A stretch of 64,000 nucleotides of DNA from the NCBI GenBank assembly GCA_027030245.1, contig JALVFE010000020.1, positions 1 through 64,000 of the forward strand, written 5' to 3'. The notes beneath the pieces are model-generated. The model saw nothing but the letters and a program-made list of their open reading frames with translations. It searched no databases and was not told the DNA's origin. The DNA is from Melioribacteraceae bacterium. GTDB lineage: Bacteria; Bacteroidota; Ignavibacteria; Ignavibacteriales; Melioribacteraceae. Every line of letters begins with the position of its first letter. Within the stretch, counting starts at the first letter, position 1. Both the position numbers and the translations under genes were made by a program. Shown in pieces: positions 1 to 64,000 of this stretch.

Positions 1-50
1 GCAACTTTTGCCTTAAATTGGTTAGAAAAATTTTTCCTCTTACTGGACAT
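1..50 (-). CDS. IS3-family transposase OrfA, N-terminus only
   Basis: Reading the minus strand from 50, an ATG preceded by a strong Shine-Dalgarno (AAAGGAG) opens a frame giving MSSKRKNFSNQFKAKV before the window edge. This matches the N-terminus typical of the small helix-turn-helix OrfA subunit of IS3-family transposases, which binds the IS ends. Only 16 codons are visible, so the family call rests on that short but characteristic basic start and on the adjacent IS end at 103-122. Whether the element is intact cannot be seen. Confidence 0.7.
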   Translation of the reverse strand, partial: MSSKRKNFSNQFKAKV

Positions 51-122
51 TTCTTCTCTCCTTTGTTTTTTGTTAATTTACGATTTTTCCACCTTAAATT
101 CTTGTCCAGTTTTTGGGGTACA
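1..122 (-). mobile_element. IS3-family insertion sequence end (partial)
   Basis: The sequence at 103-122, read on the minus strand, is TGTACCCCAAAAACTGGACA, an IS3-like terminal repeat starting with TG, placed about 50 bases before the OrfA start. The element continues beyond base 1. The boundary at 122 is inferred from the TGTA terminus. The other end and any target duplication are outside the window. Confidence 0.6.
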
Positions 123-137
123 TTATAGAGCCTGTAA

Positions 138-242
138 GTATAACCAACAAATCAGATTGACCGCTCCCGACAAAAGACATCGGGATGCGGGTTTTGCGCT
201 AAGTTTAAGTTTGGTTTGCTCAATTTGTGTTTGCTGTTAGAT
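138..242 (+). other. attC-like site A (integron cassette recombination site)
   Basis: The segment starts with GTATAAC and ends with GTTAGAT, resembling the R'' and R' boxes of attC sites (RYYYAAC and GTTRRRY). Between them lies about 90 bases of imperfect dyad, including CCCGA..TCGGGA and the string GCGGGTTTTGCGCTAAGTTTA that recurs in site C at 1697. It is followed 130 bases later by the GIY-YIG gene. Assignment is by eye; folding of the bottom strand was not computed. Confidence 0.45.
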
Positions 243-269
243 TGGGAACTGTTTAGTGTAAATTTGGTC

Positions 270-301
270 GCCGTGCTTGCACAAGTAAAAATAAGCACGG
301 C
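270..301. repeat. Inverted repeat upstream of the GIY-YIG gene
   Basis: GCCGTGCTT at 270-278 is the exact reverse complement of AAGCACGGC at 293-301, with a 14-base loop. No T-tract follows, so it is not an obvious terminator. It sits in the leader of the first cassette gene and could be a protein site or part of another folded recombination site. Confidence 0.5.
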
Positions 302-371
302 TTGTAAATAATTAAATTCATATTTTAATTTAAGGTAGGCGGGTAAAAGCGACGTCATTAAACAAAGAAAA

Positions 372-1211
372 ATGATAACTGTACATCGAATATTTGAAAT
401 ATATGGACTTGATCCGAAAAAAATTCGATTGGTTCGACATGGAAATAAAGAAATTCCAATACTGGAAACATTTCGTAATAATTTGCCTAAATTTGAAGTA
501 TATCAAAGCTATCAAAAACCACGAAGATTCGGAAATGCAAAATATATAGCTGTGTTTGCTCCTTATCATAAAACAACAGCTATTTTCCTGGGATTGTGGG
601 AAGTTGTCGACTGCAAAAAACATCATGAATTTACAAAGGAAAATCTAAAAGAATTAAAAAAATATAATTTACCTGAAAATTGGTTCTGTGATAATGTTCG
701 CTATGAATTGAAGTTGAGTAATAATTTGAGTGATCTTTCGGAGCGTTTGATTATTGAATGGGGCGGTGCAACTGTTTCATGGGTGCAAAAGAAAGATAAA
801 GAAGTTGTAGAGATAAAAGGAAAAAACGCTATAAAGGATTTTGGGTCATTTGATAGCTTAGAGATAGATTTCTATGAACTGAAAAAGATAGTTCATCATC
901 CTGATGAAAATGTAACTTGGGTAAAGTCTCTCTCGTCTGTTAATGGCATCTATTTGATAAAAGATATAAAAACTGGAAAGCTCTATGTGGGTTCAGCTTA
1001 TGGTGAGCATGGTATCTATGGAAGATGGTCAACTTATGCTAGAAATGGACATGGGGGGAATCGAGAGTTGCAAGGTTTAAATCCTGATAACTTTAAATTT
1101 TCAATTCTTGAAATTGTTCCATCTACATCTACTGCTGAATATGTAATTGAATGTGAGAATAAGTGGAAAAATAAGCTGGGAACACGAGAATTTGGTTTAA
1201 ATAAAAACTAA
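372..1211 (+). CDS. GIY-YIG nuclease family protein
   Basis: 279 aa. The C-terminal third carries the GIY-YIG core: GIYLI at residues 192-196, YVGSA at 205-209, the catalytic-type Arg at about 218 (IYGRW), and a Glu-containing helix near 265 followed by the terminal LN. GIY-YIG domains cut DNA with one metal ion. The N-terminal 185 residues are unrecognised and presumably decide the target. No second gene of a restriction or homing system is adjacent. It stands alone between two attC-like sites (A and B), so it looks like a single-gene integron cassette. The start has only a weak ribosome site (AAAGAAAA). Specific role unknown: repair, restriction or selfish nuclease are all possible. Confidence 0.75.
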   Translation: MITVHRIFEIYGLDPKKIRLVRHGNKEIPILETFRNNLPKFEVYQSYQKPRRFGNAKYIAVFAPYHKTTAIFLGLWEVVDCKKHHEFTKENLKELKKYNLPENWFCDNVRYELKLSNNLSDLSERLIIEWGGATVSWVQKKDKEVVEIKGKNAIKDFGSFDSLEIDFYELKKIVHHPDENVTWVKSLSSVNGIYLIKDIKTGKLYVGSAYGEHGIYGRWSTYARNGHGGNRELQGLNPDNFKFSILEIVPSTSTAEYVIECENKWKNKLGTREFGLNKN

Positions 1212-1214
1212 ATT

Positions 1215-1286
1215 GCAGAACAAGGCGTTGCACCTGATCGCCATTCCGCTGTGCTCCATGGCGGCAAGTGAGCTTGGTCGTTATTA
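1215..1286 (+). other. attC-like site B
   Basis: Starts 4 bases after the GIY-YIG stop codon. It contains AACAAGGCGTTGCACC at the left and AGTGAGCTTGGTCGTTA at the right, which are close to the L''/L' and R' parts of classical integron 59-base elements, with a central dyad (CGCCAT/ATGGCG). The length of about 72 bases is right for an attC site. This is the most convincing of the sites in the array. Confidence 0.65.
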
Positions 1287-1326
1287 TACCACCATTAAAT
1301 AACATTAAAAAATTTGAGGTAATATA

Positions 1327-1605
1327 ATGGAGAAAGAATCAATAATCGGAATAGCTTGGTTTAATGAAAGTGATTGGGATGAATGGAAAAGTATTTCTGA
1401 AGATGAGATTGAGGACAAATACGAAGATTGGTTAATAGAAGCGACATTATCTAAAACAAAACTTGAAAATGAAGGTTTTATTGTTAAACAAGTAAACATA
1501 ACCCCTAGAAAGTTTAAGATTTGGTGAAAAAAGAATTTTAAAAAAGTAAATTCAGCATCGCGATCAGAATATGTTTCAGAATTATTAAAGAAAGCACATT
1601 CATAA
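1327..1605 (+). pseudogene. Small unknown protein interrupted by an in-frame TGA
   Basis: The frame gives 66 acidic residues ending in KFKIW, then TGA at 1525-1527, then 25 more sense codons in the same frame (KKNFKKVNSASRSEYVSELL and a short tail) to TAA at 1603. The second part is amphipathic, uses normal codons and continues the sense of the first, so the TGA most likely replaced a Cys or Trp codon (W-C-K is a plausible original). A good ribosome site (GAGGTAATATA) precedes the start. It occupies the second cassette between sites B and C. I do not recognise a function. If the TGA is a true stop the product is 66 aa. Confidence 0.5.
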
Positions 1606-1612
1606 AAAAGTG

Positions 1613-1747
1613 TTATAACCTGCAGATCCCCGTAAAACAATTGTGGGGCAGGCAACTTGACCGCTCCGGATAAATGATATCGGGATGCGGGTTTTGCGCT
1701 AAGTTTATGTTTTGTTTGTTCACTTTAGTTTGCTGTAGACGTTAAGG
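1613..1747 (+). other. attC-like site C
   Basis: Begins TTATAAC (1613-1619) and ends GTTAAGG (1741-1747). Inside these, CTGCAG can pair with CTGTAG across the site, giving the nested R/L box arrangement of attC sites. The interior shares ATCGGGATGCGGGTTTTG and the following TTTGTTT-rich stretch with site A, and GGGGCAGGCAACTTGACCG with site D. Lies just after the small broken gene and just before the reversed toxin-antitoxin pair. Confidence 0.5.
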
Positions 1748-1779
1748 ATTTTAAACAGCGTTATAATACCGTGAAGGTT

Positions 1780-2088
1780 TTAAAGTATTGATTTATAATC
1801 TCTTGCACTATGAAGTATTCTATGAATGTAGATAGTTTTATTCTCGATTGTATAGAAAATAATATAATTTTGAACTATTAAATATCTGTATCCAAGTTTT
1901 TTTATTTCTTCGTCTTTCGGTATTCTGCCTAATAAGGGATTTTCCGATAACAATTCTAAGTTCTTTTCAATTTTGTTTGCAATTGCATTTGCTGCTTTTA
2001 AATTATCTAAGCCAATATATGAGACTATTTCCGTAAAGTCCTCTTCGGCTATTTTTAAAAATCTGATTTGGTATTTATCTTTCGGCAT
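1780..2088 (-). CDS. RelE/ParE-family toxin
   Basis: 102 aa, the usual size of RelE/ParE toxins. The pattern YQIRFLKIAEEDFTEIVSYI at the N-terminus, the helix with NKIEKNLELLSENPLLGR, the tyrosine-rich strand YRYLIVQNYIIFYTIE and the terminal IHRILHSARDY are all characteristic of the ParE/RelE fold. RelE-type members cleave mRNA on the ribosome, ParE-type members poison gyrase; the sequence does not tell which. Its start overlaps the 3' end of the antitoxin gene by 14 bases, so the two are translationally coupled. The pair runs opposite to the other cassette genes, as is common for toxin-antitoxin cassettes that carry their own promoter. Confidence 0.85.
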   Translation of the reverse strand: MPKDKYQIRFLKIAEEDFTEIVSYIGLDNLKAANAIANKIEKNLELLSENPLLGRIPKDEEIKKLGYRYLIVQNYIIFYTIENKTIYIHRILHSARDYKSIL

Positions 2089-2347
2089 TTATATTCTTTC
2101 TGATATTTTCCATTACTTGTTTTAGAGTTCTGCCTTTGTCGCCGTTAATTCTTTGGTTTTGTGCAACAGATAATTTACTTAATAGCTCTATTTTCAACTG
2201 CATCTTTGAATAATGAGCCATTGACATAACAACTAAATCGCCTTCACCGTTTTTTGTTATAAATATCGGCTCATCTGATGTATGCGCTAATTTTGAAATC
2301 TCGTTGGATTTATTTCTCAAATCGGATATAGGTTTTATAATTGGCAT
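2075..2347 (-). CDS. Phd/YefM-family antitoxin
   Basis: 90 aa from the ATG at 2347, chosen over an upstream TTG because GGAG lies 6 bases before it. MPIIKPISDLRNKSNEI is the standard Phd/YefM N-terminal DNA-binding dimer motif, followed by PIFITKNGEGDLVVMSMAHY, the central strand-helix of this family. The C-terminal part wraps the toxin in known relatives. It should repress its own operon and neutralise the RelE/ParE partner encoded immediately downstream. The promoter must lie between 2350 and 2420, at the edge of attC-like site D. Confidence 0.88.
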   Translation of the reverse strand: MPIIKPISDLRNKSNEISKLAHTSDEPIFITKNGEGDLVVMSMAHYSKMQLKIELLSKLSVAQNQRINGDKGRTLKQVMENIRKNINAER

Positions 2348-2409
2348 TTTATTCTCCAAATAGTTATCAAAAGATTATCATTATTATGATATATCAAATC
2401 TATGAAAAA

Positions 2410-2483
2410 GTGATATAATAAGCAAATCCCTTTAAAAATAACTACGGGGCAGGCAACTTGACCGTTCCCGATTATACCGGGAC
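2410..2483 (+). other. attC-like site D, left half only
   Basis: Shares with site C the ordered blocks GATATAAT/TTATAACC, ATCCC, GGGGCAGGCAACTTGACCG and CGGGA, at matching spacing. After CGGGA at about 2482 it stops matching and runs into a genome repeat also found at 31618-31693. It therefore looks like a recombination site truncated on the right, marking the end of the cassette array. Confidence 0.4.
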
Positions 2484-2546
2484 TCAAACAGCATTATCTT
2501 TTTAACGCTACTCCGCACGAATTTTTAACGCAAATTGTTTTAGGCC
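2473..2546. repeat. Dispersed repeat shared with 31618-31693
   Basis: The block GACTCAAACAGCATTAT, then TTTTTAACGCTACTCCGCAC, GAATTTTT and AACGCAAATTGTTTTAGGCC is nearly identical at 2481-2546 and 31625-31693, differing mainly in T-run lengths. Neither copy is inside a gene. It is followed here by TGTCATCCCG-type palindromes (2582-2634), the same company it keeps near 31 kb, so it is part of a larger dispersed intergenic repeat family. Confidence 0.75.
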
Positions 2547-2718
2547 GTTTATTACTCTCAAAAAATAACTAGTTGAAGAATTGTCATCCCGTCCGCCTTT
2601 ATAACTGTCATCCCGAATTTATTTCGGGATCTATAAAATAATCAGATGCTGAACCAATTTGCTTCGGTGAAAAGTATGACACTTATGTGATAACTAGTCA
2701 GACCGGACTCACTCAAAG

Positions 2719-2749
2719 GAACCAACAACCCTCTGATTATGAGTCAGAT
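2719..2749 (-). other. Partial tRNA-Met copy (possible attachment-site remnant)
   Basis: 31 bases match the anticodon arm, variable region and 5' part of the T arm of the intact tRNA-Met gene at 2924-2954 with one mismatch (2727 versus 2932). It has lost the acceptor and D arm and has an 8-base insertion (ACTCAAAG) where the T loop would continue. Duplicated tRNA 3' segments of this kind are left by elements that integrate into tRNA genes. It lies between the cassette region and the intact tRNA, about 175 bases from it. Confidence 0.65.
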
Positions 2750-2873
2750 TTCACATTAATTATGAAAAATAATTTTACTAGGTTTGATTACTTCAGTCAA
2801 TAAACTTGTCTGGAAATGTAAAGCTTTAATCCTTCTTTGATTGAAATAAGTCGTTTCGCGGAAGTCTCAAAAT

Positions 2874-2905
2874 AAAAAACCCGAATAAAAATATTCGGGT
2901 TTTTT
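2874..2905 (-). terminator. Terminator after tRNA-Met (bidirectional form)
   Basis: CCCGAATA (2880-2887) pairs with TATTCGGG (2892-2899) around an AAAA loop, flanked by A6 on the left and T6 on the right. On the minus strand it directly follows the tRNA-Met 3' end, with the U-run transcribed from 2879-2874. Confidence 0.85.
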
Positions 2906-2906
2906 G

Positions 2907-2980
2907 TGGGCCCGGCTGGACTCGAACCAACGACCCTCTGATTATGAGTCAGATGCTCTAACCAACTGAGCTACGGGCCC
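2907..2980 (-). tRNA. tRNA-Met (CAT)
   Basis: 74-base cloverleaf on the minus strand: acceptor GGGCCCG/CGGGCCC, D arm GCTCAGTTGGTTAGAGC, anticodon loop CTCATAA with CAT, T arm with GGTTCGAGTCC. Sequence is of the elongator tRNA-Met kind; a tRNA-Ile2 with lysidine-modified CAT cannot be excluded by sequence alone. CCA is not encoded. Confidence 0.93.
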
Positions 2981-3164
2981 TTTTTTAAGGAACTCAAAAA
3001 TAATAAGATGATGTATATAAATCAATATTTTTTTATGCTTGCCATGGGCCAAATTTGCACTTTTGAATAGAAAATCCGTTAAGTCTGTTAAAAAATTTAA
3101 AAGACAAAAGGTTGTTTGTAATATTCTTTTTTTTACTATAAGTTTGATACCGGAAATATTTTCG

Positions 3165-3197
3165 TTTTGCTATAAAATAAAGAAAATATTATATTTG
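3165..3197 (+). promoter_or_regulatory. Bacteroidota-type promoter for the tRNA-Leu/tRNA-Val operon
   Basis: TTTTG at 3165-3169 and TATATTTG at 3190-3197, separated by 20 bases, fit the Bacteroidota -33 TTTG / -7 TAnnTTTG consensus. Transcription would begin at about 3203, some 50 bases before tRNA-Leu. It is the only good promoter seen upstream of the thrS operon as well. Confidence 0.5.
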
Positions 3198-3252
3198 CAG
3201 TTCGTTTGTTGAACTTAAATATTAACAAAAAATAAGTATAACTGTTTTGTGT

Positions 3253-3338
3253 GCCGGGGTGGCGGAATTGGTAGACGCACAGGACTTAAAATCCTGTGGG
3301 AGTTTTCTCCCGTGTCGGTTCGAGTCCGACCCTCGGTA
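3253..3338 (+). tRNA. tRNA-Leu (TAA)
   Basis: 86 bases with the long variable arm of class II tRNAs (GGGAGTTTTCTCCC), acceptor GCCGGGG pairing with CCTCGGT through two G-T pairs, D arm with GGTAGACGC and anticodon loop ACTTAAAAT containing TAA. Followed after 7 bases by tRNA-Val in the same direction. CCA is not encoded. Confidence 0.94.
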
Positions 3339-3345
3339 CAATCTC

Positions 3346-3419
3346 GGGTTCTTAGCTCAGTTGGTTAGAGCGTCTGCTTGACGTGCAGAAGGCCAGAGGT
3401 TCGAATCCTCTAGAACCCA
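3346..3419 (+). tRNA. tRNA-Val (GAC)
   Basis: 74 bases, acceptor GGGTTCT/AGAACCC, D arm GCTCAGTTGGTTAGAGC, anticodon stem TCTGC/GCAGA with loop TTGACGT (GAC), T arm AGAGGTTCGAATCCTCT. Immediately followed by a terminator and thrS. Confidence 0.93.
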
Positions 3420-3427
3420 CACTATTT

Positions 3428-3450
3428 CGGAGTTATCTCCGTTTTTTTTT
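3428..3450 (+). terminator. Terminator/attenuator between tRNA-Val and thrS
   Basis: CGGAG (3428-3432) pairs with CTCCG (3437-3441) around TTAT, followed by nine T. Only 14 bases separate the T-run from the thrS start codon, which leaves no room for a promoter. So thrS transcripts either read through this hairpin or are made by readthrough control. Confidence 0.8.
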
Positions 3451-3464
3451 ATTAAGAGTGCGCT

Positions 3465-5393
3465 ATGGAAAAAGTTAAAATTACATTACCGGACGGCTCG
3501 GTAACCGAATTCGATAAAGGAATTACTCCTTTGCAAATCGCCGAATCTATCTCCAAAAGATTGGCGGAAGAAGCTTTGGTGGCTAAAGTTAACGGTGTTC
3601 TGCGCGATTTGAATTACCCGATTAACGAAGATGCTACGGTACAAATTTTTACCTTCAAAGACGAAGAAGGGAAACACACTTATTGGCATTCAACTTCGCA
3701 TTTGATGGCGCATGCAATTCAGTCTTTATTCCCCGAAGCCAAATTCGGCGTTGGTCCCGCAATAGAAGGCGGATTTTATTACGATTTTGATATAAATACT
3801 CAACTGACCGACGAAGATCTGAAAAAGATTGAACAAAAGATGCTTGAGATTGCCAAAAAAGATCAACCGTTTCAGAGAAAAGAATTATCCAAACAAGAGG
3901 CGGTCGAGTTTTTTAAGAAAGTCGGCGATAACTTTAAACTTGAAATATTGGAAGACCTTGACGATAAAAAGGATACCATTAGCATTTATTCCGAAGGAGA
4001 TTTTACCGATTTATGTACCGGACCTCATATACCTTCGGCAGGTAAAATTAAATACGTAAAATTATTAAACGTTTCCGGCTCTTACTGGCGAGGCGACGAA
4101 CATAACAAACGTTTGCAGAGAATTTACGGCGTTTCTTTCCCGAAAAAGAAAATGCTGGAAGAACATCTGCAACTTTTGGAAGAAGCAAAAAAACGCGATC
4201 ATAGAAAACTTGGTAAATTACTCGATTTATTCAGCACCGTTGATGATGCGGGTCCGGGTTTGATTTATTGGCATCCGAAAGGCGCCCGTATAAGAACGAT
4301 TATAGAAGATTTTTGGAAGGAAGCCCATTTCAAACATGGATACGAGATGATTTATACTCCGCACGTTGGTAAAAGCTGGTTGTGGAAAACGAGCGGACAT
4401 CTCTCGTATTTCAAGGAAAATATGTTTGCTCCGATGAGTATTGACGAACAAGATTATTATATCAAACCGATGAACTGCCCGTTTCATATTATGATTTATA
4501 AATCGAATTTAAGATCATACAGGGATTTACCGTTCAGATGGGCGGAGCTCGGTACGGTTTACCGTTATGAAAAAAGCGGCGTTTTGCACGGGTTGCTTAG
4601 AGTAAGAGGATTTACGCAAGATGACGCACATATATTTTGCACTCACGAACAAGTGGAAGATGAAATTGTTGAAGTAATCAAATTTTCGCTCTTTATTTGG
4701 AAATCGTTTGGTTTTGAAGATCTGAAATTTTATATTTCCACAAAGCCGGAAAAAGCTGTGGGCGACGATGAGCTTTGGGAAAAAGCCACTCAATCGTTAA
4801 TCAATGCGCTTAAAAAAGAAAATTTGGATTATGTTATTGACGAAGGCGGCGGTGCGTTTTACGGTCCCAAAATAGACATTAAAGTTAAAGACGCTCTTAA
4901 CCGCGAATGGCAAATGAGCACGATTCAATTCGATTTTAATTTGCCTGAACGCTTTGATATTAATTATATAGGCGAAGACGGTTGCGAACACCGTCCGTTT
5001 ATGATTCACCGGGCTTTGCTCGGCTCTATCGAAAGGTTTATGGGTGTTTTGATTGAGCATTTCGGAGGCGCTTTCCCAACGTGGATTGCGCCGGTTCAAG
5101 CTGTTGTTGTTCCGGTTTCCAAAAGCTTTTTGGATTACGGGGAAGAAATTGTTAATAAGCTGAAAGAAAAAAATATCAGAGTGGAACTCGACAGACGAAA
5201 TGAAAAAATCGGTTATAAAATAAGGCATTGGGAAACCCAAAAGGTTCCGTACATGCTTATAATCGGTGAAAGGGAAAAAGAAGAAGGTGCGGTTTCGGTA
5301 AGAAAACACAAAGAAGGCGATAAAGGAAAGATGAGTTTGGATGAGTTTACCGATAAAATTTTAACTGAAATAAATAACAAAACAATTAACTAA
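3465..5393 (+). CDS. thrS: Threonyl-tRNA synthetase
   Basis: 642 aa, the normal length for bacterial ThrRS, which charges tRNA-Thr in the cytoplasm. The order of domains is complete: TGS domain (residues 1-62), editing domain with the HSTSHLMAHA histidine motif (about 75-84) that removes misacylated Ser, class II catalytic core with MNCPFH (zinc Cys) and the motif 3 region RPFMIHRALLGSIERFMG, and the C-terminal anticodon-binding domain. Starts 14 bases after a terminator hairpin, and infC follows 15 bases after its stop, the conserved thrS-infC-rpmI-rplT order. ThrRS can control its own translation in E. coli; no tRNA-like leader was seen here because the real tRNA-Val occupies that place. 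Confidence 0.98.
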   Translation: MEKVKITLPDGSVTEFDKGITPLQIAESISKRLAEEALVAKVNGVLRDLNYPINEDATVQIFTFKDEEGKHTYWHSTSHLMAHAIQSLFPEAKFGVGPAIEGGFYYDFDINTQLTDEDLKKIEQKMLEIAKKDQPFQRKELSKQEAVEFFKKVGDNFKLEILEDLDDKKDTISIYSEGDFTDLCTGPHIPSAGKIKYVKLLNVSGSYWRGDEHNKRLQRIYGVSFPKKKMLEEHLQLLEEAKKRDHRKLGKLLDLFSTVDDAGPGLIYWHPKGARIRTIIEDFWKEAHFKHGYEMIYTPHVGKSWLWKTSGHLSYFKENMFAPMSIDEQDYYIKPMNCPFHIMIYKSNLRSYRDLPFRWAELGTVYRYEKSGVLHGLLRVRGFTQDDAHIFCTHEQVEDEIVEVIKFSLFIWKSFGFEDLKFYISTKPEKAVGDDELWEKATQSLINALKKENLDYVIDEGGGAFYGPKIDIKVKDALNREWQMSTIQFDFNLPERFDINYIGEDGCEHRPFMIHRALLGSIERFMGVLIEHFGGAFPTWIAPVQAVVVPVSKSFLDYGEEIVNKLKEKNIRVELDRRNEKIGYKIRHWETQKVPYMLIIGEREKEEGAVSVRKHKEGDKGKMSLDEFTDKILTEINNKTIN

Positions 5394-5408
5394 TTTAAGA
5401 GGTAATAT

Positions 5409-5936
5409 ATCGCGCGCAAAAAAGTAAGGGTTAACGATGAAATTACTGCACCGCAAGTAAGAGTAATCGGTCCCGATGGGCAGCAAATCGGAATAATGGT
5501 AACTAAAAGCGCCATTGAACTTGCTGATGAAAAGGGTTTGGATTTGGTCGAAATTGCTCCGCAAGCTCAACCTCCGGTTTGCAAAATAATCGACTTTGGT
5601 AAATATCAATACGAACAGCAAAAGAAGGAGAAATTACAGAAAAAGAAACAGCATGTTACGGTTTTAAAAGAAATCAGATTACACCCTAATACCGATACGC
5701 ACGATTTCGATTTCAAAGCAAGACATGCGGAAAATTTTATTAAAGACGGTAATAAAGTAAAAGTTTCCGTGATTTTTAAGGGTAGGGAATTAGCCTATAC
5801 GGATCAAGGGAAAAAATTACTTGAAAAATTTATCGAAAGGCTGCAAGAAGTAGCCAAAGTTGAAAACCCGATAAGGTTCGAAGGCAGAACGATGCATACG
5901 ATCCTTGCGCCGTTAAAATCTAAAAAGAAAAAATAA
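5409..5936 (+). CDS. infC: Translation initiation factor IF-3 (AUC start)
   Basis: No ATG/GTG/TTG gives a full-length product: the first ATG in frame (5496) would remove the conserved N-terminal segment. Reading upstream, the frame is open back to ATC at 5409, preceded by AGAGG with 6-base spacing, and gives (M)ARKKVRVNDEITAPQVRVIG, the conserved IF-3 start. The product is 175 aa, normal for IF-3, with linker YQYEQQKKEKLQKKKQ between the N domain (binds S15/S18 side of the 30S platform) and C domain (KEIRLHPNTDTHDFDFK). IF-3 rejects non-canonical start codons, so a rare AUC start allows autoregulation, as with AUU in E. coli infC. Followed 9 bases later by rpmI. Confidence 0.93.
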   Translation: MARKKVRVNDEITAPQVRVIGPDGQQIGIMVTKSAIELADEKGLDLVEIAPQAQPPVCKIIDFGKYQYEQQKKEKLQKKKQHVTVLKEIRLHPNTDTHDFDFKARHAENFIKDGNKVKVSVIFKGRELAYTDQGKKLLEKFIERLQEVAKVENPIRFEGRTMHTILAPLKSKKKK

Positions 5937-5945
5937 GGTGATAAA

Positions 5946-6137
5946 ATGCCAAAAATGAAAAGTAACAGAGGCGCCGCTAAAACTTTTAAGAAAACCGCAA
6001 GCGGCAAAGTTAAGCGATATAAAGCTTATAAATCGCACATATTAACCAAGAAAAGTACAAAAAGAAAAAGAAATTTAAGGAAAGCCACGCTGGTTTCCGA
6101 CGCTGATTTGAAGCGTGTTAAAATTATGATTCAATAA
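5946..6137 (+). CDS. rpmI: 50S ribosomal protein L35
   Basis: 63 aa, very basic. Starts [23 protein letters not shown] and contains [17 protein letters not shown], the standard L35 signature. Binds 23S rRNA in the large subunit. Sits 9 bases after infC with GGTG as a short ribosome site and 14 bases before rplT, the usual IF3-L35-L20 operon. Confidence 0.98.
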
Positions 6138-6151
6138 GGGAGAAAAAGAAA

Positions 6152-6499
6152 ATGCCACGTACTAATAACGCTCCGGCTTCCAGGAGAAGACGAAAAAAAG
6201 TGATGAAAATGGCGAAAGGCTATTGGGGCTCCCGCGGAAAAGTTTATACCGTTGCTAAACATTCCGTGGAAAAAGGCCTTCAATATGCTTACAGAGATAG
6301 AAAAGCTAAAAAAAGAACTTTCAGAAGATTGTGGATTGTGAGAATTAACGCAGCCGCGCGCTTGAACGGAACCACTTATTCCAGATTGATGAGCGGACTT
6401 CACAAAAAAGGCGTTGATATCAATAGAAAAGTTCTTGCGAATTTGGCTGTGGAAAATCCCCAAGCCTTTGCCGAAATAGTTAAATTCGTTTCTGCATAA
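6152..6499 (+). CDS. rplT: 50S ribosomal protein L20
   Basis: 115 aa, normal L20 length. Motifs [26 protein letters not shown] and [20 protein letters not shown] are diagnostic when read in parts. L20 is an early 23S assembly protein and in other bacteria represses the L35-L20 mRNA. Good ribosome site (AAGGGAGAAAAAG) before the start. A strong hairpin follows at 6511. Confidence 0.98.
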
Positions 6500-6510
6500 G
6501 ATTATATTCT

Positions 6511-6536
6511 CTCCGGAACAATTCGCCGTTCCGGAG
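6511..6536 (+). promoter_or_regulatory. RNA hairpin between rplT and pheS
   Basis: CTCCGGAAC (6511-6519) pairs perfectly with GTTCCGGAG (6528-6536) around an 8-base loop. It lacks a T-run, so it is more likely a processing, stability or partial-termination element separating the ribosomal-protein part of the operon from pheST. Confidence 0.55.
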
Positions 6537-6565
6537 GGATTTCATTCATTAATACTGTTGCTGTC

Positions 6566-7555
6566 ATGGAAAATCAAATTAATAATGTTGTAGAATCGTT
6601 CGAGCAAGACTTAAAAGAGGTAAGCGACCTTAAACAGTTAGAAGAAATCCGAATTAAATATTTTAGCCGGAACGGTTTGTTTGCAAAACTGTTCGATGAA
6701 TTCAAAAACCTGCCCAAAGAAGAAAAACCCAAATACGGTCAGTTGCTTAACACCGTAAAGAAAAACTCCCAACAGAAATTCGAAGAGCTGAAAGAAAAAC
6801 TTTCCGCCCAAGCAAAAAAGTTCGAAAAGTTTATCGATTTATCTTTGCCGGGAAGGGAGCACAGAATCGGGAGCAAGCATATTTTAATCCAAACCATTGA
6901 AGAAATTTCCGGAATATTTAAAGGATTGGGTTTTTCGGTTTATACGGGACCGGAATTGGAATCGGACGCAAACAATTTCGAAGCTTTGAATTTTCCCGAA
7001 GACCATCCGGCGCGGGATATGCAAGATACGTTTTTCGTAAACGAGAACTTCTTGCTCAGAACGCATACATCGCCGGTGCAAATCCGTTTGATGAAAGAAA
7101 AACAACCCCCGATAAGAGCAATTATGCCCGGAAAAGTTTACCGGAACGAAGCAATAAGCGCAAAAAGTTATTGCTTGTTTCATCAAATTGAAGGACTTTA
7201 CGTGGATACCGATGTTACTTTTTCGGAACTCAAAGGAACATTGGTTTATTTTGCCAAAATGTTATTTGGAAAAAACGTTAAGTACCGTTTCCGTTCAAGC
7301 TTTTTCCCATTTACGGAACCGAGCGCGGAAGTTGATATTTGGTGGGAACCTAAAGGGAAAGAAGGCAGATGGCTTGAAATTTTAGGCTGCGGAATGGTTG
7401 ATCCGAATGTTCTGGAAAACGTTGGAATAGATTCCGAAAAATATACGGGTTATGCTTTTGGAATGGGCGTTGAACGGATGGCAATGCTAAAGTACGGAAT
7501 TAACGACATAAGAGTTTTCTTTGATAACGATTACAGATTTCTTTCGCAATTCTAA
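6566..7555 (+). CDS. pheS: Phenylalanyl-tRNA synthetase alpha subunit
   Basis: 329 aa. N-terminal coiled coil (residues 1-90) that binds tRNA, then the class II core: GPELESDANNFEALNFPEDHPARD, motif 2 region GKVYRNEAISAKSYCLFHQIEG, and motif 3 GYAFGMGVERMAMLKYGI near the end. Catalytic half of the alpha2-beta2 PheRS. The gene is followed 20 bases later by pheT. The last residues IRVFFDNDYRFLSQF are the usual alpha-subunit terminus. Confidence 0.98.
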   Translation: MENQINNVVESFEQDLKEVSDLKQLEEIRIKYFSRNGLFAKLFDEFKNLPKEEKPKYGQLLNTVKKNSQQKFEELKEKLSAQAKKFEKFIDLSLPGREHRIGSKHILIQTIEEISGIFKGLGFSVYTGPELESDANNFEALNFPEDHPARDMQDTFFVNENFLLRTHTSPVQIRLMKEKQPPIRAIMPGKVYRNEAISAKSYCLFHQIEGLYVDTDVTFSELKGTLVYFAKMLFGKNVKYRFRSSFFPFTEPSAEVDIWWEPKGKEGRWLEILGCGMVDPNVLENVGIDSEKYTGYAFGMGVERMAMLKYGINDIRVFFDNDYRFLSQF

Positions 7556-7575
7556 TTGAAAACAGGAGAGTATAA

Positions 7576-9978
7576 TTGAAAGTTTCACTGAATTGGATTA
7601 GCGATTACATTGATATTGATGACCTTTCGGTAGATGAAATTGTTGATAAACTTACAACTTCGGGATTGGAAGTTGAGGAAGTAATAGACGAAGCAAAAAA
7701 TTTCGAAAATATCATAGTCGGTTTTGTTAAGGAAGTTAAAAAACATCCCAATGCCGATAAACTGAGTTTATGCGTTGTAACCGACGGTAAAGAAGAGTTT
7801 CAAGTGATTTGCGGTGCTCCCAATGTTGCTCCGGGTCAGAAAACCGCATTTGCGAAAGTCGGAGCATATCTTCCAAGCATCAATTTGAAATTAAAAAAAG
7901 CTAAAATTAGGGGAGTCGAATCTTTCGGAATGCTTTGCGCCGAAGACGAACTCGGTTTAAGCGATAATCACGAAGGAATTATGGTTTTGGATGAAAACGC
8001 TCCGGTTGGCGCCCCTTTATCCGAAGTATTGAATAAAAACGATGTAATTTTGGATATCGCGATTACTCCCAACCGTGCGGATGCACTCAGTCATATCGGA
8101 ATTGCACGGGATATCGGTGCTTTGTTCGGCAGAAAATTAAAAATTCCCGAAGTTAACTTAACCGAAAGCGGAAAAAATGTTGATGAGTTTGCTTCGGTGG
8201 AAATCGAAAACGAAAATGATTGCCCGCGGTATGTTGCAAAAGTAATTACCGGCGTTACAATCAAAGAATCTCCCGAATGGCTTAAACAAAGACTTATTGC
8301 AGTTGGGCTAAGACCGATTAACAACGTTGTTGACGCAACAAATTTTGTTTTGTACGAAACCGGTCAGCCGTTGCATGCATTCGATTTGGATAAACTTGCC
8401 GGAAGAAAAATAATTGTTAAAAATGTTGAGGACGGTTATAAATTTACCACTCTCGATTCAAAAGAAAGGGAATTGAAAGCAACGGATTTAATGATTTGCG
8501 ATGCCGAAAAACCTGTGGCAATTGCCGGAGTTATGGGCGGGGAAAATTCTGAAGTAAGCGACGAAACAAAAAATGTTATAATCGAAAGCGCTTACTTTAA
8601 TCCTTCCGCAATACGCAAAACCGCTAAGCGTCTCGGACTTTCCACCGATGCTTCTTACCGTTTCGAACGCGGATGTAATCCCGAAATAACCGAATATGCT
8701 GCAGCCCGTGTTATTTCTTTAATTCAAGAAATCGGCGGCGGGGAAATAGCTAAAGGAACAATTGATGTATATCCCGGGAAAATTCAACGTCCCGTAATTT
8801 CTCTCCGTTATGCAAGATTGAATAAAATTCTAGGTTTCAAAGTGGAACCGGAAAAAGTTAAAGAAATTTTTGAGCTGTTGGAATTCAAAATTTTGGAATC
8901 CGGCGATGAAACCGTGAAAGTGGAAGTTCCGCTTTTCCGCCACGATTTGGAACGTGAAATAGATTTGATTGAAGAAGTAGTGAGAATTTACGGATTCGAT
9001 AAAATCCCGTTGGTAGAAAAAATTCAAGTGGCGCTCGAAGAAAAAGTTGATCAAACGGCATTCAATACTAAAGTAAGGGATTACCTAACCGCACTCGGTT
9101 TTTACGAGATAGTTACGAACTCTCTTCTCAACGAAAAAACCGCAAAGTATTTCGGTAATGCAATTCCCGTGCTCAATCCGCAAAGCATTGAAATGACGCA
9201 TGCAAGAACTTCTTTGATTCCGGGAATGTTAGGAACGATCGAAAGAAATATAAGGGTCAAAGAAAGGAATCTAAAACTTTTTGAAATCGGGCACACATTC
9301 GAGATGAAAACAGACGGGGAAATTAAAAGTTTCGATGATATTGAGGAAACCGATAAATTAACTTTTGCGGTAACCGGCAATAAGGAAGAATCCGTTTGGT
9401 ACTCGAAAGACCGGCAATTCGATTTTTATGATATTGTTGGTGCGGCGGATGAACTCTTCCGTAAACTTGGAGTGGAAGAAAAATTATCCGATACTTATTT
9501 TCTCGAGCCGGATAACATATTCGATTTCCGCATCGAAAAAAAATATAAGAAGAAAATTGTGGCTGCAGCCGGTAAAATAAATTCCGCACTTTTGGAAAAA
9601 TTTAACATTAATCAAGATGTTTATCTCTTCGATGTAAACTTGGATGTAATGAGGGAAATTCACTCGGATACCCGGAAATTCAATGAATTACTTAAGTTCC
9701 CGAAGGTCGTAAGGGATTTTGCATTTGTTTTCGACAAAGATATTCGTTACGAGACGGTTGTTAACGAAATTCAAAAAAGCGGTTCTAAGTTGTTGAAAAA
9801 GATAAAGTTATTTGATATCTTTGAAAGTGACAGTTTAGGTCGGGACAAAAAAAGTATGGCTTTTCAATTGGAATATTACGACGAAAACCGTACTTTAACC
9901 GAAGAAGAAATAGATAAAGAATTCTGGAAAACAATAGAACATATTAAATCGAAACTTAAAGCCGAACTAAGAGGATAA
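7576..9978 (+). CDS. pheT: Phenylalanyl-tRNA synthetase beta subunit
   Basis: 800 aa, typical length. Starts with TTG (MKVSLNWISDYIDI is the conserved N-terminus; GGAGAG lies 8 bases upstream). Domains in order: EMAP-II-like tRNA-binding domain (about 40-150), B3/B4 editing domain (about 210-375, with PLHAFDLDKL), B5 domain (about 405-475), core domain, and C-terminal FDX-ACB anticodon-binding domain (about 705-800). Partner of PheS. The GTG of the next small gene follows 6 bases after the stop, so the operon continues towards zapA. Confidence 0.98.
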   Translation: MKVSLNWISDYIDIDDLSVDEIVDKLTTSGLEVEEVIDEAKNFENIIVGFVKEVKKHPNADKLSLCVVTDGKEEFQVICGAPNVAPGQKTAFAKVGAYLPSINLKLKKAKIRGVESFGMLCAEDELGLSDNHEGIMVLDENAPVGAPLSEVLNKNDVILDIAITPNRADALSHIGIARDIGALFGRKLKIPEVNLTESGKNVDEFASVEIENENDCPRYVAKVITGVTIKESPEWLKQRLIAVGLRPINNVVDATNFVLYETGQPLHAFDLDKLAGRKIIVKNVEDGYKFTTLDSKERELKATDLMICDAEKPVAIAGVMGGENSEVSDETKNVIIESAYFNPSAIRKTAKRLGLSTDASYRFERGCNPEITEYAAARVISLIQEIGGGEIAKGTIDVYPGKIQRPVISLRYARLNKILGFKVEPEKVKEIFELLEFKILESGDETVKVEVPLFRHDLEREIDLIEEVVRIYGFDKIPLVEKIQVALEEKVDQTAFNTKVRDYLTALGFYEIVTNSLLNEKTAKYFGNAIPVLNPQSIEMTHARTSLIPGMLGTIERNIRVKERNLKLFEIGHTFEMKTDGEIKSFDDIEETDKLTFAVTGNKEESVWYSKDRQFDFYDIVGAADELFRKLGVEEKLSDTYFLEPDNIFDFRIEKKYKKKIVAAAGKINSALLEKFNINQDVYLFDVNLDVMREIHSDTRKFNELLKFPKVVRDFAFVFDKDIRYETVVNEIQKSGSKLLKKIKLFDIFESDSLGRDKKSMAFQLEYYDENRTLTEEEIDKEFWKTIEHIKSKLKAELRG

Positions 9979-9984
9979 AATAGC

Positions 9985-10299
9985 GTGTCGGAAACTTCCA
10001 AATACGATTTGTTTTTGAATGAATTGAACGGATTGGAAAAAATGCTTCATTCGTTTGTTCAAAAACATAACGATCTTAAAGAAATGAAGGTTGCTCTGGA
10101 AAAAAAAGTAAAACAGTTGGAAAATGAGAACGAAGTTCTTAAATTAAAAATAGAAGAATTGGAACACAAAGTAGAAGAAGTAGTTAAAAAGAAAAACGAA
10201 TTAATCGATACTAATAATATAAGCGACGTTGACAGGGAAACGTTGATAAATCAGATTGACGAACTGATAGAAAAAATCGATTATCATATTCGTTCTTAA
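9985..10299 (+). CDS. Small coiled-coil protein, ZapB-like
   Basis: 104 aa beginning at GTG, 6 bases after pheT. Almost the whole chain is heptad-rich coiled coil (residues 10-75: LEKMLHSFVQKHNDLKEMKV..KKVKQLENENEVLKLKIEELE) without cysteine or hydrophobic segments, so it is a soluble rod. Its place immediately before zapA suggests a cell-division role like that of ZapB, which bridges ZapA to other division proteins, but the sequence alone does not prove this; coiled coils match many families weakly. Confidence 0.7.
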   Translation: MSETSKYDLFLNELNGLEKMLHSFVQKHNDLKEMKVALEKKVKQLENENEVLKLKIEELEHKVEEVVKKKNELIDTNNISDVDRETLINQIDELIEKIDYHIRS

Positions 10300-10356
10300 G
10301 TTTCAACGGTGGTTGGAACTTGTAACATATTGTTTGTATGATGGAATTGACAAAAA

Positions 10357-10653
10357 ATGACTGAAAAAAAGAAGCTTAAAGTAAAAATTTTCGATAAAGA
10401 ATTTTCACTCTTAGTTGAAAATGAAGAAATAGCTGAAGAACTGGTTGCATACGTTGACAAGGTGATGAATGAAACGCAAGAGGATTTGAAAGATCAGCCG
10501 ACTGAAACAATAGCTATAATAGCGGCGTTGAACATAGCATACGATCTTTCGGTAGAGAAAAATAAATTTAGAGAATTTAGCATTCAAGCTATCGATAAAG
10601 TAAAGAAAATGAAGCTTCTTTTAAGCGAGTCTGAATTGTCCACTCCATCATAA
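10357..10653 (+). CDS. zapA: Cell division protein ZapA
   Basis: 98 aa. LKVKIFDKEFSLLVENEE is the ZapA N-terminal strand pair, followed by YVDKVMNETQ and the helix TIAIIAALNIAYDL (the ZapA globular domain), then a coiled-coil helix to the end. ZapA crosslinks FtsZ filaments at midcell. Lies downstream of the coiled-coil gene and upstream of the putative 6S RNA; zapA next to the 6S gene is also the arrangement in E. coli. Confidence 0.9.
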   Translation: MTEKKKLKVKIFDKEFSLLVENEEIAEELVAYVDKVMNETQEDLKDQPTETIAIIAALNIAYDLSVEKNKFREFSIQAIDKVKKMKLLLSESELSTPS

Positions 10654-10659
10654 TATTTT

Positions 10660-10830
10660 AACCGCGCTGTCAATTCTGTTATATGAAGAACTAACACTAA
10701 TAACAAGGGTTATCGACTCAGGGCGTGTATTACAGGCCTCATCCCGTTAAGGGATCTCGCGGATGCGGGACAGTGGAAGTAAAAAGCGTCCGGCGGTTTC
10801 CCACATTGAATGGAAGGGTTCTTCCATTTA
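10660..10830 (+). ncRNA. Candidate 6S RNA (ssrS)
   Basis: The 220-base gap between zapA and rny holds no gene but much pairing potential: AACCGC (10660-10665) with GCGGTT (10793-10798) as a closing stem, CTGTC with GACAG inside it, ATCCC/GGGAT hairpin at 10741-10755, and a perfect AATGGAAG/CTTCCATT hairpin at 10809-10828. A long rod with a central open region beside zapA is where 6S RNA, the RNA polymerase-sequestering regulator, is found in E. coli. Ends and structure are estimated by eye; a covariance search was not possible. Confidence 0.5.
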
Positions 10831-10876
10831 AGAATTGGCAGCGGCGGTATTATTAATTGGCATATACGGAGGAATT

Positions 10877-12448
10877 ATGGATTGGACAAACCCAATATAC
10901 TTGATTGGAATAGGAGTTGTTCTATCGGCGGTAATGTTTTTTTTAGGATGGGCAATAAACTCCAAAATCGGTAGATCGGCAATTAATCGTGCGAAAGAAA
11001 AAGCCGAAGAAATTATTGAAGATGCTAAAAAGGAAGCCAAGAATCTTAAAAGGGAAAAACTCTTAGAAGTTAAAGACGAATGGCTTAGGAAAAAACAAGA
11101 GTTCGATAATGAAGTAAATACCCGGAGACAAAAACTTCAGAATTATGAAAAAAATCTCGATTCGAGAGAAGAGAGTATAGAGAAGAAGTACGAGCTCGTA
11201 ATTCAAAAAGAAAAAGCCAATAAAGAATTTGAGAAAAAGCTGTTAGTCCAAAAAGAACTTCTTGAAAGAAAAAGCAACGAGCTGGACAATTTAATACGCG
11301 AACAAAATGTAAGATTGGAAAAAATTGCTTCGCTTACCGCCGAAGAGGCTAAAAAAATGTTGATGGAAAACATGATCGAAAAAGCCAAATCGGATGCTTC
11401 CCAATATATTAAAGAGATAAGGGACAGAGCTAAGCTGGAAGCAAAACGGGAAGCGCAAAAGATTGTGGTTCAGGCAATTCAACGGACTGCGGTCGATCAT
11501 TCCGTGGAAACAACCGTTTCGGTTGTTCAAATCCAAAACGATGAAATGAAAGGAAGAATTATCGGAAGGGAAGGAAGAAACATTCGTTCCTTCGAAGCGG
11601 TAACCGGTGTGGACGTAATTGTGGACGATACTCCCGAAGCGGTTATACTTTCTGCATTCGATCAATACAGACGCGAAATTGCAAGAATCGCTCTTGAAAG
11701 ATTAATTGCCGACGGCAGAATTCATCCGGCGCGAATTGAAGAAGTTGTTAAAAAAGTTGAAGCCGAACTTGAAGAAGAAATTATTCACGAAGGTGAAAAC
11801 GTTCTCGTACAACTCGGATTGCACGGCGTTCATCCCGAACTTGTAAAGCATATCGGAAAGATGAAATACCGCTCAAGTTACGGGCAGAATTTGCTTCAGC
11901 ATAGTATAGAAGTTGCTTATTTAACCGGAATTATGGCTGCGGAATTGGGATTCGATGTTAATCTGGCTAAAAAAGCCGGACTTATGCACGACATTGGAAA
12001 AACAATCGATAGAAGTGTTGAAGGTCCGCATGCGCTTTTGGGTTACGATTTGGCTAAGAAATATAAAGAACATCCGATTGTGGTGAATGCTATCGGTTCG
12101 CATCACGAAGATATTGAGATGGAGCATCCGATTGCGGCTTTGGTGCAAGCAGCCGATGCAATCAGCGGGGCAAGACCCGGCGCAAGACGCGAACCTTTGG
12201 AAGGTTATGTAAAAAGGCTTGAAAATCTTGAAAATATTGCCAATACTTTCGAAGGTGTTGCAAAAACTTATGCTATTCAAGCCGGAAGGGAAATCCGCGT
12301 GGTTGTAGAACCCGATAAAGTTGATGACTCGTTCTCCGATAAACTTGCTTACGATATTGCGCAAAAAATTCAAGACGAGATGGAATATCCCGGACAAATT
12401 AAAGTTACGGTCATCCGGGAAGTGAGAAAAATAGCATATGCGAAATAA
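10877..12448 (+). CDS. rny: Ribonuclease Y
   Basis: 523 aa from ATG at 10877, preferred over an in-frame TTG at 10835 because GGAGGAA lies 4 bases upstream and the resulting MDWTNPIYLIGIGVVL start is a clean membrane anchor. Domains: N-terminal transmembrane helix (about 5-27), long charged coiled coil (30-200), KH RNA-binding domain (MKGRIIGREGRNIRSFEAVTGVD), HD phosphohydrolase domain (QHSIEVAYL, GLMHDIGK, GSHHEDIE) and the conserved terminus. RNase Y is a membrane-bound endoribonuclease that starts mRNA decay. Probably closes the thrS-rny transcription unit; a terminator follows. Confidence 0.97.
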   Translation: MDWTNPIYLIGIGVVLSAVMFFLGWAINSKIGRSAINRAKEKAEEIIEDAKKEAKNLKREKLLEVKDEWLRKKQEFDNEVNTRRQKLQNYEKNLDSREESIEKKYELVIQKEKANKEFEKKLLVQKELLERKSNELDNLIREQNVRLEKIASLTAEEAKKMLMENMIEKAKSDASQYIKEIRDRAKLEAKREAQKIVVQAIQRTAVDHSVETTVSVVQIQNDEMKGRIIGREGRNIRSFEAVTGVDVIVDDTPEAVILSAFDQYRREIARIALERLIADGRIHPARIEEVVKKVEAELEEEIIHEGENVLVQLGLHGVHPELVKHIGKMKYRSSYGQNLLQHSIEVAYLTGIMAAELGFDVNLAKKAGLMHDIGKTIDRSVEGPHALLGYDLAKKYKEHPIVVNAIGSHHEDIEMEHPIAALVQAADAISGARPGARREPLEGYVKRLENLENIANTFEGVAKTYAIQAGREIRVVVEPDKVDDSFSDKLAYDIAQKIQDEMEYPGQIKVTVIREVRKIAYAK

Positions 12449-12465
12449 CTCCCGATATTATTTTC

Positions 12466-12495
12466 AAAACCCCCGTTTGTCGGGGGTTTTTTATT
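12466..12495 (+). terminator. Terminator after rny
   Basis: CCCCCG (12470-12475) pairs with CGGGGG (12481-12486), loop TTTGT, followed by T6 and further T-rich sequence. Standard intrinsic terminator 17 bases after the rny stop. Confidence 0.9.
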
Positions 12496-12584
12496 TTTCC
12501 CCTACTGCAGTAAAATTTATTCCCTTTCTTTACAATGAGTTCGCAATTTTATTTAATATAATTTACGAAGTCTTCCCTGCAAAA

Positions 12585-12600
12585 CTACCTATTTAGGTAG
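12585..12600. promoter_or_regulatory. Perfect palindrome, possible operator
   Basis: CTACCTATTTAGGTAG: 7-base arms CTACCTA/TAGGTAG around TT, about 105 bases before the first secreted-protein gene at 12705. The shape (short perfect dyad) is that of a dimeric activator or repressor site; the arms resemble LuxR-type recognition halves, but no regulator gene is adjacent. Confidence 0.4.
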
Positions 12601-12704
12601 TTGATTAACCGTTCGTTTCGCATTAATTTACTTTCGTAAAAAAAAAGTGCATTTTTCCGATAAATTTTGGTCAACGCACAAAACCACGAATTATAGAGGT
12701 AAAT

Positions 12705-13613
12705 ATGAAAAAAATAAAATTGATGTTGATTTTCTGTGTACTCGGCTTGACTGTTTCGAAGGCACAGTTAAATATAGAAATAAGCAACGGTATGATGGTT
12801 GAAACAACCACGAATCTCGGCATTACCAACGTTTCCGATGTAACGGAAAACGGTTCCGGTTATCTAAAAGGCAGGGTTGAATCATCATCACTTTCCGGCG
12901 CAACACAATTTGCCGGATTAACATTCGCAAACGGTTTTACGGGAACTATTAGAAGAATTACCGGAACACCTTATGCAAAAGGGAACGGCGAAGGCACTAA
13001 TTTTAAAAGATACTACGAATTTAACAATACTTCGGGAAGTGCCCTTTCAACCGATTGCGACGTTACTTGCGTTACATCGGGAGCAAACGACGAAACTAAC
13101 GGAGTAGCCGCACCGTACTTCGAATACAATTATCAATCTGAATGGAACGGTTACGGCGACGGATCTACAGGTTCTACTATACATGCCGCTAATGTTTCGA
13201 TTCCTACGGGCGTATCCGATTTGGTTTTTGCGGCGGGTGTCGGTGTTGCAGCTAAAATTTTCCTTCAAGGTCCGTACGATGCAGCGAATGATAATATGAA
13301 TACAACAATTAATGCGGATGTTCCGTTGACTTCACCTTATTCGGAAGATCCCAGAACCGCAAGCACCAAACCCGCCACGGCAGTCGATTGGGTTTTGGTT
13401 CAGTTAAGGGATTCGGGATCGCCTTCAACGGTAATCGGTTCGCGTTCGGCATTTTTGAAAAACGACGGAACTTTAATGGAAGATGACGGAACCGGCGAAA
13501 TAGGAATTAAGGCGGCACCGGGGGATTATTACATTGTAATTCAACACCGGAATCATCTAGGGGTTATGTCCGCCACGGCACAAACAGGTCTAACTTGGAG
13601 AACTTCGCCGTAA
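12705..13613 (+). CDS. Secreted protein of unknown function
   Basis: 302 aa with a clear signal peptide (MKKIKLMLIFCVLGLTVSKA, cleavage near residue 21). The mature part is rich in Gly, Ser, Thr and Asn, with short beta-strand-like runs (FAGLTFANGFTGTIRRITG) and phrases such as VDWVLVQLRDSG and DGTLMEDDGTGEIGIKAAPGDYYIVIQHRNHLG. The last parts resemble the all-beta carrier modules common in Bacteroidota surface proteins, in which the C-terminal module describes an Ig-like fold. No sorting signal is present at its own C-terminus. First of three co-directed secreted-protein genes (12705-15230) with good ribosome sites (AGAGG). Function unknown. Confidence 0.7.
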   Translation: MKKIKLMLIFCVLGLTVSKAQLNIEISNGMMVETTTNLGITNVSDVTENGSGYLKGRVESSSLSGATQFAGLTFANGFTGTIRRITGTPYAKGNGEGTNFKRYYEFNNTSGSALSTDCDVTCVTSGANDETNGVAAPYFEYNYQSEWNGYGDGSTGSTIHAANVSIPTGVSDLVFAAGVGVAAKIFLQGPYDAANDNMNTTINADVPLTSPYSEDPRTASTKPATAVDWVLVQLRDSGSPSTVIGSRSAFLKNDGTLMEDDGTGEIGIKAAPGDYYIVIQHRNHLGVMSATAQTGLTWRTSP

Positions 13614-13695
13614 TTAAGGTTTTTGGTTTGAATAGAGTTTTTCCGTGAATTCGTCACGGCTATCTTAAATTTTTATAAACATAAGGAGAAATACT

Positions 13696-14094
13696 ATGAA
13701 ACAAAGTTTCACAATCCTTTTACTGATGCTTCTTGTTGCTTCGGTTTCGTTTGCGCAGAGAAGCGAACAAAAAATAGTAAAAGAAAATGTAATCAAATCC
13801 GCTGTTAAATCGCCAAACTCACCCACAGCTACCGTTTATGATTTCACTACCGGCAGTGATAAATTTTACGGCGGCGCTTCGGGAGCTATTGAAGTGGAAG
13901 CCGGTGTTTGGGGAATGATTGCCGGGGATTCAAACGGCTCGGGAATCATTTCAAACTCTGATAAAGATGACATTAACACAAATAACAACCTATCAGGTTA
14001 TTATGCCAGCGACATTAATTTGAGCGGTATCGTTTCGAATTCAGATAAGGATTATGTTAATAGTAATAACAACAAATCAACTCAAGTACCATAG
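13696..14094 (+). CDS. Small secreted protein with duplicated dockerin-like loops
   Basis: 132 aa with signal peptide (residues 1-20, ending VSFAQ). The C-terminal half has two related segments, GDSNGSGIISNSDKDDI and SDINLSGIVSNSDKDYV, each with the Asp/Asn-rich calcium loop followed by a helix start that defines type I dockerin repeats (pattern D-x-N-x-S/G-x-I-x-x-x-D). Dockerins bind cohesin domains. Ends at residue 132 without a type IX sorting domain. The gene sits between two other secreted-protein genes. Calcium binding is inferred from the pattern only. Confidence 0.65.
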   Translation: MKQSFTILLLMLLVASVSFAQRSEQKIVKENVIKSAVKSPNSPTATVYDFTTGSDKFYGGASGAIEVEAGVWGMIAGDSNGSGIISNSDKDDINTNNNLSGYYASDINLSGIVSNSDKDYVNSNNNKSTQVP

Positions 14095-14114
14095 AAAATA
14101 TTAAGAGGTTAAAA

Positions 14115-15230
14115 ATGAAATATATTGTTAAAATATTTTTAATATTAAATTTATTAGTTATGAGCATATTTGCTCAGCATACGGCGGATTTGTTTATTGA
14201 AAATGCGCAAGCTAACGGAACGACTTTTACATGGGAAATTCACATAACTCCCACAAACGATTGGGGAACTGCGAATGGTGCAACTTCGCTTGGAGATTGC
14301 AGTTGGTATTTTTCTTACAATACGTCTGTTCTCTCTAATCCTCAGATAATCTTTCAAGGATCGGCCGTTGATCAGGCTCACTATGTTAATACTACGGGCA
14401 TCACCGGTGGAAGGGTATACGTCGATACAAAATTAAATTCATTCGATCCTGGTGTTCCGATGACTCAAGGTGTAAAGTATCATGTTTACACTGTGCAGAT
14501 GGATATTTCGGACCCTAATGCGCAATCGTTACTTGAATGGGATCATATTAACACCGGAATATTTAACGCTCTTGATGAATCGGTTAACGAAAATTACATT
14601 GGAACCGGCGATATCCCTTTACCGGTGGAATTAACAACGTTAAACGTAGAGCAGCAAAATAACGAGGCCGTCGGAATTCATTGGGAAACCGCAACGGAAT
14701 TGAACAATTATGGTTTTGAAATTCAACGGTCGGTATTAAATGAAGACGAATTTAAACCGGTTAATTCCGAAGATGAAACAGCCATCGAAAGAGATTGGCA
14801 AGTAGTGGGCTTTGTAAAAGGCTCAGGAAATAGCAATGCACCGAAAAAATATTCTTACGTTGATAAAAATCTATTCGGCGGAAGTCATTTTGTTTACAGA
14901 TTAAAACAAATTGATGTTGACGGTTCTTTTGAATATTCGGACGAAGTGGAAATAGAAGTGGTCCCCACTAAATACGAATTGAGCCAAAATTATCCTAATC
15001 CGTTTAATCCGTCTACAACAATTAAATTTTCCTTACCGGAAAACACTAAAGTGCGGTTGGATGTTTACAATCTGATTGGGGAATTGGTTAAAACTCTTGT
15101 TAACAAAGAATTGGAAGCAGGATTTCAAAAAGTAAATTTTGATGCTTCCGGCTTGACGAGCGGAGTTTATTTTTACCGCCTAAGCACAAGCAAATTCAAT
15201 AAAGTAAGAAAAATGTTATTATTAAAATAG
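14115..15230 (+). CDS. Type IX secreted protein with cohesin-like N-terminal domain
   Basis: 371 aa. Signal peptide (1-20, ending SIFAQ). Residues 22-165 form an all-beta module (ADLFIENAQANGTTFTWEIH.. SWYFSYNTSVLSNPQIIFQG .. VYTVQMDISDP) whose strand order looks cohesin/carrier-like. Residues about 175-280 are the FN3-like segment starting LPVELTTLNVEQ usual in Ignavibacteria. The end, from YELSQNYPNPFNPSTTIKFS through GVYFYRL to RKMLLLK, is the type A sorting signal recognised by the type IX system, so the protein should be exported and cell-surface attached or released. It starts 20 bases after the dockerin-like gene, which makes a bound pair plausible but unproven. Confidence 0.8.
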   Translation: MKYIVKIFLILNLLVMSIFAQHTADLFIENAQANGTTFTWEIHITPTNDWGTANGATSLGDCSWYFSYNTSVLSNPQIIFQGSAVDQAHYVNTTGITGGRVYVDTKLNSFDPGVPMTQGVKYHVYTVQMDISDPNAQSLLEWDHINTGIFNALDESVNENYIGTGDIPLPVELTTLNVEQQNNEAVGIHWETATELNNYGFEIQRSVLNEDEFKPVNSEDETAIERDWQVVGFVKGSGNSNAPKKYSYVDKNLFGGSHFVYRLKQIDVDGSFEYSDEVEIEVVPTKYELSQNYPNPFNPSTTIKFSLPENTKVRLDVYNLIGELVKTLVNKELEAGFQKVNFDASGLTSGVYFYRLSTSKFNKVRKMLLLK

Positions 15231-15237
15231 TATCAAA

Positions 15238-15363
15238 TGAGGCTGTCTTAAAAGTGTCATGCTGAACTTGTTTCAGCATCTTGTTGAAAAGTTTGGAATA
15301 ACACAGTTTATAGGTATTCCACCAAAGGATTAGAAGACAAACATTGGTTTTGAGACAGCCTCA
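15238..15363. mobile_element. 126-bp MITE-like element
   Basis: Perfect 11-base terminal inverted repeats TGAGGCTGTCT (15238-15248) and AGACAGCCTCA (15353-15363) bound a 126-base unit with no coding capacity. Inside the left end is GTCATGCTGAACTTGTTTCA, a variant of the dispersed palindromic repeats of this genome. A partial relative of the terminus (GAGACAGCC) occurs at about 60338. Inserted 8 bases after the stop of the type IX secreted protein. No target duplication is evident. Confidence 0.6.
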
Positions 15364-15388
15364 ATAATAAATAATGGAGATAAAGTAA

Positions 15389-15562
15389 ATGAACGAATCA
15401 AACATAAATAAGAACGACCTTTTGGAAGACTTCATTCAACCTGAAATATTTGAAGAAAAAAACGTTTTCTTCAAAAATATGAAGCGGGATATGTTTATAA
15501 AATTAGCATTAACCCTTTTATATTTTACCATACTTTTAAGTTCATTCATTTTGATCAATTAG
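15389..15562 (+). CDS. Small single-pass membrane protein
   Basis: 57 aa beginning at ATG 15389 with GGAGATAA upstream. The first 33 residues are polar and acidic (MNESNINKNDLLEDFIQPEI), followed by a basic turn (KNMKRD) and one hydrophobic helix at about 36-56 (LALTLLYFTILLSSFILI). So a short cytoplasmic tail anchored by a C-terminal membrane helix. Precedes mltG by 88 bases in the same direction. No family recognised; good codon structure and ribosome site support it. Confidence 0.6.
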   Translation: MNESNINKNDLLEDFIQPEIFEEKNVFFKNMKRDMFIKLALTLLYFTILLSSFILIN

Positions 15563-15650
15563 AGATAAAATAGTTTTTAGCCTTTCTCAAAAAATCTATA
15601 ATTAATTTCATATATTTTCGCATCGGATTAATGAAATAACTGCGGAATTT

Positions 15651-16679
15651 ATGAAGTATTTTAGTTTGAGTAAAAACGATTTGTACATTTTTGCCGGTGC
15701 GTTTGGCTTTTTTTTGGGTATTTTGATTTTTACATTTTATTTCCCCAATTATTACAACGGTGAAGGTCCGGTAAAATTTGAAATCAGGCAAGGCGAAACA
15801 TTAAATCAAGTAATAGATGAACTATATCTGCGCGGTATAATTCCAAGCAAAAGGAATATGAAAATTGCCGCATTGATAAGCGGTTCCGAAAAAAAAGTTA
15901 AAGCCGGATTTTACGAAATTCCGAACGGAGTAAGTTATTTAAAATTACTTGAAATTCTAACCGAAGGACAACCCCTTCCTCAAAAACTTGTTACCATTCA
16001 AGAAGGAATTTGGCAAGAGAAATTAGCCCAATTGCTCGAAGATGAAATGGGCATCAGCTCCGGTAAATTTATGAAGCTTAGCCGCGATAAAAAATTTATA
16101 CGCTCCCTCGGATTAAATGTAAATTATTTGGAAGGTTATTTGCTTCCCGAAACCTATTATTTTTACGTTGGCAGCACCGAAGAAGACATAATCAAAAAGC
16201 TAAGCAGCGAAATGCAAAAATTCCTTTCAAAGCCCGAATATATTGAGCAAATGAAAAAATTAAAAATGACCAAGCACCAAATACTTACAATGGCTTCCAT
16301 TATTGACGGCGAATCGAATAACGTAAATGAATTCAGAAGAATTGCGGGCGTTTATTACAATAGATTAAAAAGGGGAATGTTGCTCCAAGCCGATCCTACT
16401 ATTCAATACATTGTCAGGCACAGGAGAAAAAAGGTTAACAAAATATATTATAAAGATTTGGAAATCGATTCACCGTTTAACACCTATAAATATCCCGGTC
16501 TGCCGCCCGCACCGATTAATAATCCCGGGAAAGATGCAATCCGTGCAGCCCTTTATCCGGAAGAACACGATTATTATTATTTTGTTGCAGATGGAAATGG
16601 TGGACATATTTTCTCGCGTACGCATTCCCAACATTTGCGTAACGTAAGAAGATACAGAGCTTGGAGAGATTCGAGATGA
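15651..16679 (+). CDS. mltG: Endolytic murein transglycosylase MltG
   Basis: 342 aa. N-terminal membrane anchor (residues 10-32), LysM-like segment (FEIRQGETLNQVIDELYLRG), then the YceG/MltG catalytic domain with EGYLLPETYYF, MASIIDGESNN, VYYNRLKRGMLLQADPTIQY and PGLPPAPINNPG. MltG cuts nascent peptidoglycan strands at the cytoplasmic membrane. In the usual ASI(V/I)EKE motif the first Glu is Asp here (ASIIDGES); the second Glu is kept. The stop codon overlaps the ATG of the next lipoprotein gene (ATGA), so the two are co-translated. Confidence 0.93.
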   Translation: MKYFSLSKNDLYIFAGAFGFFLGILIFTFYFPNYYNGEGPVKFEIRQGETLNQVIDELYLRGIIPSKRNMKIAALISGSEKKVKAGFYEIPNGVSYLKLLEILTEGQPLPQKLVTIQEGIWQEKLAQLLEDEMGISSGKFMKLSRDKKFIRSLGLNVNYLEGYLLPETYYFYVGSTEEDIIKKLSSEMQKFLSKPEYIEQMKKLKMTKHQILTMASIIDGESNNVNEFRRIAGVYYNRLKRGMLLQADPTIQYIVRHRRKKVNKIYYKDLEIDSPFNTYKYPGLPPAPINNPGKDAIRAALYPEEHDYYYFVADGNGGHIFSRTHSQHLRNVRRYRAWRDSR

Positions 16680-18355
16680 AAAAAAATATATTTAGGTTCT
16701 TGATAATTACAATCTCATTTTTGCTTATTGTTAAGTGTGCAAACCAACTTCCGCCACAAGGCGGAGAAGTGGATAAAATTCCCCCCGAAATAATTTCCGT
16801 ATATCCGGCAAACGGTACCGTAAACTATCACGAAAATTATATAGCTCTTGAATTTTCGGAATATGTTGATAAAAGAAGCGTTCAAAATGCATTTTTTATT
16901 TCACCTTACATAGACGGACAAATTGAATTCGATTGGAGCGGAAGGGAAGTGGAGATTATTTTCCCGGATTCCTCTATTAAACCGAATACAACTTATAACG
17001 TAACAATCGGAACGGAAGTAAAAGATATCCACAATAACAATAAAATGATTGCGCCGCTAAATTTTTCTTTTTCCACCGGAGCAAAAATCGATTCGGGAAA
17101 AATTTCAGGCAAAGTTTACGGTGAAAAAGTCGACGGGATAATGATTTTTGCTTACAGATTAAGTGAAGGCAAAGATTTGAATCCGCTAAAAAATAAACCG
17201 GACTACATCTCGCAAGTCGGTGCTGACGGGAATTTTCAAATTACCGGATTGGCAGATGATTACTATCGTATTTACGCTATTGATGATAAATTTAAAGATA
17301 TGCTCTATAACCCGGGAGATGACAGATACGGCGCGCCGTATACGGATGTCAAAATCGGCGGTGATACAAATAAATTCAATAATTTGAATTTTAAGATAAC
17401 GTTGGAAGATACCGTGAAACCTTTCCCGTTAAGCGCAGTGATGACCGATAAAAACCATATCGTTATTGAGTTTAACGAATTTATAGACAGCTCGGCAGTG
17501 AACGGCGGAAATTTTTTAATCGTCGATTCGCTGAATTATACCGAGTACCCGGTTAAATATTTTTTCAAAGGAAAGACCAAAAAATTTAAATATGTTGTGG
17601 CAATCGATTCGGGTTTGCAAAAATCAAATAAGCTTTTTCTTAACATCTTAAATGTTCCGGATATGTCCGGTAATGTTTCCGGACGGCAAAGTATAGAGTT
17701 TTTGTACAACAATAAACCGGATACAAATTATATCGATGTATTAAAGATCAAAACAGATTATGAAAAAAATCTTGTCGATTACTTTCATCCTACGTTAACG
17801 ATTCGGTTTTCCGATGCCGCAGAGAAAGCATCAATAAAAAAATCAATTAATCTGGTTGACGGAAAAGAAAATAAACTTGCTTACCGGTTGCAATTTATAA
17901 ATGATGCGGAAGTGAAAGTTAAAATTCTTGATAAACTCAATTTCAGAAAAAAATATTCGTTGAAAATAAATTTAAATTTGTTGAAAGACCTCGCCGGCAA
18001 CAGCTTGGATTCCGTTTACACGTTTTCGTTCAATTCTGTCAACAAACTTGATTATTCAGGTGTTTCCGGGAAATTTAGAACCCCGCCCGATTCATCTGAA
18101 GATATTATGGTTAAATTATTCTCGGTGGACGATAATAAATTGGAATACAATGGGAAGTTACGTAAAGGTAATTATGAATTTAAAGACGTCTATCCCGGAA
18201 AATATTTTTTATGGTATTTTATAGATTCCGATTCCAGCGGAACGTATAACTACGGAAAAGTTTATCCCTTTCAGCCTTCGGAAAGATTTAATTACTATCC
18301 CGATACATTAAAATTGCGACCCCGTTGGCCTGTAGGTGATATTATTTTGCAATAA
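16676..18355 (+). CDS. Ig-like domain lipoprotein
   Basis: 559 aa from ATG 16676 (an upstream in-frame TTG at 16661 inside mltG is rejected; ATG overlaps the mltG stop). MKKNIFRFLIITISFLLIVKC is a lipoprotein signal with Cys about residue 21, then a Pro-rich linker and a bacterial Ig-like (Big_5/SbsA) domain: PPEIISVYPANGT..NYIALEFSEYVD..PNTTYNVTIGTEVKD. The remaining 400 residues include further repeats of the same kind of strand pattern (HIVIEFNEFIDSSAV; LTIRFSDAAE). Such proteins are outer-membrane or periplasmic; coupling to mltG hints at envelope work, with no known reaction. Confidence 0.85.
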   Translation: MKKNIFRFLIITISFLLIVKCANQLPPQGGEVDKIPPEIISVYPANGTVNYHENYIALEFSEYVDKRSVQNAFFISPYIDGQIEFDWSGREVEIIFPDSSIKPNTTYNVTIGTEVKDIHNNNKMIAPLNFSFSTGAKIDSGKISGKVYGEKVDGIMIFAYRLSEGKDLNPLKNKPDYISQVGADGNFQITGLADDYYRIYAIDDKFKDMLYNPGDDRYGAPYTDVKIGGDTNKFNNLNFKITLEDTVKPFPLSAVMTDKNHIVIEFNEFIDSSAVNGGNFLIVDSLNYTEYPVKYFFKGKTKKFKYVVAIDSGLQKSNKLFLNILNVPDMSGNVSGRQSIEFLYNNKPDTNYIDVLKIKTDYEKNLVDYFHPTLTIRFSDAAEKASIKKSINLVDGKENKLAYRLQFINDAEVKVKILDKLNFRKKYSLKINLNLLKDLAGNSLDSVYTFSFNSVNKLDYSGVSGKFRTPPDSSEDIMVKLFSVDDNKLEYNGKLRKGNYEFKDVYPGKYFLWYFIDSDSSGTYNYGKVYPFQPSERFNYYPDTLKLRPRWPVGDIILQ

Positions 18356-18429
18356 AAACCTTTGCAAAATGAACTTGGTAGTATTTCAAAAATATTAAAT
18401 TAAATATTATAAATTAATACAGATAGAAT

Positions 18430-19080
18430 TTAACCGTTTTCCGTAATTATGACATCGGAATAATCTTTAGCAAGCATATCCTTAATTTTATCGAGCATCG
18501 CATCTTCGGCATGGAAACGGATAATAACTTCCCGTTTACCTTCTTCAACGCCTTGTTTTGTAGTAAGTATGCTGATGCACTTGAATTCGAATTCCCTCAT
18601 TTTGTCGCAGACTTCTTTAATAGAGCCCGGGGCATCGGGAATTGTTAGCGAAACTCTGAAACTCGGAATTCTTGCGCCGGTAATATTTATTAATGCATTG
18701 AATACGTCTTGTTCGGTTAGAATACCGACTAACTTACCGTTTTCAATAACCGGAAGTCCGCCTATTTTATTATCGAACATTAATATCGCGGCTTTTTCGA
18801 TTGTATCGTCCGGCGAAATGGTAATGGGATTTTTTTTCATTATATCTTTTATTTTAATTTTGGAAAGCAAATAATGAACTTCCCAAATATCAAGAGAAGT
18901 AACTTTCGAAGGGGAAGCTTCTTTCAAATCCCTGTCGGATACAATGCCGACCAATTTGTCTTCGCTCATTACCGGAAGACGCCGCACATTATTCCGTTTC
19001 AACGTATGAATAGCTTCGGAAAGTGTAGCATTTTCGTCGATAGTAACTACGTCGGTACTCATCCATCTGCGGACAAACAT
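18430..19080 (-). CDS. CBS-domain pair with ACT domain (AcuB-like)
   Basis: 216 aa. Two CBS motifs (residues about 1-60: VRRWMSTDVVTIDENATLSE..LVGIVSDRDL; about 75-130: IKDIMKKNPITISPDD..LVGILTEQDVF) followed by an ACT-type ligand-binding segment (about 140-216: VSLTIPDAPGSIKEVCDKMREF). CBS pairs bind adenylates, ACT domains bind amino acids or similar small ligands. It is the last gene behind the ABC transporter, 24 bases after livF, and so may sense the imported compound or energy state. AcuB of Bacillus has the same arrangement, but acetoin use is not shown here. Confidence 0.85.
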   Translation of the reverse strand: MFVRRWMSTDVVTIDENATLSEAIHTLKRNNVRRLPVMSEDKLVGIVSDRDLKEASPSKVTSLDIWEVHYLLSKIKIKDIMKKNPITISPDDTIEKAAILMFDNKIGGLPVIENGKLVGILTEQDVFNALINITGARIPSFRVSLTIPDAPGSIKEVCDKMREFEFKCISILTTKQGVEEGKREVIIRFHAEDAMLDKIKDMLAKDYSDVIITENG

Positions 19081-19104
19081 TTTACACCTCTATTTTATTA
19101 AAAT

Positions 19105-19809
19105 TTAAATTCCCAAATACGCTTCGCGAACGTGGTCGTTATTTAAAAGTTCTTTTCCCGTTCCTTCCAGAGTAATCCTGCCGTTTTCGAGAACGTATGC
19201 TCTGTCGCAAAAAGTTAAAGTTGTTTGTACGTTTTGTTCCACAAGTAAAACCGTAACTCCTTGATGCCGAATGCCTTTGATTATGTCAAAAATGTCTTGA
19301 ACCAGAACGGGCGCCAAACCGAGACTTGGTTCATCGAGCATCAAAATTCTGGGCAATGACATTAATCCCCGTGCAATAGCGACCATTTGTTGTTCACCGC
19401 CGCTTAATGTTCCGGCAAGTTGTTTTCTTCTTTCTTTTATTCGCGGAAACAACTCGAAACATTTTTCCATTGTTTCGTAACGTTTTTTCTTGGCTTCACC
19501 GTGCAGTGAACCCATAATTAAATTTTCTTCAACGGTCATTTCGTTAAACAGTCTTCTTGCTTCCGGGACGTGGACAATTCCTTTTTTAATAATTTCACTC
19601 GGTTCAATGTTTGCAATCGATTCTCCGTTTAACGTGATATCTCCCGAGCTAATTTTTTGAATTCCGGAAATTGTTTTCAAAACCGAAGATTTACCTGCTC
19701 CGTTCGCGCCAACGAGTACCACTATTTCACCTTCGCGGACTTCGAAAGAGACATCCCAAAGAACTTGTAAATCCCCGTAACTCATATTGATGTTTTCTAC
19801 TTTAAGCAT
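19105..19809 (-). CDS. livF: Branched-chain amino acid-type ABC transporter, ATPase LivF
   Basis: 234 aa. Walker A GANGAGKSS, signature LSGGEQQMVAIARGL, Walker B ILMLDEPSLGLAP and H-loop region VLLVEQNV are intact. The phrase MLKVENINMSYGDLQVLWDV and the EARRLFNEMTVEENL segment are LivF-type. Energises import with LivG. Start overlaps the 3' end of livG by 8 bases. Substrates of this transporter class include branched-chain amino acids, urea and aromatic or short-chain acids, so the actual substrate is open. Confidence 0.93.
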   Translation of the reverse strand: MLKVENINMSYGDLQVLWDVSFEVREGEIVVLVGANGAGKSSVLKTISGIQKISSGDITLNGESIANIEPSEIIKKGIVHVPEARRLFNEMTVEENLIMGSLHGEAKKKRYETMEKCFELFPRIKERRKQLAGTLSGGEQQMVAIARGLMSLPRILMLDEPSLGLAPVLVQDIFDIIKGIRHQGVTVLLVEQNVQTTLTFCDRAYVLENGRITLEGTGKELLNNDHVREAYLGI

Positions 19810-20545
19810 TTAAGTAATTCTCCACGTTGTAATCGGAACCGAGATAAGATTCAATAACCAAAGGATTTTTGGCAACTTCTGCCGGCGTACCTTCGGCAAT
19901 GGTTGCTCCGTGAGCAATAGCATGTATTTTGTCGCTAAGAGTCATTATTACTTTCATAATATGTTCCACGATTAAAACCGTAATTCCAAGTTCATCTCTT
20001 ATTTTTTTTATAATATCAATAGCTTCGTCCAATTCCCCGGGGTTTAATCCCGCCGCAGTTTCGTCTAATAAAATTAATTTAGGTCGTGTTGCCAAAGCTT
20101 TTGCGATTTCCAATCTTTTTCTTCCCCCAATTGGCAAGCTGCCGGCTTTCATGTTTTTCACATCATCAAGATGACAAAATTTAAGAACATCTTGTGCAAC
20201 GGCACGCGCACCGGCAAATGTGGTTTCCCTTGCGAACGCTCCGGCCATTACGTTATCTTCGACGGTTAATCTTTTTAAAGGTTTAACTTTTTGGAAAGTC
20301 CGGCCTATGCCCAGTTGCGCAATTTCGTGTGTTTTTTTATGAGTAATGTCAATCCCTTGAAAGTAAATCTTGCCTTCTGATACCGGGTAATAATGATTTA
20401 TAAGATTAAAAATCGTAGTTTTTCCGCTTCCGTTAGGACCAATTAATCCGAAAATTTCTCCTTCCTTTACGGTAAAAGAAACATGATCGACAGCCATTAA
20501 GCCGCCGAAATTTTTTGTCAAATTATCGAGCTTAAGAATGCTCAT
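19802..20545 (-). CDS. livG: Branched-chain amino acid-type ABC transporter, ATPase LivG
   Basis: 247 aa. Walker A GPNGSGKTT, signature region LPIGGRKRLEIAKAL (a LivG variant of LSGGQ), Walker B LILLDETAAGLNPGE and H-loop VLIVEHIM. The long insertion IGRTFQKVKPLKRLTVEDNVM is typical for LivG. Overlaps livM by four bases (ATGA) and livF by eight. Partner ATPase of LivF. Confidence 0.94.
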   Translation of the reverse strand: MSILKLDNLTKNFGGLMAVDHVSFTVKEGEIFGLIGPNGSGKTTIFNLINHYYPVSEGKIYFQGIDITHKKTHEIAQLGIGRTFQKVKPLKRLTVEDNVMAGAFARETTFAGARAVAQDVLKFCHLDDVKNMKAGSLPIGGRKRLEIAKALATRPKLILLDETAAGLNPGELDEAIDIIKKIRDELGITVLIVEHIMKVIMTLSDKIHAIAHGATIAEGTPAEVAKNPLVIESYLGSDYNVENYLNA

Positions 20546-21537
20546 GAGGAACTCTCCGCTCTTTTTGAAAACTTGAATTTATTTGTTAACAATTCCCAAT
20601 CGCCCATTATTCCGCCAGGTAAATAGAGAATGACAATAATTACCAGCAGTCCAAAAATTAAGGCATGTAATCCGGAAACCCAGTGCGGCGCCAAACCGAA
20701 AATAGCGGAACGGAAAAGTTCTTGAACGAAAACCATAACCACAGCACCGATCGCAGGTCCCCAAATGGTTCCAACTCCGCCTATAATACCGATAAGGATT
20801 GTAATAATCGATATATTATGTAAAGCAAAAACAACTTCGGGATCAATAAAACCCATATAAATCATGTAAAAAGCTCCGGCGGTTCCCGCCCAGAACGTGG
20901 AAATTACCATTGAAATGTTTTTATATTTTTTTGTATTTATTCCAAGTGCGGCGGCTGCATCTTCGTCTTCACGAATTGAAAGGAAATAAAATCCGGCTTT
21001 GCTTTTCATTACTATTTTAACGGAAATAATTGAGAGTATTGCCAAAGCCAATGCAATGAAATAATATGGATATTTCGAAACCCAAGTTGTTGTATACAGA
21101 ATTCCGTTATGTCCGTTGGTAAGCCATTCTTCTTCTCCGAAAACCAATCTTAGAATTTCACCGGTAGCCAAAGTTCCCAATGCAAAGTAAGGACCGCGCA
21201 GTCTGAAAACCAAAATACCAAGTAAGTAACCGAGAATTACCGCTGCCAAGCCACCGTATAATAATCCCCACCAAGGTGAAATTTTATAATGGAAATATGG
21301 CAAGGCCGCGGCGTAAGCTCCAATACCAAAATAAGCGGCATGACCGAAAGAAACTTGACCCGTATAACCTGCCAATAAGTTCCAGGAATTTCCGAGCATT
21401 ACCCACATCATTATAAAGATTAGAAGTCCTTGAATATAAAAAGAATCGAAGAAGATAAAAGGAAGAACGACCGCACCCAAAAAAATCAGATATTCGGACT
21501 TTGTTAATTTGAGTAATTTAGTTTTTTCTTTTTCCAT
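20542..21537 (-). CDS. livM: Branched-chain amino acid-type ABC transporter, permease LivM
   Basis: 331 aa with eight or so hydrophobic helices. The segments SWNLLAGYTGQVSFGHAAYFGIGAYAAA and GPYFALGTLATGEILRLVF, and AAAALGINTKKYKNISMVIS (coupling loop to the ATPases), are LivM hallmarks. Forms the membrane channel with LivH. 8 bases separate it from livH. Confidence 0.94.
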   Translation of the reverse strand: MEKEKTKLLKLTKSEYLIFLGAVVLPFIFFDSFYIQGLLIFIMMWVMLGNSWNLLAGYTGQVSFGHAAYFGIGAYAAALPYFHYKISPWWGLLYGGLAAVILGYLLGILVFRLRGPYFALGTLATGEILRLVFGEEEWLTNGHNGILYTTTWVSKYPYYFIALALAILSIISVKIVMKSKAGFYFLSIREDEDAAAALGINTKKYKNISMVISTFWAGTAGAFYMIYMGFIDPEVVFALHNISIITILIGIIGGVGTIWGPAIGAVVMVFVQELFRSAIFGLAPHWVSGLHALIFGLLVIIVILYLPGGIMGDWELLTNKFKFSKRAESSS

Positions 21538-21545
21538 AATCGTAC

Positions 21546-22421
21546 CTAAACTTTTGTAAGTCGTTTTAGTCCGCCGGGGAAGAAGACCAAAACAATTAAA
21601 AAGATAACCAACCCCACAGCGTCTCTGTAACCCGAAGAAATATATGTAGCTCCGAATGTTTCGGCAACACCCAAAACCAAACCGCCGGCAATTGCGCCTA
21701 CCGTTGATCCGAGTCCGCCTAAAATTGTTATAACGAATGCTTTAACTGTAAACAAAGGACCTACATCCGGATATAAATAATAAACCGGCAAAAGCAGTGA
21801 TCCTGCTGCGGCATCTAAAGCACTACCCAAACCGTAGGTAAGAATAGTAATCTTTGCGGAACTTATTCCCATTAAAGTGGCGGCTATTTTATCTTGAGCG
21901 GTTGCCCTAATCGAACGTCCCAAGTCTGTTCTTCTTAAAAGAACGTATAATCCGACGGTTAAAAAGATTGCAATGACGAATGCGATAACGAGTGGGACGT
22001 GGAATGAAATTCCCGCAACATGCCAAGCCTTATCGGTGTAACTTGTTTGAATTGATCTGTAATTACTGGTAAAAATGAATCGGGCCAATTCAACTAACAC
22101 CATTCCGATGCCGACCGTCATAAGTACTTGATTTTCCGGGAGAATAGATTCTTTTTCTATCAAAGGATGAAGAAGGTATTTGCTTAAGCCTTCGGCAAAT
22201 ACAAAGATAAAAGGAATTGTAATAAATATTGAAAGATAAGGATCGATTCCGAAATATTTCCATAGTACCCAAGTTACATACATTGCAACCATTAGGATTT
22301 GACCGTGCGCGAGGTTAATTATTTTAAGTACGCCCATAATGAGCGTCATTCCTATTCCAATGATTGCATAGAGACCACCGATTAGCAATCCTGAAATTAG
22401 AGATTGCAAAAATACATCCAT
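21546..22421 (-). CDS. livH: Branched-chain amino acid-type ABC transporter, permease LivH
   Basis: 291 aa. MDVFLQSLISGLLIGGLYAIIGIGMTLIMG, then KIINLAHGQILMVAMY, RSIRATAQDKIAATLMGI (EAA-like coupling loop) and TILGGLGSTVGAIAGGLVLG define LivH. The gene begins 86 bases after the substrate-binding protein gene, with a hairpin in the gap that probably lets the binding protein be made in excess. Confidence 0.94.
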   Translation of the reverse strand: MDVFLQSLISGLLIGGLYAIIGIGMTLIMGVLKIINLAHGQILMVAMYVTWVLWKYFGIDPYLSIFITIPFIFVFAEGLSKYLLHPLIEKESILPENQVLMTVGIGMVLVELARFIFTSNYRSIQTSYTDKAWHVAGISFHVPLVIAFVIAIFLTVGLYVLLRRTDLGRSIRATAQDKIAATLMGISSAKITILTYGLGSALDAAAGSLLLPVYYLYPDVGPLFTVKAFVITILGGLGSTVGAIAGGLVLGVAETFGATYISSGYRDAVGLVIFLIVLVFFPGGLKRLTKV

Positions 22422-22452
22422 CGAAATCCTCGAATTTAGTTTTTATTTGGAA

Positions 22453-22479
22453 GTGACGGAAACCATAGATTTCCGCCAC
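22453..22479 (-). promoter_or_regulatory. Intercistronic hairpin after the substrate-binding protein gene
   Basis: On the minus strand GTGGCGGAAA pairs with TTTCCGTCAC (one G-T pair) around a 7-base loop. Located between the binding-protein stop and livH. No T-run follows directly. Hairpins in this place usually protect the upstream mRNA and reduce downstream expression. Confidence 0.6.
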
Positions 22480-22507
22480 CTCGAATACAGAATTGATTAG
22501 AACTTTA

Positions 22508-23752
22508 TTACAGACCCCAAACAGATTTCCAATCAATCGGATACATGAATTTAGCATTTGCAAGGTTTTTCGGCCAGATTAATTTCAGTTCGCCGTTAAT
22601 CCATTGCACAACATAAGTATCCATTTTGTTTTGATGGATTTTTTTGCCATAAGAAGTAAATTTAACGGGACCGAAAACGGTCATCATATTTGTTTCGTCG
22701 AGAGCTTTTTTAATTGTCTCCGGTGTGTATTCCCCGTTACATCTTTTCAGCACGTCTGCAACAACATAAGCAGCGGAATAAGCTTCCGCACCGTGGTAAT
22801 CGGGACCGTCTCCGCCGTATTTTTTAACATATTTGTCATAATATTCTTTTGCGCCCTTAATCGGCAGAGTTTGATGCCAAAGTGTTGCCGAGATAACGCC
22901 CTCGGAAGCTTCTCCAGCGTTTTCTTTAAATGCAGGCATAGTAAATCCGGCACCGGCTCCAACAAATATTTTAGGAGTGGTGAATCCTAATTCTCTGCTT
23001 TGTTTCATTAATAGGGCGGCATCCATAACGTAAGAAATCATATAAACCATATCCGGTTTGGTTTTTCTGGCGTTCATTAGTAATGGTTTGAAATCGACTG
23101 TTCCGCTTGAATATGACTCGTTGCCCAGAACCTTGATACCGAGTTTATCACATGTTTTCGCAAAAGATTTAGCCCCTTTGGTTCCAAAAGCAGAATTTTC
23201 ATGAATAATAAATGCCGAAGTGGGTTTCACAACTTCTTTCAATAATCCTTCCAAACCGGATGCGTATTCCGATACGGGCGGATTGAGACGGTAAATGTAG
23301 AATTTATCGCCGTCTTTTGTTGTTAAATCAAATGCTTCAGGTTCTGTTATTTTATCAACCGAGCCGGTATTTACCAAGAACGGAATTCTATGTTGTTGTG
23401 CAACAGCCGCTGCCGCAAAAGTTACGGAAGAACTATAACCGCCGGCAAGCATCGGAACTTTATCTTGCACAATTAACTTTTCCGCTCCAGCTCTTCCAAC
23501 ATCGGGTTTACCGGTATCGTCTTCATAAATAAATTCTATCGGGCGGCCGTTGATTCCGCCGTTTGCATTAATTTCTTCTTTGGCTAATTCGTAGGAATTT
23601 TTTTCCATTTCACCGAAGTTTGCCTGAGAACCAGTCAAGGGAAGCAAAACACCTATTTTGATTGGTCCGCTATCGGATTTCCCGCAACTATTTAGTCCCA
23701 CTGCCATACCTACAATTAAAAGCAGAGAGACCAATAATTTAGTTAATTTCAT
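22508..23752 (-). CDS. ABC transporter substrate-binding lipoprotein (LivK class)
   Basis: 414 aa. Lipoprotein signal with lipobox LNSC (Cys about 23) then PIKIGVLLPLTGSQANFGEMEKNSYELA, the periplasmic-binding-protein type 1 start used by Leu/Ile/Val and related transporters. Conserved INGRPIEFIYEDDTGKPD and YHGAEAYSAAYVVADVL follow. It should capture the substrate in the periplasm and deliver it to LivHM. The gene lies 39 bases after the porin gene, in the same operon. The ligand cannot be named from sequence. Confidence 0.9.
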   Translation of the reverse strand: MKLTKLLVSLLLIVGMAVGLNSCGKSDSGPIKIGVLLPLTGSQANFGEMEKNSYELAKEEINANGGINGRPIEFIYEDDTGKPDVGRAGAEKLIVQDKVPMLAGGYSSSVTFAAAAVAQQHRIPFLVNTGSVDKITEPEAFDLTTKDGDKFYIYRLNPPVSEYASGLEGLLKEVVKPTSAFIIHENSAFGTKGAKSFAKTCDKLGIKVLGNESYSSGTVDFKPLLMNARKTKPDMVYMISYVMDAALLMKQSRELGFTTPKIFVGAGAGFTMPAFKENAGEASEGVISATLWHQTLPIKGAKEYYDKYVKKYGGDGPDYHGAEAYSAAYVVADVLKRCNGEYTPETIKKALDETNMMTVFGPVKFTSYGKKIHQNKMDTYVVQWINGELKLIWPKNLANAKFMYPIDWKSVWGL

Positions 23753-23791
23753 AACTTCACCTCCCAGTTATTAAATACATGATTACTCAAA

Positions 23792-24802
23792 TTAAAATAC
23801 AAATTGTGCCATAATATAAAATACATTATTATCCGGTGGATTATCCCAAGCTTCGTTGTGAATTACATAAGCTGCGGTAATTTTTGCATTGTTCCAGTGA
23901 TCCGGGAAAAATGAATGTGTAATACCAAAAGTAATGAATGTTTCTTCATCTTTATCGACATCGGTATTATTGTCAAATTGTTCGTAACGGGCAACTAATT
24001 CCATGCATTTGGTAATCCTGTAACCCAAGAATGCATAATAACCTGCCGAAGAAACATCCGTCGGTCCGTTTTTATCGGTCCATCCGATATATTCCAATTT
24101 AACTCTTAACGGTTTTGGTTCATAATAAATGTAACCGTTAAACGAGGAATAATCGTTTACGTAAGTATTTCCCATACCGTAGTAACCGCCAACTTCCAAA
24201 CCTTTTAATTGTTTCGGTTTGTAATTAACCATACCGCTAATTGCAATGCCTTGCAATTGTAAATGTGCCGTACTTTTGTGTGAAGGTTTAATATTGGCTG
24301 CTCCGGCTCCATTGTGCAGAGTTAAATTAAATCCGAACCCGTTAACTTTGCCCATAAATGCCAAACCGTAATCCCTGTAATCGCCACCTATAGTTGCTTT
24401 ACCCCATTTTTGTGCGGAAACCGGACGTTCGACGATGTCGATTTTTGTATGGGAAGTTAATCCCGCTGCTCTAACGCCGGCGCCAATAAAACGGCCAACT
24501 CTGATTTGTGCAGCTTTCGAGATATGATACTCGATTCTTGCGTCGAGTAATTTCGGACTTGTTAATTCTGCTTGAACAAATGCCTTGATGTTTTTGCTTA
24601 AGCTGGCTTTCAGTCTTGCTCTAACTCTTCTTAATCCAAATCCGATTTGACTGGTATCGGTATTTGTTTGAGCCATACTTGCCCATGCTTGAACGGTTCC
24701 GTTTACTTTCACCTTAGGTTCGAATCCATTTTGAGCTAATAAAGTAGATGAAATAAATGCTAAAACAAGAACAGTTGTTAAAAAGAATGAAACTCTTTTC
24801 AT
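23792..24802 (-). CDS. Outer-membrane porin (phosphate-selective porin O/P superfamily-like)
   Basis: 336 aa with signal peptide (MKRVSFFLTTVLVLAFIS, cut near LLAQ). The mature chain is made of alternating amphipathic strands with aromatic ends (KVKVNGTVQAWASM, RRVRARLKASLSKNIKAFVQAEL, RIEYHISKAAQIRVGRF, GYYAFLGYRITKCMELVARYEQF) and terminates in Phe (YIMAQFVF), as outer-membrane beta-barrels do. First gene after the sigma-54 promoter at 24877. Likely the outer-membrane entry route for the compound taken up by the ABC transporter. Confidence 0.85.
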   Translation of the reverse strand: MKRVSFFLTTVLVLAFISSTLLAQNGFEPKVKVNGTVQAWASMAQTNTDTSQIGFGLRRVRARLKASLSKNIKAFVQAELTSPKLLDARIEYHISKAAQIRVGRFIGAGVRAAGLTSHTKIDIVERPVSAQKWGKATIGGDYRDYGLAFMGKVNGFGFNLTLHNGAGAANIKPSHKSTAHLQLQGIAISGMVNYKPKQLKGLEVGGYYGMGNTYVNDYSSFNGYIYYEPKPLRVKLEYIGWTDKNGPTDVSSAGYYAFLGYRITKCMELVARYEQFDNNTDVDKDEETFITFGITHSFFPDHWNNAKITAAYVIHNEAWDNPPDNNVFYIMAQFVF

Positions 24803-24876
24803 AACTCTCCTCCAAAATAATTTTTAAAATAAAACTCCCACGTTCGAGGCTGTAATAAAGTGGTTACAAGTATATA

Positions 24877-24892
24877 GGCAAAGGTTATGCCA
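24877..24892 (-). promoter_or_regulatory. Sigma-54 promoter for the porin/ABC operon
   Basis: Minus strand TGGCATAACCTTTGCC: the -24 GG and -12 GC are exactly 10 bases apart and TGGCA..TTGC match the sigma-54 consensus. Start of transcription would be near 24866, about 64 bases before the porin ATG. The adjacent upstream gene encodes a sigma-54 activator, which strengthens the call. Confidence 0.8.
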
Positions 24893-24984
24893 AGATTAAA
24901 GAATTTTTTGCACGTTAATTTTCTGAAATTTTGAAGGAAATTCAGATTTGGGGATATGCTGTCTTTTTTAGGAAGGAAAAACCT

Positions 24985-25002
24985 TTGGCGAAATTTCACC
25001 AA
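24985..25002. promoter_or_regulatory. Probable enhancer site for the NtrC-type regulator
   Basis: TTGGCGAAATTTCACCAA is an 18-base dyad with one mismatched pair, centred about 127 bases upstream of the predicted sigma-54 start. This is where NtrC-class activators bind. A weaker second dyad, TCTGAA..TTCAGA, lies at 24922-24946. Confidence 0.6.
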
Positions 25003-25008
25003 GTTTGG

Positions 25009-26406
25009 CTATTTTTCGCCGTTACCGATGTTATATTTTGCCAATTTATCTCTTAATGTTTCCCTTGGAATTTTTAGTGTTCTGGCGGTTTGACTGGTAT
25101 TTTTACCGCACATATAAAATGCTTTTTCCAATAATTGTTTTTCTATGTTATGCAGAATTTCATTGTAAGAATAATTACGAAAGTCTATTTTATCGACTAG
25201 CAAATTCGTAAAAGTTTCTCCCGAAGTTTCATACCATTCACGGGGCAGATGTTTGACATCAATTATGGGTTCTTTTTGTAATATCACGATTCTTTCAATA
25301 GAATTTTTCAATTCTCTCACGTTTCCGGGCCAATTGTAATTTAACATCAGTTCTTTTGCCTCATCGGAAAAGTCTTTAATTTGTTTCGAAAATTTTTGAG
25401 AGAAATGATCGAGAAAATAAGCGGCAAGAACAAGTATATCGTCTTTTCTTTTGCGAAGGGGGGGAACTTCAATTCTAAGAACGTTTAATCTGTAATATAA
25501 ATCTTTTCTGAATTTATTTTCTTCTATAGCTTTGTTCAAATCGATATTGGTCGCCGCAATAATTCTTATGTCAACATTAATATCTTCGGTTGAGCCTAAT
25601 CGCCTGAATCTTTTGTTTTCTATCAATCTTAACAATTTCGCTTGCAGCGACATGCTCATTTCACCGATTTCATCGAGAAACAATGTGCCGCCGTCCGCTT
25701 TTTCCAACAACCCGCGTTTTTTACCTTTCGCATCGGTAAAAGCTCCTTTTTCATAACCAAACAACTCGCTTTCCAAAAGCGTTTCGGGAATGGAAGCGCA
25801 ATTTATTTCGACAAATTCTTTGTTTGCGCGCGGACTTAAAAAATGCAGTGCCGAAGCAACCAATTCTTTGCCTGTGCCGCTTTCCCCGGTTATCAATACG
25901 GTTTCGGAATCGTATTTTGCAAACTCGGTTATTTGGTTTTTCATTCGTTTGATTTCTTCGCTCACCCCCAAAATTCTATCGAGAGCGAAAGGTTTTTGAG
26001 TTTGCTGCCTTAATTCTTTAACGGTTTTTTTAAGGGATTGAGTTTCGAGAGCCAAACGGGTAATTAATTTTATCGCATCGGCTTTAAATGGTTTTTTAAT
26101 ATAATCGTAAGCTCCTAATTTTATTGCATTAACGGCAGATTCCACCGATGCGTAACCGGTTATCATAATTACAAGCAAATCGGGTTGGATTTCTTTGATT
26201 TGTTTCAGAACATCCAAACCGTTAATATCGGGAAGGTTAATATCTAAAAGGGCAATATCGATTTTATCCGATTTTATCCTTTCGATAGCGCCATTTCCGG
26301 TATTTTCCAGAAGTACGTTATAATTTTCCTCGGAGAAAATTCTTTTTAAATTTAAACGGATAAATTCTTCGTCGTCAACTACCAAAATTGTTTTTTGCTC
26401 GTTCAT
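25009..26406 (-). CDS. Sigma-54-dependent response regulator (NtrC family)
   Basis: 465 aa in the standard three-domain order: receiver (1-120; acidic pocket DDEE, phospho-acceptor Asp at about 55 in LLDINLPD, Lys in YIKKPF), AAA+ domain (about 145-375; Walker A GESGTGKE, GAFTDA loop in GYEKGAFTDAKG that contacts sigma-54, Walker B GTLFLDEIGE) and a Fis-type helix-turn-helix at the end (NTSQTARTLKIPRETLRDKL). GAFTDA is an accepted variant of GAFTGA. It starts 2 bases after the kinase stop and is directly upstream of a sigma-54 promoter with a dyad at the enhancer position. It therefore probably activates the porin/ABC operon. Confidence 0.95.
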   Translation of the reverse strand: MNEQKTILVVDDEEFIRLNLKRIFSEENYNVLLENTGNGAIERIKSDKIDIALLDINLPDINGLDVLKQIKEIQPDLLVIMITGYASVESAVNAIKLGAYDYIKKPFKADAIKLITRLALETQSLKKTVKELRQQTQKPFALDRILGVSEEIKRMKNQITEFAKYDSETVLITGESGTGKELVASALHFLSPRANKEFVEINCASIPETLLESELFGYEKGAFTDAKGKKRGLLEKADGGTLFLDEIGEMSMSLQAKLLRLIENKRFRRLGSTEDINVDIRIIAATNIDLNKAIEENKFRKDLYYRLNVLRIEVPPLRKRKDDILVLAAYFLDHFSQKFSKQIKDFSDEAKELMLNYNWPGNVRELKNSIERIVILQKEPIIDVKHLPREWYETSGETFTNLLVDKIDFRNYSYNEILHNIEKQLLEKAFYMCGKNTSQTARTLKIPRETLRDKLAKYNIGNGEK

Positions 26407-26408
26407 TT

Positions 26409-29400
26409 TTAAACCCGGTTTGGTTCGATTTTTTCATAATTTTCTTCCGTAATATATGGAAGATAAATCACAAATGAAGCTCCGCCTTCAAGTTTATTGA
26501 ATACCAGAATTTTCCCTTGGTGCTCGGATATAATTGTTTGGGTTATTGATAATCCCAAACCCGTTCCGCCCTTTTTTGTTGTGTAGAAGGGTTCGAAGAC
26601 TTTTGAAATACTTTCCGGATCGATTCCCGGTCCCGTATCGGATATGGTGATTTTTACAACTTCGTTGAAATTTACCGTTGCGGTTGCATGGTGCAGAAAA
26701 ATATTTTTCTTCAGCCGCGTGGTTGAGATTTTCAACTTGCCGCCGTTTTTCATTGCTTGCATGGCATTGATGAACAAATTAAGAAACGCTTGCTTAATTT
26801 TTTCTTTGTCGAACACGAATTTTTCCAAAGATTCGTCGTATTCCGTTTCCGTTTCGATATTCATTTTTTCGAATTGGTGGCGGACTAACATCAACGTAGA
26901 ATTTATCGTTTCGTGAATATCGGTCAGTGCGTAATTTCCGCGAGAAGGATTTGCATATTCCAATAATTCGTTTACCAGATTTTCCAATCTTTCCACTTCG
27001 GAAAGGGCAAGTTCTATTACTTTGGAAATTTCTTTGTCATGCACAACTTTATCGTGCAAATCATCCATAAACAAACTTATTCCTGTTAATGGATTCCGTA
27101 TTTCATGTGCGATGCCGGCTGCGAATTTACCGAGTAAAACCAATCTTTCCATTTCTTGCATGTGTTCTTCGCGTTGCGTTTTTTCAGTTATATCGGCAAT
27201 AATTAGAATGAAGCCCGAACTTTTACCGGAATCGGAATAAATATCTGAAGTTGTGATTTCGAGAATTTTCTCTTCGTCGTTAATTTTTTGTTTGATGGCA
27301 AAAAACAATCCGCTGCTGCCGTCGTGCAAGAATCTTTTAATTTCATCAACGAAAGGATGAAACTTTTCGAAAGCTTTTTCTACTTTTTCCCCTATAATTT
27401 TTGAGTGATCGATTTCAAAAATATTTTTTACGGTTTCGTTAGCGCTTAAGATTTTGCCTTTGTCATCTATGGTTAAAACAGCATTCGGCATAAATTTTAA
27501 AATATTTTCAACGAAATTCCGCTGCCTTATTAATTCTTGATACAGCTTGGTGTTTTCGATTACCCGCGAAGCTTGATTGGCAAGAATTTGCAAGGAATTG
27601 ATATCCAATTCCGTAATTTTTCCTTCGGAAAGCGATTTATCGGCGCCCATTATACCAATTATTTCTTCCTTTGCTTTAAGCGGAACGAAAATAAACGAAT
27701 TGCTTTTCCCGATATCCCGGATTTTTCTATCTACTTCCGTTGCTTCTTTATAATTTTTGAAATCTTCAACGTAAATGATTTTTCCGCTGCGGGCTACTTT
27801 TGTTTCTATACAATCGCAATGTTCTATGTTGTATTTCGATTTAATCACACGTTCTGCGTCTTCGGGTGAGAATCCCCAAATTTCCTTGCATTCCAAATAT
27901 TTTCCGGAATCGTCTTTCAAGTAAAGAATAGCGCGGTCGAAACCGATGCTTTGCACACAATTTTTCAGAATAATTTTTAAAATCGTATTCATTTCGAAAG
28001 TTTTGCCGAGTATGTTGCTTATCCTTTGTATGCTTCTGAAAATTTTTAATTGATATTCCAAATCCTTCGCATAACTTTCAATTTTACTTTTACTCAATTC
28101 CAAATATTCCAACGATTCTATTAATTCGGATTTGCTCTTTTCAAGTTCATAAGCCATGAAGTTGAACGAGTTGGCAAGTGCGCCTATTTCGTCGTCGCGC
28201 TCGAGATAAATTCTTTCGTGCAAATTTCCTTCCGCCAACCTTTGGGAAGTTTTTGTTAATTCAATTATCGGTTTGGTAAAACTTCTCGATACGAAAAAGG
28301 AAGTGATGCTTGCCGCAAGGAAAGTAAAAAGCGTAAACCAAAAAATGTTACGGCGGAAAAGATCTGTAACAACGTTCAGTTCGTCCGCAACGGCTTGAAT
28401 ACCGCTTTGGAATTTTTCAAGTTGAGTACCAATTGTAATACCGCCGAATATTCCGGAATTTTTATATTCACCAGTATCGTAAATAATCGGTGCATACGCC
28501 ATCACTTTTTTTATACCGCCCACATTTGTGGTAATTGCAGTGCCGGAATGTTTACGGATAATTTCCTCGGCAACGAAAGGGTAGTTGGGGTGAATAAAAT
28601 CCGCATCAAAAAGATTGAACGGAATTTTCCCCGCTTTAATTAAACTGTCCGGCGTATCGCTTGTATAAGCTTTAACCCAGTTGCCGTTTTTATCAACGCC
28701 CCGGATATCCCATAATTTCGGATGAGTAATTATCCATCCTTCGTCATCGAACATGAAAGCATAATCACCGGAGTTGTAATCGGGAAATACGGTTTCTTCC
28801 TTTTTCAGCGGAAGCACATGTTGAGTAAATTCCATTAAGTGGCGGTGATCCAACGCTATCATAACAACGCCCCGGAGTTTCCCACCGGTGTAAACCGGCG
28901 TAGCAAATCTGATTACGCCGTCGTAAAATTTTCCGGGTGGAGATTCGCTCAAGTCCTTTGCGCCGTTTAATTGTTCGTTTTTTGAAATGTAAAATCCGGT
29001 TACATGTCCGACGTAAATTTCTCCCGGTTTTAATTTCTTTGCTTCCGTAAAATAATTTTCGCATTTGTATGTGGTGTTTTTTGGATTGGCAACATTTTTA
29101 AGTTTATACGCTGGAACAAGTTTCCCATTTTTTACGGAAATAAGCTCTCTACCGGATTTATCGATAAACGAAATCTCTTTGTATAACGGAATCGCTTCGT
29201 GTATTTCAGCTAAAGTTGAATTGGAATAAGCTAAATGCCAAATTTCGGATAAATGATTTTTTGAAAATTTTAAATAATTATTGGCTGTAGGTGAAATACT
29301 CGTCAACGATAGCAAATCATATTCACATTGCTTTAAGAATTTACGTACCGATTTTGCTATATAAATTGCTTGAAGTTCAAGCGACTCAAGGGTTTTTTCA

Positions 29401-29600
29401 TTTATTGCGGTCTTTATTTTACCGGTAAGTTTTTTATCGATATTATCCAAGGTAAAAGTTGTATAATATCCAAATATTAAGATGGGAATAATTGAAATTA
29501 AAAGAAATGATGTTAAAAGCCGGCGGAAAATACCAAGATGCGGTTTCGGCAAATACTTGCTTATTTGCGGTTTGCGTTTCTCGATTTCCGCTTGGTTCAT
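26409..29600 (-). CDS. Hybrid-sensing histidine kinase: Cache, HAMP, GAF, PAS, HisKA, HATPase
   Basis: 1063 aa. Membrane helix at about 25-48, a large extracytoplasmic Cache-type sensor domain (about 50-405, with FYDGVIRFATPVYTGGKLRGVVMIALDH), second helix at about 412-432, HAMP (about 433-490), GAF (about 525-675), PAS (about 690-800), then HisKA with His832 in GIAHEIRNP and HATPase (NAMQAMK, DTGPGID, GGTGLGLS). So the input is an external small molecule plus cytoplasmic signals. Its only partner in the neighbourhood is the NtrC-type regulator encoded 2 bases downstream. Cache sensors often bind organic acids or amino acids, which fits a transporter target. Confidence 0.93.
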   Translation of the reverse strand: MNQAEIEKRKPQISKYLPKPHLGIFRRLLTSFLLISIIPILIFGYYTTFTLDNIDKKLTGKIKTAINEKTLESLELQAIYIAKSVRKFLKQCEYDLLSLTSISPTANNYLKFSKNHLSEIWHLAYSNSTLAEIHEAIPLYKEISFIDKSGRELISVKNGKLVPAYKLKNVANPKNTTYKCENYFTEAKKLKPGEIYVGHVTGFYISKNEQLNGAKDLSESPPGKFYDGVIRFATPVYTGGKLRGVVMIALDHRHLMEFTQHVLPLKKEETVFPDYNSGDYAFMFDDEGWIITHPKLWDIRGVDKNGNWVKAYTSDTPDSLIKAGKIPFNLFDADFIHPNYPFVAEEIIRKHSGTAITTNVGGIKKVMAYAPIIYDTGEYKNSGIFGGITIGTQLEKFQSGIQAVADELNVVTDLFRRNIFWFTLFTFLAASITSFFVSRSFTKPIIELTKTSQRLAEGNLHERIYLERDDEIGALANSFNFMAYELEKSKSELIESLEYLELSKSKIESYAKDLEYQLKIFRSIQRISNILGKTFEMNTILKIILKNCVQSIGFDRAILYLKDDSGKYLECKEIWGFSPEDAERVIKSKYNIEHCDCIETKVARSGKIIYVEDFKNYKEATEVDRKIRDIGKSNSFIFVPLKAKEEIIGIMGADKSLSEGKITELDINSLQILANQASRVIENTKLYQELIRQRNFVENILKFMPNAVLTIDDKGKILSANETVKNIFEIDHSKIIGEKVEKAFEKFHPFVDEIKRFLHDGSSGLFFAIKQKINDEEKILEITTSDIYSDSGKSSGFILIIADITEKTQREEHMQEMERLVLLGKFAAGIAHEIRNPLTGISLFMDDLHDKVVHDKEISKVIELALSEVERLENLVNELLEYANPSRGNYALTDIHETINSTLMLVRHQFEKMNIETETEYDESLEKFVFDKEKIKQAFLNLFINAMQAMKNGGKLKISTTRLKKNIFLHHATATVNFNEVVKITISDTGPGIDPESISKVFEPFYTTKKGGTGLGLSITQTIISEHQGKILVFNKLEGGASFVIYLPYITEENYEKIEPNRV

Positions 29601-29676
29601 TTTTTCACCGTGAAAAGTTAAATCGAATTTTGATTTTAATATAAAGAATACTCACTTTTTTTGCTTGCAATCGTTA

Positions 29677-30924
29677 TCAATTGCATTCGAGCCGTTTGTA
29701 AAAAACAAGGGAAGAAAAAATTATTATGCTGGATAAAAGAAATATTGGAACGTAACCGGTAGAAGAGATTAAGTAACCGACCAGCAAAGGAAATACGGCG
29801 ATTGTAAGACTGAGTGCCCCGAAAACTCCGCTGTACAAAGCTCTGTTTTCATCCGTGGAAATTTCGAGCAACACGCCTTCAAATGCTATTTTATGAGCGC
29901 TTAAAGCCGTACCGATTAAAAAGAATAATAAAGTAAAATATGTTAGCGATCCGAAATAGGCTAAAAGAATTGCTATAACGGGAATTGAACCTTCAAGTAA
30001 AATATCGAAGAATAAAACGCCTTTGAAGGCTTTCTTTTTCACGATTTTCGACCAAAAGAAATTAGAGACAATCATCCCGATAATTTGAAGTAACAACAAA
30101 TTGCCTATAACGGATTTATCAAGATGAAATTTGTCTTTTACAAGCGAAATGTAGAATGGAATTAGTGAAATGGCGAATCCGACCAAGTTTGACGTGATAA
30201 CAATATTCTTAAGATTTTTACCGTTTTTGATTACCGACGGAATTGATTTGATTAACTGTAGAAGGGAAGTCCGGTCTTCGGAAATTTCCGTGGGATTTTC
30301 TTTAATTGCGATAAAGCCCAACGATGCAATGAAAAGCAGAACAAAAGCAAATTCAAATGCGATTTTATAATTTTCCGGATATTCGAATGACTGTAAAATT
30401 TGTCTTACCGCCAATGCCGAAATCAAAACTCCGATACTGCTTAAAAATTGACGGACAACTAAAAAGTTTTTGCGCAGATCTCCCTTAATACTTTTGCCCA
30501 AAACGTCCGTGTAAGATACTCCGGCAAAAGCTCCGCTGATTGTGAAAAGCAGCATCCAAAAATAAACGAGTAAAATTACCGTCGATGGTGAGAAACGGGC
30601 GTGAAGGGAAAGCGTCCATGCAACTCCACCGAAAGCAAAAACCCGGAGATAAATTCCGAGCAATAAAAAATTTTTTTTATAAATTTTTTGGGAAAGGTAA
30701 GCTGCAAAAAGCAATTGGGAAAAAACCGGTAAACCGATTAGAATGGCGGTTAAAATTCCCAAGTGAGTTTTTGTTCCGCCCACAAGCAGAATTAAACCGG
30801 GAAGCACCGTATTTCTATCTGCAAATGTTTGCGCCAATGCAAGCCACACCGCATGCCATACAAATGCCCAAAAATTTCTTTTTTCGTGCGGCGCACTTAC
30901 GGAAATTTTTGATTGATCATTCAT
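29677..30924 (-). CDS. MFS transporter
   Basis: 415 aa from ATG 30924 (MNDQSKISVSAPHEKRNFWAF); an upstream in-frame start at 31044 would add 40 non-conserved residues including an isolated repeat-derived stretch and is rejected. About 12 hydrophobic helices, cytoplasmic loop between helices 6 and 7 (IKENPTEISEDRTSLLQLIK). General resemblance to MFS drug/metabolite carriers without a substrate signature. 76 bases upstream of, and in the same direction as, the histidine kinase gene, so it may share its transcript. Confidence 0.8.
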   Translation of the reverse strand: MNDQSKISVSAPHEKRNFWAFVWHAVWLALAQTFADRNTVLPGLILLVGGTKTHLGILTAILIGLPVFSQLLFAAYLSQKIYKKNFLLLGIYLRVFAFGGVAWTLSLHARFSPSTVILLVYFWMLLFTISGAFAGVSYTDVLGKSIKGDLRKNFLVVRQFLSSIGVLISALAVRQILQSFEYPENYKIAFEFAFVLLFIASLGFIAIKENPTEISEDRTSLLQLIKSIPSVIKNGKNLKNIVITSNLVGFAISLIPFYISLVKDKFHLDKSVIGNLLLLQIIGMIVSNFFWSKIVKKKAFKGVLFFDILLEGSIPVIAILLAYFGSLTYFTLLFFLIGTALSAHKIAFEGVLLEISTDENRALYSGVFGALSLTIAVFPLLVGYLISSTGYVPIFLLSSIIIFSSLVFYKRLECN

Positions 30925-31112
30925 TACATATTTACGGAAATTATCGGAAGTCGAAATATAGCAAAAATAGCTTGCAATGTGGTTTTCGGTGGGGATACAA
31001 ATAAAAAGGGGCTGTTTTAAACCGTAAAAATTGTAATTGGTCATCGGTCATCGGTCACTTGTCATTGGGAATTGGTCATTTATCATTTGGAATTTGTTAT
31101 TTGGGATTTTTA

Positions 31113-31357
31113 GTCTGTCATCCCGTCCGCCGTCGGTGGATTAAATAGGATATGTCATTCCGAACTTGTTTCGGAATCTAAAATGAACTCTATGAGATGC
31201 TGAAATAAATTCAGCATGACAGCTAGAAAGTTTCGTCAGCCTGTCTACTACGACGGATCGTATTTTACTATGTCATTCCGAACTTGTTTCGGAATCTAAA
31301 ATGAACTCATAATTTAATCAGATGCTGAAATGATTCGCCTGTGGCGAACAGCATGAC
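31113..31357. repeat. 245-bp direct repeat, copy 1
   Basis: Matches 31765-32008 almost base for base (the visible differences are in the CCGTCCGCC block and one GTGGCG/GCGGCG change). Each copy holds three palindromic subunits. Confidence 0.85.
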
Positions 31358-31764
31358 ATGATTTTAGATCAGCATATCACAGAAGAGAACGTGTCATCCC
31401 GAATTTATTTCGGGATCTAAAAAGAACTCTCGATTTATATCTGCAAACGCCATTCGGCGTGAAATATTTAATGTTCATTTCTTTTGTCTTGATACAAAAG
31501 AAACGAACCAAAGAAAAAATCAAGGACCCACTTCGTTAGGGGTAAACTGAAAACAATTTGCTAAAATTCTTAGCTTCGTAGCTAAAAATAATGAACTCGT
31601 CCCGCTATATCTGTCGATATACCGTGACTCAAACAGCATTATTTTTTTAACGCTACTCCGCACGAATTTTTTTAACGCAAATTGTTTTAGGCCATATTTG
31701 GTTCAAAAACTTTTGCAAATTATTCGTTTTATTGGAATTTGGGATTTGATATTTGTAATTTATT

Positions 31765-32008
31765 GTCTGTCATCCCGTCCGCCACGGCGGATTAAATAGG
31801 ATATGTCATTCCGAACTTGTTTCGGAATCTAAAATGAACTCTATGAGATGCTGAAATAAATTCAGCATGACAGCTAGAAAGTTTCGTCAGCCTGTCTACT
31901 ACGACGGATCGTATTTTACTATGTCATTCCGAACTTGTTTCGGAATCTAAAATGAACTCATAATTTAATCAGATGCTGAAATGATTCGCCTGCGGCGAAC
32001 AGCATGAC
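31765..32008. repeat. 245-bp direct repeat, copy 2
   Basis: Second copy of the block at 31113-31357, 652 bases away; the two surround the hairpin and the dispersed repeat in between. A recent duplication or gene-conversion event would explain the near identity. Confidence 0.85.
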
Positions 32009-32062
32009 GGCAAAAGAACGTGTCATCCCGAATTCATTTCGGGATCTAAGTAAATTATTAAT

Positions 32063-32102
32063 TAAAAAAAATGCTGATCCCAAAAGCATTTGGGACAGCA
32101 TT
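32063..32102 (-). terminator. Terminator of the tig-clpP operon
   Basis: On the minus strand ATGCTG-TCCCAAA pairs with TTTGGGA-CAGCAT (one mismatched pair) around a 4-base loop, followed by T7 (32070-32064). Begins 35 bases after the clpP stop. Confidence 0.85.
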
Positions 32103-32136
32103 ACATTTTGGTAATATTAAATTTAAGGGAATTTAT

Positions 32137-32766
32137 TTACTTTTTCTTTTTATCGCCGGGCATTACACGGCGTTCCAAAATGTTATCAATAAGATTATAT
32201 TCTTTTGCTTCTTCAGCCGACAAGAAATAATCACGGTCGCAGTCCTTTGCAATTTGCTCAATTGGTTTACCCGTGTGCTCGTGCAATATTTGGTAAAGCG
32301 TGTCGCGGGTTTTAACCATTTCTTTGGCGTGAATTTCGATATCGGTAGTTTGTCCTTGCAGACCTCCAACCCACGGTTGATGAATCATAATTTTCGCGTG
32401 CGGTAATGCCGATCTTTTTCCTTTGGCGCCTCCGGCTAACAAAATGGCGCCCATACTTGCAGCCATTCCAACGCAAATTGTTGCAACGTCTGGTTTTACA
32501 TATTTCATCGTGTCGTAGATAGCCAATCCGGCGGAAACGCTTCCACCTGGAGAATTGATATATAAATAAATATCTTTTTCCGGGTCTTCCGCTTCCAGAA
32601 ATAGCAACTGTGCAATAATTAAGCTCGCAATGTGGTCATCGACGGCGGTTCCCAAAAAAATAATTCTTTCCCTTAAAAGCCGGGAAAAAATATCCATTCC
32701 TCTTTCACCGCGCCCTGTTTGTTCTATTACGTATGGAACTAATTGGTTATAAATTTCTGCAGACAT
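32137..32766 (-). CDS. clpP: ATP-dependent Clp protease proteolytic subunit
   Basis: 209 aa. Catalytic triad visible: Ser in GMAASMGA, His in AKIMIHQPW, Asp in the DRDYF segment. N-terminal [13 protein letters not shown] and [15 protein letters not shown] are conserved. Forms the 14-mer barrel that degrades proteins delivered by ClpX or ClpC. 11 bases after trigger factor in one operon; a strong terminator follows. clpC is encoded divergently at 34549, so both halves of ClpCP are close. Confidence 0.97.
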
Positions 32767-32777
32767 TAAAATCCTCT

Positions 32778-34097
32778 TTATTTTGTTTCTTCTTTTTTAT
32801 CGGTTTGTTTTTCTTTTTCTTTAGCTTTTTCAGCGGGATCAATTTCTTTTGCGATATTGTTTTCTTTGAGAAAATTAACCACTTTTTCCTCGAGCATCAA
32901 CTCGGCTTTATTCGAATCTTTATAATATTTGAACAATTTATCTTCGGAAATACCTGTTTTTTCAGCTTCTTTTTTCGCTAATTCCCTAAGCTCTTCGTCG
33001 GTTACTTTTAAGTTTTCTTTTTCCGCTATGTTTGTAAGGATTACTTGCCATTTGGCATTCCACTCTGCTCTCGGTCTGATTTGTTCCCTTATTTTATTCT
33101 CGTCGATATCTTTATATCCGTAAGCTTTCGCATTTTCCAATTCCGTTTTGAGCATTTGTCTTTCTAAAAGCTCAACATATCCTTGCGGAACTTTAAAATC
33201 GTTGTTTTCCACAACTTTGCTAAGAAGGGAATTCAAATATATATCTTCCGATTGCTTATTCAGATAATCTTCAAATTCTTTCCGGAGATTTTGTCTGAAT
33301 TCATCCAAGGTTTTAGCTTTGTTTTGCGATATTTTTTTTACGAACTCTTCGTTAATTTCCGGCGGAACAATCTTTTCGATTTTTTTAATCGTCGCTTCGT
33401 AAGTATATTCTTCTTTGTGAACCTCGTCTCCGTGTTTATGTTCGTCTGTAAAGCTAAAGGTAAAGGTATCGCCAACCTTTTTGCCGATTGCGTTTTTCGT
33501 TATTTCTTCATTCACTTTCGGATCGCTTAAATCCACAACAACGTCTTCGTTTTTTGTTCCGTCAACTTCTTTGTTTTCTTCGTCTTTTCTTACCAAATCG
33601 AGAGTTACCCGGTAGTTTTCATCTTCGATTTTTTCGGCTTCTTCAAATTTGGAATGTGCTTTTAAAATATTTTTAATTTCGGCTTCAACATCTTCGTCTT
33701 TTACTTTAAAAACGGGTTTTTCTATTTCCAAACCTTTATAATCTTTTAGTTCGATCTTGGGTTTTACGTCATATTTTACTTTAAATTTAAGATGTTTCCC
33801 GATTTCGAAATCCAAATCGGAAAGTTGCGGTGTGCTGATTGGTTCAAGTTTTTGTTCGTCAACAATTTCCCAGAATTTTTTATTGGCAATATCTTCACTT
33901 GCTTTATACTCAATCATTTCTCCGTAAATTTTCTTTAACATCGGTATGGGCACTTTACCTTTTCTGAACCCCGGCAAAGTGATAGATTTTCTTTCTTTTT
34001 TGTAAGCTTCTTCTATTTCGTTTTTAATTTCATCGTAACCGAGCGAAACTTCCAATTCGTGTTCGGATTCCGATAGTACATTGATTTTAGTTTCCAT
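32778..34097 (-). CDS. tig: Trigger factor
   Basis: 439 aa from ATG 34097. A longer frame starting at 34145 runs through the antisense of tRNA-Leu (giving the familiar artefact GVRVPPLAQ) and is rejected. N-terminal ribosome-binding domain ([14 protein letters not shown], signature [17 protein letters not shown]), a reduced PPIase region (about 150-245, GDTFTFSF) and the helical C-terminal chaperone arms rich in Glu/Lys. The chain ends in a long charged tail. Folds new proteins at the exit tunnel. Operon: tRNA-Leu, tig, clpP. Confidence 0.95.
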
Positions 34098-34118
34098 TTT
34101 TCTCCTGCTTTTAGTTTG

Positions 34119-34201
34119 TGCGAGAGGGGGGACTCGAACCCCCACATCCTACGGATACTAGATCCTAAATCTAGCGCGTCTACCAATTCCGCCACTCTCG
34201 C
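34119..34201 (-). tRNA. tRNA-Leu (TAG)
   Basis: 83 bases, minus strand: acceptor GCGAGAG/CTCTCGC, D arm with TTGGTAGACGC, anticodon loop ATTTAGGAT containing TAG, class II variable arm (TATCCGTAGGATG), T arm GGGGGTTCGAGTCCCCC. 21 bases upstream of tig on the same strand. CCA not encoded. Confidence 0.94.
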
Positions 34202-34457
34202 AAATTTGCGGTTTTTTACAATAAAACAGAACTACAAATATATCTCTTTGTATAAAGTATTCCAAATAATTTTAGGATGATGCCATGCTTGATGTATAAT
34301 GTCAAAAAACAAAAATCATACGTTAATATCTTTTATTTGGGAACTTTTTCACTTTATTTCGGTTAATTATAATAATTTGACGAAATTATTTGATATTTTT
34401 ATTTAACTTAGTATATGCAAATAACGATAATTAACAAAAATTGACGTTATTTGGCAA

Positions 34458-34491
34458 TTGACTTGATTAGATATTTTACAATCTATATATT
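34458..34491 (+). promoter_or_regulatory. Possible clpC promoter and dyad
   Basis: The 347-base gap before clpC holds TTGACT at 34458-34463, an AT-rich -10-like stretch TCTATA at 34482-34487 (18-base spacer), and a dyad TAGAT (34468-34472)/ATCTA (34481-34485) over the spacer. The rest of the gap is AT-rich without other recognisable signals; no HrcA CIRCE element was seen. Confidence 0.35.
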
Positions 34492-34548
34492 GTCATTGGT
34501 TCAAAAATCACTTTATAATTAATAAATTTCATTTAAGGGTTGAAGAAA

Positions 34549-37131
34549 ATGGAAGGAAATTTTTCGGAAAGAGTTCAAGAGGTAATAAGATTGAGCAGGG
34601 AAGAGGCTATACGCCTCGGACACGATTCAATAGGAACCGAACATCTTCTATTGGGAATTATTAGAGAAAATCACGGGGTTGCTGTTAAAATTCTACGCAA
34701 CCTTGGGGTTGATTTGGATAAATTGAAAAAGACGATTGAAGATACTGTTCGTCCTTCTGGCGGAACGATGACCATAGGAAATATTCCGTTAACCAAGCAA
34801 GCGGAAAAGGTTCTTAAAATCACCCAGATAGAATCAAAGATTTACAAATCCGATGTAATAGGAACGGAACATATATTACTTTCGATTTTGAGGGACGAAG
34901 AAAATATAGCTACTCAAATTTTACATCAGTTCGATGTTACTTACGAAAGTGCTAGAGCCGAATTGAGTAACATTTTAAGCAGTCGCGGAACCGGAAGCGG
35001 CAGCAAATCTTCGTCATTACCTCCGACGACAAAAAAAGCAGAGAAGGTGAAAACTCCCGTTCTCGATAATTTCGGTCGCGATTTAACCAAACTGGCAATG
35101 GAAGATAAACTCGATCCCGTTGTGGGAAGGGAAATGGAGATAGAACGTGTTGCCCAGATTTTAAGCAGAAGAAAGAAAAACAATCCGGTTCTAATAGGTG
35201 AACCCGGAGTTGGTAAAACCGCAATTGCCGAAGGTTTGGCATTAAGAATTGTTCAACGTAAAGTACCGAGAATTCTTCAAGATAAGCGCGTTGTTACTTT
35301 GGATTTAGCCGGATTGGTTGCCGGAACAAAGTACCGTGGTCAATTTGAAGAACGAATGAAAGCTTTAATGAACGAATTGGAAAAAGCCGACGACGTAATT
35401 TTATTTATCGATGAACTTCACACAATTGTCGGTGCCGGTGGAGCGTCCGGATCGTTAGATGCATCTAACATGTTCAAACCTGCTCTTGCGCGGGGAGATA
35501 TTCAGTGCATCGGTGCAACTACACTCGACGAGTATCGTAAGTTTATCGAAACCGATGGTGCTTTGGATAGAAGATTCCAAAAGGTAATGATTGAACCACC
35601 TTCGGTCGAGGAGACTATCGAAATTTTGGAAAATATTAAATTTAAATACGAAGAACATCATCACGTAAAATACTCGAAAGAAGCTATTGAAGCTGCGGTT
35701 AAATTAAGTGACAGATACATTACTGATAGATTCTTGCCGGATAAAGCTATTGATGTTTTGGATGAAGCCGGTTCACGTGTTCATATGGGTAATTTCAACG
35801 TTTCGGAAGAAATTCTTGAACTGGAAGAAAAAATAGAGAAAATAAAACAGCAAAAAGTTGCGGTTGTAAAACAACAAGATTATGAAGAAGCAGCGAGACT
35901 AAGAGACCAAGAACGTACATTGCAACACGAACTGGAAATTGCTAAAGCCGAATGGGAAGCAAAAATGAAGGACGAAATTTATGACGTAACCGAAGACGAT
36001 ATAGCAACCGTGGTTTCGATGATGACAGGTATTCCGGTTACACGTGTTGTTCAAGCTGAAACTGAAAAATTAATGAAAATGGAAGAAGTGTTAAAATCCA
36101 GAATTGTTGGACAAGATGAAGCCGTAACAAAACTGACTAAAGCAATAAGACGTACGCGCGCAGGGTTGAAACGGCAAAACAAACCGATTGGCAGTTTTAT
36201 TTTCTTAGGACCGACCGGCGTGGGGAAAACCCAACTTGCAAAAGAGCTCGCAAAATATTTGTTCGATTCGGAAGATGCTTTAATCCGCATAGATATGAGC
36301 GAATACATGGAAAAATATGCGGTATCGCGCCTTGTAGGAGCTCCTCCGGGATATGTTGGTTATGAAGAAGGCGGACAATTAACCGAACGCGTAAGAAGAA
36401 AACCTTATTCGGTTGTACTGTTCGACGAAATAGAAAAAGCACATCCCGATGTGTTCAATATTTTACTTCAAGTTCTGGATGACGGCGTATTAACCGATAG
36501 TCTTGGTAGAAAAGTCGATTTTAAAAATACGATTATCATAATGACCTCCAACGTTGGGACTAAGAATATCCGTGACACCGGAGGTTTCGGATTCGGAACC
36601 GAAGAAGATGCGGATAAATACGAACACTTGAAAAACACGGTCGAAGAAGCAATGAGGAATTTGTTTAATCCGGAATTCCTTAACCGTGTTGACGAAACAA
36701 TCGTGTTCAGGAATCTCGATAAAGAAGATATTAAGAAAATTATCGAAATCGAGATGAGGGAATTAGTCGAGAATCTCAAAGAAAATAAAATGGAAATCGA
36801 GCTTGATAAAACAGCAGTAGATTTCCTTGCGGAAAAAGGTTATGATCCGAAGTACGGCGCGAGACCGTTAAAGCGCGCAATTCAAAAATACATTGAAGAT
36901 CCGTTAGCCGAAGAATTGCTTTTGAAGCAATTTAAAGAAGGCGACAAAATCGTGGTTAAACATAAGAAAAACACCGACGGTCTTTACTTTGTTGCCAAGA
37001 AAACTAAGAACAATTCAGCGGAAAAAATGGATAACCAGGATAAAAACGAGATAAAAGACGGCGAAAGCGATAAGAGTTCTCCGTCTTCGGAAGAAGAAAA
37101 AGACAATCCGGAAACGGAAGAAATAGGATAA
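34549..37131 (+). CDS. clpC: ATP-dependent Clp protease ATP-binding subunit ClpC
   Basis: 860 aa from ATG 34549 (MEGNFSERVQEVIRLSREEAIRLGHD is the ClpC start; AAGGG 9 bases upstream; the in-frame TTG at 34540 is less likely). Clp-N double repeat (1-145), AAA+ domain 1 with GEPGVGKTA and LFIDELHTIVGAG, a coiled-coil middle domain (about 405-470) containing a UVR motif (QQDYEEAARLRDQE), AAA+ domain 2 with GPTGVGKTQLAKELAKYLF and YEEGGQLTERVRRKPYSVVLFDE. Unfolds proteins for ClpP. The last 40 residues are an acidic Ser/Glu tail not needed in the family. Followed 5 bases later by a GTG-start gene. Confidence 0.97.
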   Translation: MEGNFSERVQEVIRLSREEAIRLGHDSIGTEHLLLGIIRENHGVAVKILRNLGVDLDKLKKTIEDTVRPSGGTMTIGNIPLTKQAEKVLKITQIESKIYKSDVIGTEHILLSILRDEENIATQILHQFDVTYESARAELSNILSSRGTGSGSKSSSLPPTTKKAEKVKTPVLDNFGRDLTKLAMEDKLDPVVGREMEIERVAQILSRRKKNNPVLIGEPGVGKTAIAEGLALRIVQRKVPRILQDKRVVTLDLAGLVAGTKYRGQFEERMKALMNELEKADDVILFIDELHTIVGAGGASGSLDASNMFKPALARGDIQCIGATTLDEYRKFIETDGALDRRFQKVMIEPPSVEETIEILENIKFKYEEHHHVKYSKEAIEAAVKLSDRYITDRFLPDKAIDVLDEAGSRVHMGNFNVSEEILELEEKIEKIKQQKVAVVKQQDYEEAARLRDQERTLQHELEIAKAEWEAKMKDEIYDVTEDDIATVVSMMTGIPVTRVVQAETEKLMKMEEVLKSRIVGQDEAVTKLTKAIRRTRAGLKRQNKPIGSFIFLGPTGVGKTQLAKELAKYLFDSEDALIRIDMSEYMEKYAVSRLVGAPPGYVGYEEGGQLTERVRRKPYSVVLFDEIEKAHPDVFNILLQVLDDGVLTDSLGRKVDFKNTIIIMTSNVGTKNIRDTGGFGFGTEEDADKYEHLKNTVEEAMRNLFNPEFLNRVDETIVFRNLDKEDIKKIIEIEMRELVENLKENKMEIELDKTAVDFLAEKGYDPKYGARPLKRAIQKYIEDPLAEELLLKQFKEGDKIVVKHKKNTDGLYFVAKKTKNNSAEKMDNQDKNEIKDGESDKSSPSSEEEKDNPETEEIG

Positions 37132-37136
37132 ACATT

Positions 37137-37424
37137 GTGGCGCTTTTGAATGAAAATGAAATACGGTCCGGACTTACACAGCTGGAAGGGTGGACGTTAT
37201 TTGAAAATACTTTGATTAAAGAATTTGAGTTGAAAGATTTCAAAAGCGCCGTTGCTTTTATTGTTAAAGTTGGAATGGCTGCCGAAATTGTAAATCATCA
37301 TCCCGATATTTTGCTTCACGGTTGGAATAAAGTAAAATTTATGTTAAGTACTCACTGCGAAAACGGGATTACATCCAAAGATATGGAATTGGCAAAAGAA
37401 ATTAATAAACTTTACGGGAATTAA
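37137..37424 (+). CDS. 4a-hydroxytetrahydrobiopterin dehydratase
   Basis: 95 aa beginning at GTG. The core signature is present: [24 protein letters not shown] with the His-His-Pro active site, then W-x-KV-x-F-x-LSTH and GIT-x-x-D-x-x-LA. The enzyme dehydrates 4a-hydroxytetrahydropterin formed by aromatic amino acid hydroxylases, and in some bacteria the fold has other roles. Overlap-free operon with clpC (5 bases) and pyrE (2 bases). Sequence to [11 protein letters not shown] matches the usual N-terminus. Confidence 0.9.
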
Positions 37425-37426
37425 AA

Positions 37427-37996
37427 TTGACGAAAGAAGAAATCATCTCCATTTTCGAACAAACCGATGCCCTTTTAACAGGGCATTTTTTGTTGACATC
37501 CGGTAATCACAGCAACAAGTATTTCCAATGCGCCAAGGTACTTCAATATCCGGAATATGCAGAAAAACTTTGCGGTATAATTGCCGGGTATTTTAAGGAT
37601 TATGAAATTGATACTGTAATAGCGCCGGCAATAGGCGGTATTGTTGTAGGACAAGAAGTAGCCCGCCAATTAAATAAGAAATCCATTTTTGCCGAAAGGA
37701 TGGAAGGTAAACTTACGTTGCGCCGGGGATTTGAAATTTCTCAAGGCGAAAAGGTTTTGGTTTGCGAAGATGTAGTTACAACAGGCGGATCCGTATTTGA
37801 AGTTATTGACATAGTAAGGCAAAACGGTGGGAAAGTTGTTGGCGTTGGAATGATAGTAGACAGAAGCAACGGAAAAGTGGATTTCGGAGTTCCTCAAGTA
37901 AGCACATATCAAACCGAAGTAATTGTTTACAAACCCGAAGACTGCCCGCTTTGTAAAGAAGGGATGCCGGTTGTTAAGCCGGGTTCGAGGAAATAA
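37427..37996 (+). CDS. pyrE: Orotate phosphoribosyltransferase
   Basis: 189 aa, starts at TTG two bases after the previous stop. The PRPP-binding motif [14 protein letters not shown] (about residues 106-119), the substrate loop [15 protein letters not shown] and [18 protein letters not shown] identify PyrE of the short class, which ends with the Cys-Pro-Leu-Cys tail (CPLCKEGMP) seen here. Fifth step of pyrimidine synthesis: orotate plus PRPP to [18 protein letters not shown] is the family N-terminal motif in its local form ([14 protein letters not shown]). Confidence 0.95.
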
Positions 37997-38396
37997 TAGA
38001 TTTTTGTATTTTTAGATAAAAATATTAATATTATAAAAAAGAATTTTTAAAGTAAATAATCAAACCACCTTTTTAAGCGAAAAAACAAATTAGTATTTAT
38101 AAATAAATCAAAAGTAAAACCGCAAAAAAAATTAACGCTTGTTCCAAATGAAATGTAAAAAAAACTTCAGGCGTAATCGGATTTTTTTTATTTCTTTTGC
38201 TCACCTATCATAAGGAAGTTTTTATGCCGGTCATAATAAAATTTGTTAACAACCATAAAAGAATTAATATTTCAATTGATAATTTAGATATTTAAATATA
38301 ATTAAAAATCAAAATCTGTTTTTGTAAATATTATTAGCATCCATAGTTGAGATTATATAATATTGTAATACCCATTTAAGTATTTTTGTTTAATAA
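37997..38396. other. AT-rich intergenic region, no gene
   Basis: 400 bases of very AT-rich sequence between pyrE and the sigma-factor gene. I see no open frame with a ribosome site, no palindrome of note and no terminator with a GC stem. It must contain the promoter of the sigma gene but no clear match to the shared TTTCTCCA motif of the island was found. Confidence 0.6.
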
Positions 38397-39152
38397 ATGA
38401 AAGCAGATTACGAAAAAGAAAAAGATTTATATTTGTTATATAATGCCCCCGCTAAATTACTTTCTAAGTATAAGGAATTATTTCTTTCTATAGTTAGAAA
38501 GAGATTTAATTCTGATTTATATCCCGCTCTTGAACCTGAAGATATTGTCAATAATGTAATTTTGTCTTTACTCGACGGTAAATTCGAGACAGTAAAAAAG
38601 AATTTCAAAGGAAAATCGAAATTATCAACTTACTTATCAAAAATATTTATTAACGAATGTTATAAAGAATATAAAAAGATACACGCATCAAGAATAACGG
38701 ATATTAGTTTAACGAAACATAAAGAATTTATTTACAAAAATAGTTTATGGGATTTTAGTTTAGAAGAAGTTTATAATTTTCTAGACGAATACTTACATCA
38801 ATTCGGAGAGAAAAGACATAAAATTGAGTTGCTATTGAAAATTGTCTATCACGTAAAATTTGATGAAACGGATATTGAAAATTATAATAAAAACATCGGA
38901 AAGGCAGACCAAAATTTATTCTTCAAGAAACTATCACTAGAAAACGGTTATTTATTAAAGTCTGAGATTTACGAAATAGCAGCGGAATTTTTTAATAAAT
39001 ATGAAAAGAAACATTCATCCCCCGATGCATTAAGAAAATGGTTGGAATATTATAAAAATCAAATCATTAATAATTTAAGCTCAGTTTACAATTATGAATT
39101 TGACGAGAAAATGTTTGCTTTGTTAATAAGAGCTTATTATAGTAAAAAATAA
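38397..39152 (+). CDS. ECF-like RNA polymerase sigma factor with unusual C-terminus
   Basis: 251 aa. Residues about 25-95 follow sigma region 2: LFLSIVRKRFNSDLYPALEPEDIVNN..LLDGKF..FKGKSKLSTYLSKIFINECY, the pattern E/D-D-I-V-x-N-V..F-x-G-x-S-x-L-x-T-Y-L of ECF factors. The C-terminal half (about 110-251) does not show the usual sigma region 4 helix-turn-helix and is rich in Lys, Tyr and Phe. The next gene encodes a zinc-finger membrane anti-sigma factor, which supports the call. The codons are strongly AT-rich. Promoters in the island (39159, 43681, 45493) share one motif that this factor could recognise. Confidence 0.7.
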   Translation: MKADYEKEKDLYLLYNAPAKLLSKYKELFLSIVRKRFNSDLYPALEPEDIVNNVILSLLDGKFETVKKNFKGKSKLSTYLSKIFINECYKEYKKIHASRITDISLTKHKEFIYKNSLWDFSLEEVYNFLDEYLHQFGEKRHKIELLLKIVYHVKFDETDIENYNKNIGKADQNLFFKKLSLENGYLLKSEIYEIAAEFFNKYEKKHSSPDALRKWLEYYKNQIINNLSSVYNYEFDEKMFALLIRAYYSKK

Positions 39153-39158
39153 TTATGC

Positions 39159-39191
39159 TTTCTCCATTTAGAAAGGTTTTATTCTCTAATA
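39159..39191 (+). promoter_or_regulatory. Island promoter motif 1 (TTTCTCCA-N18-TCTAATA)
   Basis: TTTCTCCA at 39159-39166 and TCTAATA at 39185-39191, 18 bases between. The same two boxes with the same spacing lie at 43681 and 45493. It begins 6 bases after the sigma gene and ends 22 bases before the anti-sigma start codon, an ideal promoter position. Confidence 0.65.
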
Positions 39192-39213
39192 AAGGAAGGC
39201 AAAAGGAATAAAT

Positions 39214-39906
39214 ATGAAATTTGAATACAATAAAATTGATTTTTTTGATCAAGACGGACATTTGAGTGATGAAGCAATAGCGCTATACGTGGATGGGATG
39301 AAATTAGATCAACTCGAAAAATTACCCATTGAAATTCATAAACATCTAAGTAATTGCGAACAGTGTAATCTAAGCATATTAGAGTTATATAATTTTACGC
39401 AAAATATAGACATCGAAACCGGCGAACACCCGTTTTTCTCTGGGATAAGCAAACCGGATAAAAACTTGTATTTCTGGTTAAAAGTTGCTGCTGTTTTTAT
39501 AGTTGTTGTCACTATAGGAATTTCCGTTTACTTTTTTTCTCGTAATCACATATCTCAAAATAACTCGCTTGCTTTTGCAGAATTTGCCGAGTTTGAGCAA
39601 TTAATTGAAACAAAATACCGGAACGAAGCGGTAGAAATTATTTCTCCAAAGAATTCGGAAAATTTTGATGGAAAAGTTTTGTTCAAATGGAATCTTCCTT
39701 CCGCTTCAAAAGTTTATTTACAAATTTATGATAACAAAGGTAATATTGTGAAGGGGTTTGAACATATAACGACAAAAGGGCAGCAATATATACTAACCAA
39801 AGAGCTTCCGCCGGGACTTTATTATTGGAAGCTTATTACGGAAGGGGATATGCTCAGCGGAGGCGATGTTTTGTTTGTCGGAAAATTTTATTATAAAAAA
39901 GAATAA
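39214..39906 (+). CDS. Membrane anti-sigma factor with zinc finger and extracytoplasmic Ig-like domain
   Basis: 230 aa. Cytoplasmic part (1-85) contains the zinc-binding anti-sigma motif H44-x3-C48-x2-C51 (KHLSNCEQC). One membrane helix at about 88-108 (WLKVAAVFIVVVTIGISVYF). The C-terminal 100 residues lie outside and end in the beta-sandwich pattern VLFKWNLPSASKVYLQIYDN..LPPGLYYWKLITEGD. Anti-sigma factors of this layout hold an ECF factor until the external part is cut or altered. It ends 29 bases from the convergent stop of the CHAT protease gene, hinting at a functional pair. Confidence 0.75.
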   Translation: MKFEYNKIDFFDQDGHLSDEAIALYVDGMKLDQLEKLPIEIHKHLSNCEQCNLSILELYNFTQNIDIETGEHPFFSGISKPDKNLYFWLKVAAVFIVVVTIGISVYFFSRNHISQNNSLAFAEFAEFEQLIETKYRNEAVEIISPKNSENFDGKVLFKWNLPSASKVYLQIYDNKGNIVKGFEHITTKGQQYILTKELPPGLYYWKLITEGDMLSGGDVLFVGKFYYKKE

Positions 39907-39935
39907 AAGTTAGAATAATAATTTTAAGAAAAATA

Positions 39936-42900
39936 TTATATGCCAATCAGAACAAAACCGCTCCAATTACCGGGAAAAGCCGTTTCCTTTTTATTCATTA
40001 TTTTTAATTTGGCATTTCTTAAGGCGTTAGAATAATTTTTACCGTTAATGATATTTTTGTAAAACTCTATCATTAAATCTTTAGTAGTTTTATCGGAAAT
40101 ATTCCATAAGGAAGTCAGAATATTTCTTGCACCGGAATAAAGGAAACCACGGGTTAAAGCCATCATTCCTTCGCCTTTAATTATTTTCCCGATTCCACTT
40201 TTACAACTGCTTAAAACTACCAAATCCGCATTTAGGTTTAAGTTATATGTTTCCGCGGAATATAAAATTCCGTCTTCATTATCATCGGAATTGGAAGATT
40301 GTGCGAAGATGAGACCGGATAATTTCGGATTCTTCCCGTTTACAAGCCCGTGTGTTGCAATGTGTACATATTTGTAATTTTTACAATCTGTCTTAAAGTT
40401 TTTTTCATTTGCTTTGTTATTAAAATAACCTATTGCTTTTTTACCTTTTTGTTTGAACAAATTTACAATTGAATTTATTTCCGTTTCGGAATAGGGTAGT
40501 TCGTTAAAAGTTTTTCCGTCTATTGTAACCGAACGGAAATCGTCATTTATTTTGTTCGAATCAATTTCCAATGATTTTACAAAACGGTAATTCCTTTCGG
40601 CAATAAAATTGGAATTGTTTTCAGTTTTGAAAACAGGCGCAAAACCGATAAATCCTTTTCCTTTGCTAACTGATTTAAGATTGTTTACAAATAATTTTGC
40701 GGAATAATTATAAGATATATCAAAATGCTTTATTAAATAATCCAAACCGGAAAGATCTTTTGTAATGAGATTTGATGAGTTATTCACAAAAGATTCAAAT
40801 GGAACAAAATGTAAAATGCCGTCCGGTATTATTACTATTTTTTCTTTTAATTTTTCTTTTATAGGTTCTATCAATATTTTTTGGAGTTTCGAAGAAGTTT
40901 TAAAAAAGTTTTTCTTATCGTTTTGTTTAAGGGAAAAATAGTAATCCTTACATAATTTTTCAAAGTTATCTGTTTTGGGAAAAGAGCGAACATTAAAATC
41001 ATTTTTGGAGATAACAAATATATAAACAGTGCTGTCACCAACAAAATACTCAAGTAATGAAGTATTTTTATCAAGGGAATTTTGCAGTTCGGTAAGCGGA
41101 ACAACATCGGTTTTGTATTTTAACGAATAATAGCGCGGATAATTCTTTTCCAAATTTGTAATGAATCTATCATATTCTTGTTTTAAATCGAAAAATTTGT
41201 TTTCGAATTCCATGATTTTTGTACTGTCAGTATTCTCTTTTTTTGTTTTCTCCTTTTGAAGTTCCGTTTCATAGTAGGAGAGATCAACTCTTAAATCATA
41301 TTCTTTATCTCTCAATTTTTTTGGAATGCCTGAGAAATTTTCCGCAAAAGATTCTTGTAAAGAATTACTTAATACCGCTGCTTTGCTTTTTTCGGAAAAT
41401 TCGAATGCTTTCCTTTTGTAGATTTCTTTGCCGGTTAAGTTATATAACTCCAAAGCAACACTAATAGCGCCTTCAAAAACTTCCCTTGTTTGTTCACCAA
41501 GGAAAAGTTTTGAACCTTCTGATTTATATCCGGTGCGGATTTTATCTATTATTTGTATTGCTAAATCATATGTCGAGAAAGAAGCTTTCTTGTCATTTAT
41601 CGAGGTAAAATACTTATCTAGTAAAAAAGCTTTGGCTTTAATAGCTTCTAATAATGAATTACTTGCAACTATAATTTTTGGCTTAGGATTTTCATTATAA
41701 TCCATGCTATGAAAATTAGAAACATTAGAAATTATAGCATTTTGGAATTGGATTAATGCATCAAAATATTTCTTTTGTACTGTGTATAACTCACCTAATA
41801 ATAAGTAACTTTTACCAAGATTATAATGCTTATTTCCAAAAATATTTTTATTTATGGATATAGCCTTTCTGAGAAATTTAAATGCCAGATTGTATTTATT
41901 CATTTTTATATAAACTTCACCTAAATTATTATAACAATTTGATATTTTTATATTATTATCTGTAAAGTTCGCTTTAAAAACTTTAAGTGCTTCCTTATAT
42001 TCATGTTCTGCTAATAAATAATTTTTTTTTGCAAAATATAAATTTCCAATGTTATTATGAGTTATTGCGATGTCAGGATGATTTTTACGCAGGGTTTGAT
42101 ACTGTATATTTAGAGCTTTTTTATAAGCAGCAATTGATTTTTCATTATCTCCAAGGTACTTGAATACAGTTGCAATATTATTATATATTGATGCAGTAGA
42201 TGGATGTTTTTCACCTATAGTTTTTAATGTAATATTTAATGCTTTTTTATAGTATTCTAAAGATTTGAAATAATCACCAATGTCCATGTATAAACTTCCG
42301 ATATTTTTATAGCGATCTGCAATTTGTGAAGAAATTTGTGAATCATTTGGGTCTTTCGTTTCCAAAAGGATAGTCAAAGACTTTTTGAAAATATCTAATG
42401 CTTTTATAAGTTCACCTTTCTCCCTATAAACTAATGCAATATTATTGTAAGTGTGTGAGATACTTTTATGAAGTTTACGATCTTTTGGTGAAATACTCTT
42501 TTGCTTATCAAGTAATCTAAAATAAACTTTTAACGCTTTTTTATATTGACAGTTTCTAAAATAAATATTACCAAGAAGTTGATGACCTCCAAGCACATAT
42601 TTATGGCCCTTTCCTAAGTTTCTGTTACCAACTTGTTCAATTTTGATAGCAGTTTCTATTGCATTGTTTAATTGACCATTTAATTCATAGCTTCTTCCAA
42701 GCATTAACATAAATCTTAAGTATTCATCCCAAATATTATTTTTTTTAAAATAAGTACATGCTTTTTTTGCATATACTATAGAACTATCATATTGTCCACC
42801 AATAAAAAATTTCTTAACATTTCGTGAGTAGTGTAAAACTTGAGGCCAATATTTCTCTTTCTGTTTTAATTTTTCTTTTTTCGAAATTGTATCTTGACCT

Positions 42901-42944
42901 AATATCAAGCCATAAATTAAAAATAAAAAAAGAAAGGTTTTCAT
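39936..42944 (-). CDS. Exported TPR-CHAT caspase-like protease
   Basis: 1002 aa from ATG 42944 (MKTFLFLFLIYGLILGQ is a signal peptide; an upstream in-frame start at 43001 is rejected, and GGAGATCG precedes this ATG). Residues about 25-480 are tandem TPR units of roughly 42 residues (N-N-I-x-x-x-Y-x-x-G-x-x-x-x-A-L-x-x-Y-x-K-A-L). The C-terminal CHAT domain has the catalytic pair His865 (HIATHG) and Cys914 (VVLSSCKSG), with the conserved GILYSAETYNL, FLYSGARNILTSLWNISD and F-x-LIG end. CHAT proteins are caspase-fold peptidases. Being exported, it could act on the outside half of the neighbouring anti-sigma factor. Confidence 0.88.
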   Translation of the reverse strand: MKTFLFLFLIYGLILGQDTISKKEKLKQKEKYWPQVLHYSRNVKKFFIGGQYDSSIVYAKKACTYFKKNNIWDEYLRFMLMLGRSYELNGQLNNAIETAIKIEQVGNRNLGKGHKYVLGGHQLLGNIYFRNCQYKKALKVYFRLLDKQKSISPKDRKLHKSISHTYNNIALVYREKGELIKALDIFKKSLTILLETKDPNDSQISSQIADRYKNIGSLYMDIGDYFKSLEYYKKALNITLKTIGEKHPSTASIYNNIATVFKYLGDNEKSIAAYKKALNIQYQTLRKNHPDIAITHNNIGNLYFAKKNYLLAEHEYKEALKVFKANFTDNNIKISNCYNNLGEVYIKMNKYNLAFKFLRKAISINKNIFGNKHYNLGKSYLLLGELYTVQKKYFDALIQFQNAIISNVSNFHSMDYNENPKPKIIVASNSLLEAIKAKAFLLDKYFTSINDKKASFSTYDLAIQIIDKIRTGYKSEGSKLFLGEQTREVFEGAISVALELYNLTGKEIYKRKAFEFSEKSKAAVLSNSLQESFAENFSGIPKKLRDKEYDLRVDLSYYETELQKEKTKKENTDSTKIMEFENKFFDLKQEYDRFITNLEKNYPRYYSLKYKTDVVPLTELQNSLDKNTSLLEYFVGDSTVYIFVISKNDFNVRSFPKTDNFEKLCKDYYFSLKQNDKKNFFKTSSKLQKILIEPIKEKLKEKIVIIPDGILHFVPFESFVNNSSNLITKDLSGLDYLIKHFDISYNYSAKLFVNNLKSVSKGKGFIGFAPVFKTENNSNFIAERNYRFVKSLEIDSNKINDDFRSVTIDGKTFNELPYSETEINSIVNLFKQKGKKAIGYFNNKANEKNFKTDCKNYKYVHIATHGLVNGKNPKLSGLIFAQSSNSDDNEDGILYSAETYNLNLNADLVVLSSCKSGIGKIIKGEGMMALTRGFLYSGARNILTSLWNISDKTTKDLMIEFYKNIINGKNYSNALRNAKLKIMNKKETAFPGNWSGFVLIGI

Positions 42945-43043
42945 AATCGATCTCCATGAGATAAACAAAAAGAAATTGTTTAAAGTTAATAGATTATACA
43001 AAAGTTGCCTATAGAATAATGAGAAGACATTTATTGAAAAATC

Positions 43044-43223
43044 CTATCTATCAAATGTATAGACATAATTAAAGAATAATTTGGATGTATAAATTACTAA
43101 AGCAGTTTCTATCTGCTCAATAGCTGGAACGCGTTTTACATCTCGAGATTTATTTCTAGAATAGTTAAGCGAAACAACCAATGCTGCAGCAACAAGAACA
43201 CATAGTGTAATTATAATATTCAT
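43044..43223 (-). CDS. Small single-pass membrane protein (hypothetical)
   Basis: 59 aa, ATG at 43223. One N-terminal hydrophobic helix (MNIIITLCVLVAAALVVSLN) and a basic, then mixed, tail. No clear ribosome site (TAGCTAACATG). Same direction as, and about 100 bases upstream of, the CHAT gene. It is hypothetical: it could be a chance frame in AT-rich DNA, though codon use looks ordinary. Confidence 0.35.
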   Translation of the reverse strand: MNIIITLCVLVAAALVVSLNYSRNKSRDVKRVPAIEQIETALVIYTSKLFFNYVYTFDR

Positions 43224-43299
43224 GTTAGCTATTATAAATATTAATAATATAATTATTAATTTTATAGTTAAAAACGATTAACTTATTTTCCTTAATTTT

Positions 43300-43509
43300 T
43301 TATTTTTTATAAAAATCAGATACATTATTAAAATAATAATTCGAGCTGTCATACTTAGCTTCTTTCCTAAACTTTTCCGCTTTTTGCAAAAATTTGTTTG
43401 CTAAAGTTGTGTCGGCTTTAGTTTTTTCCGTAACATTTTTTACTTGTGATAAGAGACCAGAATTTAATAAAAGGAAAGAGATAAAAAATAAAGTAAAAAG
43501 GAATTTCAT
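43300..43509 (-). CDS. Short exported TPR fragment, remnant-like
   Basis: 69 aa with a signal peptide (MKFLFTLFFISFLLLNSGLLSQ) and one TPR-like half (ANKFLQKAEKFRKEAKYDSSNYYFNNVSDFYKK) that resembles the first TPR unit of the CHAT protease (VKKFFIGGQYDSSIVYAKKACTYFKK). It stops where more TPR units would follow. So it looks like the 5' stub of a deleted paralogue of the CHAT gene, on the same strand; expression as a short protein is possible. Confidence 0.5.
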   Translation of the reverse strand: MKFLFTLFFISFLLLNSGLLSQVKNVTEKTKADTTLANKFLQKAEKFRKEAKYDSSNYYFNNVSDFYKK

Positions 43510-43680
43510 TTTATACCTCGGAAAAAATCACATATATATAATCTTATTGTATTAACTATAACATCTACCTTGTTATACCACATTGTTTAGCGCAACATTT
43601 CGGATTATAAAGCTTATCGGAAGGAAAAATTAGCGCTGCGTTTATTATTACGAAATTCAGGGTATAAAAACTTTTAAAAA

Positions 43681-43713
43681 TTTCTCCAGTTTGGTGAAAA
43701 AATTACTCTAATA
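43681..43713 (+). promoter_or_regulatory. Island promoter motif 2 (TTTCTCCA-N18-TCTAATA)
   Basis: TTTCTCCA at 43681-43688 and TCTAATA at 43707-43713, 18-base spacer, 20 bases before the start codon of the 487-residue gene. See motif 1 (39159) and motif 3 (45493). Confidence 0.65.
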
Positions 43714-43733
43714 ATAAACAAATCTATATTTAA

Positions 43734-45197
43734 ATGAAAATATATCAAAATAAATCGAAAATAAATATTCTATATGGTCTTTTAGAGGAAGCAAATAATA
43801 TAAGCTTTGATTTGCCCAGGGAATATTTGGAATGGTTTTTAAAAAAAACGACCGACTTATTTACTGAAGAAGAACTCTTATTTATGAATGTTCAATATTT
43901 ATTTATTGACGATTTCGCCGGGAAATTAATAAAGTTTAATAAAATAAATTATACACCTGCAATTGTTAATAAAAAAAACATCCCCGAAGATTTCTTAATT
44001 CAAAGACTTCATGGTGTTTTAACATTCTTTTATTCACTAGGGATAAAGGGTTATTTAAGTCACTTAGTCTTTGGGCTGCCTCCCGGGCTCTTAAAAAAGA
44101 AATTTATACTTGAAACCATATTGATTGATAATAACAAACAGATTAAAAAACCACTGGTATATGACTCTAAACTTAATAAACTTAGATTAAACGTTCCTAA
44201 TTTATATCATCCTTCTGTTTTTAAAAAATATCTTAGTGATTTAACAGAAAAAATAAAACTTAGTTTTAAATTCTATAAAAACGATTTTATAATTATTGAC
44301 GGTACTAAATTTGATATTCTTGTTAATGAAATTGTAAAAAAAGAACGTACTTTAGAGTTTATATTATTTATAAATAATTTATTTAAAAGAAAAGATGTAA
44401 CAGAATATTTGAATTTTACAAAAAGTTACTTTAAGGAACATCTGAGTAAGTTGATCAAATACGATAATGAAAAGGACCTAAATCTGTTACTGGAAGGAGC
44501 ATTACTCCATTCATTTTTTAAGGGGATAACGTTTTCATATCAAATACCTATTTTAAGTATGCTAAAGGAAGATGAATATTGTGATCTCGGCGCGATTATG
44601 CTTACTACTAAGCAAAAACTTGATGCCGAAACTTTGCAGATAATTATAATTGCTTTTGAAATGGTAATTAAACAACTTAGAGAATTTAATTTGTATAAGA
44701 AAAGCAAGAATCCCGGAAGAAATGTTTATCTTACGGAATATCTTGATAAAAACTTTATAAACGGATTGGAGAAAACCCATCTTAATATTTTAAGTCTATT
44801 ACGTAACAATTCCTTTAATATTTCACAAACTACTGACACTCTAAATATGAATGGGAACAGATCAATTAGACGTAAAACGGTTGTTAGATATACAAAAGAA
44901 ATATTCCTCTATTTCTTAGCTAAAAATAATTTCGATTTGGAGCGTGCAATATTGCAGTTGGCTAATAGTGGAAATAATAAAAAAATTATTGCTAAAAAGT
45001 ATAAAGACTATTTTCTGGGGCATAAAGGGATATTAACAATAATTACAAAGGGCAAAAGCAAAGAAAAAGAAATTATTAAAAATTCATTACGAATAAGGTA
45101 TCGTAAATACTTTATTAACTTTGAAAAATATGTAAATGAGAACAAAAATACATTATCCGAGTGGAAAGAAATTATTGAGCAATATCTTATAGATTAG
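43734..45197 (+). CDS. Unknown 487-aa protein, possibly DNA-binding
   Basis: Not recognised. 487 aa, Lys/Ile/Asn-rich, no signal peptide or membrane helix. Around residues 350-415 there are two helix-turn-helix-like stretches, NILSLLRNNSFNISQTTDTL and IFLYFLAKNNFDLERAILQL, spaced like Fis-type or tandem HTH units. The N-terminal 330 residues give no family. No good ribosome site, and the start codon lies 20 bases behind a clear copy of the island promoter motif, so it may be translated from a short leader. The gene likely belongs to the sigma regulon of the island. Confidence 0.6.
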   Translation: MKIYQNKSKINILYGLLEEANNISFDLPREYLEWFLKKTTDLFTEEELLFMNVQYLFIDDFAGKLIKFNKINYTPAIVNKKNIPEDFLIQRLHGVLTFFYSLGIKGYLSHLVFGLPPGLLKKKFILETILIDNNKQIKKPLVYDSKLNKLRLNVPNLYHPSVFKKYLSDLTEKIKLSFKFYKNDFIIIDGTKFDILVNEIVKKERTLEFILFINNLFKRKDVTEYLNFTKSYFKEHLSKLIKYDNEKDLNLLLEGALLHSFFKGITFSYQIPILSMLKEDEYCDLGAIMLTTKQKLDAETLQIIIIAFEMVIKQLREFNLYKKSKNPGRNVYLTEYLDKNFINGLEKTHLNILSLLRNNSFNISQTTDTLNMNGNRSIRRKTVVRYTKEIFLYFLAKNNFDLERAILQLANSGNNKKIIAKKYKDYFLGHKGILTIITKGKSKEKEIIKNSLRIRYRKYFINFEKYVNENKNTLSEWKEIIEQYLID

Positions 45198-45492
45198 GTT
45201 GTAAAAGCGAATTGAAGAAAATTTTGGTAGATATTCTTTGTTTTGAGTGAAAGAACAAAAGCCGCGAATGCACGAATCATTAAAAAACAATGATTTTTTT
45301 AATAATATTTTAAAAATTTTAAGGTAAATACAGATAGTTCATACTTAAATGTGATGTAAGTCACAAAAGACAACACGTCCGCTGAGTAAATTTACACAGT
45401 TTACTTTAAAAAATGCCTCCGACTCCCTATATTGCCAAACAGTCATCTACAGCTAAATTAAAGCAATAATACAAAAAAAATGTATACATCAG
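45198..45492. other. AT-rich gap upstream of motif 3
   Basis: No gene seen between 45198 and the promoter motif at 45493. Sequence is AT-rich with no palindrome of note. The gap from the motif to the lipoprotein start is a further 195 bases of untranslated leader. Confidence 0.5.
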
Positions 45493-45525
45493 TTTCTCCA
45501 ATTTAATGAATTAAACAATCTAATA
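45493..45525 (+). promoter_or_regulatory. Island promoter motif 3 (TTTCTCCA-N18-TCTAATA)
   Basis: TTTCTCCA at 45493-45500 and TCTAATA at 45519-45525, same 18-base spacer as at 39159 and 43681. Here the next start codon (45721) is 195 bases away, so a long 5' leader is predicted. Confidence 0.6.
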
Positions 45526-45720
45526 GTAAAGTAGTCCTTAAATAGCGCTATGGTTGGTTTTAGAAAAATGCCGTTTGGACATTTGTTATCGTGAAATACT
45601 CTAAAACAGGTATTTTATAAAATAATTAAATGTTAAATATTCCGAAAAATAATAGTGAATAAAAAAGGGACTAACATACGGAAAAAGTAGGAATTTATTA
45701 AAAACAAAAGGAGAATTGTA

Positions 45721-46569
45721 ATGGGAAAAAAATCATTTACACGAAAGTCATTTTATTATGGAATAATGATATTCTTATCAATTTTAATTGTGTCATGTGG
45801 AACGGTTAAAGAAGTTTCTTATCAGAAAGAAACTTATTTTGATTTGGGAGATAAAACCCAAAGTAAACAATCTAAAGGAGGAATCTCAATTATACTAAAA
45901 CCGGTCGGGACCAATTTATATAAAAAATCTTACTATAAACAACAAGTTCCGGTTATTTATAAGCCATTCCTTCAAGATGAAGGCCAATATAATGTAGAAG
46001 TAGTTTTCGATTATTTCAGAGGACTTACGCCATTTGAAGTTACTATTATTAACAATACAGAACACATTCTACGAATGGGAGATTCACGAATTGCTTTTAT
46101 TGACCCAAGTAGCGACGAACCTTTAATGGCATTAGACAAAAGTACTATTATTGATGATTTAGAAGGGACTTTACCAGCGTATAACTATCATATCAAATTA
46201 ATTAAAGAAAAATATCCTAGAACACCAATAACCCTTATAGAGACTGGAGTTGCGAAAGCTCTCTATAAAATTACAAAAAGATTAAAACTTGTAAATGCTT
46301 TTAATAGAGAGGTATTGCCGCATATGAAATATACAGGTCTGGTTGTGTTTCCTGTGGATCCCGAAACAGCTGAAGACGGAAAAGTTTCTTTTATAGATTT
46401 GGTTTCAAAAGTTAATGAAGCTGGCGTTCCGGTTGAAAAAGTTCGTTTTGATTATAGAGTAAAAACCCAAAACAGATTTTATAAATATGACCCCGAAACA
46501 GATGTCGATTGGGTTGAAATAGATGAAGAAGAATATAATATGGGTAAGATGGGTAAAAAAAAACAATAA
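45721..46569 (+). CDS. Lipoprotein, N-terminal part of a split lipoprotein/beta-barrel gene
   Basis: 282 aa. Lipoprotein signal with SCG after residues 15-25 (ILSILIVSCGTVKE; Cys about 26). The mature part has no recognised family; it contains KYTGLVVFPVD and a strand-rich start ISIILKPVGTNLYKK. It ends in GKMGKKKQ, where an A9 run (46555-46563) is followed by TAA. A second open frame begins at once in the -1 frame and encodes a beta-barrel-like segment, so this may be only the first part of a longer protein. Behind the island promoter motif 3, with ribosome site AAGGAG. Confidence 0.7.
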   Translation: MGKKSFTRKSFYYGIMIFLSILIVSCGTVKEVSYQKETYFDLGDKTQSKQSKGGISIILKPVGTNLYKKSYYKQQVPVIYKPFLQDEGQYNVEVVFDYFRGLTPFEVTIINNTEHILRMGDSRIAFIDPSSDEPLMALDKSTIIDDLEGTLPAYNYHIKLIKEKYPRTPITLIETGVAKALYKITKRLKLVNAFNREVLPHMKYTGLVVFPVDPETAEDGKVSFIDLVSKVNEAGVPVEKVRFDYRVKTQNRFYKYDPETDVDWVEIDEEEYNMGKMGKKKQ

Positions 46570-47135
46570 ATGAAGGAGAATCAAAAAGTTCAAAAAATAT
46601 ACCTGTTGAATCAGAGCAAAAAACTAAAAATAAAAATATCTCTGAGAGTTCTTCAGGCTCAATAAAACATAAAATTACTCTCGGCAGTGCGGTACAAGGT
46701 TTTGCTATAGATTACACTTTGCAAAAAACCTTAAACAAATTTTTGTTTTATTCGGTTGGTATCGGATATAAAAGGTATAGTAATGAATATTCCTATGGTT
46801 ATAGAGATTATCTCGGAAATTATAGACAATACACAAGTACGATATCATATGATATTATACCAATTACTATTAATGGGGGAATTACCGGTAAAACATTTTT
46901 AGAAAGGGAAAATTTACCTATAAATCCTTATGTATCCTTTGGTTTGGCTTATTTGCCGCCAAATGATTTTGATCAATTAGGATTTAATCTAAGTATAGGA
47001 GTAGTTTATAATATCCCTGAATTGCACGGTATAGGTTTGGGTTTGGAATATCACTACTTTGAATCATTAACAGGATGGACAATGAGTTTTTCTAATTTGA
47101 ATTTAAGTGTTTTATTTAATTTTAGGGAATATTAA
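46557..47135 (+). pseudogene. Beta-barrel-like continuation in the -1 frame after the A9 run
   Basis: After the A9 run, the -1 frame stays open from 46557 to 47135: a polar linker (INEGESKSSKNIPVESEQ) and then strand-like KITLGSAVQGFAIDYTL..LFYSVGIGYKRY..ISYDIIPITINGGIT..PYVSFGLAY..FNLSIGVVYNIPEL..GLGLEYHYF..LNLSVLFNF, ending in aromatic residues, typical of an outer-membrane barrel. There is no start codon with a ribosome site in this frame before a TTG at 46719 that would begin inside the first strand. So it is most likely the tail of the lipoprotein at 45721, reached by -1 frameshifting or transcriptional slippage, or lost by a one-base deletion. Confidence 0.6.
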
Positions 47136-47375
47136 TTAAAATTCAAAATAATAATAACTGCTATATTTTGAACTATTATTGCTATAGTTCAGGGGCAAGA
47201 GATAAAAATGGTGAAAATTATCTCACTAATTTTTTAGTTTGTTATTAAACAGCACAATAAATAAAATATTAAAACATGTAATGTTTCAAATTCTGTTTGT
47301 CAGCTTAAAAAATCTCTATCTAAAAGATTTATATAAGATGAGCAAGTTAAAATAAAAATAATATTGATTAAGTAA

Positions 47376-47912
47376 GTGGTAACATTCTTTAATATACTAA
47401 CGCACATTTTAGTAATCGTGGGTATAATTTCCGTTTTCTATTTTATTGGATATATGATACATCGTATTGATAGTATACTTGAAAAGATAATAAGAATTAC
47501 AGCTTTATCTACCGGATTATTAATTTATGTAGGTGCAAAAGCAATCGGTATTTCAATACCTAACTTAATGATTGGTGGCCTTGGCACTTTGCATCCTTTA
47601 TCAATAGGTATACTTGGTGTAATTTTCCCGTCATTCATTGGCACATTTGTAGCGTGGTATTGTATAAAAAATCTTAATAAACATGAAGATTTAGCTGCAA
47701 GACTCATAATTTTAATTACAACTTTCATAGTAGTTATGTTCAGTGATGTTTACGTCGCATCCTATTCATCAAATGCAAGAATTGAAGGTTTAAATTTATC
47801 ATTGCTCCCAAATTTGACTTTTACTGTAGGATTAAGTCTATACGTAATTTTCAAATTTAGAAGTGACGAGATTCAGTTTAAAAAAGGAAAAGAAACAAAG
47901 AGTCCAGAATAA
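47376..47912 (+). CDS. Polytopic membrane protein of unknown function
   Basis: 178 aa, GTG start without a strong ribosome site. About five hydrophobic helices: residues 8-28, 41-57, 60-80 (PNLMIGGLGTLHPLSIGIL), 86-97, 110-128, and a final one at 143-162, then a basic-acidic tail (KFRSDEIQFKKGKETKSPE). No known family recognised. Follows the split lipoprotein gene at a distance of 240 bases; operon membership unclear. Confidence 0.55.
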   Translation: MVTFFNILTHILVIVGIISVFYFIGYMIHRIDSILEKIIRITALSTGLLIYVGAKAIGISIPNLMIGGLGTLHPLSIGILGVIFPSFIGTFVAWYCIKNLNKHEDLAARLIILITTFIVVMFSDVYVASYSSNARIEGLNLSLLPNLTFTVGLSLYVIFKFRSDEIQFKKGKETKSPE

Positions 47913-48240
47913 AAATATTTACGATAAAAACTATTTTATACAAAGGTTCCAAAAGGAGAACTGAATATCAAGACAAAAGTAATTTTCTTATTATTCTTAA
48001 ATTCTGAAGATACTAAATTGTATTTTATACAATTGGGAAATCGCTTTGGCGGTTGGTGTAAATTCATTCTTAGTTGAAAATAAAAAAGGAGACTCCCAAA
48101 AAATTAGTAATTTTTGTTTTCAGTAAATAAAAAAACTAAAACCTCACACCTGCGAGTTTAAGCTCAATAATATGTTACAATGCTGTCGAGGTTCACAATT
48201 CGACACTTTTTAGTGCTTAAAAATTATTAGAAATAATAAA
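47913..48240. other. Intergenic region with an inverted repeat
   Basis: 328 bases without a gene; the last 57 hold the TGTCGAGG repeat (48184-48205). Nothing else recognisable. Confidence 0.6.
48184..48205. repeat. TGTCGAGG inverted repeat, copy 1
   Basis: TGTCGAGGTTCACAATTCGACA, an imperfect dyad, followed by CTTTTTAGTGCTTAAAAATT. A close copy is at 51995-52016 with the same trailing sequence. The two copies bracket the TPR/zinc-ribbon gene group. Confidence 0.7.
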
Positions 48241-49323
48241 ATGATAGAAGAGTTTTCATACAACTATACAGCTAAAATAGATGCGGAATTAAATAATGCT
48301 CCGCCTAAGTTTTTAAATGCAATAGAATCAATAACAACGGGAAATATTGAAAACAGTATTTCAATACTCAGAAATCTTATTCCGGAATATGAACAAACTT
48401 TGGATTACTGGCTTGGAACGGTTTATTGCTGTTACGGATATTGTTTGAATATATTAGGTTATTGGAAAGAAGCGTTGGAAAATGCAGAGCGGGGGGAGAA
48501 ATACGGCTTAAGTTTAATCGGTTATTGGTATTACTATAGTGTTATGGTAAATGCCTCAAATTACGTTGACAATATTGATAAAGCAAAACAATACGTTGAT
48601 GAAGCGGTAGAATTTTATAGAAAAAAGAAATCCGGTGAAAATGTTTCTTACTTCCTTGAGTCTAAAGCTAATATTTATAAGCAAATTGCCTATGGGTTCT
48701 CGAATGATCTTACTGAATTTGAGGAAGCTAAAAAATATATTATAGAAGCTATTTATGCATTATGCGAATCAATTTATATTGTAAGAGACGGTTGGGAAAA
48801 ACTAAGTAAGGAATTAGAAGGGTTATCAAATATTGCAGCAAGGGTCGGCTTAACGCGTAAAGATTTAGGGGAACTCAATAATTTTCAATCAATTCAAGAT
48901 ATTATTTCCCCGTACTTTGACGATAAAATACTGCGAATGAAAACCGTTGCTCAAAATCATAATTTGGCAATAAATGCTATTAAAGCCGGTAACAGAGATT
49001 TAGCCGTAAAACATTACGAATTTTGTTTAACAAAACTAAACGAAAAAGATCAAGAAACAATGGCGATGAGAGTATTTATACTATATCAGTTAGGTGTTTG
49101 TCTGTTGATATTGCATAACTTGGGAAACACAAAATCAATAGTTCAACTTAATACAACTCAAAAGAATAGCGTAAAAAGAATTCAAAAATTATGGACGGAA
49201 GCAATGGAATTTTATGAGAAATTGAGCAGAGATACTATCAACAGCTTTAATCAAAGATTTCCGCCCGGATTAGATAGTGCAATAAAAAATATAAGAAATG
49301 ATTTTATAATGAGAATAAATTAA
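48241..49323 (+). CDS. TPR-like helical-repeat protein, unknown function
   Basis: 360 aa, no signal peptide. Helical hairpins such as NSISILRNLIPEYEQTLDYWLG, YWKEALENAERGEKYGL, NIDKAKQYVDEAVEFYRKKK, FEEAKKYIIEAIYAL and AIKAGNRDLAVKHYEFCLTKL show TPR-like A..Y..A spacing across the chain. A cytoplasmic scaffold is likely; no catalytic motif. First gene of a tight group of small genes (zinc ribbons) reading the same way, so it may be their interaction partner. Lacks a strong ribosome site. Confidence 0.7.
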   Translation: MIEEFSYNYTAKIDAELNNAPPKFLNAIESITTGNIENSISILRNLIPEYEQTLDYWLGTVYCCYGYCLNILGYWKEALENAERGEKYGLSLIGYWYYYSVMVNASNYVDNIDKAKQYVDEAVEFYRKKKSGENVSYFLESKANIYKQIAYGFSNDLTEFEEAKKYIIEAIYALCESIYIVRDGWEKLSKELEGLSNIAARVGLTRKDLGELNNFQSIQDIISPYFDDKILRMKTVAQNHNLAINAIKAGNRDLAVKHYEFCLTKLNEKDQETMAMRVFILYQLGVCLLILHNLGNTKSIVQLNTTQKNSVKRIQKLWTEAMEFYEKLSRDTINSFNQRFPPGLDSAIKNIRNDFIMRIN

Positions 49324-49347
49324 GAATATTATAAAAGGAGAATTACA

Positions 49348-49488
49348 ATGAAATGTATAGCTTGCGGAGCAACCGAGAAATCAAAAAAAAGATTTTACGT
49401 ATGCAATAAATGCGGAGCGCAATTTTGCAGCTCTTGCGGGTATAGCGGTAAAAAATGTCCCAAATGCAGAAATGGATTTTTGAAATAA
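49348..49488 (+). CDS. 46-aa zinc-ribbon protein
   Basis: ATG 49348 with AAAGGAGAATT upstream. 46 aa with four Cys-x2-Cys knuckles: C3-C6, C19-C22, C27-C30 and C37-C40 (MKCIACGATEKSK; CNKCGAQFCSSCG; CPKC). Two zinc ions can be bound. The layout resembles double zinc-ribbon or RING-like mini-proteins but no exact family is known to me. It directly follows the TPR gene by 24 bases. Confidence 0.75.
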   Translation: MKCIACGATEKSKKRFYVCNKCGAQFCSSCGYSGKKCPKCRNGFLK

Positions 49489-49567
49489 TATTACTAAGGA
49501 TCAATATACTTTTCTAATTGTCTGCTAGCGCGAAAGTTAATATTCATAAAAAACGGAGAAGTGAAAA

Positions 49568-49813
49568 ATGATAAAAAAAATAGCCAAAGAATTATTTGAG
49601 ATCAAAAGTCATTATCCCGATGACCAATTTAAAATTGCAACTAAAGAAAATGCCAGAAATTTTATATCTAAATATCCCGAATATAGGATAACCTCGTTAA
49701 ATAATGATGATCCGGCTATAATTGATGCAGTAAAAAATTTATTGAATACTAATAAATCTGTTTTATTAGTTGCCGATGCAGATTCAGGGAAATATGATGT
49801 TTATGCATATTGA
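49568..49813 (+). CDS. Small protein of unknown function
   Basis: 81 aa, good ribosome site (GGAGAAGTG). No Cys, no signal peptide, no hydrophobic helix. Sequence (DDPAIIDAVKNLLNTNKSVLLVADADSGKYDVYAY) suggests a small alpha/beta domain. Sits between two zinc-ribbon genes. Confidence 0.6.
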   Translation: MIKKIAKELFEIKSHYPDDQFKIATKENARNFISKYPEYRITSLNNDDPAIIDAVKNLLNTNKSVLLVADADSGKYDVYAY

Positions 49814-49852
49814 TACAATGCTATTAATAATATATAGTATATGGAATAATTT

Positions 49853-50071
49853 ATGGAAATAATGTGTGAATATTGTAATGAAAAGTTACCAACTGGGTTT
49901 AATAATAAATGGAAATGGGTTTGTCCTGAATGTGGACATACAAACTTTGATCATCCGGCATGGATGAACTGTGAAAATTGTCATTATCAACCCAAATATG
50001 CGCCGTGCCCGTTTTGTAATAAGACCATAGATTTAATGGCTTTGTTTTTTAATAATTTTTATACCAATTGA
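49853..50071 (+). CDS. 72-aa zinc-ribbon protein
   Basis: 72 aa, or 69 from the second ATG at 49862. Three Cys-x2-Cys pairs: CEYC, CPEC and CENC, then a fourth pair CPFC, spaced like two zinc ribbons in series (NKWKWVCPECGHTNFDHPAW). Weak ribosome site. Part of the small-gene group with the 46-aa and 69-aa zinc proteins. Confidence 0.6.
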   Translation: MEIMCEYCNEKLPTGFNNKWKWVCPECGHTNFDHPAWMNCENCHYQPKYAPCPFCNKTIDLMALFFNNFYTN

Positions 50072-50095
50072 TTTATATGGATAGGAGGTTTTTGT

Positions 50096-50563
50096 ATGGG
50101 TTTTTCTCAACTTGAAAATGAATTATTGCAGAAAACAAAAAACACAGATTATTTTACTCTAGGTGAAGTAGAGAATTATAAAAAACAATTGGAAGCTGAA
50201 GGAAATTTAAAAACATTTCGTTATGCTTTTAATAAATTCATTGATGAAGAATGTCCTAATTGTGGAGTAAAAGGAAGATTTAGATATAGAATATTTGGGC
50301 TTTTAAAACATCCTCAATGTTCTTATAGCTGGTATATGAAACCAAGTAAATACATTATTCTTCAATTGGAAAAATCATTTAATGCCGGAGAAAGTTTTGC
50401 GGCTGATTTAGCTTATCTAGCTGAAAAAAAAGGCGAGAAATCTTCTTGTTTGGAACTTATTTTTTCATTTATTATTGGTACACTCTTTAGACTTGTTTTT
50501 GCAATCATTTCAATTCCTATTCAAATTATTCTTTATTTAACAAATAACAAACCAAATCATTAA
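50096..50563 (+). CDS. Zinc-finger protein with C-terminal membrane helix
   Basis: 155 aa with a strong AGGAGG ribosome site. CPNCGVKGRF and a later CSYSWYM give a single zinc-type pair. Residues about 120-147 are a long hydrophobic helix (ELIFSFIIGTLFRLVFAIISI) so the protein is tail-anchored with the rest in the cytoplasm. No family recognised. The next gene starts 22 bases after its stop. Confidence 0.65.
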   Translation: MGFSQLENELLQKTKNTDYFTLGEVENYKKQLEAEGNLKTFRYAFNKFIDEECPNCGVKGRFRYRIFGLLKHPQCSYSWYMKPSKYIILQLEKSFNAGESFAADLAYLAEKKGEKSSCLELIFSFIIGTLFRLVFAIISIPIQIILYLTNNKPNH

Positions 50564-50585
50564 ATAAATAAAAAGGAGAACACAA

Positions 50586-50795
50586 ATGGGTTATTTATAT
50601 TGGAACGGAAGTAAAATTGAAACACCACCGTGTGATTCCTGCGGTTCAACAGCCACAACAGAGGAACAAGAACTAATCAACCCGGGTATTTCTACCAAAG
50701 AAAGAAAAATTTACATAAAATGTTATTCCTGCGGATATAGAAAATTTGTTGGTAATTATGAACATCTCGGGAACCATAATTTTAAAAGGATATAG
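50586..50795 (+). CDS. 69-aa zinc-ribbon protein
   Basis: 69 aa with GGAGAACAC as ribosome site. Two Cys-x2-Cys pairs, C16-C19 (CDSCG) and C46-C49 (CYSCG), form one zinc ribbon. Charged helix between them (EEQELINPGISTKERKIYIK). No family known to me. Part of the same transcription unit. Confidence 0.65.
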   Translation: MGYLYWNGSKIETPPCDSCGSTATTEEQELINPGISTKERKIYIKCYSCGYRKFVGNYEHLGNHNFKRI

Positions 50796-50806
50796 AGCAA
50801 ATAACT

Positions 50807-51968
50807 ATGCAAAATTTAGATTTTGAAATTAATAAACACCTTTGGAAAAGTGAGGATGGATATAAAGTTTATTTGACATTTTCAAAGATAGTCGGTCAAA
50901 TATCTGTTAGCGCCAACCAAAAAGGTGCAATTAACCAAGAAGAATTAACCCGCTTGGAAGAAGCTGTTAATGTTTTATTGGCCCTTCCGGCAACTATTGA
51001 GACCTTGAGATTCGGAGAAATTGAAGATCCGCTTTATTACTTCTTTTTAGTAGTTGCTATGGTATTACTTATGGAGACGAAAAATAATGGTTTTACAACC
51101 GATATAAGATATAATGAATTCAGAGATAAAGTGAGCAAGAAAGAGATAGTAGCTTTAAGAGAAAAATTTATCAACTTGACAGAATCGGAAATCAGACTAA
51201 AGGAATCAGTAACGTATGCTGCTTATATTCAGGAAAATTGTCAGAAAACACTTGAGAAGAATAAGAAGTATCCTACTCTTGCTGATGAATTTATTGAAAT
51301 TATTAAAACCAGTGCACATGCTTATAGATTGTTTGGGAATGATGAGTGGTTAAATAATTTAAAAAATGGGAGAGAATTAACAGTGCCTATTTGTTAAGTT
51401 TGTCAAGGTAACAAAAAGTGTGTGTTATGCAATGGCGTTGGTCATATTGCATCAACAAAAGATGGTAGAATTATTCCTTATCCGGTATGCAATGTAACAG
51501 AAAATTGTAATGTTCGTAATGTAACTGGAATAACATCAGCAAGTTCGTTAGAGGAAGATTTAAGTAAAATGGGTTACTCAACTAATATCAAAAACAAAGA
51601 ATATTAGGAACCATAGAGCCGGATTTAGACAAAAAATGTAGTAAACAAGCTTTTCAAGAAGCTTGTATTAACTTGTGGAATTCTTAAAAGAAGACAAAGA
51701 AGTTACATAAGCGGCTGAAAAATTATATCAAAAAATACCGCTTTTCTCATTTCATGCTGCAATAAAGTTCTGGTTGATAAAAAAGGCTTTTAGGTTAAGT
51801 CTTCATAATAAAATGGTGAAAGAAAATTCTATGGATTTTACTTGGATTAATATGGATAACATTAAAAAATGGTTTGGGAATAAAAAAGTAAGAGAGAGAT
51901 TTAATATACAAAAAGTGGATGTACAAGGTTTTATGGTAGTATTGACTACCAAATATAACAATAACTAA
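50807..51968 (+). pseudogene. Decayed gene with DnaJ-type zinc-knuckle segment
   Basis: Open for 196 codons from ATG 50807, then TAA at 51395-51397 falls inside what would be a C-x2-C knuckle: C-(stop)-VC-QGNKKCVLCNGVG, matching the CxxCxGx(4)CxxCxGxG pattern of DnaJ zinc domains. The same frame continues to TAG at 51605. From there the reading continues in other frames: ILGTIEPDLDKKCSKQAF (-1 shift near 51601), VEFLKEDKEV (-1 near 51669), stop TAA at 51708, then AAEKLYQKIPLFSFHAAIKF to 51968. Together they give one coherent 385-codon protein. Two stops and two shifts mean the gene is dead. Confidence 0.65.
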
Positions 51969-51994
51969 ATATAGGAGAAAAATTATTCATCTGT

Positions 51995-52016
51995 TGTCGA
52001 GGTCCACACCTCGACA
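51995..52016. repeat. TGTCGAGG inverted repeat, copy 2
   Basis: TGTCGAGGTCCACACCTCGACA, perfect dyad with arms TGTCGAGGT/ACCTCGACA and a 4-base loop. Same trailing AGCTTAAATATTAT-like tail as copy 1 at 48184. Intergenic region 51969-52224 otherwise empty. Confidence 0.75.
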
Positions 52017-52224
52017 ATTTATTGAGCTTAAATATTATACTAAACCCAAATTAGTTTTGGAAGTTAAATTTATAAAACATCGGAGGTTTTTCAAAAAAAC
52101 AAACTTGTTCTCGTATGGCTTCCCGATTTAGTTTTACAAGGACATCTTTATCGGGATTTGTGTTTATCATACTGGCAATCAAAAGGATGTTATAAATGTT
52201 TTAACAAACAAAAAGGTTCTGAAT

Positions 52225-54027
52225 ATGAAAAAACTAATACTTTTTCTTATGATTCTTCAGACCATAAACATTCAAGCGCAAATCGTTTCGTATGCTATGG
52301 GGCGCGGTTGTTTTCCAGAGCAATATTACCATGAAGTTTGGGCAGTTGCCATGGCGCCGGACCGCGTATATCTTGGCGGACTGATGAACAAAATGATCAA
52401 TGCCGACGGCACTGAAGTTACCGTTAACAAAATCTGCTGGTATGACTGGCAGGGAAATTATCATCCTATGGGACTTGGTGCTTTAGTCAGTTGGTATACT
52501 GGCGTATATGCTTTGGGCGTGGAAACAAACGGCCGTCTATGGGCAGGTGGCGGTTTTTATGAAGTTGCCAATGACAATGGCGGTGGCAGTGTGCCTGACA
52601 CCAAATATTTGGCTGTTTGGGAAAACAATGCTTGGCATACCCCGCCTTTTACAGTTGACGGTGTTGTCTATGCTATTTATATTGCTCCTAATGGCAATGT
52701 ATATGTGGGCGGTGATTTTGAACACGCTACCCAAAATGGCAATTCGCTTTTGGTTATGGGTCTGGTGCGTTGGGATGGCGCGCAAATTCATCGCGTAAGT
52801 GGCGGTGTAGATGTTGGCGATTATAAAAATGGAGTTAGAACAATTATTATGGATAATTTGGGAAATTTAGTTGTCGGAGGTGGTTTTCCCCATGCCTTTG
52901 ATGATGACGGTAATGGAGGCGGCACTGCGGTTGATGGCACCAAAGGCATTGCCAAATTAGTAAACAACCATTGGCAACCTCTAGGCAATGGTGTTAGTGG
53001 TGGTTATATTCTTTCTCTAGCTATTGACGCTGATAATAATATTTATGTAGGTCATGATCCTATTAAAATGTTAAATAGCGACGGTTTAACAGTTCCTTAT
53101 ACAGAAGGCATAGCCAAATGGGATGGCATAGCATGGCAATCTCTGGGCCATGGCGTAAATAATGCTGTTTATGCTGTAAAAATAAGCAATGATGATGCAT
53201 ATGTTGGCGGATGGTTTACTGAAGTTTACCGCGCTGACGGCTCTGTAGTAATGGATGGGCAATATTTTGTTAAGTGGAAAATAGCTTATAATGCTTGGAC
53301 CAGCTTAACCGCTTATCCGCCAGACAGCACAGTCAGGGCTTTGGATTTCCGGGACGGCAAAATGGTGGTCGGCGGAGTTTATAGCTCTCTGGGCGGGACT
53401 TCCAATACTTATTCTGTATGTTCTATTACTGACGCAGACAATCCTTTGCCCGTGGAGCTTACCACTTTTTCCGCTTCAATTGTTCATAACAAAGTTCAAT
53501 TATCTTGGACAACTGCCACAGAAGTAAACAATTATGGTTTTGAAATAGAAAAAAGTGATAATAAAATAAACTGGCAAAATATCGGATTTGTGAAAGGCAA
53601 TGGCAACAGTAATGCGCCTAAACATTATTCATTTACGGATAATGAAATTGGAACGGGTAAATATTTTTATCGCTTAAAACAAATTGATATTGATGGCAAA
53701 TATAAATATTCTCGGGTTGTAGAACTTGATATGGGAATGCCAAAAAAATATGATTTAAGCCAAAACTACCCCAATCCCTTTAATCCGACAACAACAATTA
53801 AATATTCCATTCCGGTTAGTCCTGTAGGGGACGAAAATTTTCGTCCCGTACAATTAAAAATTTACGACATTCTGGGTAAAGAAGTAACAACCCTAGTAAA
53901 CAAAAACCAAGCGCCCGGTAATTACACGGTGAATTTTGACGCTTCCGATTTACCGAGCGGAATATACTTTTACCGCATAACCGCCGGTAGTTTTACGGAA
54001 ACTAAGAAAATGATTTTACTGAGGTGA
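52225..54027 (+). CDS. Type IX secreted beta-propeller-like protein
   Basis: 600 aa, signal peptide (residues 1-19, ending QAQ). Residues about 30-400 are built of repeating blades with pattern WDG..WQSLGxGVNxxVYAV (for example GIAKWDGIAWQSLGHGVNNAVYAVKI; KWKIAYNAWTSLT), a beta-propeller-like domain. Residues about 405-510 are FN3-like (LPVELTTFSASIVHNKVQLSW). The C-terminus is the type IX sorting domain (NYPNPFNPTTTIKYSIP..GIYFYRITAGSFTETKKMILLR). Between SIPV and VQLKIYD is an extra SPVGDENFRP encoded by a palindromic insert. Base use is more balanced than in the neighbouring island. Confidence 0.85.
   Translation: MKKLILFLMILQTINIQAQIVSYAMGRGCFPEQYYHEVWAVAMAPDRVYLGGLMNKMINADGTEVTVNKICWYDWQGNYHPMGLGALVSWYTGVYALGVETNGRLWAGGGFYEVANDNGGGSVPDTKYLAVWENNAWHTPPFTVDGVVYAIYIAPNGNVYVGGDFEHATQNGNSLLVMGLVRWDGAQIHRVSGGVDVGDYKNGVRTIIMDNLGNLVVGGGFPHAFDDDGNGGGTAVDGTKGIAKLVNNHWQPLGNGVSGGYILSLAIDADNNIYVGHDPIKMLNSDGLTVPYTEGIAKWDGIAWQSLGHGVNNAVYAVKISNDDAYVGGWFTEVYRADGSVVMDGQYFVKWKIAYNAWTSLTAYPPDSTVRALDFRDGKMVVGGVYSSLGGTSNTYSVCSITDADNPLPVELTTFSASIVHNKVQLSWTTATEVNNYGFEIEKSDNKINWQNIGFVKGNGNSNAPKHYSFTDNEIGTGKYFYRLKQIDIDGKYKYSRVVELDMGMPKKYDLSQNYPNPFNPTTTIKYSIPVSPVGDENFRPVQLKIYDILGKEVTTLVNKNQAPGNYTVNFDASDLPSGIYFYRITAGSFTETKKMILLR
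53823..53852. repeat. 30-bp palindrome inserted within the sorting-domain coding sequence
   Basis: The 20-base core GGGACGAAAATTTTCGTCCC (53828-53847) is a perfect palindrome; arms extend to TGTA..TACA with one mismatched pair. It lies in frame inside the type IX sorting domain of the 600-aa protein and adds about ten residues not present in the homologous domain at 14115-15230. It looks like a REP-type element that jumped into a gene without breaking it. Confidence 0.75.
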
Positions 54028-54076
54028 AATATTACATTATATACTTAATTTACTAATTAAATAAAAAGAGGGAATA

Positions 54077-54784
54077 ATGAAAAAGTTAATTTTATCATTC
54101 GTTTCTATTTTGATTTTTTCTTTCATTTTCTTCACTGCTTGCGGTGAAAGCTCAAATCCCACAGGGCCGGTAGAAAAGATAAATAAATTTGCTTATGCTA
54201 ATCTTTTGGTTGATGTTGGGTATTACAATCATTATGGAAATAATGTGCCCAATAAAGCTTTGATAGTAGGAACAAATTTAGGAAAAAGCAGAGGTAAATA
54301 TTTCTTTCAAGTACATTGGCAACAACCAGATAATGAACATTTTAAAACAATTTACTGCAATGACCCGGATTTGAAAATTACAGTGCAAGATCCCAGTATT
54401 CTAAAATTTGATGGATGCAATGTACTCGGATTAAAAACCGGCGCCACTAAGGTAACGTTTGAATACCCGCAAAAAGGAAACAGAGAAGGATTCAAACTTG
54501 AATATGACGCCTGGTGCATCAAACATTCAGTAGAAGGAGAATGGGATTTATACCACAGTAATGATTCTCTAAGTTGGAGTTTTTATAAGACAACATATCT
54601 GTATGATGTGCCGGAAAGAAAAATCACTATGGCAATAGAACCGGTAGCAGAATCAGGAGCTTTATTTAAAACCCCAAGCGACGATATACTTGATTATGGA
54701 GGTAATCAAGCAAAATTTATAGACAAAGATACTATTATAAAACAAATCAGTGCCAGTATGTGGTCAAAGTATGTAAGAAAATAA
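54077..54784 (+). CDS. Lipoprotein of unknown function
   Basis: 235 aa. Lipoprotein signal with TACG (Cys about 22; FIFFTACGESSNPTGP). The mature part has a mixed strand-rich sequence with CNVLGLKTGATKVTFEYP, an Ig/Big_2-like phrase, and YDAWCIKHSVEGEWDLYHSN. No enzyme motif. Follows the type IX protein gene by 49 bases with AGAGGG as ribosome site; terminator downstream. Confidence 0.65.
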   Translation: MKKLILSFVSILIFSFIFFTACGESSNPTGPVEKINKFAYANLLVDVGYYNHYGNNVPNKALIVGTNLGKSRGKYFFQVHWQQPDNEHFKTIYCNDPDLKITVQDPSILKFDGCNVLGLKTGATKVTFEYPQKGNREGFKLEYDAWCIKHSVEGEWDLYHSNDSLSWSFYKTTYLYDVPERKITMAIEPVAESGALFKTPSDDILDYGGNQAKFIDKDTIIKQISASMWSKYVRK

Positions 54785-54793
54785 TCAAAATAG

Positions 54794-54824
54794 AAAAAAG
54801 CCCTTGAAAACAAAGGGCTTTTTT
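54794..54824. terminator. Bidirectional terminator
   Basis: AAAAAAGCCCTT (54794-54805) pairs with AAGGGCTTTTTT (54813-54824), loop GAAAACA. T-run on either strand; serves the lipoprotein gene (+) and the PKD-like fragment (-). Confidence 0.9.
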
Positions 54825-54843
54825 AATATATTATTTATTCCAT

Positions 54844-55521
54844 TTATTCCCAAACAGTAATTTGCGCTGACTGGGCAGTGCTGGTCTTATACCAGTTATC
54901 TGTCACTTCCACCGTAATATTTAATATTTTACATTTATGCTTTTCCCCGGTGTCTGGATCAAGGCACTGGGTATCTTGGCACCTGGCGGTAGGATCGCCG
55001 CAATTCATCAAATCATAAGCATAAGTATGATAATACAAATGCGGATCATTGGGATTGGGGCGTTCTTGATAGTTTCCTTGCGGCAAAATATATTTTTTGC
55101 CATCGCCCCAGTCAATGGTATAAGTATGCAAAGGCAGTTGCTCATCGGCAATATCAGTGGTAAAAGAAAATTCCACAGTGCCGCCGCCGCCTTTGATGAT
55201 TTTGCCAGTGGTTTTGTTGTCTATTTTTACATTATTAATCTGCGGAGCTTGAATGTTATAACCGCCGTAAGGAACACCGGTATCATCCCAATAATCAGGA
55301 AGCTTATGATAACGATCATTTTGCCACTCCCAAATACCATATGATTTGGCAAATAAATAGCGCAGACTTTTTTGAGCAAAATCAACATCTTTGTTGTTTA
55401 CTTGTTTTTTTACTTCCGGCGCGCCCACGCAAACACCGCCGCTGCCCCCGGACAAAACATCGCCCTGATAGCAAGCTTTTCTTTGCTCTTCATTGTTGCA
55501 ATAATTGCCGTTTTCTGAAGA
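54844..55521 (-). pseudogene. 5'-truncated PKD-like secreted-protein fragment
   Basis: The frame is open from a TGA at 55522-55524 to the stop at 54844 but begins without a start codon or ribosome site (first residues SENGNYCNNEEQRKACYQGD). The nearest ATG, 55455, would give 203 aa starting in the middle of a Gly/Ser run. Residues about 110-170 look like a PKD domain: TYTIDWGDGKKYILP..HLYYHTYAYDL, with two Cys pairs (CGDPTARCQDTQC..CKI). So it appears to be the 3' end of a larger surface protein whose 5' part is gone. Its composition differs from the neighbours, so foreign origin is possible. Confidence 0.55.
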
Positions 55522-55534
55522 TCATATTTCTAAA

Positions 55535-55644
55535 ACGTTGGACGTAAGACGTAAGACGGGAAACGTAAGACGTAAAACGGGAGACGTAAGACGGGAGACG
55601 CAAGACGTAAAACGTAAGACGTATAACGGAAAACGTAAAAACGT
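55535..55644. repeat. Short degenerate tandem repeat (ACGTAAG/ACGGGAG units), array 1
   Basis: About 15 units of 7 or 8 bases of the type GACGTAA, GACGGGA, AACGTAA. A related array is at 56183-56248. Units vary too much and lack spacers, so this is not a CRISPR array. Confidence 0.75.
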
Positions 55645-55665
55645 GAGAAATATAGCATTAGACCC

Positions 55666-55700
55666 ATTTAATTCGCCTTTCATTCGCGCATTAGCGGCAA
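55666..55700. repeat. 35-bp direct repeat, copy 1
   Basis: ATTTAATTCGCCTTTCATTC followed by GCGCATTAGCGGCAA. Copy 2 at 56264-56298 differs at two bases. Both lie just right of a tandem array, and the pair brackets the HigA-like gene. Confidence 0.8.
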
Positions 55701-55807
55701 TTATTTTGTAAAATAATACTTGTAAATAATTAAATTTGAAATTATAAATGTAACGCTTATGATGTAAATTATGAAGATTATCATTAATATTTATTCGGGA
55801 AATTATT

Positions 55808-56143
55808 ATGCAAAGAAAAAGACGACCGTCGCACCCAGGTGAAATATTAAAAAATTTATATTTGGTTCCTTTGAATTTAACGGTTACAAAATTATCTCAA
55901 ATTCTAGGCGTTTCCCGTAAAACGTTGTCGGGAATAGTAAACGCAAAAAAATCCGTTACTCCGGAAATGGCTCTTAGATTATCAAGGGCATTCCCTAATA
56001 CAACTCCGGAAAGTTGGCTGAACTTACAAAAATACTACGATATTTGGTTGATAAGCAAAAAAATAAAAGCTTGGCGGTCGGTTAAACCGGTTTCTTCTTT
56101 CGTTAGTGAGAATAAGGTCAAGTACAAATCGAAAAAGAGTTGA
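55808..56143 (+). CDS. Orphan HigA-family antitoxin
   Basis: 111 aa. RRPSHPGEILKNLYLVPLNLTVTKLSQILGVSRKTLSGIVN is the HigA/VapI XRE helix-turn-helix signature (split: HPGEIL..LGVSRKTLS..IVNAKK), with the usual PEMALRLSRAFPNTTPESWLNLQ tail. HigA normally follows a higB toxin gene and neutralises it; here only about 100 non-coding bases lie before it, so no toxin partner is present. It may be a remnant of a pair or a stand-alone regulator. Bracketed by 35-bp direct repeats and tandem arrays. Confidence 0.85.
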   Translation: MQRKRRPSHPGEILKNLYLVPLNLTVTKLSQILGVSRKTLSGIVNAKKSVTPEMALRLSRAFPNTTPESWLNLQKYYDIWLISKKIKAWRSVKPVSSFVSENKVKYKSKKS

Positions 56144-56182
56144 TGAAAAACTTTTACGCGAAATTATCCGGCTTGAGATAGT

Positions 56183-56248
56183 ACGTGAAACGTGAGACGC
56201 AAGATGTAAAACGTAAGACGGGAGACGCGAGACGTTAGACGTAAGATG
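56183..56248. repeat. Short degenerate tandem repeat, array 2
   Basis: Units of the same kind as array 1 (ACGTGAAACGTGAGACGCAA and relatives). Begins 40 bases after the HigA stop codon. Confidence 0.7.
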
Positions 56249-56263
56249 GTCAACATGCAACCT

Positions 56264-56298
56264 ATTTAATTCGTTTTTCATTCGCGCATTAGCGGCAA
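56264..56298. repeat. 35-bp direct repeat, copy 2
   Basis: ATTTAATTCGTTTTTCATTC followed by GCGCATTAGCGGCAA, two mismatches to copy 1 at 55666-55700. Confidence 0.8.
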
Positions 56299-56441
56299 AC
56301 ATTAAAAGTTTACAATAAAGTTTTCCGTAAGTAATTGCCGATTATTTTTCAAATCTCATTATCTTTCTTCTTATATTTCCACAATAATTATCCGGTTTTC
56401 TTAAAAAACCGATTGATTTAATACTAATTACTGTTGATAAC

Positions 56442-57677
56442 ATGGAACAGAAAAAATTATTAAGAACCGTTGAAACAATTGCTTCGAAAAATTTCAAATC
56501 CATAGAAGCTATGCTGGAAGAAGTGCTGAATCAAGTTGTGGAAAACGAGGAAACCCACGTTACGGGCGGGCGCGTATGGAAACTTGATCCCGATAAAAAA
56601 GCATACAAACTGCTTTTTCAAAAGGGAAATGTTCAAAAAATCGATCCGCAATTTGAGCTCCCGCTTAAAGAAAATCCAATATTCAAGGTCGTAACCAAAG
56701 AGCGAACGATTCTTTCCGACGAAACAAACCAAACTCTGATAGAGAAAGGTATATTCAAGTATTCCGCTTCGGGTGTCGGATCGAAAATTAGGGTTGGTGA
56801 TGATAAATATTACGAATATTTGCTTGCCGTAAACAGCGATAAAATTGACGAAACTCTCAGATACGAACTAAATATAATTGCAACGGTGCTGACGTCTAAA
56901 ATACGTGAAAGAAGACTTTCCGCTACCCGGAAAAAACTGATTTCCGATATCGATAAAGCAAAGCAACTTCAAAGAAGTATTTTGCCGGAGCATAAATTAA
57001 TCTTTCACAATTATGAAATATTCGGAACAACAGTTCCGGCGGAAATAATTGGAGGCGATTTCTACGATTATCTCCATATCGGTTATGATGAAGAGAGATT
57101 GGGAATTGTGGTCGGTGACGCGGCATCCAAAGGATTAAGCGCCGCGGCGGAAGCAATGTATATTTCCGGCGCAATTCGTATGGCTGCCACTTTCCAACTT
57201 AAAATTTCACCGATGATGTATAGAATGAACGAATTAGTCAACAAAATTTTTAGCGACGACAGATTTACAACATTGTTTTACGGTGAAATATCAAACGATT
57301 CGAGAGGTTTATTCCTTTACGCAAACGCGGGTCATAATCCGCCTATTTTTGTCGATGCAAAATCAAAGGAAATTATTTACCTTAAACCAACAGGCCCGTT
57401 ACTCGGTCCGGCACCTAAATCGAAATACGAGACCGACAGTCTGAATTTTAACATCGGCGACGTTTTGGTTATTTACACTGACGGGATAGTGGAAGCGGCA
57501 AATCAGAATTTTGAATTTTATGAAGAAAAAAGATTGCAAAATATTATTCTCGAAAATTTGAATAAATCGCCTGAAGAAATTGTCTATACTATTCTCGACG
57601 ATGTCGTGAAATTTTCAACAGCCGAAAGTAAATATCAAGATGATAAAACAATTGTGGTAATCAAACGGATAAAGTAA
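56442..57677 (+). CDS. GAF-PP2C serine phosphatase (RsbU/SpoIIE type)
   Basis: 411 aa. N-terminal GAF-like sensor domain (about 15-155) joined by a helix (RERRLSATRKKLISDIDKAKQLQRSILPE) to a PP2C/SpoIIE phosphatase domain (about 185-410): GGDFYDYLHIG and GIVVGDAASKGLSAA for the metal-binding Asp residues, LFLYANAGHNPP and FNIGDVLVIYTDGIVEAAN for the remaining motifs. Such phosphatases dephosphorylate anti-anti-sigma proteins in partner-switching pathways. No STAS or anti-sigma kinase is adjacent. Its stop is one base before the PduS-like gene's start, so the two share a transcript. Confidence 0.92.
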   Translation: MEQKKLLRTVETIASKNFKSIEAMLEEVLNQVVENEETHVTGGRVWKLDPDKKAYKLLFQKGNVQKIDPQFELPLKENPIFKVVTKERTILSDETNQTLIEKGIFKYSASGVGSKIRVGDDKYYEYLLAVNSDKIDETLRYELNIIATVLTSKIRERRLSATRKKLISDIDKAKQLQRSILPEHKLIFHNYEIFGTTVPAEIIGGDFYDYLHIGYDEERLGIVVGDAASKGLSAAAEAMYISGAIRMAATFQLKISPMMYRMNELVNKIFSDDRFTTLFYGEISNDSRGLFLYANAGHNPPIFVDAKSKEIIYLKPTGPLLGPAPKSKYETDSLNFNIGDVLVIYTDGIVEAANQNFEFYEEKRLQNIILENLNKSPEEIVYTILDDVVKFSTAESKYQDDKTIVVIKRIK

Positions 57678-57678
57678 T

Positions 57679-58995
57679 ATGGATTTAGCGGAAAAAATTT
57701 TTGATGCCGGTGTAGTTGGCGCCGGAGGGGCAGGTTTTCCAACGCATGTTAAAGCGAAATCGAAAGTTGAATATATGATTGCAAACGGTGCCGAATGCGA
57801 GCCGTTAATTCATAAAGATTACGAAATAATGCTGCATCATGCAAAAGAAATTGTTGAAGGAATGGAATTGATGATGCGCCAGACTGACGCGAAAAAAGGG
57901 GTGTTCGGCATTAAATCCAAAAACGCTCTTGCCATTGAAGCAATCGAGAAATCTTATTCAAACGGGAAAATAAGAACTTTACAATTGGGCGATTTTTATC
58001 CGACCGGAGACGAATATGCATTGGTTTACGAAGCAACGGGTAAACTGATACCGCCGCACGGAATACCTTTGGACATCGGAGCTGTGGTAAATAACGTGGA
58101 AACGCTTTATAATATTTCCAGAGCCGCACGGGATATTCCGGTAACCGATAAATTCGTTTGCGTAACGGGTGAAGTAAAAAATCCTTCGACTTTTTTTGCC
58201 CCGATTGGAATCAGTTACGGGGAATTGATTGAACATTGCGGCGGAACAACCGTTGAGGATTATGGAATCTTCGTAGGCGGTTTATTAATGGGTACATTAA
58301 CATTCGATTTAGATGAAGTAGTAACCAAAACAACCACCGGATTAATAATTTTGCCAAAAAATCATTACATGATTCAAAGAATGAACCGGTCCGTAAACGA
58401 TATGAACAGAATAGGGAAATCCGCTTGCGACCAATGCAGTTATTGTACGGAGTTTTGTCCGCGTTATCTTTTGGGTTACGATGTTCAACCGCATAAGGTT
58501 ATGCGTTCGCTTGAATTCACGAAATCGGGAAATGCTTTGTGGAATCAATATGCTGATTTGTGCAGTTCGTGCGGACTTTGCTCGCTTTATTCTTGTCCGG
58601 AAGATTTGTACCCGAGGGAAGCGTGTAATCAAAGTAAAGAAGAGTTAAAAAAAGAAGGGATTAAGTATGAACAAGTAAAACCGCTCAAAGTTCATCCTAT
58701 CAGAGACGGAAGGAAAGTCCCGCTAAAACAATTGATGAAAAAATTGAATGTAACAAAATACAACGTTGCTACTCCGTTTAGAGAAGAACAGATGAATCCC
58801 GAAAGAGTAAAGATTCCGTTAAAACAACATATCGGTGCGCCGGCGGAAGCGGTGGTTAAAGCCGGTCAACAAGTTTCCAAAGGAGATTTGATTGGAAAAG
58901 TGAGCCGCGGTAATTTAGGTGCAAATGTTCACGCTTCAATTGGCGGAGAAATTAAAGAGGTAAATGATAAATATATTTTGATAGAGGGAGGTTAG
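57679..58995 (+). CDS. pduS: PduS/RnfC-like NADH:flavin iron-sulfur electron-transfer protein
   Basis: 438 aa. GVVGAGGAGFPTHVKA at the N-terminus is the NADH/FMN-binding signature of the complex I 51-kDa/RnfC family; residues about 170-240 include an SLBB-type segment (VTGEVKNPSTFFAPIGISYGE). Two 4Fe-4S motifs: CDQCSYCTEFCP and CSSCGLCSLYSCP. The C-terminal 80 residues form the biotinyl-like sandwich of RnfC (GAPAEAVVKAGQQVSKGDLIG). The same layout occurs in PduS, the cobalamin reductase of propanediol microcompartments, and the tandem BMC protein at 59538 supports that reading. Starts one base after the phosphatase stop. Confidence 0.85.
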   Translation: MDLAEKIFDAGVVGAGGAGFPTHVKAKSKVEYMIANGAECEPLIHKDYEIMLHHAKEIVEGMELMMRQTDAKKGVFGIKSKNALAIEAIEKSYSNGKIRTLQLGDFYPTGDEYALVYEATGKLIPPHGIPLDIGAVVNNVETLYNISRAARDIPVTDKFVCVTGEVKNPSTFFAPIGISYGELIEHCGGTTVEDYGIFVGGLLMGTLTFDLDEVVTKTTTGLIILPKNHYMIQRMNRSVNDMNRIGKSACDQCSYCTEFCPRYLLGYDVQPHKVMRSLEFTKSGNALWNQYADLCSSCGLCSLYSCPEDLYPREACNQSKEELKKEGIKYEQVKPLKVHPIRDGRKVPLKQLMKKLNVTKYNVATPFREEQMNPERVKIPLKQHIGAPAEAVVKAGQQVSKGDLIGKVSRGNLGANVHASIGGEIKEVNDKYILIEGG

Positions 58996-58997
58996 AA

Positions 58998-59082
58998 GGT
59001 TAAGGTTAAGGTTAAGGTTAAGGTCAAGGTCAAGGATGAGGTTGAGATGAAGGTTGAGGTTAAGGTTGAGGTTGAGGTTAAA
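58998..59082. repeat. Hexameric tandem repeat (GGTTAA/GGTTGA units)
   Basis: About 14 units of GGTTAA, GGTCAA, GGTTGA and relatives directly after the PduS-like stop codon (the first ones read GGTTAAGGTTAAGG). Telomere-like only by composition. It lies between pduS-like and the broken IVS gene. Confidence 0.8.
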
Positions 59083-59165
59083 AGAGTATAGACAGATGCT
59101 TATAAAGAAGAGAAATAAATAAAAAAAATTTTACTAAATTAATTAGTCAAAATGATTTTACAAAA

Positions 59166-59515
59166 ATGAAAGTGTGGGGAAAGGTTTTCAAATTACTAAA
59201 GCTTGTTTATGAAGTAACAAAATCTTTCCCTTCTGAAGAAAAGTTTGTATTAATTTCTGATATGCGAAGAGCAGCTAATTCTATAGCGCATAATATAGCC
59301 GAAGGTTATGGAAGATTTGAAGTTAAGGAAAAAACGAGGTTTTATAAAATTTCAAGAGGTAGTAGTTATTACCTTAAGTTTCAAATGATTTAAATTATAT
59401 TTTAAGTGAATCTGATTTTAATAAATTTTTGAAATTAAGTAAAAGTATTATATCCGAGTTAGATGCTTTGATGCTTACTCACGAACATAGGAAAATGCCT
59501 TTACCTTTTACCTAA
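59166..59515 (+). pseudogene. Frameshifted four-helix-bundle (23S rRNA IVS/S23-type) gene
   Basis: First frame gives MKVWGKVFKLLKLVYEVTKS..EKFVLISDMRRAANSIAHNIAEGYGR..KTRFYKISRGSS, the standard start of the S23/IVS four-helix-bundle family. It breaks at about 59365. The remainder, NDLNYILSESDFNKFLKLSK..IISELDALMLTHEHRK, is the family's end in another frame, to TAA at 59513. A one-base shift, perhaps with a small deletion in YYLKF, killed it. Proteins of this family are found in rRNA intervening sequences and as scattered genomic copies; function unknown. It sits inside the microcompartment pair. Confidence 0.75.
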
Positions 59516-59537
59516 GCCTAAAAATAGGAAAATAATT

Positions 59538-60089
59538 ATGAAAATGAATTCAATTGGTTTGGTGGAACTTTCCAGTATTGCCGCCGGAATGCAAGCGGCA
59601 GATAAAATGTTAAAAACATCGGAAGTGGAATTGTTACTTTCGCGTAGTATTTGTTCGGGTAAATATATGGTAATGGTTGGCGGTGATGTTGCCGAGGTTC
59701 AAACATCGGTTGATGCCGTTGCAGAAGCTTTGGATTACGCAATTATAGATACTTTTGTAATTCCCAACGTTCACCCGGATATATTTCCCGCCATATCCGG
59801 ACATTCTTCCGTTGATAAATTGGAAGCCCTTGGTATTCTTGAAGCTTTTTCTGTTGCTTCATTAATTGAGGGGGCGGATGCGGCAGTTAAAGCCGCAAAC
59901 GTTAAATTAATAGAAATAAGATTGGCAATGGCTTTGGGGGGAAAAGCATTCTGCACCTTAACCGGAGAAGTCGCTGCGGTTACGAGTGCGGTCGAATCGG
60001 GCGCGCAAGTAATCGGCGGAAAAGGATTGTTGGTGAATAAAGTAGTCATTGCACAACCGCGAAAAGAGCTGCTCAGCGAAATGATTTAG
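59538..60089 (+). CDS. pduT: Tandem BMC-domain shell protein with Fe-S site (PduT-like)
   Basis: 183 aa, two BMC domains in series (about 1-90: SIGLVELSSIAAGMQAADKML; about 95-183: ALGILEAFSVASLIEGADAAVKAA). PduT is 184 aa and has the same layout. Cys39 in SRSICSGKYMVMVGG occupies the position that binds a 4Fe-4S cluster at the pore of the PduT trimer. It should be a shell protein that carries electrons from the PduS-like partner across a microcompartment shell. No other shell or enzyme gene of a microcompartment is in the window. Separated from pduS-like by 540 bases of repeats and a broken gene. Confidence 0.88.
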   Translation: MKMNSIGLVELSSIAAGMQAADKMLKTSEVELLLSRSICSGKYMVMVGGDVAEVQTSVDAVAEALDYAIIDTFVIPNVHPDIFPAISGHSSVDKLEALGILEAFSVASLIEGADAAVKAANVKLIEIRLAMALGGKAFCTLTGEVAAVTSAVESGAQVIGGKGLLVNKVVIAQPRKELLSEMI

Positions 60090-60518
60090 TTACAGGTATT
60101 CAATCTACCAAGGCGAGCTACAGTTTGGGGTTCGGTCAACTTAGCAAGTTGACCTACAGTTCGGGTATTTAGTTAACTTAGAAAGTTGAGTAATTAACTT
60201 TATTCAAGCTACTGTATCAAAATTTAAAAAATCGTCATCCCGTCCGCCACGGCGGATAGTTTCGGGATCTATTTCTTAGCTGTTTTCAAAACTTAAGATA
60301 CTTAAACATTTCGTTTTAGCGGTAGACATGATATTTATGAGACAGCCCCGACAGTTTAGAATTAAGCCAATTTAATATATTGATCCAACAAAAATGTGAT
60401 AGTCGAATTAGTAAGTTACGTTAAAAACATTATGATTCGGTCAACTTAGCAAGTTGACAAACAAAAACTGTTGCATAAAAACATTAATCTTTATATTTAG
60501 AAGTTATACTATCTAAAC
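60090..60518. repeat. Repeat-filled intergenic region
   Basis: 429 bases without a gene. GTCAACTTAGCAAGTTGAC (perfect but for the centre) occurs at 60135-60153 and 60440-60458, with a weaker relative at 60172-60190. A TGTCATCCCG-type palindrome lies at 60234-60272, and GAGACAGCC, the MITE terminus from 15238, appears near 60338. Confidence 0.8.
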
Positions 60519-61427
60519 TTAATTTTTTAATTTGCTTAAAAAATGTTCGAATTCCAATAAATAATAATTTTTATCGATAAGTTCCTTTATTTTTGGTAGC
60601 ATTTTTTCCGTTTCCAATTCACCTTCTTTAATTATCTTTTTCGCAAACTTAAAATCCGCCCAACTTAACTTATTCACTTTTGGTTTTAAAATTAAATCTG
60701 CCCCTTTTAACCTTTCGTTTGACAAATGATAAGTGGAAATATCTTGAGCGCGGAAAACCACTTCTATCGCATTATTGAGCGGAGCGGTTAATTTGATATC
60801 GCGGGTAACGTCAACGGCAATCACTCTGTCGGCTCCCAATTCCCTTACTTTATTTACCGGAACGCTTTCCGCCGCATTACCGTCGATAAAAAGGGAAGAG
60901 CCGATTTTCACAGGCGGAAATATACCGGGAATTGCCGAACTTGCCATAATTATTTTTCTTAAACCGCCGGAAGTAAAATTAACTTCTTCGCCGTTCATTA
61001 TGTTTGTAGAAATTGCGGAAAATTTAACCGGGAGCGATTCAATTTTAGGATTGGGTAACAGAGAAAAAATTTTTTTCGTCACTTCTTTGCTGATAATCGA
61101 AATTTCATTTATGGCTTTTAATGCGGTTACGCGGTTCTGAATAAATTCCGCTATTTTATCGACAACTCCTTCATCATCTTTTTTATTTTCGCTCAAACTT
61201 TCCAGGTTCAATTCCTGTACAACCGGATGGTTCAATATTTCAAAAATATAATCTTCCACTTCTTGAGCATCGCGCAAATAAGCATACAACCCGCCGATAA
61301 CCGAGCCCATACTGCATCCGGTTATTGCGTGTATATCGATGTTTTCCCTCTCCAAAACTTTTAAAACCCCAATGTGTGCTAGACCGCGCGCACCGCCGCC
61401 ACCGAGAGCTATCCCTAATTTTGACAT
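60519..61427 (-). CDS. Patatin-like phospholipase (RssA/YlbK type)
   Basis: 302 aa. Oxyanion loop GGGGARGLAHIGVLKVLE, nucleophile elbow GCSMGS (Ser about 43), catalytic Asp in LFIDGNAAESVP (a DGN variant of DGG/DGA). C-terminal segment with DISTYHLSNERLKGADLILKP is RssA-like. Acyl hydrolase, cytoplasmic or membrane associated. It opens a minus-strand group with cmoB 66 bases upstream; sharing a transcript with the tRNA modification genes is uncertain. Confidence 0.9.
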   Translation of the reverse strand: MSKLGIALGGGGARGLAHIGVLKVLERENIDIHAITGCSMGSVIGGLYAYLRDAQEVEDYIFEILNHPVVQELNLESLSENKKDDEGVVDKIAEFIQNRVTALKAINEISIISKEVTKKIFSLLPNPKIESLPVKFSAISTNIMNGEEVNFTSGGLRKIIMASSAIPGIFPPVKIGSSLFIDGNAAESVPVNKVRELGADRVIAVDVTRDIKLTAPLNNAIEVVFRAQDISTYHLSNERLKGADLILKPKVNKLSWADFKFAKKIIKEGELETEKMLPKIKELIDKNYYLLEFEHFLSKLKN

Positions 61428-61492
61428 AAATTTTCCTCTGATTAATGAATTTCCATAACTTAAATATATATAAAACTTGCAACCTGATTTTG

Positions 61493-62455
61493 TTATTTAA
61501 CGGCAAGAACAATTGCTCTTTCCGGTGCGGGATATCCTTCTATGGTTTTTGTCCGGTCGGCCGGATCTAAAAAATCGGAAAACGATTCGTACTCCATCCA
61601 CTCGGTTTTCCGTTGTTCACCAGTTGTTGTTTTTGAAACATCGATTAACCTAATATCCCGGTACATATTTTCCGCCAACCATTCTTTCAATAAACTTATC
61701 GAAGGAATGTTTTTAACGTTACGCATTTTTGCGTATCTTCCTTTAGGTTGAAGAAGATTCGAATAACTTTCGTTTATAACAAGCGTTTCAAGTACAAGTT
61801 CTCCGCCGGGTTTTAACAGCTTATGAATATTGTTCAAATGGTTTAACGGGTCTTTCTGATGATATAAAACCCCCATTGAGAAAACGGTATCGTAGATTTC
61901 ATGAGTTAAAGGGAAATTCTCGAATCTGAGTGGTATAACCCAAACGGGAATATTCCCCAAATATTTTTTTACCGAAAGAAATTGAGCGGTGTAGAGTAAA
62001 TAGGAATCCAATCCGGTGACCGATTCCGCACCGGCGCCCAACATCTTCAAGGCAAAGTAACCGTTACCGCTCCCGATATCCAAAACGGTTTTGCCTTCAA
62101 GCGGTTTGATTTTATCCTTCAATCTGTTCCACTTCCAATCCGACCGCCATTCGGTATCGATGAAAATTCCAAAAAGCTCAAAAGGACCTTTCCGCCAAGG
62201 CATTAATTGTTTCAAACTGTTTTTTAAAAAATCGAGTGTTCCGGAATCCGTATCGGACTGTTTACCGATTATGATTTTATCGCTTAGCAAATCGATTGCA
62301 GAAGGAGAAATATCAGGAAGATTTTTAATCAACTTATTCCATTTTTCCCAATCGGCGCTTGCAAGTGATTGCTTGATTTGATTTTTAACCGTTTCGGTTT
62401 CTCCGGCGGAAAAGTAACGATTAATGAAAGCGTAAAATTCATCGAAGTAATTCAT
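61493..62455 (-). CDS. cmoB: tRNA U34 carboxymethyltransferase
   Basis: 320 aa. Rossmann methyltransferase motif VLDIGSGNGYFALKMLGAGA, then MGVLYHQKDPLNHL and LLKPGGELVLETLVI; N-terminal FELFGIFIDTEWRSDWKWNRL and YPAPERAIVLAVK near the end are CmoB-specific. The enzyme moves the carboxymethyl group of Cx-SAM to 5-hydroxyuridine at tRNA position 34, giving cmo5U. Start overlaps the stop of cmoA by four bases (ATGA), so the two are coupled and form one pathway. Confidence 0.96.
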   Translation of the reverse strand: MNYFDEFYAFINRYFSAGETETVKNQIKQSLASADWEKWNKLIKNLPDISPSAIDLLSDKIIIGKQSDTDSGTLDFLKNSLKQLMPWRKGPFELFGIFIDTEWRSDWKWNRLKDKIKPLEGKTVLDIGSGNGYFALKMLGAGAESVTGLDSYLLYTAQFLSVKKYLGNIPVWVIPLRFENFPLTHEIYDTVFSMGVLYHQKDPLNHLNNIHKLLKPGGELVLETLVINESYSNLLQPKGRYAKMRNVKNIPSISLLKEWLAENMYRDIRLIDVSKTTTGEQRKTEWMEYESFSDFLDPADRTKTIEGYPAPERAIVLAVK

Positions 62456-63192
62456 TTCGTAGCAATGATGGATGCGAAATTAAACAATTGATACCATAAA
62501 TCAACGTGATTGAATCTTGCGCGGTACAATCTGGAAAAATGAGTATCCAAAGTTTCGGGAATCAGCACATTTTCCAGGGCTTCGCGTTTCGCGCTTATTT
62601 CCAAATCGGAATAGCCGTGAAATTTTTTGAAATTGTGATACCGCTCGATTTGTCTCTTGTTTAAATCTTCGTCGTCGAAGGAAATTTTTTCCGAGAGAAT
62701 CAAGATACCGCCGGGCAACAAGCCATTGTAAATTTTTTCAATTAGTTTACTTCTCAACTCGACAGGAATAAATTGCAAGGTGAAGTTCAGAACAACCATG
62801 GAAGCATTTTGAATTTGAACGTCCATTATATCCGCGCAGATTAATTCTATCGGTGTAGGATAATTTCCGTTTTTAATTATTTCACGGCAACGGTTAATCA
62901 TCGGAAGGGAATTATCCACCGCAATTATTTTACATCCCGGTACGGAAACATTTTTTTGCATAACCAGCGAAGCGGCGCCGAGCGATGAACCGAGATCGTA
63001 TAAGTTGGTATTGGGTTTTGCGTGATATTTGGTAAGCATCCCGATAATTGAAATAATTGTTCCGTAACCAGGAATCGAGCGGCGGAGCATGTCCTCGAAT
63101 ACATCGGCAACTTTTTCATCGAAAGTGAAATCAACTATTTTGTCGATAGGTTCATTAAAAATTGTGTCCTTCTTCCAATTCTTATCTTCCAT
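62452..63192 (-). CDS. cmoA: Carboxy-SAM synthase
   Basis: 246 aa from ATG 63192; a longer frame from 63342 overlaps the upstream gene and is rejected because CmoA is about 247 aa and begins with a short acidic stretch like MEDKNWKKDTIF. Motifs LRRSIPGYGTIISIIGML, YDLGSSLGAASL, VVLNFTLQFIP and LLPGGILILSEK identify CmoA, which makes carboxy-S-adenosylmethionine from SAM and prephenate for CmoB. cmoB follows with a 4-base overlap. Confidence 0.95.
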   Translation of the reverse strand: MEDKNWKKDTIFNEPIDKIVDFTFDEKVADVFEDMLRRSIPGYGTIISIIGMLTKYHAKPNTNLYDLGSSLGAASLVMQKNVSVPGCKIIAVDNSLPMINRCREIIKNGNYPTPIELICADIMDVQIQNASMVVLNFTLQFIPVELRSKLIEKIYNGLLPGGILILSEKISFDDEDLNKRQIERYHNFKKFHGYSDLEISAKREALENVLIPETLDTHFSRLYRARFNHVDLWYQLFNFASIIATK

Positions 63193-63250
63193 TGTTTGTC
63201 CGATTTTATATAAAGACCAACGGAAAATTAAACAATCTTTTATAAAATTA

Positions 63251-64000
63251 TCAACGCACGGAAACGTAACCGCCCGGAATTCCGTTTTTGGAAAGGACAA
63301 TCTGCCATAATTGATTTTTGCGTGCCCGGAAAGCCCCCGCACATGAAAGCAAAAAATATTTCCACATTTTGTAAAACCTTTCGTCGTAATTCGATTTTAT
63401 CTTGTCCCAATTTCTTGTAAAGTTATCATGCCAAGCCATTAAAGTTTTATCGTAATCCGCTCCGAAGTTGTGCCAGTCTTCCATCACAAATAATTTCTCA
63501 ATGTTTTTCCCGATTTGAGCGATCGATGGCAGCATACCGTTCGGAAAAATATATTTGTGTGTCCATGCGTCCGTGGAATGCGTGGAAACGTTACTCCCGA
63601 TTGTATGAAGCAGAAACAGTCCGTCGTCTTTTAACGCGTTGTGGGCAACTTTAAAGAACGTTCGATAATTTTTATATCCAACATGTTCAAACATTCCGAT
63701 GGATACGATTCTGTCGAACTTTTCGTTAATCGTCCGGTAGTCGGTCAACCTGAATTCGACGGGCAACCCTTTACACAGTTCTTTTCCCAAAGCGACTTGC
63801 TCTTTCGAAACTGTAACTCCTACAACGCTAACGCCGTATTTTTCCGCTGCGTATTTTCCGAACGCGCCCCAACCGCAACCGATATCGAGAACTTTCATTC
63901 CGGGTTGCAGTTGTAATTTTCTACAAATCATTTCGAGTTTATTTTCTTGGGCTTCATCCAAGTTATTTGCATTTTTCCAATACCCGCAACTGTAGTTCAT
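63251..64000 (-). CDS. cfa: Cyclopropane-fatty-acyl-phospholipid synthase, C-terminal part
   Basis: 249 visible codons; the frame runs past base 64000 and the visible Met is internal, since YSCGYWKNANNLDEAQENKL corresponds to the middle of Cfa. VLDIGCGWGAFGKYAAEKYGV (SAM site), SIGMFEHVGYKNY and TWKHKYIFPNG-like AWTHKYIFPNGMLPS, then RNWDKIKSNYDERFYKMWKYFL, are Cfa-specific. Adds a methylene bridge to unsaturated acyl chains of membrane phospholipids. 58 bases upstream of cmoA on the same strand. Confidence 0.95.
   Translation of the reverse strand: MNYSCGYWKNANNLDEAQENKLEMICRKLQLQPGMKVLDIGCGWGAFGKYAAEKYGVSVVGVTVSKEQVALGKELCKGLPVEFRLTDYRTINEKFDRIVSIGMFEHVGYKNYRTFFKVAHNALKDDGLFLLHTIGSNVSTHSTDAWTHKYIFPNGMLPSIAQIGKNIEKLFVMEDWHNFGADYDKTLMAWHDNFTRNWDKIKSNYDERFYKMWKYFLLSCAGAFRARKNQLWQIVLSKNGIPGGYVSVR

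Follow-up and report, generated by a model that had tools for sequence, protein, structure and literature searches.

In RseA/DegS and RsiW regulated proteolysis, a protease of a type other than CHAT makes the first cut; for RseA this is DegS. According to part of the text of PMC10028731, signaling through RseA/DegS and through RsiW begins with cleavage of a membrane anti-sigma factor, the same first target that we propose for the locus described here. The same partial text describes Craspase (type III-E Csx29-Csx30-CASP-sigma), in which a TPR-CHAT protease relieves the inhibition of an ECF-type sigma factor; a section of PMC11106740 reports that Craspases cut at nonconserved sites, after Leu, Met, or Ala. 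In an excerpt of PMC8999054, ECF54 sigma factors have CHAT or subtilase neighbors, proteolytic control is proposed, and the group is described as having no anti-sigma factor. In Myxococcus xanthus, DdvS/DdvA pairs an ECF sigma factor with a transmembrane anti-sigma factor that itself contains a CHAT fold. Separase (family C50) is eukaryotic and cuts cohesin. An excerpt of PMC4626109 gives Arg as its P1 residue and describes an Asp where the helix that follows the Cys strand begins; in a Caenorhabditis elegans separase model this residue is Asp1082, which touches the P1 Arg from the first turn-side end of helix alpha-4, its start.

We analyzed a 64,000-nucleotide stretch of DNA from a Melioribacteraceae bacterium, which as a whole we call the window. 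A reading made earlier from the letters alone (the sequence-only reading) had described a tandem sigma/anti-sigma pair and a facing TPR-CHAT gene 29 bases away. The open reading frame coordinates bore this out: the sigma-like and anti-sigma genes lie on the same strand, the TPR-CHAT gene lies on the opposite one, and 29 bases separate the stop codons of the anti-sigma and TPR-CHAT genes, which stand tail to tail. The features are as follows.

38397..39152, + strand: sigma-like gene of ECF type, divergent, 251 aa, with a detectable region 2 and no recognized region 4
39214..39906, + strand: membrane anti-sigma gene, 230 aa
39343..39366, + strand: H44-x3-C48-x2-C51 zinc motif in the cytoplasmic anti-sigma domain
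39478..39540, + strand: anti-sigma membrane helix, about residues 89 to 109
39574..39624, + strand: conserved outer linker motif of the anti-sigma factor, residues 121 to 137 (F121, E128, R136)
39619..39621, + strand: Arg136 codon CGG, proposed P1 residue for the CHAT cut
39634..39903, + strand: outer Ig/FN3-like beta-domain of the anti-sigma factor, residues 141 to 230 (structure model)
39936..42944, - strand: TPR-CHAT protease gene, predicted to be exported, 1,002 aa, convergent to the sigma/anti-sigma pair
40092..40094, - strand: CHAT Asp951 codon, proposed S1 acidic residue at the helix start after the Cys strand
40203..40205, - strand: catalytic Cys914 codon of CHAT
40350..40352, - strand: catalytic His865 codon of CHAT

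The anti-sigma protein had been read as carrying a zinc finger inside and a beta-domain outside, and we found the same arrangement. It has the inner H44-x3-C48-x2-C51 motif, a single membrane helix, and an outer Ig/FN3-like domain, and thus the two marks of a membrane zinc anti-sigma (ZAS) factor, an H-x3-C-x2-C inner domain and one helix. Its zf-HC2 score is below the model cutoff. Among solved structures, the anti-sigma profile best matched RsiW, a zinc anti-sigma factor (E = 0.041). One profile, anti3, drifted into TPR proteins on iteration and was disregarded. In the predicted structure, residues 125 to 132 form a helix and residues 133 to 140 a loop.

The sigma-like gene of the window is divergent. 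It matched TIGR02937 at E = 7.6e-9 with 35.4 bits (cutoff, 42.9), and Pfam sigma region 2 at E = 0.02, under the cutoff; a Pfam scan of the gene found no region 4. Among 10 sigma-position proteins of other loci, region 4 scored above the cutoff in 4 (L036, L037, L051, and L204), the domain scan returned no match for L040, L065, L128, and L182, and L067 had a weak region 2 match and nothing else. The sigma slot of L043 is occupied by a leucine-rich repeat protein without a recognized sigma domain. In genome G082, a similar divergent gene (L182, positions 2350 to 3117) adjoins the same type of anti-sigma gene, as judged by eye. When the window sigma gene was used as a query against 58 genomes, it gave a single weak match apart from itself, and we therefore gave it up as a probe. 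The spaced sequence TTAGT-N18-GTGA was found upstream of 9 of the 22 sigma genes of the tandem layout described below.

The third protein belongs to the CHAT family by its match to PF12770 (E = 1.3e-60; 205.7 bits; cutoff, 24). We read both codons of the His865/Cys914 pair and found it intact, as had been claimed; His865, Cys914, and Asp951 are each kept in all 30 aligned CHAT proteins, that of the window included. Cytoplasmic residence had been named as a finding that would count against an extracytoplasmic pathway. It is countered by the N-terminal hydrophobic segment MKTFLFLFLIYGLILG, which fits a signal peptide by simple hydropathy and inspection by eye rather than by a dedicated predictor. 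A PDB sequence search with the single CHAT domain as a query gave no credible match. By fold, the domain matched Csx29 (Z = 25.1), the separase ctSPD (Z = 22.8), and DdvA (8rot; Z = 20.7). Asp951 lies at C+37, at a helix start, and by position it matches the proposed P1-arginine contact of separase, an equivalence that we propose from spacing and a structure model. Asp951 is common to CHAT proteins of many kinds and so is by itself no proof of arginine specificity; two Csx29 chains align a Ser there, in weak alignments.

The sequence-only reading had linked the locus to Craspase, and that link holds for the shared CHAT fold and not for membership. Cas models matched none of the five genes scanned, which included the direct neighbors on one side, and the anti-sigma factor carries a fixed arginine, unlike the nonconserved Craspase cut site. 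Craspase is also triggered by RNA, with Cas7-11, and its protease acts inside the cell, whereas the window CHAT protein, with its signal-peptide-like N terminus, is predicted to be exported or membrane tethered. Separase would be alike in its P1 Arg and in the position of its Asp, but its P4 Glu is not conserved in window-type sites. In DdvA, the CHAT domain is fused to the anti-sigma factor, whereas here it is encoded by a separate, convergent gene. ECF54 has CHAT proteins in its genetic context but is described as lacking an anti-sigma factor, whereas in the window the anti-sigma gene is adjacent and carries the candidate site.

We consider it likely, from sequence comparison, that the three genes form one module in which CHAT would cut the anti-sigma factor after Arg136 and the sigma factor would be freed. 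To judge from its family, the anti-sigma factor would use its inner zinc domain to hold the sigma-like protein. An exported TPR-CHAT cysteine protease, similar to separase and Csx29, would be switched on by a signal (in the sequence-only reading, a ligand that the TPR repeats would sense) and would cut outside the membrane after Arg136, in the loop just ahead of the outer Ig-like domain. An S2P protease and a cytoplasmic protease would then probably clear away the shortened anchor, releasing the sigma factor. The window's own genome encodes S2P-like proteases (PF02163).

The candidate site emerged from the outer linker, which is poorly conserved save for one arginine (R136 in the window) followed by a small residue. 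We found this pair in 30 of 31 Ig-type anti-sigma proteins and in 56 of 62 TPR-type proteins (6 read by eye). The TPR-type count uses alignment columns, which replaced a loose regular-expression count over 110 residues; L047, L202, L203, L204, L316, and L322 are shifted by one column, and on inspection we scored them as Arg. In alignment A7, L047, L056, and L073 were removed and L182 was added. Read by eye, 17 control anti-sigma factors without a nearby CHAT gene differ in their outer domain and show nothing that corresponds to the motif; because they were chosen for having no listed CHAT nearby, they test the motif and not linkage. In a phylum sample, Arg is missing from the column in 7 of 40 loci; 20 of the 40 have no CHAT match in the fetched stretch, and most of these 20 have Arg.

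The arginine also varies together with residue 951 of the partner protease. Where Arg occupies the column, the partner has Asp at 951 in 86 of 87 cases. In contrast, where Met does, residue 951 is Glu, Glu, Glu, Asn, or Asp, so that Asp is lost in four of five (Fisher P = 9e-6, clades ignored). The Met-for-Arg covariation probably reflects two or three events; L258 to L260 look like one clade and L317 like another. Four loci read differently: in L332 the Arg is present, the next residue is Glu, and the partner has Ala at 951; L271 has Asp at 951 and a column residue that depends on the alignment (Met in one, His in the other); L331 lacks the motif and keeps Asp951; and L105 has an Arg near the aligned column but none in it. 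An unrelated 147-aa anti-sigma factor 5.6 kb away (L051_13) was removed before the 94-pair count. The earlier suggestion of a CHAT cut in the outer portion of the anti-sigma factor thereby gained a candidate site, R136, and a covarying pocket residue, and it stays a prediction from sequence.

The arginine motif could instead be a docking or folding element, with the outer domain binding and restraining CHAT, or being bound uncut, and signaling occurring by complex formation. F121 and E128 are conserved too (26 of 31 each), and in the model E128 lies in the helix beside R136, as a docking surface might. In addition, single changes around the Jc-Craspase cut site had no effect, according to a section of PMC11106740. 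However, the Arg-small pair precedes outer domains of two dissimilar kinds, Ig-like and TPR, and occurs in two cytoplasmic-looking pairs, and replacement of the arginine goes with replacement of residue 951, placed at the P1-arginine contact. The catalytic His and Cys are also retained in 94 of 95 CHAT/anti-sigma pairs, the exception being a 174-aa fragment. We regard docking as unlikely.

We found that export and membrane anchoring are gained or lost together. In 27 pairs, a membrane anti-sigma factor accompanies an export-like CHAT N terminus, and 2 pairs (L121 and L124) have neither (P of about 0.003, computed on 26 pairs); both of the latter keep the arginine though they look cytoplasmic. 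The count leaves out L047, L068, L073, and L092, which have a split layout or an unreadable end. For L121, the partner here is a CHAT gene 2.9 kb away, whereas the pair table uses an adjacent 174-aa fragment.

Some clan CD proteases are killing effectors, and CHAT might accordingly be an output of the sigma factor, such as a self-killing or defense protease, while an ordinary site 1 protease cuts the anti-sigma factor at the arginine. Control of an anti-phage defense island by Myxococcus DdvS, reported in part of PMC12288465, would fit such an output. But the convergent form has CHAT outside the sigma operon, and shared regulation explains neither why the arginine and residue 951 change together nor why the export signals match. 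We judge this reading improbable, slightly more so than docking.

Free variation of the gene neighbors had been named as the other finding that would count against the module. Instead, the linkage recurs in the order, in several phyla, and in tandem loci. A close CHAT relative (E < 1e-120; next best, 4.8e-51) is present in 10 of 146 genomes of the order, the window's included, and an anti-sigma gene of the same type lies convergent beside it in all 10; in G100 no more of it is visible than 75 bases where the contig ends, which correspond to model positions 233 to 257. The anti-sigma gene was found at E < 1e-30 in 10 genomes of the order, 9 of them within the CHAT set (P = 1.5e-12, relatedness ignored). 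A search by CHAT alone gave 78 named loci, of which 30 have the anti-sigma gene, convergent within 1.5 kb in 27; 7 of these 30 repeat contigs of the order set. At the other 48 we detected no anti-sigma gene, and the downstream side is incomplete at only 9 of these. Seven of 11 less similar CHAT loci have no adjacent anti-sigma gene. Eight loci that repeat L035 to L043 contigs (L057, L058, L062, L063, L064, L069, L089, and L109) were omitted from the type I tables.

The CHAT/anti-sigma pair is more than a local arrangement and recurs in bins from several phyla. Across 20 genomes from the window's phylum, picked for anti-sigma matches, 35 of 44 anti-sigma genes (matches of about 1e-9 or better; open frame of roughly 180 to 340 aa) lie within 8 kb of a CHAT gene, where 0.65 would be expected. 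Nine do not; two of these have no CHAT on the contig, and one (G405) has none in the genome. Conversely, 22 of 58 CHAT genes have no such anti-sigma gene within 8 kb; three CHAT rows were left out of this count, two as second pieces of one gene and one as below the cutoff. As an alternative partner we tried the caspase family (PF00656) and rejected it, since it is present in 8 of 20 genomes versus 19 of 20 for CHAT.

In the tandem form, CHAT and the anti-sigma gene occur in 23 of 23 loci and a sigma gene in 22, the exception being L168, which gave no sigma match; one tandem locus is in the window's own genome. Twenty of these loci (16 picked for anti-sigma and CHAT on one contig; 4, from G039, G130, G022, and G049, by CHAT alone) have CHAT and anti-sigma in 20 and a sigma match in 19, and the other three (L049, L051, and L053) were chosen by CHAT alone, in the batch that also held the seven loci without an adjacent anti-sigma gene. 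A split-protease form also exists, giving three layouts: convergent, tandem, and split. A chance or hitchhiking neighborhood, which the absence of both the sigma gene and the CHAT ortholog from three same-genus relatives might suggest, is hardly credible, since the pairing recurs across several phyla in three layouts and joins 35 of 44 genes against 0.65 expected.

To our knowledge, substrates are not known for most CHAT proteases of bacteria. We lean toward a widespread class of bacterial transmembrane signaling in which an arginine-specific, separase-like CHAT protease would serve as a dedicated ECF trigger, in convergent, tandem, or split form and in the periplasm or the cytoplasm, with some lineages having exchanged Arg for Met at the site and altered the pocket. 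If this is true, many bacterial CHAT proteins gain a specific predicted substrate, along with the bond predicted to be cut and a pocket residue to mutate, and sigma activity offers a simple readout of the pathway. An arginine-specific, separase-like protease would then trigger a bacterial transcription switch from outside, and Craspase would be one case of a wider practice in which CHAT proteases free sigma factors.

The sequence-only reading had proposed that a sigma factor, a membrane anti-sigma factor, and an exported TPR-CHAT protease form a protease-triggered signaling module. The genes concerned are as follows.

38397-39152, divergent sigma-like gene, weak by profile
39214-39906, membrane anti-sigma gene
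42944-39936, exported TPR-CHAT protease gene, facing the sigma and anti-sigma genes across a 29-base gap

The CHAT domain is unambiguous by profile. Among 10 sigma-position proteins from elsewhere, 4 scored above the cut-off for sigma region 4 and 4 lacked any match. On the promoter side of the CHAT gene lies a 487-aa gene (43734-45197) with no Pfam or NCBIfam match above cut-off.

We searched 146 genomes of the same order with the CHAT protein and found 10 strong matches, including the window, followed by a gap from 6.9e-127 to 4.8e-51. The anti-sigma gene was convergent with and adjoined the CHAT gene in 8 of the 9 other strong-match genomes; the contig of the ninth (G100) stops at this point, its terminal 75 bases matching positions 233 to 257 of the anti-sigma alignment model. 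Nine of the 10 genomes found at E<1e-30 by that model alone also belong to the CHAT set; in the remaining one (G082), a CHAT gene of lower similarity lies ~10 kb away on the same contig. Among the best 78 loci kept from a CHAT scan of named genomes, 30 had an anti-sigma gene (all metagenome bins, 7 being contigs already in the order set), and 27 of these were convergent within 1.5 kb, with some convergent pairs overlapping by up to 20 bases. By title, the 30 loci come from Calditrichaceae and Caldithrix, KSB1, Ignavibacteria and Melioribacteraceae, Aminicenantes, Neomarinimicrobiota, Acidobacteria, and Bacteroidetes. With repeated loci excluded, 35 CHAT rows had an anti-sigma gene, and a sigma-profile match lay next upstream in 28 of them. 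We detected no anti-sigma gene in 48 of the best 78 loci, of which short downstream sequence explains only 9, and saw none in 7 of 11 less similar CHAT loci.

In 20 same-phylum genomes picked for anti-sigma matches, 35 of 44 anti-sigma genes were within 8 kb of a CHAT gene (0.65 expected) and 9 were not; 22 of 58 same-phylum CHAT genes had no such anti-sigma gene inside 8 kb. At many phylum loci where the fetched stretch held no CHAT gene, one lies 4 to 7 kb away. Genome G405 retains an anti-sigma gene with the arginine motif (contig C8, 136980-137534), with no CHAT match in the genome and no sigma match beside the gene, possibly a decaying module.

We also found a tandem layout, in which sigma and anti-sigma genes are followed by a gene for a 1,110- to 1,162-aa CHAT protein. 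CHAT and anti-sigma genes were present in 23/23 tandem loci (16 picked for having both on one contig; 4 plus L049, L051, and L053 picked by CHAT alone) and a sigma gene in 22/23, the match being absent from L168. One of these loci (L051, contig C32) is in the window's own genome. The outer part of the tandem anti-sigma factors is TPR-like, and their CHAT partners carry hydrophobic segments at both the N- and C-terminal ends. In a split layout (L047 and L202 to L204), the CHAT catalytic part is a separate ~250-aa gene in the sigma operon, and the convergent partner gene encodes the TPR part and the remaining CHAT.

Several side observations concern the sigma genes and their neighbors. A TTAGT-N18-GTGA element lies upstream of 9 of 22 tandem sigma genes (e.g., in L051, L169, and L175), several of which also have GTGACA near the start codon. 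Two loci have a ~540-aa gene in the sigma position (L043, 9666-11306, minus strand; L075, 11152-12771, minus strand); a domain scan of the L043 product returned leucine-rich repeats and no recognized sigma domain. PKD or leucine-rich proteins, possible signal partners, are encoded near the sigma/anti-sigma pair in L250, L256, L276, and L282, those of L250 and L256 with T9SS sorting tails.

In 31 anti-sigma factors with an Ig-type outer domain, most columns between the membrane helix and that domain were <50% conserved. R136 (window numbering) was kept in 30/31, the exception being L105, which has an Arg nearby; F121 and E128 were each kept in 26/31. The residue after R136 is Ser in most and otherwise another small residue, Asn, or Asp. 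Arg184 was kept in 23/23 tandem anti-sigma proteins, and Arg was found in 33 of 40 aligned loci of a fresh sample drawn from 296 same-phylum genomes, the phylum presumably being Bacteroidota. In an AlphaFold2 model of the window anti-sigma factor (mean pLDDT, 87.8), R136 sits in a loop (residues 133 to 140) that joins a helix to the outer domain's first strand; this domain resembles FN3/Ig modules. The 17 anti-sigma factors examined that lack a CHAT neighbor have a different outer domain and, as judged by eye, no counterpart of the motif.

By simple hydropathy, 27 convergent pairs combine a membrane anti-sigma factor with an export-like CHAT N terminus; L121 and L124 have neither feature and keep the arginine. 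This pattern argues that the two proteins meet in the same compartment and argues against the motif being the target of a periplasmic site 1 protease.

On the protease side, the closest structural neighbors of the CHAT model (mean pLDDT, 83.3) were Csx29, the Craspase TPR-CHAT protease (Z, 25.1), separase (22.8), DdvA (20.7), and gingipain R (17.7). His865, Cys914, and Asp951 were retained in 30/30 aligned CHAT proteins, including that of the window. In the model, Cys914 is followed by a strand, and Asp951 starts the next helix. A published separase model (PMC4626109) places Asp1082 there, against the P1 Arg; topology and spacing, rather than residue-level structural alignment, suggest that Asp951 occupies the equivalent position.

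We then compared the site with residue 951 in 94 CHAT/anti-sigma pairs within 8 kb (62 TPR-type and 32 Ig-type). The site was Arg in 87 (31 Ig-type and 56 TPR-type, six of the latter after correction by eye) and Met in 5. Arg-class partners had Asp at 951 in 86/87, with Ala in L332 (Arg then Glu). Met-class partners had Glu (L258, L259, and L260), Asn (L317), or Asp (L271, whose site residue depends on the alignment, being Met here and His in another). L105 and L331 fall outside both classes and have Asp. The association of Arg or Met with residue 951 gave 9e-6 by Fisher's test, a signal apparently carried by two or three events, because L258 to L260 look like one clade. Two Csx29 chains have Ser at 951 in weak alignments, and the Craspases already characterized cut after Leu, Met, or Ala (PMC11106740).

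As proposed, the module would in outline work like Craspase and RseA-type proteolysis. We do not class it as a Craspase because no Cas model matched in the five genes scanned and, unlike in Craspase, the CHAT protein is export-like and the site is fixed. ECF54 is described as lacking an anti-sigma factor alongside its CHAT neighbors (PMC8999054). In DdvA, CHAT is fused to the anti-sigma factor, whereas the window CHAT is a separate gene. Among the matches listed in a literature search, we recognized no paper describing a membrane anti-sigma factor served by a CHAT protease from a separate gene; because the search covered the best matches and few subscription papers, this is weak evidence of novelty.

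The comparison shows linkage, matched compartments, the site, the active site, and covariation. S2P-like proteases are encoded in the window's own genome. We propose, as the likeliest mechanism, that CHAT would cut the anti-sigma factor after R136, that the remaining stub would then be processed, and that the sigma factor would thereby be freed.
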